DNA from: Membranipora membranacea
Taxonomy: Eukaryota; Bryozoa; Gymnolaemata; Cheilostomatida; Membraniporidae
Direction of reading: 5' to 3'
Length of the DNA stretch: 64,000 bases
Assembly: GCA_914767715.1 (NCBI GenBank)
Contig: OU612071.1
Coordinates: 17,356,948-17,420,947, forward strand
Shown one piece after another: positions 1-64,000 of this stretch; the stretch's first letter is position 1, and each line of letters starts with the position of its first letter. The notes below the pieces were generated by a model that did no database searches, was not told the origin of the DNA, and worked only from the letters and a program-made list of their open reading frames with translations. A program made the translations under genes and the position numbers.

Positions 1-1
1 G

Positions 2-220
2 ACTCACAAACTGTGGAACAGCACACCAACTTATACAGCCACAATCCAGTGCTATCAGTACAGCAAGGCTGACACCACTAACTGGCCTTATTTTGACTAC
101 GTCAGCGATGATAACACAATCGATGAGTTTTTACCAAACAGCGACTTCACATTCCACGAATTGAAGAAGATTGTTATGCAAGAGTACAAAGACTATGTCG
201 AGGGCAATGCTAACAAATGA
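2..220 (+). CDS. 3' terminal coding exon of an unrecognised gene (5' part outside the window)
   Basis: Frame 2 is open from the window edge to a TGA at 218-220 and encodes about 72 residues. It starts THKLWNSTPTYTATIQCYQY and ends with an acidic/aromatic tail (KIVMQEYKDYVEGNANK). I do not recognise the family. The segment has one Cys, an N-x-S/T site (NST) near its start and no obvious membrane segment, so a lumenal or secreted C-terminus is possible but is inference. No acceptor is visible before the open frame, so the exon runs off the left edge. No AATAAA lies close behind the stop; the nearest is near 887. The gene points toward the 3' end of the minus-strand acyltransferase gene (tail to tail). 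Confidence 0.5.
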   Translation, partial: THKLWNSTPTYTATIQCYQYSKADTTNWPYFDYVSDDNTIDEFLPNSDFTFHELKKIVMQEYKDYVEGNANK

Positions 221-2163
221 ACACCTTGACGACAACTTGACTTTATTCTTTTGATAATTACTGGTAGTAGAGCTATTAATCCCAGTTGAAAGCAGCCTCA
301 TTCTTGTAGACTTGAATTTTCTGAAAAACAAACCATCTCTTTCTCCGAAGTTTTTGTAATTGATTTATTATCCTATCAAGGCAAGCAGTAAACTTATTTT
401 TATTTGCATTCACCATTATACAAAAATGTACTCCCTGATCAAAAAAATATTTATGGCGACGTAGGCACAGTCATTTAAAATACATATAAATCGGCACAAT
501 TATTTCTCAGTCTTCGGACAGAGACAGAATTGCAATTTTAACCCACATTTGAGGGAAAGAATTATAAATGTTTTCATGATCCCTTTCTTATTGGATCATG
601 TTGCTAAATTAAGACCATGGGTCATCAAATGAAACTGTCATATAAGGGATCATAACGATTTGGGACCTGAAAGTGCATTAGGCAGAATCTACATTGGATT
701 GGGACAAAATATTGTTGGTGGAGTATTCAAACTCATGACAGTGGATAATCTCTGCGATGTAGCAAATCCTTATTTAATGTATGCTTCCGCAAGCAACAGT
801 CGACTGACTCCTTTATAAGGCAATAACAAAGTTATTCTAGTGTGAATACAACTACATTGTGGTCTCAATTGTCTCTAATCAATCTAAATAAACCATAACT
901 CAATGTTCTTATAGTAAAAAATGAACGTACAACATTCACCTATGTTGCCCAGTACGACTATTTGTAGGATTTCATATTACAGCCTGTAGCCTATGTATGG
1001 GCTTTGATTGGTTGGGCGGAATGAAAGGTGCCAATACATTTGCTAATTGCAGCATTGCTTTCTTACTTGATGCGAAGTTAAAGTAGAACAGAGCAGCGCA
1101 TACCAATAATCGCATGCAAGCACAATGTCAAAGAATCAAAGTTGGTTTCAGTCCCTTTCCTTAGCCTGGGCAGGCTGTTAGGGGTGGTTGGGGGAGGGGG
1201 GACAGCCGTGGTTAATCCATTGGACAAGAGGGGACAACTCACAATTATATTGCAATAATTGTGAATTTGGAATAAAACATGAGTTGTCTGATTTGATTCA
1301 ATGGACTATTTTTTGTGTGGGCACAATATAGAAATACACTAAGTCGATGTCTATCTACTTCACTCCAGCCAGTCTCTTCTGAAGTCTTTAATTTTTGTTA
1401 TATATAGTTGTTAGTCGGTTGAGTAAGCAGGTCAAATAAAACCTAGTGTGTACAAAGACAAAGCAAGATGATACTGTAGCCAAGAACAAGGCTATATCAA
1501 ATAGGTATTCTTAAAAGCGCGGTTATTAATTGTCTCAATGCCCACTAGTTTGTTCAGCTTGACCAGCATAAAGCACAATGCTGTGCTCGGTAGCAGTGAA
1601 ATTTCCAAGTGACGTATTCACCTTCACAAATGACACAACTTGGAGGAACTAAGTATTCTGGGGAGAAAAAGTTCTGCATTCTGCACTGGCTTAATATAGT
1701 GAAAATTATGGCTAGCTGACATATAATCAACCCTATATATTGTAAAACCTAGGCTTGTAAAAGCTGCTGCTGCTAGCTGATACTAAGGCATCCCCAAACA
1801 CGCTCATATTCGCACCTCAATTGAAGTAGGAGTTGAAATTATTGACTTAACTGCTCAAAAATAGAATTCGCTTTTTGAAAAGTTTAAACATGCTAGAATT
1901 AAAAACTCAAGAGTTACTTACTTCTATTTCCCAATGGAATTATTTGGCTTGGATTGCAAAGGAGTGGTGAACTTGATGTTGGGGCAATACCAAAGGGGTA
2001 TCAGAGTATCAAAAGATTATTTGGAATCGCATTATCAACCTTGGTCCAGAAAGTTGATAATGAAGTGCACCACTAACAGAATTTAAGCATCCAAACTTCT
2101 CTTGATCCACCATAGCCATGTAAAAAAGAGAAACATCAACAAATGAGCACTTTGCTATCTCAC
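221..2163. other. Spacer between two convergent genes; no gene recognised
   Basis: AT-rich sequence with no convincing exon on either strand. I searched the minus strand for the missing last membrane exons of the acyltransferase gene (a segment like RLTYCAYLVHP is usual) and did not find them. The minus frame of exon 11 stays open to 2009 past its donor, but that extension is not like the family. A G-rich stretch lies at 1181-1203. Confidence 0.5.
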
Positions 2164-5100
2164 CTCCCTGCCCTGAGTGACAGGCTAGTACTATGTATCC
2201 TAGGCCGACGCTCCACGAGGTTCTAGTGAGTCCATTATAAAGAACATTCTCAGCTAATGAGGGGGTGTGGCCTCCTGTCTGACCGTCATACGCACCATAA
2301 ACAGGTAAACCAATCAGAGCAAAGGATACAAACCACAAGAGAATGTTTAACCACTGTAAACAGATAAAAAGCAGTGATGGCACAATTCACTAGCAATCAT
2401 TGAGTATATTTCACTAGCAATGGCTAAGCTCTCACTAGACAGAAAGAAGTTTCACTTGTCAGACCACCCAGTTTTTTGTCTTTGACAAGCAACAAACTGC
2501 CGCATGCTAAACTGTGGTCGTCGTTGAATATGGCTTTTGGTATCATTCTAGAGTTTTCAGTCGAATTTAGAAACAACTATAAGGATTATCAACAGCATGT
2601 GGCCCAGTCTCAACTGATCTTCACTCAAAGTTGAGATTGGAAGGTACTAAAAAGGTACTATTTTGTATAACCTATCACGAAAATAATTCCTTTGTAATAC
2701 ATTCTCATCTCGCAATCACTTTAAACATGCTTTGATCTGTGAGAAGGCTATAGTGCGAGTTGGTGAGCACACTTGACATACAGTATTATAGTCATAGTAT
2801 ATCGTTTGATGCAATTCATTAGGTAAGTATGATTTGTATTTAAGACCCACATACCTTGTGTATTCGTAGTTTGCCGCCTGTTTTCCATATAATATAGCCA
2901 TAAATCATACCGACTCCGTAGGCCTGGAATCTCACCCAAGGCTTGACATAGAAATCTCCGAACCAGAGTCCATTCAGAAAGGTGTCCAGGCTATAAATCA
3001 AATATATAAATGTATAAACTAATCATACATAGCCTCATTTTCCTCTGTGTAAAAATTCTGATGTTACTTATTTTATCAACTATTCTAAATACTCTAGAGG
3101 AGTAAAGTATTGTTAAACCACTGCTGCCACAGCTGGGTTTTGCCCAGCATAGCAACCAGTCAAAAATTTTAATAGAAAGTTGTGGCATCAAAACATCTAG
3201 CCAGTAGCTTTGCATGGAGTAAAATGAGCTCTGGCCAGGGTCAATTTTTGTCATCACTAATGGCGGATGGCTGGGGAAGAAGATACTCCCTACATTTTGA
3301 GAGCTCACATAACTACTTGCAAAGCTACTGGCTAGATGTTTTGATGCCACAACTCTCTATTTAAATTTTTGACTGGTGGCTATGCTGGGCAAATCCCAGC
3401 TGTGGCAGCAGTGGTTTCAGAGGAAATTTCACCTCCTCACACAATCAGGCTTGAATCAGTAAAATTTCCTCATAGCTAAAATTAACTGAACCTCATAATA
3501 TTATATGAACTCCCTCCTTAGCTAGTGAACATTATCTGTGGTAGCTAACATAAAGTCAACCAGTGATTGGCTAATCCCAAGAACAGCTAAACAGGACTCT
3601 AGCTAATATTTAGGGTTCAAGGTTATGATACTAAATTTGGACATTTGGACATTGTTTAGAGAGCTGTCTAATATAACGATAATCAGATTTTAAGGTGAGA
3701 CATATTTTCATAGAACTGGGCGGTCAGCATAGTCAACTCCTCTTCAAAAGAAGTTATGGCAAAATTATGTCTAGCAAAATGGTCTTATTGAGGATGCTAT
3801 AAAAAGAATGATATCATTTGCGTGTAAATCTGCCAGCATTAGAATCATAACCTAAATTTATAATGTGTCAAATCTTAAAACATCTTCTTAGAGACTACCC
3901 ATGTTATAGTCAGGCAGTTACTTACCATAAAGTTGTGTCATATTTACATGGTAAAAGAATTTAATGCTCTTCTTGGCATGAATGATTGATGGTGGAAGGA
4001 GTGGCTTCCATAAGGGAAGGTAACTCTCATTCTGATGTCACAGTCTCCCGGAAGGTAAATACAAGAAACAATCACTTCCGGAAGACTGACACAACTTTAT
4101 CATAAGTAACTGCCTGACTATAACATGTTTTGGTCTTTGGGTAGTCTTTAACTCACCCTCCTTGTCCTCCTCCACCGATTACGTTCCCACCAACGAGAGA
4201 CAATCCCAGATTATCGCGTGCGACTATTCCCATAGCTGATGCACAGCTTATAAGTACAAGTGTTCCTGTGACGGCCATCCCTACTTTACCTGACCTGGAA
4301 ATAGAAGCATATACTTAATATAATAGTTAACATCTACACTTCAATGTATCAAGTATATATCACAAACATTAAACAGAATCTATTTTCTTGGCTTGACTGC
4401 TTCGTGTAGTCCCACTAACTTCCCTTCATTGTATAAGTAGAAATTTACATCCATCTTCATCCTTTTGTGTGTGCTAATTGAATTAGAGTATCGGAACAAA
4501 GTACTTGATAATAAAATGCTCAATCCATGAAATAAACCTTCAAATAATCAGAGGAACTGCTCCAGCTTACAAGCTTCAAAATGAGCCCAAGAAAAGCTCA
4601 ATTGGTCAATTAGGACGGAACTTATGACTTATCAAAGTAAGGCCTCGCTGACGCTCGCGAGCCTTGCGCAGGGGGATATGATATCATAGACATATATTTT
4701 GTGTATATGTCTACCATTAGAAACTTTGGACTCGTGTAATTCCGTCAAAATTGGACGAAACGAGTTGAAATCCAACATAGCTTGTTTCATAATAGAAATT
4801 AACCCAAAGAGATTCACGCAATTTTTGTGGTGCAAAAAGTTGGCTTTACTTTTACAGTTCCATATACGGAAAATGTCGAAAACCACAGCCTCACACGAAG
4901 GCTTTCCGATATAACGAGCGAATACTGAAAGGGTCAACTTCAATGCCTCATAACCCAGCTTTTAGTGGTCCAAGAGGGTCAATTTTGGGCTTGGAGAAAC
5001 AGCTTTGATAATCTCAATCTTAGTTTCCCTGGTTTCATGGAAGTTTTAATAGTTATTTGTCTCTTATATATCAATTTGGAGTTGTCCTCTTAATATCAAG

Positions 5101-8100
5101 GGGAGGAAAACTCTTGATACACTGCCTGCTTGACCAGGGAGTTGTGGACTATACCACACCCTCTGGTTTGGATTAAATGGTATATCAGGGGGAGCTTTTA
5201 AGATTGATTGCTGCAGCCTGCAGCACCCTCAGGTGTACATATTTCCTGTTTGAATACCTGGACATGTATGTGGAAAGTAGGTCACTTAATTCATATAAAC
5301 AGATACATATGTAAGGATATATTTTGCAGGGTGATAGCAACGGTAAAGCTCTTCGTTTGTAAACTTTAGAGACTACCTGAAGATCAATGCATGCTATAGT
5401 CAGGCAGTTACTTATGATCAGGTTATGTCAGATTTGCATGGTGAAAAATTCAATGCTCCACTTGGCATGAATTATTGATGGTGGAAAAAGTGCCTCTCGT
5501 AAGTGAAGGTTACTCCCATTCTCTACATTATGAAAAGTTCCCAAGAAGTGCAATACAAGAAACAAACAATTCCGGTAAACTGTGACATCATAATGCAAAA
5601 CTTTATCATATGTAACTGTCTGACTAAAACAGGCTTTGGTCATTTGGTAGTCTTTAAACATACATAAACATATTAACATAAATAAGTATTTATCTTATAT
5701 ACACACTCACCAGTATATAATTCCAACTATGAAAGGAGTGACAAGAAAGAACTGGAAATCATTAGATAGATACCACGACCATGGTACACACTAAAAATAA
5801 AAATATAATATAATACAATATATAAAATACAACATATATAATGCAATCACTGTCTTACGTCTATTTCTATGACGAGTTAGTCAAGGGGTATCTCAATACG
5901 AATGAGCTATGGTATACGTAAGCAAGTTACCACTATCACATTGCTCAAAATTATTATCTTTCAATTAGACAAGTTCGTTCAGAGAATGTATGTAGTTCCA
6001 TCAATGACTGAGCATTTGTTTGCGAGAGCCTAGTAGATCTTGCTCACTCACTGGGTGATCACATTGCGATTTCTTCTGTTTTTTATTGAAAGAACCCACC
6101 CCCTACCCCCCCCCCCCAGAGTTTTTGTCGAGACTTTGAAGATCTTCAATGTCCCTAATTGAATGTCAGCAGTATATTGATTTTGATATTGGGTTGTTAT
6201 GATGTGTTCATCTGATTGTAAGCGTGAATATGACATGTCATGGTTTCTACCGCTACCCACCCCTAATTAATAGGTGGTGATATCAAACATTGTGTGACAA
6301 ATCTGAATCTGTATGAAATAATTCATACTCAAACGATTAGTTATAATCAAGATGCATGATCAGTGTGGGTCCTTCCTTTAGTACTTCTAATTATATGTAT
6401 TATGATGTAATAATATATTATTAATCGGAAATTAGGGAATGTGACAAGAATAATAATTAAATACTAAGGACCAAATTGATTTTTAGTCTGGCAGGTAGTT
6501 ATGCATTTTTTTGTCACTGAAAATATTCATAGGGATTCTGGGTAGGAATATGTGCTGTGTAAGAAATTTCCCTCCCCTTCTCACTCGAGGTATTTATGGG
6601 TATGTACTGTACAAGCCAAATAAGCTACCACTTATATCTACTTTAAAGTACTGTAAAGGCTGACATTCTCAACAACGGATGGTGAATGAATTTATCTTAT
6701 ATTGTACAATGTCTCCTGACATTGAAAATATATCTATTTTTAAATTACGATGAAAAAAATCTTCGAATAAAAATATATTTGCAAACGGGGCAATTGGGCT
6801 CAAAGACTACCCAATGACCGATGCATGGTATAGTCAGGTAGTCACTTATGATAAAGTTTTGTCAGATTCGCATGGCAAAAAATTCATGTAACTGCCTGAC
6901 TATAACATGCATTGGTCTTTGGTAAGTCTTTATCGGGAAAAATAAGTTAACAACTGCATTCAATAGAGTTGTCCCCCCTGATAATAAAGCCGTCTCACCT
7001 CATTGTCGGGGTCAAATAGATTGTTGACATATAACAGAGTAGCCCAGGATTTATTATTACAGTTGCTGTCGAAGACTACACTAGTGAAACACATGGGTCC
7101 ATCGCACAGGTTATACAGACCATACATGTAGAACAGTACCATGAAACCCAGAGCTGGTGTTAACCTGTAAGAACAAAAGAGTGAAACATTATGAACAAAA
7201 ACAATAGGCTATATCACTGCTACAAATACAGTAACGATTCGCGAATATATGATATATCTGCTGTCACCGTCCAATGTTAGATTGTTAGTAACTGACAGTA
7301 TGATTTTTTAGGATGTCATTTTCTCGGCTTGGAACACTATTTAATAGTAAAAACCATGTGGGGCTAAACTGGAGAATCTAGTAGTTTTATTTTTACAATT
7401 CAAATTAAAATCATCACATCTAGAGAATGGAATATCTACAAAACACCCACCAACACAATTGCATATCTTTTCATCATTCATTTCAAAATGCCTCTTCAAT
7501 AATAAATAGTGGTTTCTCACAGCGTATCTCACTTTAGCGTTACACCCCTAGCAGTGTTCACACCCCTGCCTCTGATGGGGCGGGGGGGGACATACCTGAT
7601 GTATCTATGTAGATACAGTACAGGAGCCATTTTTAGTACATCCGTCACTTTGCTAACATTCTGTCGAGTAAATCTCCTTAACATGAGATAAGTAGCGAGT
7701 ATAGCAGAGATCAGGAAGAAGGAGTCGACAGCGTAGGTGGCGTTCAGTATACCCATAAACGTGAATCGCTGTATCCACTCCATTATTACCGACGGGGTCA
7801 CTGTGAATAAACACGGAAGAATAGAATATTATAGTCTAAGTGCTCAGACAGCTCCAATGCGAGTTAGTGGCATTACATTATCAACCACCCATTTCCACTT
7901 CCATTTTGGTGGAAACGGGTGGTTGATAATGTAATGCCACTAACTCGCATTGGAGCTGTCTGAAAAGTAAGATGAAGATTATAATGGGGATACCAATTCC
8001 TTATCGTGTTCCCACCATTGATATAAAAACAGTCCCTTTTCATATCTATCTGTTTATATCTATGGTTCACACCGAGTTTTCGATTACCCTAACAGCATAT

Positions 8101-11100
8101 TGTGCATCTATGATCGTTAGAGTGAATTTAGTCGGAGCGTGTTTTATATTTCCGCATGTCACGCGGGTCGTCACACCTAATTCCTCCTGATGGTACTCAG
8201 GCTGGAGATGATAGATTCAAATCAGCAGGAGAAGTTAATTCCTCACAGAACACTGCAACAGTTGATCCATATACATTGATACAATAGATGCCTAATCAGT
8301 CTTTGCGGTTTTAGTTATTACTGGTTGACCACCATCAGTGGTAGGGATAGCCTGTTATCTTAATGAATTTCATTGTCCATAAAAAAATATCCTGTTACAC
8401 CCGGATAGTAGTAAGGATGTGTGGGTTAGTTTTCAACTAGTCAAGTCCATTCTTGAAACAACCCTACCACTGATTTCTAATATACATGCGAGTGACGAAA
8501 AGTGGGGCGACTCCCAAGAGCAATCTAGGTTTCTATTTAGCTCTATTTCTATGAGTTGATCTCATCAAATAATGGCAGAGAGTTCATTTCAATAAAGCAC
8601 AATTATCTATGACTTTATGCCACCCACTTAATCTTTCATTGATTAAGCTTTGAATGCCTACAGGAGTTCATCGGCTTGGGCTTTTGGCCTGCGACAACAG
8701 GAATATAATTTATATATAATGGTTATTAATCAGTAGGCCTATCTGTTTGCTCTGATTAGTTTTTGGGTCTAATTTAATTAAATCATAATCCATCATTATG
8801 GTCATATTCTTGCACCAAAAGTTAGATATAAGATGTCAGAGACATTATAGAATGTTTAGTTGGTCTAGTAGATGTTGGGAAACTCTATCAAAAACCATAA
8901 ACTGGAAATTTGAGTCAAAGATTTGCATAAAGTGACCAAGCAAAATATGTATCTATCGTGTTAACCCCACAAATAATGAGAAGTATATTTATTATTTAAA
9001 CAAATGAGAAGGGAGTTTAAAACCAAGGGCTGGGGTTAAAAGATTTTCAGTTCCTCAGGTACGAACTGTCATTCACTGTCGCTGTGTTTGTGGTCCTTGG
9101 TTCAAATCCTAATTCAGTCTACAGACCGATTCCTATTTCTCAGTTTTAGGACTGAGGCAGACCTTGTGATCTGAACCATCATTTTTTAAGAGGCCTTCGT
9201 ACAAGTTTTTTTGTGTCTGTACCCAACGTCAAGGGACCACCACTGGCAATTATCTTCAATCAAGCTTTGTCAGTCAAAGCAAAAGATGAAAGAATTTAGA
9301 CAATGATCTCTGTGATGTCAATGACCAGATTCCTTAGACTTTATAACCTCAATGATAACAGGCTGATGACTTGCTGATAATTATTTGTCCACTATAGGTA
9401 TACACACATGGCCTGTCTGCATAGATTTTAAGATTGAGATAAATTTTGTATAAGAGTTGTGTGTCCTGTGTGTATTGTTTGTGAACATTCTTGGGAATCC
9501 CGAGTGGGTTGTCCCACTGGAAAATATCAACATATGACGTCATAGTGATAATATGGGAAAAGACGAGACTTAAAACTGAATGGAATAATGACAACAAACC
9601 ATAGACCTACTAATAATTATTAGTAGGTCTATGCAACAAACTTTTTGCCGATCCAGATAGTGTCTTGCTAATCGCCCTATCAATCATAATGTGTCAAACA
9701 TCGATCATCTAAACCAAAAAATGATGCAATGTCAGACATTAAGGATTGTGTTAATACTAACTAGGGACCACTGGTGACTTACATAACCTAACTGAACTGA
9801 ATAATACATCCAGAGTGGGCATACGGCGTTTTACAGTAGTCAAGCAAGTTCCCTGCCCTCTGGGAGTTCATTGACCTTTCTAAATGAACTGCACACTGAC
9901 ACTGAGATTACAATAAATAGGATGTGTTTCTCTGATATGCTTCCCACTCTTAATTCTAGATGATGACTAATGGTACTCAAGCTAAATGAATTTTTAACGA
10001 TCAGAGATCTACATGCAATAGTGTATCACTTGACCAGTGTGATCGATCTTCGAAGCCTGCATTCTCACAAGCCCTTGAACTTAGCCTGAGACCTCAGATC
10101 TGAGATACAAACACAGGAAATTAGTTCTCCCTTGTATGCCATTATAGACTGAGAACTTACTGATATTAGACAGTGAGAAGACGAGGCTGTGTCCGAGTAT
10201 GACCCAGCTCAGAGATAGGAACCTAATGCCATGTATACAGTGTATAGCTCCCTCAGGCTGTGAAGGAGTTAGCTGCTTGTACCCATTAGTGTACCACGAG
10301 AAACTGAGGAAAGATTTCTTTATCAGCACCGCACAGACCTCATATCCAGACACTACAAATATAATAATTATACTATAATAAATAGAATATAAATATATAC
10401 AATAAAAAAATATCCAGACACTATACATATAATAATTATAGTATATTTAGAGATATTGAATGTGATATGAATATATATAATAAATAAATATTTAGACACT
10501 AGCAACATTGATGATGACAGGATGCGAGTGTTCTCAGGAATACGCGACTAAAAGAGATTCAAAGAAAGTAAATTTGATCGAGTTTGCCTGCGATCGGGTT
10601 TGCTCCCCTGCCATTTATAAGCCACAGGGATGTAGTTTTCAAATACAGTCTGATTGGATCTAGCTAACTTGGTCTATGATATGATGGGATGGAAATCCAT
10701 GGACAATCACTTCTTTATCAATCTGAGGGATAGGGGAATACTGGCAGCACCTAGTGGTTAAGGTGTTGGCAAGTAAACAGCAAGAAATGTTTGCATTTTG
10801 GGTTGTACATGGCTAGGTCTGAATATTGGGGGGAGGGGCGGTTAATACATTTTGAAATTTTGAAAATAACACTCCGAACAATTTCATTGGTGGTTCGTGG
10901 TACACAATAAATACAAAATTGTGCATCTTACTCAATGACATGCTTTCAGTAGTTTGTTTCTTCGTAACAATGAGTATTAAATGAGGAAATATGTGCGATC
11001 TTTCCTTTTCCACTGAATATTCCATTAAGATAGTGGATGCCAATAAATCTCTTTAATCTTAATGCGCCAAGTTCATGACACAGTCTGTCAAAAAGTTGGC

Positions 11101-14100
11101 AGCCCATCCTATTCAATCACATACACTCTATACACTATGCAAATCCAATAAACTCCTAAAATTCAAATCACTCATGTCAATCAGTTCAGAATAATATCGG
11201 TGAGGGGCAGTTGAGGGGAAGTTTAGTTTATTCCCTTAAAAACCACAACAGATACCTAAAAGGAGTAAGATATTCCTGGGCGAAAAATATAGGCCTTTTC
11301 ACACATGCTCAGCTTGTCAAAGCCTCCACAACCGCTGAGCCACATGGCTGAAGACTGGAGAGGAGCAATTCTGAGTGCATACAAAATTTATTCTGTGTGA
11401 TTCACTCACTACACTTGTGGATAAAGACTAATGAATTTGGCCTGCATTTGGAATTTCTCCTCACTACGGATAAGCCACGCGGCTTAATAGTGGGAGGGAG
11501 GGAGGGTGATTTACTCACTACACTTGTGTCTGCGAGGCTGCATATCTTCTATGTCTTCAGGTATAAGGTTTCCCTCATCCTCGCTACGCCCGAGCCTCTG
11601 TTGGTAGGCAGGCTGTAGCTCTACTGGTACAGGCAAACCGTGAGCTTTGTAGTACATGTATGTACCGTGTATAGAGTAGTCATACAGGCCGGATAGGAGG
11701 CAGAGTACAAACACAAAACAGTACACAACGCTGTAAATAAAGGGGAAAACGGTACACAATGCTGTAAATAAAGGGGAAAACGGTACACACCGCTGTAAAC
11801 AAAAAGAAAAAAAGTAAGCAATGCTGCAAAGAAACGATAAGAACAGTACAAACTACTATAAAGCGTAAGTAAAAAAAGGAAAATAAAACTTGGCCTGAAC
11901 ACTCAAAAGAGTAAGACTGAGCCGTCCAGCAGGGGGTGCAAGAGGCTGGGGAGCGTATACTAGATCAAATTAGCCTTGTCACATGGCTAATTTTTTGCAC
12001 TCCCAAAACAACAAAAAGTAGCCCCATGACAAGACTAAGATAAAATACTGTGAAGCAGCCAGCTCCACATATGATTTGGGGTGGTCAAATCATATCTCTT
12101 TATCAGAGATCCACGCACCAATTAGTGTCTCATGATCTATCAGCTGGTTTTAATTGAGTATTTTAACAAAATCTTCAATCACACATTACATCATCAAACC
12201 ACTTACTAGGTAGCGATAGAAGCAGAGTGGAGAGGTTTATCTACAGGCTGACACGTTACCGAGGGTAGCTCTGTGAGTGATGAGGCCTTCACTATACCGA
12301 GAAACATGTCATAAAATAGAGCAGCGTCTCTGTCTGTACAACCACTAGGTACGCACATACCCATCTGATACGTCATAGTCATATTCTGTAAACATACAAG
12401 CAAAATAAAATCTTCTAGATTAAATGAAATGAAGAAAAAAAATGAATTAAAATAATAAGTAAAAAGAAATGAAAAATATAAAATAAATAATAATAAGAAA
12501 TAAATTCAATTAAAGACAATAAAATAAAGGGTCTGGATTGAGCATGAAAGCATCTATGAAATTAAGATTGCAAACATCAAAGGTGTTTCTCCAGCTATTC
12601 AACTTTAACATAGGTCAAACGGTGGCCCTCTTGGACCACAAGAAGCTGTGTAACGTGGCATTGAAGTTGACCCTAGTTCTAGTTGACCGACTGAGCTGTT
12701 CTTGGGCTCATTTGAAGCGACCCCCCCTCCCTCCGGCCTTCCTACCTATAAATATTTAATAAATTATTATTATGTTTTTGTATATTTTATTTATATGTTT
12801 ATGTTGACTTGACATACATATCATTACTACGCCAAGCTTTTTGTGCCTTTTCATGTATTTAAGTCATTTATCGTCTATAGCCAAAAGGGCGATTTAAAAA
12901 TTGGCAAATTGTGCTGCGAGAACACAATTACAGTACGTAGAGATTTTTTCTCTGCTGCTATCTGTGTGTAGGAGTGTTATTCGTCATCTCCGCTGGGCAG
13001 GGATACGACAAACAGCAGTGCGCCTACCAATGCACACTACTTAGGTCTTCAGCTAGCAACGACGAGTCAAGAGCTAATTTGATGCAGAACCTTGACCAGC
13101 CTTGCAACACAGAACTCTACTTTATTGCCTTGGCTTTTATTTGAGATGAGAACCCGATGACCATTTCGGCAAGTCACGGTGAGTTTTTGTTAGGCCTGTA
13201 AGTGATTTGAGTTACCATATTCACTCTACTGAGCTGTCAAATTAAAATAACGAACTTATCACCACATAAATTCAGCCTGATGGTTATAGTTTCGCATGAC
13301 AAGCAGTAAACCAAACGACACTATCAACTACAAATCTACAGACAAGCCTGCACTTCCAGACAGTCCAGAGTCCAGACTGTAGAGTAACAGGCGGTAGGAC
13401 CCCTCTGTCCGTCTAAAGTCCGTCTAAAGCGTGATAGATACAATATCCACTGGAGTGGTATACACACAAGGGTGCTGGGGTCAGGATGATTGTTACAGAC
13501 CCCCAGCACCCTTGGATGTATACCTTTCCAGTGGCTACTGTGCCAATCACGCTATAGATGGATCTGCTCTCTATTACGTAGATGGTCAAGACATGCTCCT
13601 CAATGGCTCAATTTCTAAGAATTCATTAGAATCTGTACATTAAAGTCTGCGATCACAGTTGTATCATGACCAACGCCTGAATGCACTGAGACAGTTATAT
13701 AATAATAACAAACAGCCTTCATAACCCTAGTCAGTTACATAACCTCAAGTGCACTCAGGGAAATCTATTTATAATCTTGAGGGAAATGGTCATCGACAAT
13801 GTAGTGTTATATAACTAGAAGAGTAAGGGGCGGATCCAACTTTGTCTTGTACACCCTTGAATAGTATCAACATTGAGCCTATGTGTGATCGTTTGATCAA
13901 AGTAGGCCAGAATTGGACCAGTTTTTTACCAGCAACAGTTATATCAGGTCAGCTCACACAGATTAATATTTGAAGCCACTTGAAAGGGCAGTGTTGTTGT
14001 TTTGAAAAATGATGTAGGCTTACACAGATTTGATTTTTATAAAAGATGATTTCCCTGTCTTCCTTACCGAAACTGTAAGCAGGATTCAATGTAAAGGTCC

Positions 14101-15924
14101 AGTGGTATAAACACAGTACTTTCAACTAAGATGCAGCCTTCATATCAACCCCTATCACGGATGTGAATCCGCCCCTGGTAACACTGTGACTGGGCTTATA
14201 ATCAGGTAATACTGAAGGTCATTGATTGGGTCAAAGGCAACATAGGAAACATTACCCTGGTGTTATGAAGGTTTTCCCTTTGTGTTAGTCAAATAATAAT
14301 AATACTGTAAATAATTGCTTTTTGAGGTTCCTGACCTGTCATTTTTGACGAAAGAAAGATGAAGTCATGCTCCTAGTTTTCAATCAGCATTTTTTACCAG
14401 CAAATATGATTGGATTTTGTTTTAATTTTACAGCTAGCAGACAATGATCGTGCTCAATGACAATAGCTACGAGCTTCGTACTGGTGGTTTATTACTTTTT
14501 TACCATGTCAGTCTCAACTTTCACTGCTTCGAGTAAATTTCTTTGCTGCTAAACTAGTCCAGAGTCTCAAAATCATGGACTGTGGTCACATGTCATTATG
14601 GACCCATCGACACGGCGCCAATATCCATTATCATGACCTTGAAAATTGACTATATCTCGTCATGAATGAGAAGACTAGCCTGCACGGATTGGTTTACGAC
14701 AAGGTTCAATGAAGCACTGCTTATGATAAAAGCATGGAATCAGTCTGCCCTTCATGCCACAAAAGCAAGATGAAAAACTGCACCTGCAATGCATAGTCGC
14801 TTAGTGCTGCTATTTTATGTCATGTAGTTTTGTCCGACTCACCTGGCCTTTGTATAGTTGTGTGGATGGATGCATGCCTGTACAGTATTTGCCCTGATAC
14901 GAGGTCTGCGAGTCATTAGAAGCAGATTTCGCTCCAGTGCATTCCTCGTAATCCCCGAGCCAGTTCAACACCCCAGTCAGAAGCCCCGCCTCTGGTCTAC
15001 CCCAAGAATCCAACACTACAAAGAAGAAGATTGCATAGAACAAATGTTATCGTATAGCTCGGTCTAGAGTTTTCTTTTCCCTTGCTATTAGCTTTCGCAG
15101 GCTAGGCAACTTTTTTTCTCTTCATCCCCGCTGAACATCGCTTCTTAGCCAACAAATTTCTAACTGACTAGCCTACTAGTGAAGGGAAATCAATAGTATG
15201 TAGACAAATCATAGAATTATGTAGAAACACCATAAGTTAACTCATAATACAAGACTAGATACAACTCACTGGACATACTATCTGGATAGCAAAACTCCAA
15301 CTGACTGCTCTTCATATTTGGGATATGATATGAGATCAGAGAGAGCAAAAGCATACAGACAAATCACAGCATCACATACCTAAATTTGAGCAGGGGAATC
15401 GTCATCACAAAATAGAAGACGAGAAACAACTCACTTTGTGCGGCCCACAGGTCATCTGGATTCGGTGATGACAAGGTCAGATTATGCAGCAGGAAATTCA
15501 GCTGAGCTTCACATGTCTTACTAAGGTTCTTATCCACACTCCTCTCATTGTTCTGCAGCAGATTGTAGATTAGATTCTCAGGTTTGAACCGATGTACCTC
15601 CTCAGCACTGTACACTAAGCTGTGGGAGGCGTAGAAGTCTTTAGAGGAGAGATAGAACGCTTCCTGCACTGCCTGGTGAGGATTGGGGTAAATGAAGCTT
15701 ACATCTCTCACAGCTGATAGTCCAAGTATGGCGCTGACTTCATGGAAATTAGAGCCACTGTTGTCTCCCTGGCTGGAAGAAACTTGGGTGTCTTTTTTAG
15801 TAGATAAAGGTGACACTTTTTGTTTATTAGTCTCTTCTCCATTGCATGGATTGTAATGCACAATATCCAACAATATAAATATAGTCACAGTAAAGTGTTT
15901 AGCACATATCATCCTAGCTATCAT
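2164..15924 (-). CDS. NRF-6-like acyltransferase-3 multipass membrane protein, 11 exons, C-terminal end missing
   Basis: Family: nose-resistant-to-fluoxetine (NRF) N-terminal domain plus acyltransferase-3 membrane domain; in worms these act in lipid/drug uptake, and the exact substrate is unknown. Exons (minus): 15435-15924, 14843-15015, 12207-12385, 11519-11730, 10161-10352, 7596-7800, 6999-7164, 5711-5790, 4157-4294, 2855-2990, 2164-2353; phases match at all ten joins, giving 720 residues. A hydrophobic signal-like start is followed by the NRF domain with EAQLNFLLHNL, then MLDSWGRPEAGLLTGVLNWL and GMCVPSGC. The first membrane segment is in exon 4. Exon 5 has HGIRFLSLSWVILGHS, containing the conserved Arg and His of the acyltransferase-3 core. 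Exon 6 has NATYAVDSFFLISAIL and exon 8 PWSWYLSNDFQFF. Family members normally continue about 100 residues past ACHSGQGG; that part is not in the window. Introns hold many transposon fragments. Confidence 0.88.
3115..3417. repeat. Foldback (inverted-repeat) element in acyltransferase intron 9
   Basis: Arms of about 100 bp face each other: AAACCACTGCTGCCAC at the left end and its complement at the right, with AACATCTAGCCAGTAGCTTT matched by AAAGCTACTGGCTAGATGTT. The spacer is about 100 bp and itself has a short gagctct/agagctc pairing. No coding capacity is visible beyond chance frames. It looks like a non-autonomous DNA transposon. Confidence 0.75.
3888..4150. mobile_element. MITE family A, copy 1 (abuts the exon 9 splice donor)
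   Basis: Terminal inverted repeats read AGACTACCC at the left and GGGTAGTCT at the right, with extended subterminal pairing around TATAGTCAGGCAGTTACTTA and TAAGTAACTGCCTGACTATA. The ends are flanked by TTA on both sides, which suggests a TTA or TA target. Two related copies lie at 5366-5657 and 6800-6933. The right end stops one base before the minus-strand donor GTGAGT (4151-4156) of exon 9. Confidence 0.8.
4495..5045 (+). repeat. Dispersed repeat family C, copy 1
   Basis: This segment matches 47449-48020 in the same orientation over several hundred bases. Shared landmarks are AGGAACTGCTCCAGC, GCCTCGCTGACGCTCGCGAG, CTACCATTAGAAACTTTGGA and GGAAACAGCTTTGATAAT. A shorter inverted copy lies at 12541-12720. 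No open frame is shared, so this is probably a non-coding transposon fragment. Confidence 0.75.
5366..5657. mobile_element. MITE family A, copy 2
   Basis: Same termini (AGACTACC ... GGTAGTCT) and the same subterminal CAGGCAGTTACTTATGAT motif as the copy at 3888-4150. The internal parts also align, including GGCATGAATTATTGATGGTGGAA against GGCATGAATGATTGATGGTGGAA in shorter blocks. It lies in intron 8 of the acyltransferase gene. Confidence 0.8.
6800..6933. mobile_element. MITE family A, copy 3 (internally deleted)
   Basis: A 134-bp version with both ends of family A (AAAGACTACCC at left, GTAAGTCTTT at right, with a one-base insertion) and subterminal TATAGTCAGGTAGTCACTTA / GTAACTGCCTGACTATA. 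The internal 150 bp seen in the other two copies is missing. It lies in intron 7 of the same gene. Confidence 0.75.
7844..7963. repeat. Near-perfect 120-bp hairpin just upstream of exon 6
   Basis: Arms of about 55 bp starting TCAGACAGCTCCAATGCGAG pair with the complement ending at 7963, with one mismatch visible and a loop of about 10 bases. On the minus-strand transcript it sits roughly 45-160 nt before the exon 6 acceptor (7801). The ends look like a MITE; no clear target duplication is seen. Confidence 0.85.
8281..8553. repeat. Dispersed repeat family D, copy 1
   Basis: About 273 bp that reappear in inverted orientation at 33657-33931 in the lipase gene. Shared blocks include ATCAGTGGTAGGGATAGCCT, GCCTGTTATCT, ACCCTACCACTGATTTCT and CTATTTCTATG. 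Inside each copy ATCAGTGGTAGGG and CCCTACCACTGAT form an internal inverted repeat, as expected for a small DNA transposon. Confidence 0.8.
9045..9280 (+). repeat. tRNA-derived SINE-like fragment
   Basis: GGTTCAAATCC at 9099-9109 fits the pol III B-box consensus and is preceded by about 50 bases that could hold a degraded A-box. No clean cloverleaf or poly-A tail is seen, so only a SINE relic is proposed. Confidence 0.4.
9600..9633. repeat. Perfect 34-bp palindrome
   Basis: CATAGACCTACTAATAA is followed at once by its exact reverse complement, with no loop. It lies in intron 5 of the acyltransferase gene. It may be the remnant of a MITE left with only its ends. Confidence 0.9.
11730..11822 (-). 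repeat. Tandem 31-bp repeat carrying triplicated splice acceptors
   Basis: Three units with 31-bp spacing each end, on the minus strand, in a pyrimidine tract plus TTTACAG followed by C. The acceptors lie at 11731, 11762 and 11793. The exon-proximal one keeps the frame with exon 3; the other two would add 31 or 62 nt and shift it. Confidence 0.8.
12541..12720 (-). repeat. Dispersed repeat family C, short inverted copy
   Basis: The reverse complement matches 4932-5050 and 47893-48020 in the shared GACTTCAATG, AGTGGTCC-type and AAACAGCTTTGAT-type blocks. It lies in intron 2 of the acyltransferase gene. The open frame at 12538-12759 is incidental. Confidence 0.65.
13428..13553. repeat. 126-bp foldback element
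   Basis: Arms begin AGCGTGAT and end ATCACGCT. The inner pairing includes CCACTGGA/TCCAGTGG, GGTATAC/GTATACC and CAAGGGTGCTGGGG/CCCCAGCACCCTTG around a loop of about 22 bases. It lies in intron 2 of the acyltransferase gene and is probably a MITE. Confidence 0.8.
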
Positions 15925-16407
15925 AGTTGATGCTTTAGCAAAACTAGCTTGCTACTGTTTTTTCAGCAAATAAAAGTACCCTTGTTTGTTTTTTTCTTGA
16001 ATGCCTTTTCCACTTGTTTAGAAATTAGCCCTAAACTAGCCTTGGTCAATTATAGTTGTAGTGGGCCATTCATTGCTAGCCCATAAGAATATATTGTGAA
16101 GAACCAGGACTTATTCCAATAGCCTTTTTACTTGATGATATTACAAACAGGGATATTGAGACGCAGCCTGGCATGTCAATATGTAAGGCTTATGAATTAA
16201 GGCTAAGAAGTACTAACAATGAGGGCAATTATAACATAAATGCCTGAGTAGGTAATTCCAAGTTTTAACCAATAAAACGGTTTACATGTATAAAAATAAA
16301 CTATGATACTTTGTGGGACCTCACCTGTAAAAATCAAAGGTTATTCAGGGGGGGGGGGTCTTTCAATTAGAAATAGCGATGCATTACTAAAGTAAGTTAT
16401 CACTATC

Positions 16408-16696
16408 CACTGAATTAGATTCTTCTCTTAGAATGGAAATAGTATCATAGCGTTATACGGTTAGGACACTAAACACAGGGACCCATCTGACTGTTATCTG
16501 ATTGGCTGTCCCTAGTAGCATGAATAATTAGCCTGAGAAATTGTCTTGTTTACAAAATTACAAACAGTAATTATAGCCCATACAGTGTCGATGATTAGGG
16601 CATTTCTAGATTGCTACTAGGGACTGGCTATTTTTGCAAGCCCTTTGTTTTGCAAAAGAAAGCTAATGATGCTATTCCAGATATGGATTTCAATGT
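16408..16696. repeat. Direct repeat E, copy 1
   Basis: About 289 bp repeated at 17046-17333 with few differences, offset by about 638 bp. Each copy has an internal inverted pair, CTGTCCCTAGTAGCA and TTGCTACTAGGGAC. A third, diverged inverted relative lies at 33990-34085, sharing TTCCATATCTGGTATAGTAT-type sequence. Confidence 0.85.
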
Positions 16697-17045
16697 CACT
16701 ATCACATCGCTCAAAATTATCACTCACTTCACTTGGTCTTTTAATTAGACAAAACCTCACAAGTTGCAAAACCCGAGTGTTGAATTGAACTGATACCTAA
16801 AAACTATCTTAGCATGCAACATATTATGCTGCACCAACGAACCCTCTATTATTATATTTTTTCATAAATTTGGCTATTTATGTAATGATGTTATAAATTT
16901 TTACCATGATTACGTCACCGAGAAACAGATTAAATTGAGCCTTAGTAATGGCAGGGATCCGTAGACACATAATTATGGTTAAGGAACAATTTTGCATTAT
17001 GCACTACAAAATAGTGTTAATTCATCTTCATCATTTATTTGCGGT

Positions 17046-17333
17046 CACTGAATTAAATTCTTCTCATAGAATGGAAATAGTATCATAGCGTTATACAGTT
17101 ACGACACTAAACACAGAGACACATCTGACTGTTATCTGATTGGCTGTCCCTAGTAGCATGAATAATTAGCCTGAGAAATTGTCTTGTTTACAAAATTGAA
17201 AACAGTAATTATACCCCTACAGTGTCAATGATTTGGGCATTTCTAGATTGCTACTAGGGACTGGCTATTTTTGCAAGCCCTTTGTTTTGCAAAAGAAAGC
17301 TAATGATGCTATTCCAGATATGGAATTCAATGT
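17046..17333. repeat. Direct repeat E, copy 2
   Basis: Same unit as 16408-16696, including ATGGAAATAGTATCATAGCG and GCAAGCCCTTTGTTTTGCAA. The similarity of the two copies points to a recent local duplication or to two insertions of the same element. The sequence between them is not shared. Confidence 0.85.
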
Positions 17334-18501
17334 TTGCGGTCCATCGCAGGTATAATGGTTCGTTCAATTATTTTCCAGTGAAATCTGAGTTTGAAATTTA
17401 GGACAGAGCTAGCCTCGGGTTGCGGGCAATTTTATAGCTTCAAATTCAGAGGGATGTTTCTAATATTTTATCGTTGATTTAACAGGCCCTAAATATAATA
17501 GGGCATCGTGTGTTTTCCAGGTAACTGTATTATCATATTTTACAAATTCAATATTTCAAAGTAATTATCATTGCTAAATTTATTTACCTTGTGTGGATTG
17601 TGGCGGAGAATGTTAGGCAAGCTTCATTTCAAAACATTTTGCCGTTGACGCTACTGCTGCAATAAAGCGGCTTTGTCATTTCGTAAAAAAAATATTACAG
17701 AAAACATCAGAACAACTTTTTGTAGTGATGGAGGTCCCTCCTTGATAAAGCACTCATATCACCTCTTTCGATACTGTTGGTGATTGAAAGTGAGGTGTTA
17801 GTTCGATATCGTAGAACAAAGCTCGCGTTGTTTTCCAAGAGCCAAGTGATCATCTACAACTATCCATCAGGGGTAGAGAGTGTTGCTGGTTTAAGTTGTG
17901 TAGGTAAAATTTAAGATGAAGTTTCCCAATAAAATCCCAAGACAACATATTGCATATTTCCCACTGTACCTTTTTGCAATTACTGTAGATTGTCTCGATT
18001 CGGCCGTGATAGAGTTATTCTCCCATGCGAGAAAATCATAGCATCTTTTGAATACTGCCAACAGACTCAGAGTGTTGATAAAATATGTAAAATTTTGAGG
18101 AAGAAATAAAAACACCCAAATAAAAGAATGGTCAGATGTCCTGTTTCTTTTAACATTCATTGAAACAATGTTCACAGTCAAGATTTAGACCGCTGCTGAA
18201 GTGATTGTATTGAACAAATAATGAATAATAGAAATCAATGGTCGTAACTAATAACAAAAACAAGTACAATGAACTTCACTTTGTATATGCTGTCCATGCT
18301 TGGGCTATTGCTGAGGTTGATTCAAGGCACTAATTGAAGCAAGTCCCATATTTTTTCTGTACACAGTATTTCAACTATACTGTTTTCCATGTGCATCATG
18401 TACACGGGTGTCTGATACAATTTATAAGATCTCAAGTTTAGTTAACTACGTTGGGTGACTAGGAACACAGCACGTCTACACTATAGTAGAAAATACTGAA
18501 A

Positions 18502-21500
18502 ATGAGTACAGGACCCCCAGGTTATGAGGAGGTTGTACGACGCAATGGTAGGCCTAAGACTCTCTCCTCTCGGATCAGTCTGCTAATTCCAGGTTAGTTA
18601 CATCTAACAGTATTGATACTGAGTACTGAGTCAGTCCAAGTCTTTGAAATCTGTTCATAATTTAAGATAAGGAGCAACTCCATCTCTTAGTTGCCTTCAT
18701 GGTACACCGAGACAGGTGACCAGGCCTCGCTGCGACATCAGGGAAGCCTCGATTGAGACTTTGAAAACTATTGTTCTAATTGAAGCTAGGGATCATATGT
18801 CGTAGTTCAAACACGTCAATACAATACAAAGAAACAGGCTACCCTGAATTCACAAATATCTAGTTTCCTAAGGTATGATTTGTTTCCCTACAAGGTTATC
18901 CGCAGTGCACTGAGTTGTCTTCATCAGCCGCAAGCTTTTAAGACGACCCTGCTTAGTATAATCAACATTATCAGTAAGCTTATTATTGTCCTTGCTAGTA
19001 TATAGGTTGTACATAATACAGAAGAGTAGACTCCATTACCAAATCCTGTTTTCTAGCTTTAGTTTTTTTAGGAGCTTTTGGGTGTTTTGTTTCATATTTT
19101 CTCTTGTTCAGGGATCTATAGTAAATTAACAGTAAGAACACTATGCATCTGATTGACCTCCTAGTTATATCTGCAAAGCGCGTTTATTCAATCCTTTCCA
19201 CAAGGTAGTATGGGACAAACCCAAATCCAAACTTCCAAGTTTACACTCCAACAAGTATCTAAGGTCAGAGTTGCCTTCACTTCCTGTGAGACAGGGCAAC
19301 TCCAAAGTTATATGATTGCAATCGGAATTATGGCTAGCTAACATTTATCTGTACTCAGGTATTGGTAGATATAATATTGCCTTAATCTTTTCAGCACCAC
19401 CATCGTACGAGTCACTGTTTGGTAGCAGAGCCACAGCACCTGCACCACCACCGGAGGTAGCACTGCCAGAAGCAGTACCTGCTCCGCCCTCTAATTCTCA
19501 ACCAGGAACAATACCTGCCCCGCCACCTAACTCTCAGCCACATACCATACCTGCCCCACCACCTAATTCCCTGCCAAGTAACAGACTTGCTCCGATTCCC
19601 AATTCTCAACCAAATACTAAAGTTGCTCCACTTCCCAATCCTGAGCCAATAACCCGACCCTCACCAGTTGAGTTGGAAGCAGGAACTCAGTCCACTGCAG
19701 AACCAGAGGAGAGTACAGAGGGGAGTACAGATAAACCAGAAAGCTCCGATGATGGCTGTGAAGAGGCGTGTAAAAACTTTTGTAAGTAAAGACATTAAAT
19801 TATACAAATATAGTATTTTGTCTTAGCCTAAACCGAACTCCGATCGAAGTGTCCGCTCATTTTCTATCATAATGTTTAAAAGTCACTCTCGATTCCAGTT
19901 TTTTGTTTTTATATCCAAAGATCAATAATAGATTTTGAATAATTTTTGAAATCTCTGATCAAATATAAAGCAACTATATATAATATAATGTTAGCTAAAG
20001 TTACATTTGGCTAATTTTGGAGTGAGTTGATTTGAGTTAGCTGTAGACATAGTATATAGAAAGTTAAGAGGGTGAATACACATTAGCTAGCTTCAAATTT
20101 ATCGCTTTTAATTGTGTGAAATGGCAAAATTTTTTCACCAGCAAATTGTTTACTGCTAAAGGGTATTTTAGTTATTTAGGACCCTTATCGCACAGGAATT
20201 GTATTGCTGCCAACAGTTGTGATGTAGGTTCAATACTCAACAGTCTCATTTCTTTTTTTTAGATATCATCTTCTTTGGAGCTGCTTTCTGCCTCACAATT
20301 CCGACCAGTATTGCATTGATAGTTATTGGTAAGTTAATACACCGCAAGCATTATGCACTTTAATGGATTCTTTTTTCCATGGATGTTGTCTAGACATAAG
20401 CCCATGAAAGGGGTAGTGGGGATTGGGGTGATGAGGTTGATTTTCAAGGTCGCAACCTGGTTGCAAGTATGAGTTTGTGATAGTTGCATTGCATTCATTA
20501 CAAAGGAACGAATGTTTGACAAGCACTTACAGCAGCCTTAGAACATAGACCAGTATGCTCTCAGGCTTGACTTGAGTTGATAAAGCTATAACTACTCTTT
20601 CACAGCTCAAACTGATGGACCCAATAATAAGGATGGTTTTACAACTACCACAATGTTTGCGCCTACTACCCCTTATCCCAGCTATGAACCAGCCACCATC
20701 GATTACGAAGAACTTTCCCGCTGCCCTGCTGCTCAAACTCTCATAAGTTACATGACAGCGTCTGGAGGTCTAGCACTAGCAGCGTCAATTCTGATGATTC
20801 TCAACGCTGTTCTGGAAAATAAGAAAGATGCAGATAAGAACTCTTCCACGCCAGTAGTACTTATCGCCTTGCTAGTGTTCGCCATGTTTGGCATGTACTT
20901 TGCTGGTAAGCTAACTCACCTTCTCTTCCAGATAACAAGTCAAACTCCCATTAAGTGTAGGAGGTGGCTCAGTTGGTTAGAGCGCCGTCGTGGATTCGTA
21001 TCCTACTGCAGTCTCAGTTGTGCCCGACCTGCCTACAAACTGCAAGCTAAATGGCGCATACTTCATTGCGGCCTAGCCCCAAGGCATCCACTATTTCGCG
21101 GCCCATTCTTTGGAATGTGGGGGGTGACTATACCTTGCAAATTCAACCATTTCTTTAACAAACCATTTCTTTCAAAGTCCCTGGGAATTCGAATCATGAA
21201 AGTTGCATCATGGGAATTTCTTTCTGTCATAAGTTTGAAAACTTAGGAGAGTGATCAGTGGACCCTTCAATTTTATTTTGTAATGTAAATTTTATAGAGG
21301 CCGTAGTTTATTGGGTTTGTACAGTACTGTTGACTTCATACCACACATCTTGATCGTATTGACGAGGGGTGGGGGACAATTTCCAACGCTGTGCATAACT
21401 TCAGAAGTACTAGTTTTATAAGACTAAAATTTTTTGTTCCGTGTGGTCTTAGATACTATATTGTTCAACCATTAATGCTATGTACTTTCCTCTCACAAAT

Positions 21501-22563
21501 TCAGGAGTATGTCGCAATGTTTTATAGATTTCTGTAGTTTAAATTTTTTTTATTTTTTTATTTATTGACCGTACGCTTTCCTCTGTCTCACAGGTTGCTC
21601 AGCGGTATTCCCATTATGGTTGAACCGTCCGTCTGGCTGCTCACCATTTGATGAGGTAGGATGTCCGAGATGGTACTGTGATAACAGACTGATGGCCTTC
21701 GCTCTTATCTTCTACTCAGCCTCACTAGCCTTTCTATCTCCTTTATGGCTCATCATAGTGTTCTGTATATTTTATATGATGTGCAGAACAATGGTGAGTT
21801 ATTTACTTGGGATAACCATAAGATGCAGGGCTCTAGTTTAGGAAAAATGGTAGGGGAGACGAACCCTTGAGAGTGTGAAGAAACACCAGGTTGGGTTGGT
21901 AAGCTCCTGGATAATCCTCAGCTTCCAAAGCGTTTTAATGAATAATAAATAGCATATTGAAGTCCCAAATGAGCTGATTCTGGCATAGAATACTGAAATA
22001 TAGCATTTTTAGGCCACTCTATTGAGCGTTCTAGGAAAGGCAGAGCGTCCCTGCCTCCCCTAGAACTACAGGCCTGAGATGACCATTTTATTCGGTCTAA
22101 CATTTCTGCAATCCTGAAAGAGTGGGGCAGACGATTTATCAAGATATTCTAAATTCTGATCTGAAGAAAAACTTAATTATCTTGTGAATTCTTGTGGATC
22201 CAGTTGATTGTTTATCTGCATTTAGAGTCAACTTTTTTCTATTGGTCCACCTAAAACTCAATCTTTAGCGATAAAACTCTATGTACAAGAAATCTACAAG
22301 AAATTGTTTAAATGTTCAGTCAATTTAAACTTCTGGAGCCAAGGTATTTGTAATATTTTTGAATTCTAAATTAGTAGGTGGCATTTGAAAGGAGTTAGAT
22401 TTGGCCCAAGGAACCACCAATATTTTATGTCTGAATTATCAGGATCTTTGAGTTATGAAAAAAGTGGATTAAAGTTAGTTGTTGTTGATGAACCTGGTTG
22501 AAAAATTGAGTTCTAATTGTTTCCATTTTGTTTTATTTACAGTGCGGAAAAACCTGTGAATAA
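18502..22563 (+). CDS. Four-pass membrane protein with PPxY motifs, TMEM272-like
   Basis: Exons: 18502-18547 (alternative end 18592), 19395-19781, 20263-20328, 20606-20905, 21594-21793, 22543-22563; phases agree, giving 338 residues with the short first exon, or 353 with the long one. The protein begins MSTGPPGYEEVV and exon 2 begins APPSYESLF, so two PPxY motifs lie at the cytosolic N-terminus; PPxY is the known ligand of NEDD4-type WW domains. Exon 2 then encodes about five copies of a 12-residue repeat (for example NSQPHTIPAPPP) and a Glu/Ser-rich stretch. Four hydrophobic segments follow: one in exon 3, two in exon 4, one in exon 5. The last exon adds CGKTCE. PPSYESLF plus four segments resembles invertebrate proteins annotated TMEM272-like; function is unknown. 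AATAAA at 22910-22915 may be the polyadenylation signal. Confidence 0.78.
19480..19660 (+). repeat. Coding 36-bp tandem repeat (Pro-rich)
   Basis: Inside exon 2 of the TMEM272-like gene, about five diverged units encode N-S-Q-P-x-x-x-P-A-P-P-P. The first two or three units are the most alike and later ones have drifted (LAPIP, VAPLP). Length polymorphism would be expected. Confidence 0.8.
20955..21120 (+). repeat. tRNA-derived SINE-like sequence in TMEM272-like intron 4
   Basis: TGGCTCAGTTGG at 20965-20976 is a good pol III A-box, followed by TTAGAGCGCC as in many tRNAs. A weak B-box (GGATTCGTATCC) lies at 20992-21003, closer than in a true tRNA. The sequence continues without a cloverleaf, so this is a SINE relic and not a tRNA gene. 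Confidence 0.55.
21825..22075 (+). mobile_element. hAT-like MITE family H, copy 1
   Basis: The left end GCAGGGCTCTAGTTTAG and right end CCCCTAGAACTACAGGCCTG match the other two copies (27783-28000 and, inverted, 58868-59150). The core AGTCCCAAATGAGCTGATTC is shared. CAGGG-type ends suggest a hAT origin; that is inference. It lies in intron 5 of the TMEM272-like gene. Confidence 0.75.
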
Positions 22564-25155
22564 ATCTGTTCTGTGGGTGTCAACGTTCTGCCACTGACCA
22601 CATACATTTCACCTCTGGATTCGTCTCGCCATGAATCTTTCAAAATTAAGGACTACACATGTTACATAAAAGTAACTGCTAGGATAATTTGAATATTTTT
22701 TATCCTCAGTGTCTCCTTAACCCTGTAATTTTTAAGTCACCATCCGGTATAAAAGTATGATGATGTTTTGTGCGTCTGTTCTTGCTTTTGCTGAAATGAA
22801 ATAATTACTTTGCATTCAAATACAAATTTCTACATCATGACCTGTCACGACTATTTTCCCTATAATATATATTATATTAATGTAGTATCAATCAACTGAA
22901 ATACATGGAAATAAACAAAAGCCTGAACTCTAAATTAGACCACTTTAAGTTGGGTGATGAGATGAATCTAAGCGATAAGCTTATATAAATATAGCCAAAG
23001 TCAGCGCTGACAATGGTCAGTGAGTTGTGTTGTCTCTGATCGGCTCTTAGACAACAGGGATGTATTTATTTTGATGCTTAAATGCCATAAATGACTCGTG
23101 ATTTATGATGTTTGTTGAGGAATTCTTATATTGAAACTTTGATATCACTTGTAAATCACATGAACAGGTTTTGTGAATCAAGGACGGAGTTAATTGGCTT
23201 TCAAGCTAATAACAGAAGCTTTCGATAGATGAAGTCAAATTGAAGAGTTGCCTCTCTATTTAAATGAGAGAAGACAATTTGGTCAACAAGTTGTATGAGA
23301 AAGAGCTATAGTTTTAATTCGCTGTGGCACGAGAATAACAGTAAAGTCTCCACAGCAGTAAGTTTCCTGATGTAAATCCAGCAGAAACATAAAAGAGATT
23401 ATTTTAGTTTCAGCACTGTAAGTATTTTCTCTTCAATTTATATGTGATGCCATCCCCCCACCCAAGTACAACATTTATTAAAGAATTTGATGCATACCAC
23501 TGATTAAAACAAAGTTCTCTGATTGGATAACTGATGTGAAGTTAAAGTTTACAAAGGGGATGTAAAATGGGTTGGGTTAAATTTGGCTGTAGGCGTGGCT
23601 GTGTTCTTGATTTTTATAGTGATATTGCATCATATATCAGAGTTTTATCTATAACCTACTCACTTTGTTCGTGGAATTGGTCAGCATTAAATTCATTTTG
23701 TTATAATCCTTGCTTGGGGGGGGGGGAGAGGTCTAAGCCCCTGAAACTTTAAACTTATATAGCTTCAAGAATATGATCAGCAAATCAAGGTGAAAACCTA
23801 GTGACGTAACTCGATGACTATAATTCGGCTGTAATTCTGCTCTTTATACATATCAATCAATTTTTTACCGATGTACATCCTATAAATGACATATCTTTCT
23901 ATTTAAGAGTTATAATACCCAACAGTTTAATCTTTCTGTGTAAACTACAAAAAGATCAAGTGCCAGAATAATGCACAGCAAAAAGGCCGGGGCTGGATTT
24001 AGCCATCGGGCAAAGGGAGGGTGAATTATGCCACAGCAAATTATTTCTAGTATAGAAACACCAACTAAAAGTACAAAAGAGTCTAAGAAAGCAAAAACAA
24101 CCGCTTCTCACATCAAAACTTTTCATGACAAACCAATCCTATAGCAGTGCATGGAACAACTTGTATTGCTTGTGCCAGGGCATTGCTGAGTGGCATTATT
24201 TATTTCAAGCTTGTAAAACCTGGTTCAGAGGGTCTTTGGTTTCACAAGCACTTACACTATCTAGCATCAGGAAGTTTGGGACAGTCCCAAACATCCTGAT
24301 GCCAACTGCTGCTGTAAATCTGGTGGAACAAGGAGTTCTTTTCCTATTGACATCGACATTATGATATATCACGGCTGTAAGTGCTATTCATTGATATTAT
24401 TATTGTGTCTAGAATACCTAAGATGAAACTGACATAGTTAAATTAGATACAAGCAGGTGTGGTCAAGTTGTATAGAGCAGCTTTCAAATGTTAAGAGTTA
24501 AGGTTTGAATCCCTCTGCAGTCTGATGCCTATTGAGCTTTATTGTACCAGCGTTCGCCCCTGTCTACTACTGCTAGAAACTCAGGAAGTCGATAAACTGC
24601 AATAGCAGCGTTGGCACTAGATCACCTGATATTTCACCATTTCCATTGAGATATGATATGGGAACATATGGTACCTAACATGTTTTCTGTTCAGAATTTC
24701 ATCTTGCCTCCGAGAGTTTGTGCTGACCAGCCTCAAAATCCTCTGTTGTCCCTATGACCCTACACCCTCATGGTGATATGATGATATGCTTATAATTGAT
24801 AATGACCTCACACATTGACGTAAAAAGGTTATTAAAGGATATTAAAGCTTTATCTTAAAATCCCACAGATATAGATATATATATATAGAGTCTACATCCT
24901 ATGTGAAAAGTCATCTGGTGTTTCATAGCCACTGCTCTTCTTAATAAATAAGCCTTGACAAACTACCCTCAGATCAACCATATCTTCTCGAATCAATCTC
25001 AGAAGTAATGAAGCACAGGCTAGGATGCAGTGGGTGGAAAGTTCATATCTGCGGTTGTTTATAAAGACTGTCATGATTTCAAATGATCATTTATATTTGG
25101 ACAAGTTAGGGAAGTACTGGTCAATTGGTGTGGGATCTGATAAACTACCTCCAAG
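22564..25155. other. 3' flank of TMEM272-like gene and 5' flank of lipase gene
   Basis: No coding exon is supported. It holds a candidate polyadenylation signal at 22910-22915, a 9-base poly-G run near 23716, a 39-bp hairpin at 24264-24302 (GCATCAGGAAGTTTGGGA and its near complement), a tRNA-like fragment near 24455-24520, and short TA runs near 24870. Just before the lipase ATG are TTTATATTTGG (about 65 bp upstream), an inverted CCAAT (ATTGG) and CTGATAAA, a possible GATA-factor site. Confidence 0.45.
24455..24520 (+). repeat. tRNA-like SINE head
   Basis: TGGTCAAGTTG (24460-24470) fits the A-box and GGTTTGAATCC (24502-24512) fits the B-box, at a spacing like that of a tRNA. The acceptor-stem halves do not pair convincingly, so a SINE head is more likely than a working tRNA gene. 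Confidence 0.5.
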
Positions 25156-28100
25156 ATGATCGTGACAGTACTTTGCTTGGTTCTTGTAAGCTCTATTCAA
25201 GGTAAGGGCTTAACATTCGTTTCTGACTTTGATTTTTCTCATCAGGCAAACTGTGAGCTTCTTCAGATTTGTAAGTTAACATAATCGTAGATGTTGTTAG
25301 TCATAATATCTCAGCGGGCTTACCTACATTCCATATCAATAACTAATGGAGAATTTCTGGGACTAAATAGTCCCTGTTATGCTCATTCAAATTCATTTAC
25401 ATTCTATTTTAGAAGGGTCTAGAGTATGTTAACTCCCCTGTTGCGGGTTAACGCTAAAATATCGCTGCCGTTGTCAATACTGTTTTTTTTTTATAATTTC
25501 TAGTGTAAGTAGAGCAGCCTTATAAATGTCCTAGATTAGCATGGGCCAGGGTTACTGCTATACTGTAAGTGGATCATCATTTAAGTGTGAATCCGTAACA
25601 GGGGAGATTACATACTCTAGACCCTTCAAGACCCTGGATTTTCGCACTTTAAATTAGGTTACATCACTCTATAATGTCTTGTGCGAAAAAATTTACTTTT
25701 TTGTTCATTGCAATAGCAAAGCTTTGATATAGTAGTTATTTTTTGCTTCATAGACACTTTAACACAACATTAGCATTTTGAGTACACTCAGTGCATAATC
25801 ATCACTGCATCGGAATTTGACTCTCAACCCTGCCAATTGACAAGTTTATACGAAGCTAGCTCTAGTTCTAGATCCTAGGTCTTTTCTAAGCTAGGAGTCC
25901 ACTGTATGGTGGGGCCCTTTGGATATCCCTTTCTGGTCATTTCAAAGTTTACCCTGAGGCAAGTTAAAAATTCAGCTAAGTAAATTTGAAGGTAAGTTTA
26001 GCTGTTTAGTCAAGTTTTAAGTTGCGAATACCTTACTTGATTATTGGATAGTTATCCTCTCTCTATCTCTTGACAGGTTTCTTGTTGGACAGAGAGGTCT
26101 GCTACGGGGATCTAGGATGTTTTAAAACAGAGACAGTCCGATCTTTCTCCAGACCAATTGTACTGCTCCCCGATGAGCCTGATAAGATCGGTACCCGATT
26201 CTTCCTCTACACCAGGTATGTACAGAAGATAAAATGATGTGGGGAGCCTGGGTGATCCCAGCAAATGAAGAAGGCCACCCACATAAGAGGCAGAGAACGG
26301 AAAATAAGCTAAGCGAGTCGCCTGAGAGGGATAAATATATTGGCTAGTTTGGGGATGACCTATGTTAGCTAATACTAAATTGTTGTTACATAAAGGAAAA
26401 ATGGTGAGTAAAATGTTAGCTAGTTTATCTATTACAGACATGTGTTAAATGACAAACCTTTCTCCGGCGAATTTTTCAAGGGTATTTGCATTTTGTCACT
26501 CTGTGGGTGTTGCCTACTTCACATCCGAATGGAGTTTATTCGAAAGATAGCAAACTTATTATGCAATATTTCAAGGTTTCGTGACGTTAGGTGTCGGCAA
26601 TGACCTTGGGGTTGTCTCTTACATGGCCTTTGGACGAACATCCAAGTGCATACTACACAATAACATTCATGGCAATTCTGCAAATACCATCATTCACCAG
26701 AGGGGGATAATCACTAATTATCTTGATCAAGCCCATTTTATTACAACAGAGATGGACTTTGATGTAAGAAAAATATTTTACTTTCATTGCATTCTGGGAA
26801 ATTTACCACTTCATTCTGGGAACTTGCACCGCTGCATTCTGGGAGCTTTTAGCACTTCTATATTTCAGACAGAATCAGTTGAAGAGTGATGAACATGAGC
26901 TGAGTAGGAAGGTGGTAGACAGTTTCTCCACTTCTAACTTTAACTCCAAAGTGCCGACTAAGTTTATCATCCACGGTTTCACTCACAGCGCACACGAACC
27001 CTGGGTACAGAGTATGAAGGATGAGCTGCTCAAGCATGTGAGTAGTCTTGTGAAGACAGACACTGTCTTCATATATATCAAGTCTGGTCATTTCTGCCTC
27101 CGCCTTGCTGATAGACAGACACTTTTGAAGCCAGACACTGTCCTTATTTGTGTCTATATTAAGAACAAGTGTGGCCAATTAAACCTTTAAGTTTCAGAAC
27201 TCTAAGCTGAGCTTACATGATTGGGCAGAAAACACCTAAATTTATTTGAGAGCATTTCTTTCGGAATTCTTTGAATAAACTAAGAATTAATTCTGAACTA
27301 TTTACTCAACATTTTTGCGCTAGTCTTCATGATTATCTTGATGTCAGGTAAAGAAAAAATTATGTGAGATTATATTTGAATGCTTCGACCATCAAGTCCA
27401 CCATGGAGTCAGTTATTGATGGCAAAGCTACAAGATGACCTCCGGTCATGTAAATTGAGCTCGAGCCCCTAAACTCTAATTGATTGAGGGGGAAATTTCA
27501 ACCTAACATAATATTTCGCTACTATAAATACACAGGATGACATGAACGTGATAGCTGTAGACTGGAGACAGGGCGCTGGATTCCCGTACACACAGGCTAC
27601 AGCTAATATCAGAGTAGTCGCCATGGAGACTGTGAGACTTATCGAGTTCATGCAGACTGAGTACCCAGCAGTCAAGGCAGGAGACATACACTTTATCGGA
27701 CACTCATTGGGCGCCCATGCTTCAGGTGAAGTCGGTACTAAGATCAAGGGCATTGGCAGAATCTCAGGTAAGTGTATAACAGGGGCGTAGTTTAGTAAAA
27801 ATGGTAGGGGAGGCACAAATCCTCGGGGGTGTGAAGAAACATCAGGTTGGGTATTGTAAGCTCCTCCTGAGTCCCTAGTGCTCAGCCTCCGATGTGTTTT
27901 GAAATATAAATAGCAAATGGAAGTCCCAAGCGAGCTGATTCTGACATGGAATATTAAATTATAGCAGAGGCAGAGCGTCCCTGCCTCCCCTAGAACTACG
28001 AATAATAAGAAGTTTATCAGTGACAGGTGAGGATTAATAAACACATGTGACTTTTCCCATCGTGATAAACTCTCTGCAACCTACAGCCCCCACATCATCT

Positions 28101-31100
28101 GATCATGTATACACATTAAGACATCTATAAATTATCCATACAAGGTGTGTATAAAATTATAAGGATATACTGGGCAGGCTAAATTTGTATACAGATTAAA
28201 ACTTTTATAAATTCTTCGAATATACTGGGTAGCTAAAATTAAATTTGTGTGGAATTTGGTCAGTGTTACGCTGGTAGGTCTTACAAAGACATGAAATAGC
28301 CGTCACTAGATGGGAGGGACTTTGAACTTTTGGGGTGAAATATTTTGGCACAACCAGAAAGTCCTATGATATCAATTATTTGTTGTATAACCTTCAAAGT
28401 ACTCAATCCCGTAGTGGCAAGTGTCAGTGTTTCAGGGGCGAGTCACAAACCTTGCCAATTTTTGCCTCAAAATAGATGAGAAATATTTCAAAACTCAATA
28501 TCAATGTCCAGTAACTTTGAGAGATGATGACTCTTTTTCTGACCTTGAATTCTGTTTCCCTCCCAACATAACATGTGAATAAATGCTTTTTAGTCAGGGA
28601 TAGGGATAGGGATAGGGAGCGAGTTTATTAAAGTCTCTGAAAAGAGAAATATGGTATTTCGACAGAGCTAAAAGTTGATTCAATGTAAAATTGCTGATGT
28701 AACACAGATATAAATAAGAATAAAAATATAAAAAGTATATTAATCATATCACAGAGTTCATAAACTTTATGCATTTGCTCGGTAGCAGTTGCTACGAAGG
28801 CTCACTCTAGTTCGCAATATTCTATATACAACCTGATAGTAGATGTTCTGACTCGAAGAGGGGGTTGTCAGTTCCCGTTGCGAACATACCAAGGCAGCGT
28901 GATTTCATGCACCGATTATATACAGTGTCATTATCATACCGTTATGAAACTTGATTTTTGTGTTGAGTTACGCTCCAGTGTGACTATTTTACAAGCTCCA
29001 TCCCATCTTACTAAGTCCTGTTTCCTGTCGTTGGTGATGTTTTTAGGCCTTGACCCAGCTGAGCCATACTTTGAGGGCGCTGTAGAGGATATCAGATTAG
29101 AGAGGAGAGACGCAGAGTTTGTAGACATCATCCACTCTGACGGCAGCGCCTTCCTCGGATCTCTGGGTAAGGTGACATCTTTTAAAAAATGCAAAAATTT
29201 GCGGACTTAATTTATATACTCCGTAGAAGTGTATATTAAGTTTATGTTGCAGGCATATAAGCCAGATTTAACACATTGTCACGAGCTAATGTCGAAGATA
29301 AAGTGTGAAAATTTGCTTTGTCCATATCAGTCACATTCTTGAAAAGGCTGGCTATGGTGAATGAGCAGTTTTAAGCCTGGGGTAGATGCGCTTATAGCAG
29401 TACAAACTAGAACTGGCAATGGGTAATAGTCCATGATTCGAAAGAAAGGATGTTAACAGAATTCTGTAGGATTCGACGAAAATCCAAGTGTACAAAGTAG
29501 ATGAGCCCGATTTCGTTAATGTTATATTCACTGACTGGGAATTAAAGTCAATTGCATTGTTGGATACTCATTGTAATTTTCTATTCAAAATGTAATATAG
29601 AAAACCGATATCTTAGTATCCTAGTAATGTCTAACTGTTTTTGATTGCGGTATTTTCAGGTATGGGATATCGTTCATCAGTCGGCCATGTTGATTTCTAC
29701 CCTAACGGTGGCGGTGACCAGCCAGGATGTGACAAGTCTGTAGGTAGTAAGTTGATCAACTCGGCTTCTGCTGGCCTCTCCAAGGGTACTGATGGTAAGT
29801 GGCTAAAACAATGCAAAGACGGTCGACACGCTTGTGGGATATAAAGTTGCCTTCCCATCAGTAAGGGACAGACAAATCGATTGAGAATTAGATGCTATCT
29901 GTGTCTTTGTTCAGAGCATTCGTTTTTTGATGCATGTGATGTCATGGCAATAAAGTCTGTTCACAAACATCCTATAATGCAATTTTCTGGAGTCAACTGT
30001 GGGATCAGGTCAATGTATGGTAAACTGGGTATTTCAGTTTGAAATTACATTGTGGGAATGATGTTGAAGTTACCATAAACATTTTACATTGATTATAAAT
30101 AATCAATGTAAAATCCCGTAAAGAGCTGAGAGCTAAAACAGGATTGTTCCCTCTGTGGTGGTGGAGGGATATTGCACAAGTCGGGCATCGAGGCGCCTCA
30201 ATAACCGAATCGTGCAATATCCCTCCGCTACAACAGAAGTGGAAAAACTTGATCCAGTTGAGAGCTACTGTGAATGGGATTTTCCATTGATTATTGATAA
30301 GCAATTTCCTTTTCATTGAACAATTCCCGCTTTTACCTATCATTATTTACCTGACATCGGTGAATTCCAGAATATTGCATTCTGGGTAACTCCGGAAATT
30401 CCAGAACACTGCATTCTGGGTAACTCCGGGAATCCCATAACATTGCATTCTGGGTAACCTATCTGACACACCCTGTCATAGTGTTTGCTGTTTGGTGTTT
30501 CAGCACTAAAGGACACATTTGCATGCAGTCATCAAAGAGCTTATGAATATTACATTGAGTCAATCAACTTTGAATGTCCTTTCAGAGCCTACCCATGCAA
30601 GTCTTACGACGACTTTAAGGTTGGTCTCATGAACTCACATAAACCAATCAGAATGTTGATATCAGGCAACCAATGGAAACAGGTTATTGTTTTGGAATTG
30701 ATTCAATAAATCGGAGGGAGTTCATTTGAACGCAAAATTAAGAAAATTATGTTTCGTAAACTTCAATGGTAGTCTGATAACTATGGTCTGATCAAGCTTG
30801 TTTTGACAAGTATTGTCAGGTAAACACGAGAAGCGAAAGGAAAGGGGGAGGGGTCTGCAACTGAACAAAAACTGTATTCTTTCCTAACGCCATCCCAACA
30901 ATTCTTGTCAAAGCAACCTAAGTTGCACTATAATTTAATTACCTGAATATTGACAGAAGTAACATCTGATTAATTTTAGCCCTGAAAAACGCATTTGCGT
31001 GCAGCCACCTCCGAGCTGTACAGTATTTCACAGAGTCAATCAACTCTAAATGCCCTTTCCAGTCTTACCAGTGTAAGAGCTTCGATGATTTTAAGGTGAG

Positions 31101-34100
31101 AACAGGACTATAACCTGAGGCAGCATGGTCTCCGTGAGAAATAATCATGGAATTTATGTTTGTTTGTGTCAATCCAACAACTAATACGGCTTAAGACCCG
31201 TTTGACAGCATAGCTGAGTTTATCTTTTAACCAAAAAGGGCATGTGTTATCAACATTCCCCACTCAATGTTCCAAGGAGGGTAAAACTGATTTTGTAAAT
31301 CATGTAATCACCCAAATAATAAATTGCTTAAAAATAAAAACGGATTCTCATTGACTATTCCCGTTGCTCAGTCTCATTGCCCAAATGGCACTTGATTGAT
31401 GGTTGTGTGTAGTCATAAATCGATTGATCAACATGATAACTTTGTTGCAGGCTGCCAAGTGCCTGAGTTGCGGAGATGGACAGTGCTCTCGTATGGGATA
31501 TCATGCTGACCAATCAGAAGCCAGAGGTGACTTCTATGTAATGACCAATCAGAAGGGAGAAGCGCCACACTGCTGTGAGTTATACCTCCGCTATGATATT
31601 CTTCTGTTACTACGCTGTGATGTTGTTTAGTTAGATAGGTTAGGAGTCTATTCACACAATCCTACACACTGTGATGTCACACTATATTAAAATCTCTAGT
31701 AATGTTTAAATTTTCTGAAATTCCGTACAATGGCAAAACAATATCTTTGAGCTGCATTGATTCCAGTACTCATTCAAACTCAATATCAAATCATGAGTGA
31801 CGTCAAGAAGCTGAACCAATATAAATCTTCATTGAAAGAAGATATAACGCGGAAATTACCAACATTTAACACAGCAAAAAGTAAACCAAATTTATGATTA
31901 TTTATGACCAAAGTTAAACCAACTAAACCTAACAGATTTGATGCCAAGAGCTATTCTTTTCACGCTTACAGCTTTTTGTCTTGAACACGTGGCGAGTTTA
32001 AATGGTTCGTACACATTGCATGACATTTTGGTTTGGTATATTGGGTGGCTAACGGTTTGATGGGTGTAAGTTTAACAGCTAGCATTGGTTGTTGAGAAGT
32101 AACATGTTGACCTTATAACCTCATGTTCTCAACGACCTCATGACCTATATACCCCTTGTCCTCATGAACCCATTACTTCAAAACCTCATGACCTTGTGAC
32201 CCATATTACAGCCTACCACTACAGTATGAAGGTACAGGCTGGAGTGATGGACGGTAAAGCTTACGGTGAAGTCGATATCTCTGTCGGAGGAGATAATGGT
32301 ACCAGCTTCGGTCCCATCCCTATGACTGCGTTAGTATTATTCATTGTTATTATTTTAATATGACTAAGTTGATGAGCATCCCCCAGTGCAATTTTCTGGA
32401 ATTCCCGTTGAGATCAGGTGAGATTCAGCTGCTCTCCCTGGGAGGCCCAGGTAGAATTGTATTGTACATGGGAATGTTGACAAAACACCCTGTTGCATCA
32501 TGACAGAATCACCTATGATAACACAAATTCGGAAAAATTGTAAGGCTTGAAAAATTGTTTTTAGCCTCAACTGTAGTGGAAGAATCTTGTCTTGACCTTA
32601 ATTATAACCTTATTTAAAATATTTTTCTTCAATTTCGTTTGGTGGCATATCCTGCAATGACAAAGATTTCTCACCTGACTCTGTCGAAATCTGCAGCGCA
32701 TTAAGCTTTTCTAGCTGATATAATAAATTATTCGATGATTCAGATTGTCATTGATGATCCCTAACTTTGTAATAGGAGATACGCTCTTAGCTCAAACCCT
32801 GCTGTCAAGTACTAGTACTGAATCACTGGTTATGATAATATAGTGCTAAATACTCCAAAGCTCATGTAAAATACAAATTATTATGTAATACTATTAGTAC
32901 AAAATATATTATGATTGTTTTTAATTTTTTGATTTTACTATTGAAGTAAGGAGACTTATGTGGAGACTAACACAGTGCTGACCAGACTAGTAGTAACACT
33001 GAAGAAGCTGACTGACCTCTCCAAGGTCACTGTTACCTACAAGAAGGATGATTGCTTTACCTGCTTTGTCTATACCGACTTTCTCAGACTACAGAAAGTG
33101 GAGATTAACTCCGGAGAAGATCAGGAGAGGTAAGAATGTGCTGATCGGTGGTAGTATGAAGGGGGAGACAATTACTGTGTGATATACTATCACAGGTTTA
33201 TTTCTGATTCATATAGCATAAGTTCAATCAGGATGATTTTGCTGTGACAACCCTACTACAAGTTTTCTAAATAGGGGCGAGCACATGTTAGGTACATTTT
33301 TTGTGTCAAATAATCAAAGTTACACATGCTAATACCAAAGTATCGGTGTCAGTTTTGACGGTTGGATGAGGAAATGCAAAATCAGTCTAGATATCAAGAG
33401 TTACTTTCTGCTGAGATATGGCTAATATACATGTCCACATTCACAAGTCATCAAGGTTTGATGGAACCAAGGGGAGTAAATATTAGGGAGAGTTTATATT
33501 AGCCACTTTGGGGAATTCCTTTGTTAGCTAGTACCAGTTTTCACTAGCTAAGGTATTAATTTATAGTAATGGGATGATTTTGGGCAAATGTTAAATAGCC
33601 ATTAATTTGCCTGTTCCAAGCCTGAGAGAATGGGCAAGTTTTTCCTTACTCCCCTGCATAGAAATAGAGCCAATAGAAACCTAGACCGCTCTTTGGAGTC
33701 GTCCCACTTTTTGCCAATCGCCTGTGTATAAGAAATCAGTGGTAGGGTTTCTTTCAAGAATGAATTAGATGGACTAGCTGAAAAACTAACCCATTATCCT
33801 TACTACTATCTGGGTGTAACAGGAATTTTTTCTGGACATTGAAACTCATCCAGATAACAGGCTATCCCTACCACTGATTGTGGTTAACCAGTAATAACGA
33901 AAACCACAAATACTGGTTATGCATCTATGTATCGATGTCTATGCTCCCCTGTGCTACATACCTACACTAGAACTTGCCAGTCATAGAGACAAATCATTGA
34001 GTTCCATATCTGGTATAGTATCATTAGCTAATTCTCTTGCCCAACAATGGGTTTGCAAAGATTGTCTGTCCCTGGTAGCTATTTAGGAAAGCCCAAATCA

Positions 34101-34324
34101 ACGACATTGAAGGCTTTATTATTTATGCTAGTAGAGATGGCCAATCAAATCAAAACATTATCAGAGGTGTCCTGTGTTAAGTGTTCTTACTGTCTGATGT
34201 AATGATACTAATTCAGTGTGACAATGGATTTTGTTACAGCACTGCTTACTGTGGAAAGAACACCAGCGTGGCTAAGGACCAGATCAGAGAGTTCAGTAAG
34301 GCCGAGAGATTCAACAGCTGTTAG
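25156..34324 (+). CDS. Secreted pancreatic-type triacylglycerol lipase with mutually exclusive exons
   Basis: Exons: 25156-25201, 26077-26215, 26869-27037, 27536-27767, 29047-29166, 29660-29794, then either 30504-30619 or 30980-31095, 31451-31574, 32212-32329, 32947-33129, 34240-34324; phases agree and the product is 488 residues (human PNLIP is 465). The first 15 residues form a signal peptide (MIVTVLCLVLVSSIQG). EVCYGDLGCF is the family start. Catalytic residues: Ser175 in GHSLGAH, Asp198 in GLDPAEP, and His290 in CSHQRA or CSHLRA. The lid loop lies between Cys259 and Cys288, long as in true lipases and not shortened as in PLA1-type members. Residues from about 361 form the PLAT/LH2 domain (YHYSMKVQAGVMDG). 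It should hydrolyse dietary or storage triglyceride outside the cell. AATAAA lies at 34431-34436. Confidence 0.93.
25411..25628. mobile_element. MITE in lipase intron 1
   Basis: Terminal inverted repeats of about 16 bp: AAGGGTCTAGAGTATGT at the left and its near complement ACATACTCTAGACCCTT at the right, followed inward by paired CCCCTGTT / AACAGGGG. Total length is about 218 bp, with no coding potential. No second copy was noticed in the window. Confidence 0.8.
26785..26850 (+). repeat. Triplicated CATTCTGGGA motif before lipase exon 3
   Basis: CATTCTGGGAA, CATTCTGGGAA and CATTCTGGGAG recur at about 24-bp spacing in the last 85 bases of intron 2, just before the exon 3 acceptor. Related GCATTCTGGGTAACTCC units form a second triplet at 30362-30458 in the same gene. 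Confidence 0.7.
27783..28000 (+). mobile_element. hAT-like MITE family H, copy 2
   Basis: Begins CAGGGGCGTAGTTTAGTAAA about 12 bases after the exon 4 donor and ends CTGCCTCCCCTAGAACTAC. The core matches 21825-22075 (GAAGTCCCAAGCGAGCTGAT). The CAGGGGCG terminus is typical of hAT elements. Confidence 0.78.
28595..28618 (+). repeat. Short TAGGGA hexamer repeat
   Basis: Four G-rich hexamers in a row (CAGGGA then three TAGGGA) in lipase intron 4. It resembles a telomere-like repeat and has four GGG runs, but is too short to call a telomeric relic. Confidence 0.8.
30079..30226. repeat. Two small hairpins in lipase intron 6
   Basis: ATTTTACATTGATTAT pairs with ATAATCAATGTAAAAT (30079-30114), and GGAGGGATATTGCAC pairs with GTGCAATATCCCTCC (30163-30226). 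Both lie upstream of the alternative exon pair. Confidence 0.75.
30362..30458 (+). repeat. Three tandem 30-34 bp units 45 bp before alternative exon 7a
   Basis: Each unit has CATTCTGGGTAAC preceded by a CCAGAA/CCATAA-like block; units start near 30362, 30396 and 30429. The array ends about 45 bases before the acceptor of exon 7a. Whether it helps regulate splicing is unknown. Confidence 0.75.
30504..30619 (+). CDS. Lipase alternative exon 7a (catalytic His segment)
   Basis: This is 116 nt, entering in phase 1 and leaving in phase 0. It encodes ALKDTFACSHQRAYEYYIES followed by 19 more residues ending YDDFK. It carries the catalytic His and the Cys that closes the lid loop. Its donor is GTTGGT, a weak site. 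Compared with 7b, 26 of 39 residues are identical, and 12 of those 26 shared residues use different codons, so selection has kept the protein while the DNA drifted. The reading frame is intact. Confidence 0.85.
30980..31095 (+). CDS. Lipase alternative exon 7b (catalytic His segment)
   Basis: Also 116 nt with the same phases as 7a, 360 nt downstream. It encodes ALKNAFACSHLRAVQYFTES followed by 19 residues ending FDDFK, and keeps the His and all Cys positions. Its donor GTGAGA is stronger than that of 7a. Differences from 7a cluster after the His (Tyr-to-Val, Ile-to-Thr, Phe-to-Ser, Glu-to-Lys, Arg-to-Gln), a region expected near the active site and lid. Joined directly behind 7a it would read AAG CCC TGA. 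Confidence 0.88.
33657..33931. repeat. Dispersed repeat family D, copy 2 (inverted)
   Basis: Reverse complement of the element at 8281-8553, with similar length and the same internal ATCAGTGGTAGGG / CCCTACCACTGAT pairing. It lies in lipase intron 10. A diverged inverted relative of repeat E follows at 33990-34085. Confidence 0.8.
33990..34085 (-). repeat. Diverged inverted relative of repeat E
   Basis: The reverse complement shares GCTACCAGGGACAGAC and AGCTAATGAT, followed by a diverged ATATGGAA-type end, with 16620-16696 and 17255-17333. Only the distal third of the E unit is present. Confidence 0.55.
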
Positions 34325-35851
34325 ATTATCTCCCCTACTTATCAGCACAGGCTCAATATATGAGCAAGTCATCATCAGGAGATAAAAGTCATTACTATTC
34401 TATTTCGTATTTTGTTATTATCATAACATGAATAAATATCATATTTGGTATTAGCAACAAGTACTGTCACACTAAAGTGACACTTTTGACTGCAGCAGAT
34501 CTCAACTTGAGGTTATACATCTCAGGCCATCAAAGTTTTGTTATCGGGCTGTCCAGGGTCAAAAGGGGTTGTCCATACATTAGATCAGATGGGATAACTC
34601 CAAACCAAACAATTGTAGTATTTCAGCAGTATGAACATTTTCTATAATTTATTTAATTCTGCAAAGCAAGAAATACAAAGCTAGCAAAGCAGCAGTCCTC
34701 GGTTGCAACTAGAGTAAAACCAATTGAATTTCAAGCTGGCAGTCTACTGACATACCTCAGACAAAGTGGATGAAGGCTAGCGTGACAGTGGAGGTTGAGG
34801 GGGGGGGGCAGCTTCAATGCAAATTAGATCAAACATCGTCTAGATGCTGCCAACATGTATAGATATTGGCAAGGGGGAGTAGATAATTGCTGAAACACTC
34901 AACATTTTGTGGGAAACTGAATTATTTTGTCCCACATGGAAGAAATATAGGGCAGGCACTTGTATTATTAGAATTTATTAATCCACATTCTTACCATATA
35001 GATAAATAAATACATTCATGTTTGAATGAATATTTTACGATCACAGAAAGCCACAATCCTCGCTAGGTGCATATAGAAAAATAAACAGTAGGTGAAGAAT
35101 ATTCATGTAAACACGGAAATTTAAATTATCTATAAATATATAATATATTAAATTATCTTAGCTACACCTGTTTAAAGGTGAGGCAGCCTCTTTTTGGACG
35201 AACATCACAAAAATGATAACCGTGAATAATACGCGTAACAAAGCATTTAGTTTTAATATTTGTGGGCCCAGCAAGTAGGTCTCAAGCCTTGTGGCTACCA
35301 AAGCCTCGCTTGAAGAGTTATTACATTACATTGTGAGGTAACATTTTTGGACGGAATAAGAAAAAATGAATAAATCGTGAAAACAGACAAAAAAAACCAT
35401 TATTTCAACACAGAATGTAAGCAGTTAGTGAGAACATTTTATCATCCACGTTTTAAATAACTCGGGTAGAATGTTTAAAATTCCACTTATGTCCTTTTTA
35501 TTGTACAGATATTGCTCAACAATCGATTGCAAATAAATTTACTTTATAAATAACAGTGAGCCCATTCATTACCATCATTGAACATCGGCGACATCAGTTT
35601 GGTTATACTGTACAGAAAGCTAATTAGGACGGAATTATTTGTTTACACCCATCGTACATTATCATATAGGATACATGTTAAATATTACCTAGACTGTATT
35701 ATATCAAAGCTGACAAGCAGCATACATGACAAACTGCAGTCGCAAATCTTGTCCAGCCCTTGGTTGCCAACTACCATAAATGACATTAGGACAAGCTTAA
35801 GTGACATCAATGTGGATACTGATGACCTCACAGCGTGTTACGATGACATTA
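34325..35851. other. Spacer between convergent lipase and NEK genes
   Basis: Holds the lipase polyadenylation signal AATAAA at 34431-34436 (plus strand) and a possible NEK signal AATAAA at 35497-35502 (minus strand). A 10-base poly-G run lies near 34799. No further coding exon is supported; the plus frame at 35578-35889 overlaps the NEK 3' end and looks like chance. Confidence 0.55.
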
Positions 35852-38800
35852 TCACTGTAGTAGTGCTTGCTGTTGTTGAGCAGGGGTAGGGGTAGGTGGA
35901 TGGTTTTGAGCATGCTGGGCAAAATATGCGTTCATCTGTTTTGCAACCTGCAAAAAAAAATTCAGTCAGTGTTGACAGATGAAACAAATAACTTTCGTTA
36001 GATACGAGTGATTGACTGGTGAATTTGAGTTTGATGAACGCACAGATTTACACCAGTTCACTGATGGTGGAACAGTATTTCTATTTCAAGAAAGTTAAAA
36101 GGAGAGGTAACAACTTGAAGACAGGTGGCAGATATGAGCATATGTTCTTTGTAAATATTTCTAATAGTCACATATTGCTGGGTATACATAAATGTCGAGT
36201 CATCAAAAAATAGGGAGATACTACACACTTTACTACAAAATATATCTAGTGTCGTGGTTGTACCCAGAAGTGACCAAGCTAGTTTGTCATCTAAACCACG
36301 ATAACACATTACAGCAGTAAGGGCAAGAGTTAACTGGGTCGTATTTGCATGATAAAAAAATATGCCTAGTGTTGATGGAGGGTTGGAGTAGTTCTGACAT
36401 TATGGAATGCTTACTCGACGATAAGCAGTTCTGTGATTTTGTTTTAACTTGTTGAAGTATGCAACACACATACATACATTTCTGACAACAGCAAAGTATT
36501 CGGATACATTTATTTTCCAACAAGATGTTTGACATTGTTACCAGTCACTCATTTGGCAGGTACAAAAGCTTGATGAAGCTTTCTTGACTCCTAATATAGC
36601 AACCGAATTAACAGGAGAAGATTAAACAACTCAATAAGGAGTAAGGCAGCTATTCGACTTCGAATTGTGGGCTGCATTTGCAGATACGCTTCCAAGAGGA
36701 TATTGCATCTCAGTTTGATTAAAAGATAATTGGGCTGCTCAATTGACAGTCAGGATATACCTTGCCAAAAGCCCACCCTATTTATTAAGTCTTCTATGAA
36801 AGTCTGGCATAAAAACGAGGCATTATTGGAAGTCCCCAAAGTTAATATGAAATCCTTATGCAGCTTCAAAGAAAGTGAAGTCAGCCATGACAAATGGATG
36901 GTGATATGATAGTCTGAAGCCACAATGTTGTGTTTTTCTGATTCAAAGAGGGAGGGTATTGTGCCCTCTTTGTTTAGTACAAAGCGATAGTAATTAGACA
37001 TACCTCATATACATAGGCGGCATCTGGTCGTTTATTAGGGTCGGAGTTCATACAGAGTCCTACTAACTGTATCAGCTGTGGTGAATAGTGCTCAGCTACA
37101 ATACAAAAAATATGAGTACAGCCAGGGGAAACATCTGTTCAATGCCAGGGCATTTTGAATATTTGATCAAAATAAACATACGTAACCATAGGGGTGTCTT
37201 GGCGGTGGTAGTATTTTTCTCCCAACATGAAAATATTTTACTTTGGTTCCAGGGTAAGCCAACATATACTTGTCAATTGGAATTAAAAAAGAAACTAAGT
37301 GTCGTATATTTTAAACAAATTGATGCAATTATCGAAGGATTTTGATTTTTACTGCCAACTTGAAAACAGAAACTTCCGAAAACAAGAGTTGTCCTCCCAA
37401 ATAAATTAAGTTCAGAGAGCAGACAACTTGTAAGTTAGGACTTTTTATTTTGTCAAACACTCCCGAGTCGAGTGTACTCAAAAATTGCAACACTCATGGG
37501 AGCTAAAACTTTCAATAGCACATGTTAGGTACAGTGGTGCTGGTGTCTCCATGATAATATAGAGAAAGCTGTCAAAAATCTGGCTTTTCAAATAAATATA
37601 ATGTACGCGATGATGTGATTAACCAGTCTGTCAGACCGGCATAGGGGGCTAAATTTCACATAACCAAACATAGCCTTACCTTCGCACTTTGAAATTTATG
37701 GATTTTACTGTGTCTCTGTGCCTGCCATAAAATGGATTCCCATAAGACGCAAGCTTAAAAGACCCACAGTTTAGCCGGTACAGATAATGTCAGTTATCGC
37801 CTGGAGGTATCTGAGTTTTTATAAACTGACCTGAGAGCTGAGGGTAGTCACACTTTTCTATCTTCTTACACAGAGAGTAGAGATTCATCTTCTCACCCCA
37901 GAATGGACTGTGCAGAGCTGCTAACTATTGATATAAATAAAGGAGCGGCAAGTAGAATACACAGATGGTATGGTCGGGAGAAGGGGTGGGGGGAGATTGA
38001 ATTTATGAGTCAATAGTCATCGCTGCATAAAACTCTATTACAATCACTGACATAAAATCAGATGACAATATTTTCAATCTGCAGTTGTGTTATTTATCAA
38101 CGTGTGTAAATATGAGCTAAGTCAATCAAGCAGTGTAGCAATCTAGCTAGAGCAAAATCATAAATGATCAACATTTTGTTGGCATCTTTTTAACAGCATT
38201 GATGTGGTCAAAGGAAACACAGAATTCATCAAACATAGATAGATCTTCTTACAAATCATTGGAATCAATGTGGGGATGAGGAAAATATCCCAATACAACC
38301 ATAGTTCATACCTCATATAGCAGACAGCCTAATGACCAGATGTCAGATTTAAAGTTATATCCTGTCTCATGTATTCTCTCAGGTGACATGTAGTACGGTG
38401 TACCCACTGTAAATAAACGAAAAGATATATACATGTAGTACGGTGTACCCACTGTATATAACCATATTAGATGATTATATAGATGAATAACTGTTTTTTA
38501 TGCATGAAGTAAGGGGCACCCACGTTAACCAATAAGGCAGAAAAACAACTACTGCTAGACAGTAGCTCAGCGATGTTAATGTGCAGGTTAAGTTTGTCCT
38601 AGTTTTGCTACCTTCAGAATTGCTGCCGCTGAAAATAAGCAGGTTATCAGTGGAGAGGATGCAGGAATTCTAAATCGTAATTTATGTATTGTCTAATGAT
38701 CTTATAGCAGATACTACGGTTATTCACCAAAATATTGAGATGATCGTTACGAGTTTAATATTATTTATGGATAGCCTTAGAGCCATGGTGAAAAATAAAC

Positions 38801-41800
38801 CAAACACCGTGGGCGTGTGACCAGGCTACTTTCTCAGGCTACCTGGTTACTTACAGAGTGAGTACGCGTTATCAGTCTGAGAACTGAAGTATCTACCAAG
38901 TCCAAGATCTCCTAACTTTACTACTCCTTGTGCTGTGATGAATACATTCGCCGGCTTTATGTCTACAATCAGAATATGAATATTGTATAACGCGGTAAAA
39001 AGGATTATTTGGTTAAGTTTTCCTTCCCTGCTAGTTCTGAGAAGAATCTTCAACCTAGATGTTAGAACCTCCTCGCATGAATACATGATGTTACTGTGCA
39101 TCATTGAGATCAAATCAGCCAGAAACAGACCCTTGTGGGGTGTTTTGCGGACCAGTACAGAGTTGGCACTGCTGATGTACACTGAATATGGTTATGTAAG
39201 ACCAACTTATGAGATAAATAGACCGCATATTACTATGAAGTGCAGATACAAAAAATCCATCCATCATTTTGAATATTAATTGTGAAAGAAAAACATGAAG
39301 GGACACCAATGTTTTATGATGTCAATAGTCAATAGTTCAACTTCAGCCAACTTTTATATTAAAAGATCCCGCACTGTTAAGCGAGGACAATCGATACTTG
39401 CAAACCCAAAGTATATTTAGTTGAAAATAATTTATTTTTTGTTTTATGACTATCATTACTGTTTGCTACATCCAAGGGTTTTTATTTCATTTTAGAAGCC
39501 TGCACCTCTTTTTATCTGTAAAAATCTCTGGAGAGAGAGTATTAAATTAAACAAACAAACAAACAGAAAGTCTCATTCTGATAAATGAGTTCAAAATGAG
39601 CGATAGACTTACCTCTGTGCATAATACGTTTAGAGTGCATGTGTTCTATAGCACTACATATCTGTATAAAGTATTTCCATATAGTTTTCTCAGGTATCAG
39701 TCTGTTCTGCGTGCGGAAATACTGAAACAAGAAATAATACAGTGAGGACAACTCCAGTGGTCAAGTACAAATCAAGCTATAAGGGAGCAGGGCTCAAGTT
39801 CTTGCAGACGGAAAACTTGCCAATTTAAAAAGGCTGGGTGTTGTGATATTTATGATTTGCTTTCATTGACTTAATGTCATTACTTTATTGAAACTCCCAA
39901 CCAAGCTAGCAAAGATAAGCGCTAGCTCAAATTAAGCCACCCAAAACTAGCAAAACTAGGCTTCAGTTAGTATTTACTCCCATATGGTGTCAGCTCCGAG
40001 AAAAGAGGTAATATTCAGACGTTATGATTTACAAGAAGTTGATGGGCATACCTTGACCATCCTCGATAAGTCGCCTGCATCAGCCAGTTCTAGGACTATA
40101 TTCAGTTCGTTCTCCTCGACGAATGACGATAGATATCTGATCACATTAGGGTGTCCCAGTTGCTGGAAACAAAAAAATAAACAAACATGTTGTCAAACAT
40201 AGACTCCTCAATAACTAAACTTAAATTTTAGACCAGCGGAGTAAAAACAGGACTAAAACTAATGAGCAGCTTATCCTTGTGTGTGTCATGACAGTTAAAT
40301 GGTTTTCCAATTAGCTTACTCTTCACACCTAGGTCCAACAATATTATATTTTCGGAGGGCCTTCCCACGTCATCCTAACACTTACGGGTCTGCAGAAACT
40401 TTTTACACGATCACACTAATATACACGTGGGAGTATATGAGGCATCCACTGTCATCACAAATCTGTCAAAACAGTAATGCTCGACTCCTTTTGCTCTGTC
40501 CTTGGAGGCTCATTCAATCAGATCACAATTATTCCTAGAAACTGTTTATAGCCTGCGGGGAACTTTTTTAGATGAAATCTGGTAAGGTATTGAAATCAAG
40601 GCATAGGCCTACTGTTGTCTGATCAATCCATAAACATATAAATACGGACCAATCAATACATTTAAAACTGGCCCATTTCATGACCAAAATATCTTTCCAC
40701 CCACATCAGTTTTACAAACAAGTTTGCCCCTGGCTAATCATATGTTCAAGGTCTTTGTCAGCTTGTTTGCTGTTGGTGTTTTGACCAAGAGGTGTAGTCC
40801 CACCCACTCCAATCCCCCCATGAGGTTACTTGTTTTGCAGCAATCTTTCTCCTAAAGTTGTAGCATATGCTTCCTAGCTGTTGTCTAGTCACTGCAAACA
40901 GTGATTTATCCAATCATGCATTCATACAGATAACTCACCTCAATCAAAAGGGACCTTGGAATTGGACACCCCTTTCCCCAACTCCTCCCCTCCCACATTA
41001 TTAATATGGATCAGTAGCAAGGTAATCGCCAGGTCATTGCATGTGTGAATGTTATTGTGCAGCGGCTTACAATTGATTATTGATAATCCTAACTAATTGA
41101 AAGAGAAGTTACACAATATTATACAATAACCCCACACTCAAAACTAACAAAGGCCTATTCTCTATAACCTATTGATTCTATCAACAACATAAACTTAGAT
41201 TAACCGAGCGGCAGCAAACCAACTCTAGCAGGCAGCAAACCTGAGAAATATACTTGTCAGCTTTGTGCCTTGAGACTTTGTGGGAAATCATTATGACTTT
41301 GAGAATATTCTGAAGGCTAGAGGCAGAAACTTTCTCTGTCATGTGGAACAGACTTGGACCGACCATACAATATGCTGAAAATCAATGCCGCATGAAAATT
41401 ATCATTTGGCTTGGAATGGCAAAAAACACAGATAATAAATTGTTCCCACTCAAAGTTCTGCATTACAGAAATTTCATGAATAACAAACTTTTAACCCCAT
41501 AGCATCATAGACCTTAGAAGTAGATTCGCCCCGGACATACTTGGTACATCGATCATGACAACCAGTATAAGTCATATAGTACAACATACTCTACCACCCT
41601 AATGTATTAATAGTGGTTTGTTCCATGGGTAAAGTTTTGTTATTCAAGGCCTACTATAGACCCAGAATTTCTATCTATTTATCAGCCACCATGTTAGTAC
41701 CTAATTGAATGATACCATATTACCAAATAGTAAGTATACATCCTTACTCTGTGATATTATCTTCTATCCCTATTTAGACGGTTTTGATAATCTGGTTAAT

Positions 41801-44460
41801 CTCGAAAGGTGAATAAACCTGATGGAATTTGAATTTTATACCTTGGTCACTTCCGTTAACATTGGAGTGACATTGAGATTAAAATACCAAACAGTTGTTT
41901 ACTTGTGAGTCATAGTTATATGCTCACATTGCACAATCAGCAGTATGCAAACTTAACCAGTCTCAGATGTCAATATTAACGTCACAAACGAGCCGCACCG
42001 ACTGACCAAACGTCTACTGTATGATAAGGGGTAACTAGAACTGTGATAAGAGACAAGTGTCAAGCTTATATACTCATTATATGGGAAGGGAAACAAAGTT
42101 AAACTTAAAATTGACGTAGCTTAACTCCCGGGAGATATGAAACCACAACCTCAGATATGTGAGGCATTGTTTAAAGGCCGACATTATGAAGCAGGAATAT
42201 AAACCCCTGATGGTGATGGTGAACTGGAGCGAGCAAGCAAGATGTACATCCCCCCTTCCCATACCATCAAAAGGACTGCCTAACCACTCGCTATCTACCA
42301 TGTTTTTGCATTGGAGGAAACTAGCACTTATAACGCAATTACCAAAAGATTTTAACAGATGCAAATATATCCTAGTTGATGTAGATCTGCATTCATACCA
42401 GCAGGCCAACATCTAGCAGGCTAGCAATCATTTACTCACTAGACATTATGGAATCAGAATATTGACGAGGGTCGCCTTCGTGACAAACAAAGATGGTGTA
42501 AGAAGATGTGGACGATCCCACAGGGATGAGCAATCACGCTATCAGGTGAAATCAGAACACACAAACCCAATAAATCAATAACTGAACCAGTGATTGTGAG
42601 AAAGAAAGAGACTGTCAACTTACAGCCATAACTGCCATTGAAAAGTACTTGCAGCTAAATGTTGACCAACTTCTGACATATAATACTTTAGAACATACAA
42701 GCTGTTCCATAACAGGCAAGACATCGAGCAGCTCAAAGCCAAGGGGGCCCGACCTTGGCGCTTGTAGCAGTAATGAAATAACAAAAAATTTGAACCAACT
42801 ATCGCTTCTGCGTTAACATTTATGCCCTACATTTTCAAAGTTTTCCTACAGCCATTTTGAGCCAAGCAGTCCCCCTTCTTTTCCAAAAACAAATAATCGC
42901 CGATAATATAAACTAAAGAGGCACATAGACTGGTTATGCTTGATACTCTAGAAACGCCGGCCTTGGACTGAAATCTCTTGCACTCATTTTATTATAAATT
43001 TTCTCAATAACTAGCATATTCTTCATCAGTTTTAGAAGAGGCTCTCTGATTGGGACTTCCGACCCGACCACATTAATCACATTGATTATCATGCTAAGTT
43101 TTGACATAGGCCCACCCTCCCCATTGTCCAGCATAGAGAGCAGTTATAGACTACAAACTTACTTTGAGCAAATCTATTTCCTTTATACAGTCTGTTCGAG
43201 CTTTAACATCCATCATCTCAAATATCTACAAGCAAAGTGTAAGATGCAAAAAGTACATATGGGAGTATGCATAGTTTGGATACACAGGGCAGAGAGACTG
43301 TTACAATGATTTTGCCAGATAGGTTCAAAACACCAGATCACCACCCTCCCCCTCGCCAACTAAGAATAGAGCTCACAGCCGAAGTAGGCTAGTCATCTGA
43401 CACATTCAGACACTGTTTTTCCATTGAGCAAATAACAGCTTGAAGCCTTCGCAGACTAAATATCCTGCTCGGTTGACAAAAAAAGTAAAAGAATCTCATA
43501 GTCCATACATCATCATTTGTGTATTGCTGTAACCTGGGTGTGTGGTTGGGTCCAAAATGGTTTGACGCGATATGTCGATGGACACCCCCTGTCCAAGCGT
43601 CAACAAAGAGACATGATACTGTAAAGATAAATTGCAGATGTACATACTTGCACTTTCTTGAGGGCTACAATAGTCCCGTCTATTTTGTTTTTGGCTCTGT
43701 ATACACAACTAAATTGTCCTTTTCCAATCTGCTTATCAATATCAAAATTCTTCAGTGTAGAGTAGATATTATCAGGGTCGTGACTCGTCAACATCTGTAA
43801 AACAAACACGAAAAGCTTCGTAAAATATGCAAGTCAGACTTTAAAACTGGAGTCTGTCATTTAGAATTAGAGATGAAAATTATCACTATCACTTAGCACA
43901 AAAACCATCGCTCATTTTGCCTTTCAATAAGACAAATACGTTCCAAAACCTTTCATTCTCATTCAGAATGTATAAGGTTCAATCAATGAGTGAGCCGTTT
44001 GGGAACAAGAACCCTAGCAGGTCACACAGATGTCGGTGTTTTTTAAGTGAAAGGCTTCCCCGGACCAGTTATTTCTACTCATTTCATAAGCAACAAGAAC
44101 ACTGTACAATTGCTAATGAGACCTAGATTTAAAGTTGATCCAATGCGCACTTCAGAGAAACTACAACTTTTGCTAAGACCAACCATGCATTCATCAGTGA
44201 TAAAATCAAATAATCATTTCAAGTTGCTTGTGCAGGTCTTTCAGATCACGCGGGCAAAGTATGTTTAACACAGTCAGCAAATGACAAGTGGCATTTCATA
44301 GCAGTTATAACAGATGATAACAATTCTCACACATGCCAAATCATGACTACAGGCCTATATATGCGTATTTAGATCATAATAAGGTGAGTGTACAATATTT
44401 TACCTGAATATCACCAGAGAAATCCTCTACAACCATTTCAGTCATTTCAGCTCCTGCCAT
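35852..44460 (-). CDS. NEK7: NEK6/NEK7-type NIMA-related mitotic kinase
   Basis: Exons (minus): 44404-44460, 43648-43794, 43163-43225, 40052-40162, 39613-39721, 38855-38962, 38312-38406, 37831-37924, 37004-37095, 35852-35947; phases agree, giving 323 residues (human NEK7 has 302). The Gly-rich loop is [12 protein letters not shown], the Lys is in VALKKVQ, and helix C is in [10 protein letters not shown]. The hinge region is [15 protein letters not shown], the catalytic loop [11 protein letters not shown], the metal motif DLG, and the activation segment runs through [16 protein letters not shown]. These match NEK6/7 closely; in vertebrates they work downstream of NEK9 in spindle assembly, and NEK7 also in NLRP3 signalling. 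NEK6 and NEK7 cannot be separated here, and an invertebrate may have one ancestral gene. After the normal end (AYVYEVAKQMNA) there is an extra Pro/Gln-rich tail of about 23 residues. Confidence 0.93.
38386..38456 (-). repeat. Duplicated 3' splice site of NEK exon 7 (45-bp tandem repeat)
   Basis: The block ACATGTAGTACGGTGTACCC plus ACTGTA occurs at 38386 and again at 38431. On the minus strand this gives two acceptors, exon starts 38406 and 38451, exactly 45 nt apart. The intervening 45 nt have no stop in the kinase frame. Confidence 0.85.
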
Positions 44461-46597
44461 TGTCCACCTTTTTAAATGTTCAAGTAGACGACTGCTGAAG
44501 AACCTGCACTTTGAGAGCCGATGTATGAAAAAGACCAAGCTAGTACTCTGCTTGTGTCACCTCAATAACCTTCAGTAAGCAGATCTATGGTACCATTGTT
44601 ATATATACGCCAGCCTAGCTTGTTATAGTAAACATCAATAGCTGTTCAGTTTCTACCTTCCTATACCTACTCTGGGCTGTGCACTGTACCTAAAACAGAT
44701 AGTATACAGGTCTTCAGATGTCATAAGATATTGTGAGGCAGTCTTCAGGGCTAATACAAGATCCAAAACATCTCACACTCAAAACAAAAGATTTGGGAGG
44801 ATGTCAAATAAACATAGGCCTACGGCTTTCGTAGGACTCATGTCATATTTGCCTTTCAGACAGGGTTATTTTTGTTATTGTCTGTATATACTTTCTGATA
44901 TCATCACCTTCTATTGCAATAATACTAGTATATCAAAACCAGTATGTCTGCAATTTTGGAACGATTGTTTCATCAGAATTTCACTTTGTTTAGAATTCAC
45001 TTCATCTTAAGGTTTAGGTTCGTAAAAAGCTGGCTATCACATAGGCCTTTAGCTGAGCATCACACCATTATCAAAGGCCCTGGCAAGCCTGTATATCTCC
45101 CTGTCTAGTATCAACCACTGTATATCAGATATGGGGTAAATACAGACTAGCTTGTCCAAAGGGCCCATGCGAGTTATGTTCGAAAATGCCCATTGTTTAC
45201 GCCATCAACATCAATGGAAAAGGTACACAAGGTACCAAGGCTAAAATGTTGATACAGTTTTTGCATCTTATCTCAATCCTACATTTAATCACTCATCACA
45301 ATTATAAACTGAATGACTATTAGACATATATATAAGTTGCTCAATCAATTAACTAGTCCTACTACTAGTTAGTTAGTACAACTAATTAATTTACTACCCT
45401 ACTACTAGGACTAGGTGGCTATTGCTGCTGGAAATCCTGAAAGGTCCAGCAGATAATACTAACTAAACCTGAGGATGAAACACAATCAATCAATGCCTGT
45501 GGAAATGTATAACAACTTGAAATTTAACTGCAATAAAAGGAAGAAAATGTAAGTACAACTACTCCCCAGTATTATAGTAATAGATTATTTATAGGGAGGA
45601 GAGAAAAAACCAGATAAAGATTTTATTATGACTTCAGTTCAACTAACTACTAAGAACAACATTAACAACATTAAGTCATATTCATGAAATACAGTTAGTC
45701 ACTGAGTATAATCAAACACACATACCTTTGATTGAAAAGGGTAGTGGCAATATCTTGATATTGCTAGTGACAAGAAATGCAGAAAAACCGGTCTTTAGAG
45801 TGCTAATGACATATAAATTTGTATAAAATCTCCAGGGACATTCTACCCAGAATGCCCTTACTTCCGGTAGTCTCATTTATGTCTTCTTGACCCAAGTTTA
45901 TGAGAACGCTCCAATAGGACAAGGGCGAACTAATGTGTTTTATGTTTTTCGTGAGTATTGGTGCTATTTCATTAGACCATGTGGCCATCATTTTTTCAAG
46001 GTCACAAGAAAAATACTTTCCCAAAAATAATACATATATTTATCATACCAAAGTCATAATCAATATCAATCAAAAAGAGCAGATATTGCACCACATTGAT
46101 TCTGAAATCAAATGCAATTGATTTAATGGAGTAAACTTGAATGTTGGTGAGTACAAAAATCAGCTCAATATCATAGAAATTCAACCCCAAATGAATGACT
46201 TGAGTGAAAGTTTTTGAGTAATGTGAAATGACTTGAGTAGGTTTTTGGGAAAGACCTACTCCTAACCTTACTAAGAAAGAAGGCTAAGGCTAAGAGTAAG
46301 TTAGTACAAGTTGGTTATATTGTTTTATGTTAAGTGAAATTGTTACCCAACACTCATTCTGCCCACTCTACTCTACTGCCCGTCACACTATCTAAGTCTG
46401 TGGGGTAAAGTTGTACTAGATTACAGATATGCTTGTAATATATCTGTACACTAATACTGTGGATATGGTTGCTGCTGTTGTGGTTCATAACCAACAACAA
46501 TAAATAAATAACAATATTGAATATTATATGTTTAATAATTTATCTGAAGACTAGCCTGCATGATTTCATGCATTACAAGTATTTATGCAGTTCTGAA

Positions 46598-47070
46598 TCA
46601 TGGGCCCCTGGGACTTACATGTCTTTACTTTGCCAATGTCCACTATCAACCACCCAAAAAACACCAAACAGGGTAAGACAAAAGCAAATTATTTTTTTAC
46701 AACCTACCTTGAAATCTCTCACACTAACTCACACCTCCTTCCTCTATCATTTGCTTCAGGTTTGAAGGTTCTAGCACAAACAGAGCTGACTTTATGGACC
46801 AGAGAAAAAAGATGCCTCTACAAAATTCATTCATTTCATTTGTGAATTTTGTAGAGGCATCTTTTTTCTCTGGTCCATAAAGTCAGCTCTGTTTGTTCTA
46901 GAACCTTCAAAGCTGAAGCAAATGATAGAGGAAGGAGGTGTAAGTTAGTGTGAGAGATTTCAAGGTAGGTTGTAACAAAAAAAAATTTTGTGTCTTACCC
47001 TGTTTAGTGTTTTTTGGGTGGTCGATAGTGGACATTGGCAAAGTAAAGACATGTAAGTCCCAGGGGCCCA
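46598..47070. mobile_element. Foldback transposon with perfect 10-bp target duplication
   Basis: The two halves are almost complementary over their whole length: TGGGCCCCTGGGACTTACAT at the left and ATGTAAGTCCCAGGGGCCCA at the right, and in the centre AAAAAAGATGCCTCTACAAA with its complement around a 20-base loop. The direct repeat AGTTCTGAAT stands at 46588-46597 and 47071-47080. A 9-10 bp duplication with very long inverted repeats is typical of Mutator-like or foldback elements. Open frames in it on both strands are mirror images and not genes. Confidence 0.9.
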
Positions 47071-47080
47071 AGTTCTGAAT

Positions 47081-48363
47081 GGGCACTAAAAACCGACGGG
47101 GTATTGTAAGGATGTGGCAGGTGCTGTATGTATATATGGGACAATCATGTCTACAAGCGCTCAAGGCCTCGACAGCATTGTTCTTAAATACAGTAACAAT
47201 GCAGCATTGTTATACCCATAAATTCATTGTTCTTGAGTGCCGTAAGACATGTCCCATTCAGCGCCTGCCACACGACTCAGAACACCCTAGTGTTGGATAG
47301 GACCAAGTACCTAATATATGTCTTAGCATGCAACATGGGCTGCACCAACGCACCCTCAACTATGATTTTTTCACAGAACTGGCTACTGCCGGATGCAGAA
47401 CTAGACTTTTTCTGTAATGTGCAAGTGCTTAGACAATAGTCTTGTTAAAACATCCATGAAATGAACCTCGAAATAATCAAAGGAACTGCTCCAGCATATA
47501 AGCTTTAAATCGAGCCCAAGAACAACTCAATTGGTCAACTAGGGCTAAAGTTACGTCTTATCAAAGTTAGGCCTCGCTGACGCTCGCGAGCCTTTCGCAG
47601 GGGTATGATGTCATAGATATGCAATTTGCGTATAATATGTCTACCATTAGAAACTTTGGACCTGTGTAATCTCGTCAAAATTGGATGAAAAGAGATGAAA
47701 TTCAACGTAGCTCACAACATCATTGAGATTAATCCACAGCAAAAGAATTGAAGGTGATAAACACATATCTTGTTAAGGAAAAACGTTGGTTTCACTTTAA
47801 TAGTTCCATATACAAAAAATGTCGAATATCTGTCGAAAACCCTGTTGTGACCTCACACCCAGGCTTCCCGATTTCACGAGCAATTATTGAAAGGGGCGAC
47901 TTCAATGGACTCATAGCACAGCTTGTAGTGGTCCGACAGGGTCAGTTTTGGGCTTGTTTTGAAGCTGATTAGCTGGGGAAACAGCTTTGATAATTCCAAT
48001 CTTCATTTCATGGATGCTTTAAGGTTCGCCCTCTGCAGATCTGGGCCCGTTCAATATGTTGCCGATAGTGACGCCAACATACATTACAGAAAAGTCCAGT
48101 TCTATATGGGTAGTAGCCCGGTTGATGAAAAAATCTTGGAAAAGGGTTTGTTAGCGCAGCCCATATTGCCTGCTAAGACATATTTCATAAGTCCAATCCA
48201 ACACTCGGGTGTTGTGAGGTGTGTGGCACGTGCTGTATTGTCTTACGGCCCATTCAGCACAACTAGTAATGCCTAATAGTCCTTGAGTGCTGTAAGATAT
48301 GTCCCATACAACATCTGGCATATGTCTTACAACACCCAATGCATGCTACGGTTTTTAGTGCCC
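47081..48363. mobile_element. Larger terminal-inverted-repeat element with family C sequence inside
   Basis: The left end GGGCACTAAAAACCG is matched by CGGTTTTTAGTGCCC at the right, and subterminal regions keep pairing for a few hundred bases (CTCAAGG, AGTGC(C/T)GTAAGA(C/T)ATGTCCC and GCTAAGACATAT blocks). The middle, 47449-48020, is a copy of dispersed repeat C. A scrap of the same left-half sequence (TTAGCATGCAACAT, GCTGCACCAACG) is seen at 16811-16870. No transposase frame is seen. Confidence 0.75.
47449..48020 (+). repeat. Dispersed repeat family C, copy 2
   Basis: Same orientation and order of blocks as 4495-5045, including GCCTCGCTGACGCTCGCGAG, CTACCATTAGAAACTTTGGA and GGAAACAGCTTTGATAAT. 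In this copy it forms the core of the element at 47081-48363. Confidence 0.78.
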
Positions 48364-48838
48364 AGTCAGAAAAGCATAAATTTTTGTAATTTACACTCAT
48401 CAAAAATGGTAAAAGTCCAGCTGTTGAGGCCATTTGGGCTTGCAGATACTGCTGTTGACTTTTAAATGCCCAGTTACCACTATACAGCATCTGCTGAGCT
48501 GCACACAGTATAACAAAGCACTCCCAAGAAGACTACTGATGCATTTATTTGTAGCTTGTAGGCCCAGGTAGAAAATAAATTCTAAAACATAACACACCTA
48601 AGGCCCTAATAGTGTGTGTCTAAGGCGTACATATTGTATCCATCTGAGCCGTACAAGCAAGAGTTATGTGATTAACCTCATAACAAACGTATCTGTGTGT
48701 ATCCAGATTATTGATATTCAAGATGTAATGTGGCCTTCATGGTTTTCATATTTTGTAGAAAAGGCCACCAAATGTTACTAGTTATATCTAAGGGAGTACA
48801 CATAAATAGCCCTACACTGAGGTTCTTGGCATCTTGGT

Positions 48839-51800
48839 ATGGCTGATAAGGCGGGGGCTGGTGGTGCAGCCGCAGCTGATGATGATGAGCTTTCGGTTCC
48901 TCGGGCTTCCGTCAATAAGATAATAAAAGAACTTGCACCTAGCATGAGAATCTGTACGTCACCCTCGAGCCTTCATCAATAATATGACCATTTGGGATGA
49001 TATTATTGATAACTATTGACCAGTTATAACCTGATCCTTAACATTCCTGTTCATAGTTTCAAGAGATACAGACTGTTTTTTTATAAACTTAATGAAGATA
49101 GAGTGACAACATTTATAATTATCAACAGAATTACGATATGATGAAGGTTTTGTGTGTGCTAGGTTTGTAATTTATTAGCCTGCCTTCTGTTGGCTCTTTT
49201 GTTCGGAGATGTTGAAAGAAGGTACGCTTGTATAATTGTCTGAGTCACTCGGCACTTCAATTATTTATTTTTGTAATTTTTTGTAGCCAACGAGACGAGG
49301 GAGCTTATTATAAACTGCTGTAATGAGTTCATACATCTGATTGCATCAGAGTCTAATGAAGTTTGTAACACGCAGACCAAGAAAACCATCGCACCTGAGC
49401 ATGTACTACTAGGTAAGATTTTCTACAGCAGAGAAGCTGTCTACTCTCTGTGGGGATGGTGAGATTTGGCAATTTTTTAGGTTTCAGTGGGATTGAGAAA
49501 GAATTCTTGATTGATTTATTCAGTGAGTTTGGGTGAATCGCCACACTATACGTCACTGGTATGACTTGAGGGTTCATATTCATGTGTTATGGACTGCAGG
49601 TATTTCAATGTGAATGTCATTCATCGTCTGTACATCTGTAACTTCCTTGGGTTCATGCTACAGCCAATTTAATGGATCATTTCTCCTCATCTACTTTGGC
49701 CCAGTTGTTCTCTGTCTATGTTAGACGAAAGTTCATCTAAAAAAATGAACTAAACCATTCAGTATACAGAACTCAATCCCTAAATGAAATAAACAGATAT
49801 CATTTGCACATTGCAATTGAGCCCCAGGCTTCTCATGTCCCACTTACCATAATATACGCATATATTCTACAGCACTAGAGAACCAATTAGTCTGTCATCC
49901 TACTATTTGATAAGGCCCCAAAGCTAGTTAGATCAAGTTTGTCTATTATGGAGTTGGAGTTGTCCCCCCTCTACGGACACGCCGAAGGCCCTTTTGCCTG
50001 TGTTTGTCAGTAGAGGGGGTAAGATCCAACGCTGGCAGAAGGGATCTTAAGGTTTTTGATTGCTCATTTAGCTCACATTTAATTTACAGCCTTAGAGAAC
50101 CTGGGCTTTCAGTCCTACCTCTCAGAAGTAAAGGATTGTGTAAGTGAAGCTAAGGAGGTGGCTCAGAAGAAGAGAAGGCAGAGTACTAAGCTGGAAAACC
50201 TGGGAATCCCGGAGGAGGAGCTACTCAGACAACAACAGGAGCTATTTGCTAAGGTACAGCATGTGATCAATGGTCTACCAAAACACCGTTTCATTATTCT
50301 TTGTTGGAATTATAACAGAATTACTGGCGCCGAAGTTATCATCCTGCATCCTCTGATGCTTTAGTGAACATCGGGTAGCACCTCAGCTAGGGCAAACTGT
50401 GCTGACATATATGTCATATCAGCATAGTTTGCCCTAGCTGAGGTGCTAGCCAATGTTCACTAAAGCATCAGAGGATGCAGGATGATAAATTCCGGCTCCA
50501 GTAATTCTGTTCTGACATAAATGTCATAATGAAACAACAGCTGACATTGCTGGCAGCTGGGAGGATAATATAGCATTTGAAAACTTTTGTAGTTGTTTAG
50601 TATATTGGATGACTCCGATTGCTTTGCATAATATTCTGTTTGGGGCTTATTCATGACAAAGATGGAAACAATACTCAACACTACAAAGAGTTAAATTTGG
50701 CTAGAGATTAGATCAGCTAATTTAGGGGTGAGATTGTATTGGTATATTATACTAGTAATATTCTTCAACAGTTAAGGCAGGGGTTTTTAATTAGGTTCAG
50801 TAAACTACAGCTAGCTGTAGATTTGACATTTGTAAGCCTCTGGGCTTACTCATACTACTACCAATACTTTTCTTCTCCAGAGAATCTATATTAGTAATAT
50901 ATTAGTTAATATATTAGTTTTATATGTTGTGTGTCTCAGGCAAGGGAAGAGCAGGCCGCTATAGAACAGCAGGAGTGGCAAGCAATGCAGCAGCAAGCTA
51001 ACATGTGTAACCCTATGTACCAGCAGCAAGCTATGATGGGCTATACACCACCTCCCGCAGGTACACACTACCAACTACACAATAATCCTCAGGCTAATAT
51101 TCCACAAGTGCAGCAAGGTTAGTATATATTTTGTTCTCTTCCTGTAATCATTCATTCCATCATTGATTGTCATCACACATCTAGTGGGTCGGATAAATCA
51201 CAGCATAGCACTACAACAACCTATAGCAGTCACATAAGCATGCTTGTTAACATACAAGCTGTTACCTGATAATTCTGTCGATATAAGAGTAACTTAGCTG
51301 CCCAACAAAATACTTGGACCACTGAAGATCCTAGATTATGTTGAATATTGAAAAATCCTCAACAGCAATCTCACGTGTCACCTCATAATACCACTTCAGC
51401 TTAGGGAGTTGTCTTATTAATGTCAATCACTGGGTAACTCCCCTATCATGAATTTATGAAATGGAATTAGTTTTAGTTTGTATTAAATAGTAATTAAGAC
51501 AATACAGTTTGTACAGAGTATAGTGTGACTCTTCATGTTCTGCAAATAAGGGTCATTGGGTGGGATATTTTATTGGAGTAATTCAAGAGTTGTAGCATTT
51601 TATCCCTTGAGGAAAAGCTTTGACCTAACCTGAAATTGATATTTACTAAGACACAATTTCATACGCACTGACACTCTAAATGATTTAAGAAGACCTGAAA
51701 TGTGACATTCTTAATACATGTTTTGTATGAATTTAAAGTTACTTGATGGAAAGTGACTATGAATGATCATATCTGATGTTGTTTTCCATAACGAATATGG

Positions 51801-52076
51801 ACAAAATGTTCTACAAATCCTTGAAAGTGTATGCGGTCTTTCCCTGGACCTGTCCAATGTTCGGTATAATAAATTTTAAATTCTAATGATCATTGCCATA
51901 TTTTACATTTTGTTATAGCGATGCCTCTACCACCTCCAGCCCATTCAGGCGGCATGTCATATCCTGTCAACACAGCACCTGTCACTGTTCCAGGAGTACC
52001 TGCACCTGCAGGTGCCACTCCTACCGTCACTACTGTCTCAGCTGTCACTCAGGAAGACGACGATGATGATTACTAG
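48839..52076 (+). CDS. DR1: DR1 / NC2-beta, TBP-binding transcriptional regulator
   Basis: Exons: 48839-48953, 49287-49412, 50090-50253, 50940-51117, 51919-52076; phases agree, giving 246 residues (human DR1 has 176). NC2-beta pairs with DRAP1 through its histone fold and locks TBP on DNA, blocking TFIIA/TFIIB. The histone fold spans about residues 20-95: VPRASVNKIIKELAPSMRI, NETRELIINCCNEFIHLIAS, KKTIAPEHVLLALENLGF. The family signature NLGIPEEELLRQQQELFAKA follows, then a Gln-rich helix (EEQAAIEQQEWQAMQQQ). Downstream it differs from human: a long Gln/Pro/Thr-rich tail (QQQAMMGYTPPPAG, PLPPPAHSGG) ending in DDDDDY, comparable with the acidic human end. The alanine run near residue 11 (GGAAAADDDEL) replaces the short human start. 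The start is the only ATG in frame near the conserved region. Confidence 0.96.
50316..50509. repeat. 194-bp near-perfect hairpin in DR1 intron 3
   Basis: Arms of roughly 85 bp begin CAGAATTACTGG and end CCAGTAATTCTG. The inner part (TAGCACCTCAGCTAGGGCAA) is matched by its complement around a short TGACATATATGTCA-type loop. It begins about 60 bases after the exon 3 donor, so it will be in the pre-mRNA as a long double-stranded stem. Origin is probably a foldback MITE. Confidence 0.88.
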
Positions 52077-52912
52077 TCTGGAATTATGCAGTGTATACTG
52101 TCATCCATAAAACTGACACTACAATGCAAGTACTCTTTGTTAATTAGACTGAGAGCGAAACACATTCTTGAGATCATGTAATGTATTCATGAACATGATG
52201 AAATAAGGTGTACATATGATAATAATGGGTAGTAGATCACTGTACATCTGTTGTGTAAAGTAGAATTAATGTTTCCCTTTTGGTTATACTTTCAGCTTTT
52301 CCTAGCATGTCAAAGTACCTTCATTGCGGTGATAAATTTCCTTGTCAGACTGTTTACGTGTAAGTGTCTGTTATTCACCGCTGTATTTTATGGTTGTTGC
52401 CAATGAAGGGTGGGGGAGGGGGGTTCCCGTGTAAGTGGTACTAGTCATCACAGAATTATCTTGCTCTAGGATGATTTATCTGCATCATTCTTTCTTGTGT
52501 ACATTTTATTGCATCACATTGTATAATAACGGGTCCGTTGGATGACTATTTTAGTAGGAAACTGTACTATATTATATCTCTTTTATCAGTCAGCAGTGTC
52601 CCATTGCCACTTATTTGTACATACTTTGATATTTTTGTAAAATATTACTCCGATGAAATATAAACAAGCAGATGCATACAACACCCCGTGGAAGGTTTGA
52701 ATTCTAATGGTCCCTGAGATTTGAACCCAGGTTGACTCAAGTTACTTCGGCCAGCCCTTTTTCAATTCAACACTTCGTTATCAATAATATTCTTTTGGAG
52801 TTAAAGTACAACTTATCTTTCGAAAGTGAGTAGGTAAATTATTTTCTCTGCCGAAGTTCACACAGGAATGAATGATTTAGTAATGCTTGGAAGCATCGGG
52901 ATGAATATCAAC

Positions 52913-52947
<35 letters not shown>

Positions 52948-55900
52948 TACGTAATACAAGTTTTAATTGCGATATGTAGGATCAGCTCCAGATCCAGTTT
53001 TATCCACCCCACTGTCACGCCGCGGTATGCCTGCTGTCTGACCAGTGGAGGGGGAGCAACTCATAATGCAGGCAAAATTTATGGAAAATGTTAACTTGGT
53101 CTAGGTCAGCGCTAGTCCACCTTTGTTTGTCTTTCAGCAAACACTGCGTCTATTGAAACTTGTGATGAGGAGGGATCTATCCTTGCCGAGATCTCTGGTG
53201 TCATCTAGCAACTACTGACACCAGTTGAATGCCTGTGTGTCTGTACCCAGGATTGAAGAGTTCACCACTCTAATGAGAGACTCTCCAACGAGTCATTATT
53301 CAGTTTCTTTCCGGTTGAATGTAGGTTAGTTTTGTTCACCTCTCCCCCCCTCCCCCAAAGGTTTTGTCCGAGTTGAGAGAGAAGCAGCCTGGAATACAAG
53401 AAATAATTGGTATGAGATAAGATTTCTTGACATTGCCTGAGAGGTCCGAGCAACAATGACTTATCCCAGTTGTCCACTTGGCACCCGTGTGCTCTATGAC
53501 AAATTCAAACTGATCGCATTGCATTGTTGGAATGAACTCATCAGAGATAGAATTCATATGGCTGAAAGGGTCTGTGAATTAGGAATTTAAGGCCGAAGCT
53601 ACACTGATATATTTTTACACGCCCCCTAGTTCAATTAATTCAAACTCATAACCTTGGTACATGTCTTCTTGTTCCAGTGCCTGTTTAGACACAATACCAT
53701 AGACCATTATTCTTCTCTCCATACATGCTTGTCCAGGTGTTCTCTTTCTAAACCCCCATATGTTTTCTACACTTTACTTCAGCGAACAACTCATGTTAAC
53801 TTTCCTTCTCAAATTATCACGTTCAGAGCTAGAATACCTTTTGTTTTGCAGCGCACTCGTAGCTTTGAGAGTAATTAGATATTAATTCACATGTTCGGAT
53901 CAGATTTTTAGCTCCAAGGGATTCGAGTGTATAAGTCAAAGAATGAACGTTATTAATACTTTATTATAATCGGACAAAGTTAACAAGTGCAGAGGCTGAA
54001 TACAGTGTTGTATAGTAATGCTATTGATAGCGTTATATACTGACTGTGCTGTCAATTGTGAAAACAACACCTGATCAGTTTTTTATTTTTTTAAGTGACG
54101 TAGTTCATGTTTGTAGTTAGGTATATCTGCTGAGCTCTAAAAGATGGACCTGCATAATCTGACCCCACAAATCCGGAGTGCCCCAAATGATGTAGTTCTA
54201 AATTGATGAAAGACGCGGTGTGCACTTTTTACCTACCAGCTGTTGGGAAGTTCTGAGCTCAAATATCATGTTTATCCTGGCTTATCGCTTCTTAATATGC
54301 GCTGCTGTAACTTAAAATATATCCTCTATCTATAAACTCAGATAGTGCCTGTATGGACGGTGTTGTTATTTTGATGTACCACCTAATTCTTGAGGGGGGG
54401 GGGATAGAACTTGTATTTATTTACTCCAACTGGAAAAAGGGATAAGTTTAGCAAACATTCATCGTCACTCAGCTGGTTACAGTTCCAAAGCTGCCACTCC
54501 ATCTGTCTTTGTCTGTCAGTCTAGAATGCAAGTCACCTGCCCCCATCAAACAACTGCCATCTGTATTTACCTCTCTTATAATAGACCCCCAAGTTGTTAT
54601 GTTCTAAGAAAAACATCATTTGAGTTGTTGACTTCTAATTTTGCCTAATTGCTTTTATAGATTAAAACTTTTAAGTACATGGCTGTTGTACATGACTGGT
54701 AATATAAACCGAGGCTGTCCAGCCTGACGCCCTCAAAGCTGGAACTAAAATTAACCAGCATCACAGCTACAGCGGTAATTTAGAAAACAGGTAAACAAGC
54801 CTTCATCTGAAAACCAATATTTTTGCTTTAAATTTCTCTACATGCCACTGGAATAAGTTCTACATCAAAGCCATTTCCTATTCAACGTTCCATTGTGTTC
54901 CCTAATTCGCCTTCATCAATAACAAGCCAACTCTGATTAAAATCCATTGTTACTTTGTGTCTTTTTAACTGTATCAAATCACAGACTTTATTATAAATGC
55001 GTAACAATAGATTTAATATAATCATTAGGGTTTTATATTATCATTGTATTAGATATATAATATAATACAATAAAGCTTACAGGCCTTGCAGAGCTGGTCG
55101 GTTAAATATAAAAGTGATTTGACGGTCGTTCAATGCTTCTTAGCAACAGATCTGTAGACCACACAGGGGTCTTACCGTGACAGGCTTACTTAGAGTGTAT
55201 GACAGCTGGTATATACACTAATTGTGGTGTATAGGATATTACTGTCTGGGCACCTGTTACAGATTGTCAAATCTCTGGTAGATGGGATATAGCCAAACAA
55301 GCACCTGCCAGTGATTGCCTGATCTGCCTGGATTACCTTGTCGCGTCTGGATATATCTGTTTCTCCTCGCAAGTCTGACATTAAGGTGAGAAGTTATCCC
55401 CCATACACGTGTTATTACCACAGAATTGGAAACGATGGTAATGTCACACATGACTTAGGGAAGGAGGATGTTTTATGCAACATGACTGCGATTGACAAGT
55501 TTCAGGGTTGTATTTTCTGCTTCAAATGTCAGCGCAGATGAGATTTGATGTACTGGAGTTTCTGGCCTTAGTTAATGTGTATGGCATGATCACCTACTGC
55601 AGCTATGTCTGCCAGTCATTTGCAGCCAAGCAGATGGTGGATGTCAAAGGAAAGATACTGTTACCATTTCTAAGCTGCCAGCTATGACCCTGCTACATCG
55701 CTTCTGTGTGTTAAATATAATTTTTATAGGCAATACATTGACACTTACTACTATTCCGTTACTTCTTTTACACCGAGTGACTCTTGGGTTCGTGTAAGAT
55801 GTAGTTACATTGTAGTTCAAGGATCAGAGTTTTCATGTTTACACAGCTCAACCGCAAGAGCATTCATATAGGCGTCGTGTTTTTGCCGACTAGTTGAAGC

Positions 55901-56070
55901 ATTAGATTCACCTTGGTGTCTAAATATCAAGGAAATTTAGCAAATTTTTGTCCTGCTGCACCAATTCGTTACGCTTATTCATTCTATGTTGCAGATTATT
56001 GCAAATATACCTGATCTTTTTACAATGTAAAATTACTTTATCAATTCGATATACAATCAAGTATTTACTA
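52077..56070. other. 3' flank of DR1 and spacer; no gene recognised
   Basis: Contains an AT dinucleotide run (52915-52945), an inverted B-box-like CCTGAGATTTGAACCC at about 52713-52728 (a possible SINE scrap), a poly-G run near 54396, and otherwise AT-rich sequence. No AATAAA lies close to the DR1 stop; a variant AATATAAA near 52658 may serve. Open frames at 53654-53878 and 55338-55541 have no family resemblance that I can see. Confidence 0.45.
52915..52945. repeat. AT dinucleotide microsatellite
   Basis: About 15.5 uninterrupted AT units. Confidence 0.95.
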
Positions 56071-56667
56071 GAAGGGAAGGGAAGGGAAGGGAAGGGAAGG
56101 GAAGGGAAGGGAAGGGAAGGGAAGGGAAGGGAAGGGAAGGGAAGGGAAGGGAAGGGAATGGAAGGGAATGGAAGGGAAGGGAAGGGAAGGGAAGGGAAGG
56201 GAAGGGAAGGGAAGGGAAGGGAAGGGAAGGGAAGGGAAGGGAATGGAAGGGAATGGAAGGGAATGGAAGGGAAGGGAAGGGAAGGGAAGGGAAGGGAAGG
56301 GAAGGGAAGGGAAGGGAAGGGAAGGGAATGGAAGGGAAGGGAAGGGAAGGGAAGGGAAGGGAAGGGAAGGGAATGGAAGGGAAGGGAAGGGAAGGGAAGG
56401 GAAGGGAAGGGAAGGGAAGGGAAGGGAAGGGAAGGGAAGGGAAGGGAAGGGAAGGGAAGGGAAGGGAAGGGAAGGGAAGGGAAGGGAAGGGAAGGGAATG
56501 GAAGGGAATGGAAGGGAAGGGAAGGGAAGGGAAGGGAAGGGAAGGGAAGGGAAGGGAAGGGAAGGGAAGGGAAGGGAAGGGAATGGAAGGGAAGGGAAGG
56601 GAAGGGAAGGGAAGGGAAGGGAAGGGAAGGGAAGGGAAGGGAAGGGAAGGGAAGGGAAGGGAAGGGA
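56071..56667 (+). repeat. GGGAA pentanucleotide satellite, about 119 units
   Basis: A continuous purine array of GGGAA units, 597 bp long. Ten units carry a G-to-T change (seen as GAATG) at 56156, 56166, 56241, 56251, 56261, 56326, 56371, 56496, 56506 and 56581. Every normal unit supplies a GGG run separated by AA, fitting the G3-N2 pattern of G-quadruplexes. The array is also a purine mirror repeat capable of triplex DNA. It lies about 270 bp before the first coding exon of the downstream gene. Confidence 0.97.
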
Positions 56668-56930
56668 CCGACTTAATGTTAGCTAAATCTAAATCTTGAG
56701 GTGAACATCCATACACAACAAAGAACGTAGTAAATGTTAGCTAGCCTTAGCCTTTTCACACAGCTACTTTTTCGTTTTTTAGCCGCATGATAAAGCTAAG
56801 CTAGCCTAATGATATGACATTTATCCTGCAAAAACTCAACTCCTATAGGGTCGTTCTAATACAATACTGGCAGAATATTATTTCACTTTGTTTTGTAACC
56901 GATATTTGTACTTTCACTTATTATTTCCAG

Positions 56931-59900
56931 ACTGAACAAAATGGCAGCCGGAGACATCCAGGAACAGTATGCCACAGCGCCTGGTAACTGGTTAGCCCAA
57001 GAGATCAGAAGATTCCAAGAACAAAGTACGGGGCTCTTCCCATCCCCCAAACCTGGTGATGAGAAGATAAGATACAACACTATATACGGATTAGAATATG
57101 CTCCATTAGCAAATGTAAGCATGATTTCTAAATGCTTTCTATCGAGATGAATTTGATATAAGATACTAAACTGTTTCCTTTTGGTTTTATGTATCAGAAT
57201 TCTTCGCCGATAGATTGTGAGACCAAGGTGTACCATAGTTGAGGCTGAATTCCTGCACTTGGAGCAACAAGGGAACCATTTTGCTATTACACCCCTTTCC
57301 ACAACCCCCTCCCCCTAAGACACCCCTACCTCTGAGCAGATTGCTACAGGATATCCACAATATTTTCAAATCATTCAAAGACACAACAATCCATTATTTG
57401 CCTTGTCAAGTCGCTCAATTATAATGTTTGACGGTTAGTCAAGAAGTGAAAATAGTTTGTTTGACAGCATACATCAATAACTTTGTTAAAATAATAGAAA
57501 CAATTCAAGTATCTATTTACGTTATACATAATATCGTCAGGACAGACAAGCACTTCTGACAATTTAATTTCTGTATATGTCTGAAGTGTATTAGATCATA
57601 TTATCGATAATATCAGTAAAAGTATGTGCAAACACTTAGTTCTATAAGCATTACAGACACTGTCTCTATCCATCGCATATCTTGGGGTTGACTTTGACTT
57701 TATTGCTCTATCAAGCTCTATAGGTAGCGGTATATTTTTAGCCACTTGGCCGAGAAGTTGATGACTGTGAACCGTCTTGTAGCTAGCTTAGTTGTTTGCA
57801 GAGACATACTTGCTGCTTGATTATAGTGATGCTTTATCCAGACGGCTTTCTTGTTTCCAATAATATTTTTTGACCAACATCAAAATTTGTGGTTTTTTTT
57901 ACTGATACTACGGCTCCAGAGTAAACAAACAGGGATGACAGGGCTTCAAAAGCCGTCTTTCACCATTCATGTAATAATACTATGAGTATATTTAACTTGT
58001 TTTTTGTTGTAGGAGGCGTATAAGACAGACACACCAATGTTACTGAAGAGGCCTGGTGTCAAGAAGGAGACTCCATTCTCGTTGGAACAAGCTAAGGTAA
58101 GTTATTATGGTCTAATCGCTAGGACATGTCAACAACCTTCCCATAATACAATGTCAGCTTGGAATTTCCAAAGTAGTCCAAGGCGTTTCATCTATATATT
58201 ATCATTGACACTGTTATGAGTATCCCACAATGCACTTCTATGGAATTCCCATTGAGATCTGGTCATTCTCATTCACTTGACCTAACAGGGGATTTCCGGA
58301 GTATTGCATTGTGGGATACTTTGTTCAGATCCGAGGTGACACCAAGCTGTTATAGGCTGATCAGAGAGCGCTTGGGGCCGAACATTAGCCTTACATTCAT
58401 TTGGTAGATTGATTCAAGCTCAGAACCTCAAAGCTGCTTATCTGCATTATTACTCTGATCTCGTTTTACCCTAGTACATGGAGGGCTAGCATTTTTTTAT
58501 CCCAGCTCATTGGGTCACAACACAGCACAAGTTACCTTGCTTTCCGTAGATTGAAAAGTTGACTTCATGTTTGGTTTTGAAATCATTGCCTTCGATTTCA
58601 AATGTTGCAGTGAACACATTGTCTTCCATGCCAGTTGTTGCAGAGATCGCAGGCTCAGAGGCTCAGATTAACATTTAGTGATCGACCTTGTCCTGATTCA
58701 GTTGCACAGTGTCTCAGTTTTGAACCAAAGCCCAGGGATCAGATCAACCAGTCATGATAGCCACTGTGAAACGTGATTTTGATTATGATTTTGAGACTAT
58801 TCTGATTCCATTCATCAAATCTCAACAAGCAGATCAGAGTCATTGCTATAAGACTTGTTATTATAGTACAGGCCTGTAGTTCTAGGGGAGGCAGGGGCGC
58901 TCTGCCTCCCCTAGAATGCTCAACAGAGTGGCCTAAAAACGCTATAATCGAATTATCCATGTCAGAATCAGCTTAATTGGGAGTTTCATTTGCTATTGAT
59001 TTCATTAAAACACTTTAGAGGCGGGGGGGGGAGTAGTGGATTAACCTCAGACACCACAGGAGGAGCTCTCAATATCTGTCCTGGTGATACTACACACCCT
59101 CAAGGGTTTCTGCCTCCCCTACTATTTTTACTAAACTATGGCCCTGTAGTAGTATGTGAGTATGTAGTATCATGTTTAGCTATGTTTAGTCATGATATTG
59201 AAGATATAGTATATAGGCATTACATTACTTTGATAACTCAGTAGAGGTATCGTTTGTGAGCAGTTACTACAGTTATCGGGCCAAAGTATGATGGTCTGTT
59301 TCCTCTTCTCTGTAATTAGATGTCGGTTATTGATCTATATTGGTGTGAGTATAAATTGAGTGCAGGAAATGTCTGAGGATCCGGATGATTGCAACAATAA
59401 TGATAATGAAGCACCGCAAAACCTGAACATGAGTGAATAGCACTGAGGCTTAAATGTAGCTTGACATTCTGAGTTAGATACGATTCTATGTCCGATTTCT
59501 ATGTCAATGTACTTGAGTTCCGCCTCGGTGTATTGTTTTCGGGAGGATTAAGTATTACCAGGTCTCATTAGTTAACTGAAAGAAAGGAGATTAGGGCCTA
59601 ACCCTGTCAGAGAGGGAGGGTGTCCCATCCTCAACGGTCCCTGCTGAGGGGATTCTATATTCGGTAGTTTGAATAAGGAGTTATGGTTCCTCTATATAAG
59701 AGAATATAACTCCTAATTACAGTTGATTTTCTCCCTTTGGTCGGGCCGGTCGATTTTGTTTACCTGTAGTATACTTATCATAGCATTTATTGGACGTGAT
59801 ACAACGGAGCTTCCATACTTAACTTTGGCCTGATTATTTTAGCTACGATTTGCTGTCAGTTGGTAATTTTAGAACGGTATTATTTGTTTAAGATAAACAA

Positions 59901-62900
59901 CTGTTGAAAAAGAAATCTGATAAATATATGCACTGGTGCTGCTTGTAAGGCTGTCTATCAAATATAAAAGCTGTATTGAAACGAAATATTTCGCTGAAAC
60001 TCATTAAGTAAAGAGAATTTAATTTTGGCAATTTGAGTTATGTAATTGCAAAGAAATCACAGAAATTGTACCATAAATTAAAGTCAGACTGTGCGAGATT
60101 CCCCTTAGCTCCAGTTTAACTCAAATGAAAAAATTCTGTTTGTTGGAATTAAGATAGTGTGATGTTATATGATTTGTATGCTCAAATTATGTGAATTGTG
60201 GGTAGATGGTGCACTTCTCTCCCCCCCCCCCCCCCCCCCCCCCGTATTATTCTGACATGTAACAAATCCTTCCAATTTCAGCATAGGAAAGACGATTTAA
60301 TAAATCTTATTCACTATGTTTCCATCGGTCGAATGATCATTGCATCCTATCCATTGGATTTGGCTTGTTATGTAATCAAAACACAATTCAATAACAATAG
60401 GATCCGAACAAATTCAGTTTGTGAATGCAAACAACCTATTGGAATTGAAATTGTAATTGAATAGCTTAATTGTTTCCATGTGCAGAAAAAAGGGCTAAAA
60501 AACGCCTATATGCACATTTGTATGGAGCATGGAAACATAGTGATTGTCATTATCATGATTAGAACTCACTTCATTAGGTTGTAATAGGCACTATTGACTG
60601 TATTTTAGGCGAAGTGGTGCATTTTAAAACCATTTACCCCATCCGTAAATTTGAAGAACGCAATAATTTTATTCTCTCATGCCTAAATAACAATGTAGAT
60701 GCCTGACACGTTGAAATTTTGGACTGAAAGCGCTCCCTTCTTTCCGGCTTCTGGGTTTACAGTGAGGGCAGAATATGCTGGCCTCAAATTGTTAATTACA
60801 TCTACTTGGAAGGGGTGGATTTTTTAATTTAGCACAATTAAAGTTAAAGTTGTAAATTTCAAAACTCAATAACTTCTTTACGCCTCAGGGTTAATGATGA
60901 GGACAGAATATGCTGGCCTTAAACTGATAATTATATTCAACTTTAAGGGGTGGATTCTTTCACGAAGTAAGACCCCATCGTCTCAGAATAAAAGCATTAT
61001 TTAATTTAGCACAGTTGAAATTGTAAATCTTAAACATTCATATCGCAAGTTTCCTGAACAAAGTTATATCAACCCCTGTTTCTAACACCCCTGTTTCTGA
61101 CACCCCTGTTTCTCACATCCCTGTTTATAACACCCCTGTTTCTATCCACCCCTTCAAGGTCAGCAAATAACCTGGTGTCAGTCAGAACAGTATTGTAATT
61201 GAAGTGGCCGCTGCGGCAGCAAAGTAAATTATACCCCACATTGTTGCATAGTAACTAATGGGTTCTCTATTCAAAGTTATATCAGGCAGCAATTCTGTGA
61301 ATTCAGATCAAACATTAATCTAATAACGGCAAACAAAACTTGAAATCACACTAAACATTCATTAAAAGATTTAATATTGGCTTTCCTATTAGATCGGCAG
61401 CAGGCAGAGGTTTTTATAAGTGTTTTGAATGAGAAATTAGAAGACTGAATTCTTCGCTGAAAGAGGAATTGTGATTTGAATACTTGGATCGATAGCGGCT
61501 GCTGTTTTGTGTCTGTGTGTGTTATTAATGCTGTCTTAAATTTGAGGACGAAGCTGTGAGCCAACACTGTCATTAGCTCGTAGTTGGAGGCTGCAGGCTT
61601 TAGAGGAGCTTTATGATTATATGCTGTCTTATTAAATCTTATGCTGCCGATCAATACTAAGAATCAGCCATGGATAAAATGAAGTCTTCAGGATATATCT
61701 TACTAGGACAACAACCAAGAGCTGTAGGTGTTTAGTTTCTAATTCAAGTCATTTTGCACAAGTTCAACCAAATGTCAATCACCATCTCTGATTTGTGAGT
61801 TCGGAATAATGTTGATTTTAAGTAGGCTATGTTTCTGCTCACAATTTGAATAAATTGCCGGAAGGAATGCAGGTGGTTGTTCACAGAAAGAGTTAACACC
61901 GGTGACCGGGGGGCCGTCGGGCAGTGGGCAAAAGTCTGGGGGGCTCAGACTAGTGACCTTCGACATGAGGTTATCACTTCTTGTCCTTTATTTTTGACAA
62001 TAGCTATCGAGAGAACTTTTTAACAGATTCAAGTTAGCGCCTCGTGACCCGTGTACGAAGGGAATTGAATCTATTCGGTCAGTAATCGGTGATGCTCAAA
62101 ACTGTGGTTGTTTGTCTTGGCCACTAGATTCCGGCTAAGCAATTTAAGAAATCTAGTTGCTTTTCACAAACTATTCCTGACAATGGTCTGATTCCATGTA
62201 GGCGATAGACTATTGCTCCTTGTACTGTACAACGCTTTGCGTGGTTCTTTTAGTGTGCGCTGCCCAATTTCTTGGCTATCACATTATCATCCACCAAATT
62301 TGTGTAAGGGCAACAGAAAAAGCATGTGTTTTGTTGTTCGCCATGTTATGGCTGCCAACTAATTTAAAGTACTGTAATGTTTGTTCAAACAATAATCAAG
62401 GTTTTGAAATTCCTCTGATAAGCTGTTCCTACAATGACATCAAAGGTTTCTGTATTATTCTTAGTTCTATTCAACAGCTAATCATATCTGGTGATTCATC
62501 TGATTCAAGTTTGTCACCAGCTTTGTTAGAAAACTTGAACCTATATGATGAATTTGTTCCATGCAAAACATGCTGGAGATAGTTTTGTGCACCCAAAACC
62601 TTTGCTCTCCTCTCCGATAGACCACCCCTTCTCCCATCCAACTGGCTGGCGGTTTAGCGAAGGTAGCTTGAAATCAGCTACAGAGTCCTGGTTCTGGGTT
62701 TACAGATTGTTATAAATCAGAATAGATTCGGTTAGTAACTCTTGCTGGTCCCTTATACTTCCTTGTACAGGTTCCAATATTGCCCAAAGAAAAAAGTTTA
62801 CCGCGCTTGTACAAACACTCTCCTATACGTAGGCACATGGAGGGGATTACTTCAATGTTTTTCTCTATCTCTTGCAAAACTGGTTACATACAATTAGGCC

Positions 62901-64000
62901 ACGCAGACAATCATAACTGATCTGATCAATCCCTTTTGCTGCATCATGTTATCCTGTGCACACTCTTGCCCCCTCCCCTGTCCGACGGTCCCTCGGGCCG
63001 AGGAGGGTGACAATGAGTCATTTAGTTGATCAATGTCTTCCCCAACTTCGAGCCAATCAACAACATGGACTGTATGATATTCTATCCTCAGTAGACTTCT
63101 TTTTAATTTCCTACTGCAAGCGCAACTGAAAAACTGAAAAAGAAGTCGAAATCAATATAAATGTAAACTAGAATTGCCGGGCCGATCATAAATGCCACAA
63201 AACTTCAGGTGTGTGGATGACATACACTCAGGTTGTCGATTAAGTTTATGATGGATGGCCAATAGGCGATGTCATTATAAGTGCAAATTAAAATTGAACA
63301 ATTATTCTAAGTAAATACAGCCTTACGATATAGCGCATCAAACATGTTATAATTGTGGTACATTTATTTATATACATATAAAAAAAAGGGGTTTATTTGA
63401 TATACACTTGCATTTATCATAAACACAAAACAGAAGTTTCGTGGATAATACATTGTAGTTTGTAATTTGTATTAGCCTATTGTTGTAGACACTGATATAT
63501 ATTCTATATCTAAACAATTTCTCATCTTTGATTGGCCCAAAAGTTCAGTAATGCTACAGCTGACCCCTTGTAAACATTTGTCAAGTAGCTTGCCTGAGAT
63601 TTTAAATGTTGTTACTGGGACGTCAGTCAATGCATAACGCTAAAGCTGCCAGAATTTTAGCTAGATCCAATTACTGACACAAAGTTATATACTGATGTTA
63701 TTTCTCCACAAATAGCCATACTGTCGATTTTACCACTAATCCATGAATGTTGTAGAGGTTTAACACATGGAAGGTAAGAAAGGACCTGGTAGATGTGGAT
63801 AGAGTACAGCAGAGAGTGGCTGAGAGAAGAAGAACCGCGCTAGAGGCAGCCAATCGGCAACAAGATGACAAAATTAATTGTGAGTTATCTCACCTACACA
63901 CTTTTGGTTTATGGTTGCTTCTAGTTTGTAAGCCCAATGTTTTACAAGACCTATCTCTATTGTCAATTTTCTTCAACTATAGTCTCTGCAATGAAACCAA
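56931..64000 (+). CDS. 5' part of an unrecognised gene; small soluble, charged protein
   Basis: The ATG at 56941 follows TTATTTCCAG (acceptor ending 56930) and 10 bases of leader, so a 5' UTR intron or a trans-spliced leader is possible. Coding exons: 56941-57114, 58013-58096, 63756-63879, and the beginning of another at 63983-64000; phases agree. The protein starts MAAGDIQEQYATAPGNWLAQ, passes TIYGLEYAPLAN, KTDTPMLLKRPGVKKETPF and RFNTWKVRKDLVDVD, then a charged helix (RVQQRVAERRRTALEAANRQ) and NFSAMKP at the edge. There are no Cys, membrane segments or signal peptide in the visible part. The short aromatic/Pro motifs and basic helix recall small axonemal (CFAP-type) proteins, but this is only an impression. 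An exon inside the 5.7-kb third intron could have been missed. Confidence 0.6.
58204..58325 (+). repeat. Short inverted-repeat element with GCATTGTGGGA ends
   Basis: GTATCCCACAATGCA at the left pairs with TGCATTGTGGGATAC at the right, about 110 bp in all. Related single arms (GCAATTTTCTGGA plus GGGATCAGGT or GAGATCAGGT) occur at 29978 and 32379 in lipase introns. Confidence 0.65.
58868..59150 (-). mobile_element. hAT-like MITE family H, copy 3 (inverted)
   Basis: Opposite orientation to the copies at 21825 and 27783, with both ends preserved: CAGGCCTGTAGTTCTAGGGG at the left and CTAAACTATGGCCCTG at the right. This is the most complete copy and defines the family ends. It lies in intron 2 of the unrecognised gene. 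Confidence 0.8.
60221..60243 (+). repeat. Poly-C tract of 23 bases
   Basis: An uninterrupted C run following GCACTTCTCT; likely to vary in length and to be error-prone in sequencing. Confidence 0.9.
60311..60543. mobile_element. MITE with 15-bp perfect terminal repeats
   Basis: TCACTATGTTTCCAT at the left and ATGGAAACATAGTGA at the right. If the termini are taken as CACTATG...CATAGTG, both flanks read ATT, a 3-bp target duplication as in PIF/Harbinger elements. That assignment is inference. The frame at 60198-60464 across it is chance. Confidence 0.78.
60755..61035 (+). repeat. Imperfect direct duplication of about 140 bp
   Basis: Two versions of GACAGAATATGCTGGCCT-like sequence (60763 and 60902), each followed by AAGGGGTGGATT and then TTTAATTTAGCACA. 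The second copy contains about 45 extra bases. Confidence 0.7.
61071..61146 (+). repeat. 15-bp minisatellite, five units
   Basis: Units of ACCCCTGTTTCT plus three variable bases, at 15-bp spacing (TAAC, TGAC, TCAC and TAAC variants). Confidence 0.85.
62220..62582 (+). other. Unexplained 120-codon open frame inside an intron
   Basis: A continuous frame beginning MYCTTLCVVLLVCAAQ and ending VPCKTCWR, in intron 3 of the unrecognised gene. It has a CxxC pair (NVCSN is single; CKTC near the end) and a plausible Leu/Ser composition (SSIQQLIISGDSSDSSLSPA). No flanking splice sites or repeat ends were identified. It could be a transposon or retrocopy fragment, an overlooked exon, or chance. Confidence 0.25.

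Follow-up and report, generated by a model that had tools for sequence, protein, structure and literature searches.

The lipase gene in the window

The window, the whole stretch of 64,000 nucleotides analysed here, covers positions 17356948-17420947 (plus strand) of chromosome 7, numbered by size, of Membranipora membranacea; coordinates without a chromosome or locus name are counted from its first base. The genome searched comprised 339,339,785 bases on 18 contigs including that of the window. For the assembly tzMemMemb1.1 of this species, PMC10290214 gives 339,374,674 bases in 21 scaffolds, a construction from HiFi long reads and an RNA-seq data set (ERR6464929). On the plus strand, a splice model from the ATG at 25156 to the TAG ending at 34324 revealed a gene of the pancreatic lipase family with 11 exon positions, GT-AG borders at every intron and a predicted product of 488 amino acids. 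Exon 1 (25156..25201) starts with the ATG and a signal-peptide-like stretch recognized by eye, MIVTVLCLVLVSSIQ, and ends in phase 1 at a GT donor. The splice model continues with exon 2 (26077..26215), in which the match to the lipase profile PF00151 starts, and exon 3 (26869..27037). Exon 4 (27536..27767) contains the GHSLG motif with the catalytic Ser175, exon 5 (29047..29166) the GLDPAEP motif with the catalytic Asp198, and exon 6 (29660..29794) the first lid cysteine, Cys259, together with most of the lid; it ends in phase 1. The seventh position is occupied twice: exon 7a (30504..30619; donor AAG/gttggt) and its homologous alternative copy, exon 7b (30980..31095; donor AAG/gtgaga), both 116 nt long, are entered in phase 1 and left in phase 0, and are separated by a GT-AG intron of 360 nt (30620..30979). 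The model is completed by exon 8 (31451..31574), exon 9 (32212..32329) with the begin of the C-terminal region, exon 10 (32947..33129) and exon 11 (34240..34324), which holds the TAG and was placed from the frame and an AG acceptor only. No Pfam match was obtained for the 28 residues of exon 11, and no Pfam domain was reported for the C-terminal region from exon 9 onwards.

The PF00151 match reached 333.4 bits for the isoform with exon 7a and 329.5 bits for that with exon 7b (cut-off 27) and covered positions 2-333 of the 336 profile positions, thus the whole catalytic domain. A search of the PDB with the 7b isoform, shortened by its first 16 and last 28 residues, had as best match pancreatic lipase related protein 2 (E 1e-84); further matches were pancreatic lipase and related protein 1, and lipoprotein lipase chains aligned to the query as far as residue 443. 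The vertebrate pancreatic lipase and related proteins 1 and 2 (1hpl, 2ppl, 1w52) matched over query residues ~5-376 and aligned with the window lipase at GHSLG, the DPAEP/DPVE region, the lid cysteine and the C-N-H of exon 7. The triad Ser175-Asp198-His290 and the lid cysteines Cys259 and Cys288, assigned by alignment with the PDB chains and from the roles known in this family, are the same in both isoforms. Exon 7 encodes residues 281-319, that is the last seven residues of the lid, Cys288, His290 and a loop with two further cysteines. The original prediction of an exchange of the catalytic histidine and the lid segment is thus correct for the histidine, but only the C-terminal edge of the lid (seven residues and Cys288) is exchanged, the rest being located in exon 6.

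Tandem exons and reading frame

The identical length of the two exons, their phases and the identity at 26 of 39 residues, leaving 13 that differ, were reproduced together with the coordinates and the AG/GT borders. On the nucleotide level, 81 of 117 positions are identical, the shared G of exon 6 counted, and 36 differ. The repeat spans 30498-30621 and 30974-31097 with an identity of 70 %, and the likeness fades a few bases beyond the splice sites, which indicates an old duplication. An assembly artefact, with alleles or haplotypes laid in tandem, is highly improbable: no point speaks in its favour, whereas the nucleotide identity of only ~70 %, the flanking introns outside the repeat and the HiFi long-read assembly (PMC10290214) oppose it. 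Chance similarity of the two exons was ruled out by the pattern of divergence, by the way the similarity fades beyond the exons and by the constraint described below.

Either exon alone yields the open frame of 488 amino acids with GT-AG throughout. Inclusion of both results in K-P-stop at the junction of 7a with 7b, a product of 320 amino acids and four exon junctions downstream of the stop, the last one 535 nt away. Without either exon, 280 amino acids are encoded through exon 6 and translation meets a TGA 19 codons into exon 8, thus a stop after 299 amino acids with three junctions downstream, the last one 366 nt away. By the usual exon-junction rule, both would be targets of decay; with these junctions downstream, the transcripts of double inclusion or double skipping would be removed or non-functional. 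Both stops were located where the original prediction had placed them. Its conclusion, a choice made strict by phase, has to be divided: the frame logic is valid, but the phase does not force the spliceosome, it merely renders the wrong products non-functional. Any exon whose length cannot be divided by three creates such a lock automatically when it is duplicated, and the lock is no proof that exclusion is regulated.

The reading we prefer, at a probability of about 80 %, is that one gene encodes two predicted secreted lipases, with old tandem copies of exon 7 spliced in a mutually exclusive manner. In each transcript, 7a or 7b would link exon 6 with exon 8. Either choice would keep the triad Ser175-Asp198-His290 and the loop cysteines, while 13 of the 39 residues around the histidine would change; double inclusion or double skipping would lead into a premature stop and a transcript that is removed or non-functional. 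From the sequence we infer that both copies are spliced, that their use is exclusive, that the choice is regulated and that the two products differ in function.

A variant of this reading drops the exclusiveness: both exons are used, and frequent double inclusion or skipping acts, in addition to the production of two enzymes, as a regulated unproductive pathway. The reading frame is the only exclusion mechanism that is visible, given an intron of 360 nt and GT-AG borders throughout. In the main text of PMC5740500, 377 (60 %) of 629 human clusters of mutually exclusive exons contain exons whose length is no multiple of three, and joining reads were present in 83 of these 377 frame-incompatible clusters. 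No direct point opposes this variant, and it is compatible with the production of two enzymes; we regard it as rather improbable.

Constraint on both exon copies

The use of different codons at 12 of the 26 shared residues was reproduced by codon comparison. In a neutral simulation with all 36 differences placed on one copy, at least 26 identical residues were retained in a fraction of 1e-5 of 100,000 runs. However, one relaxed copy with 18 changes still keeps ~26.6 of 39 residues on average, so about 26 identities could equally arise with constraint on just one of the two, and a profile test was added. The profile was built from 10 related exon segments, 7a and 7b left out; it scored 7a with 63.6 bits and 7b with 60.8 bits. 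After 12 neutral changes, sequences that were still open had mean scores of 40.4 bits starting from 7a and 38.0 bits starting from 7b, and after 18 changes of 30.0 and 28.2 bits, respectively. At 12 changes, a fraction of 0.0033 of 3000 sequences derived from 7a and 0 of 3000 derived from 7b scored as high as the real other copy; at 18, 24 and 36 changes, 0 of 3000 did so in both directions. The profile scores lie far above neutral decay, thus both copies have been constrained, and the claim of selection on the protein level was borne out by simulations and profile test together. For the pair, dN was ~0.21 and dS 1.2 by LWL85; NG86 returned -1 for dS, taken as saturation, and YN00 gave no value.

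These scores bear on a further explanation, that only one copy enters productive mRNA, the other being either a duplicate in decay or a poison exon that does no more than lower expression when included. Both copies fit the profile of related exons about equally and far above neutral decay, and in both the histidine, the cysteines and the splice sites are kept; a poison exon would need no conserved lipase sequence. Splice-site strength supplies what speaks for a single functional copy. With an approximate human matrix, the donor of 7a scored 5.9 versus 10.7 for that of 7b, and the pyrimidine tract of 7b is poorer (9/16) than that of 7a (11/16). By the same matrix the donors of exons 8 and 9 scored 5.7 and 0.3, and the tracts of exons 4, 5 and 8 also have 9/16; since other exons of the gene are thus as weak or weaker, the support is slight. 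Productive use of one copy alone is thus unlikely, a shade more so than non-strict use of both.

Splice signals and nearby elements

The splice-site strength gave no clear sign of regulation; with the same human matrix, the donors of the two exon copies in the chromosome-10 paralogue described below were alike (7.3 and 7.1). All borders are GT-AG; U12 motifs were assessed by eye. At 360 nt, the intron separating 7a from 7b is too long for steric exclusion to be a likely mechanism. Competing RNA pairing between introns did not stand out in six intron pairs (z -1.59 to 0.52), in a weak test with whole-intron duplexes and 60 shuffles each. Single short complementary pairs exist, such as 30651-30664 with 31245-31258, as unproven candidates.

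A minisatellite with 2.8 copies of a 34-nt unit containing TTGCATTCTGGG lies at 30363..30458 (plus strand), ends 45 nt before exon 7a and is a possible regulatory element. It shares TGCATTCTGGG with a second minisatellite at 26788-26844; the two are located directly upstream of exons 7a and 3, respectively. TGCATG, which we take to be an RBFOX-type motif, occurs at 30520-30525 within exon 7a, with TGCGTG at the homologous place of exon 7b, and again at 29931 in intron 6. The same intron contains an inverted repeat at 30152-30237 with 43-nt arms, no spacer and 81 % complementarity, which could be a remnant of a small mobile element.

A second exon pair on chromosome 10

The gene, its exon pair and the frame logic were as originally described, and the arrangement is repeated in a paralogue on chromosome 10. 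The search of the genome with PF00151 yielded 21 matches from 32 scored candidates and at least eight lipase genes, a lower bound owing to this selection. In a scan of the eight genes with an exon-7 profile, two contained a pair, and in the other six a single copy was seen, in one of them (locus L015) as the sole and weaker match of 31 bits. Four more flanking stretches scanned for a second exon 7 had nothing above 9.4 bits.

The pair on chromosome 10, new in this study, is located on the minus strand, with one copy of 110 nt at 823337-823446 and another of 107 nt at 822940-823046, both with phase 1 on entry and phase 0 on exit. In a hand alignment 16 of 37 positions are identical. With a single copy, whichever it is, the frame stays open across seven joined exons, and the two forms score 292.2 and 291.2 bits against PF00151. 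With both copies a stop occurs five codons into the second copy, and with both skipped a stop follows directly after the junction codon; the paralogue thus carries a second frame-locked exon-7 pair. Against the NCBIfam model for lipoprotein lipase it scored 192.4 bits, below the cut-off of 822.75.

In the window gene, the residue after the catalytic histidine is Gln291 in 7a and Leu291 in 7b. Together, the 13 differing residues take the net charge from -1 to +2. Leucine is present at this place in the three aligned vertebrate pancreatic lipases; lipoprotein lipase has glutamate directly after the catalytic histidine. Both copies of the chromosome-10 paralogue have serine; the two versions there thus do not differ at this residue. 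The swap of 7a and 7b would most likely tune lid opening or substrate preference.

Origin of the exon pairs

In a gene tree of nine sequences (eight bryozoan genes and the horse lipase; matched pieces of unequal coverage), the window gene and the chromosome-10 gene are sisters with an ultrafast bootstrap of 82, the usual bar being 95. A free exon tree of 10 segments, L015 left out, clustered the chromosome-10 copies (85), whereas the window copies 7a and 7b formed no clade; with surrounding supports of 17-59 this tree does not decide the origin. Among three set topologies, the grouping within genes was best and the two groupings across genes were rejected (AU 0.014 and 0.030), in a test with 43 columns and one backbone chosen by the analyst. 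The intron after exon 7 follows DDFK in both window copies and precedes DDYE in both chromosome-10 copies; its site is four codons apart between the two genes and constant within each pair. Place and phase of this intron vary by eye among further paralogues (L014:7600-7830, L016:7162-7388, L009:6237-7446): in a third paralogue it is nearby in phase 2, and in L016 it is absent.

Intron positions and the three-topology test speak for separate duplications, or else for conversion in which the splice sites were transferred as well. That the exon was duplicated separately in two sister genes and kept in both as a frame-locked either/or cassette has, in our estimate, just short of an even chance; two genes would then provide four versions of the active site, and splicing as well as gene duplication would diversify the lipases. 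Somewhat under even odds are given to a single exon duplication before the split of the genes, followed by conversion between the copies within each gene. The sister relation of the two pair-bearing genes (bootstrap 82) makes a shared single event the shorter history, and the missing clade of the window copies in the free tree (supports 17-59) fits it as well. The rejected groupings across genes, within the limits of 43 columns, 10 segments and three set topologies, and an intron whose site differs by four codons between the genes but not between the copies within a gene, argue against it.

Relation to known systems

Enzyme families usually diversify through gene duplication. By splicing, the window lipase gene and its relative on chromosome 10 appear capable of exchanging part of their active sites. 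Vertebrate pancreatic lipase and its related proteins 1 and 2 are separate proteins, unlike the predicted window isoforms of one gene, and we recall no tandem copy of this exon in vertebrate pancreatic lipase genes. Frame-locked mutually exclusive exons are already known as a kind. In the main texts of PMC5740500 and PMC9741552, mutually exclusive tandem exons in general are, like 7a and 7b, homologous neighbours, joint inclusion breaks the frame in the 377 human clusters named above, and independent events in orthologous genes are documented (PMC9741552). The bryozoan pair differs from the known tandem cases by its location in a lipase of the pancreatic family and by carrying the catalytic histidine. 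The word 'lipase' has 0 occurrences in these two main texts and is absent from the consulted passages of PMC9013439. In the consulted part of PMC3022543, exons 3 and 4 of CYP4F3 likewise let one enzyme gene encode catalytically distinct enzymes by mutually exclusive exons; however, this enzyme is unrelated, and selection of the exon is coupled there to two transcription start sites. For the house spider, the available text of PMC6700725 describes 26 mutually exclusive exon events at venom genes with multiple transcripts and lists lipases among the venom enzymes; an overlap is not stated there. A lipase with mutually exclusive exons was not found in the literature covered, mostly open literature without supplements, which does not imply its absence from print.

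The two predicted enzymes, 13 residues apart beside the catalytic histidine, would constitute a natural experiment; the animal has a larva that feeds and an adult that forms colonies. Independent duplications of the exon in both genes, if they occurred, would suggest that the segment has been repeatedly favoured for such switching.

Other repeats in the window

When 1570 open stretches of at least 25 codons were compared with each other (same strand, at most 15 kb apart, E up to 1e-3, first member of a pair starting outside 55800-57400), exons 7a and 7b were the sole pair taken for coding tandem exons. On visual inspection, the other listed pairs were classed as repeats. Around 119 copies of GAAGG are located at 56071-56667, a repeat whose composition alone creates long reading frames in several frames. 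A direct repeat of several hundred bases, 16472-16796 and 17110-17398, has a high translated similarity on both strands.
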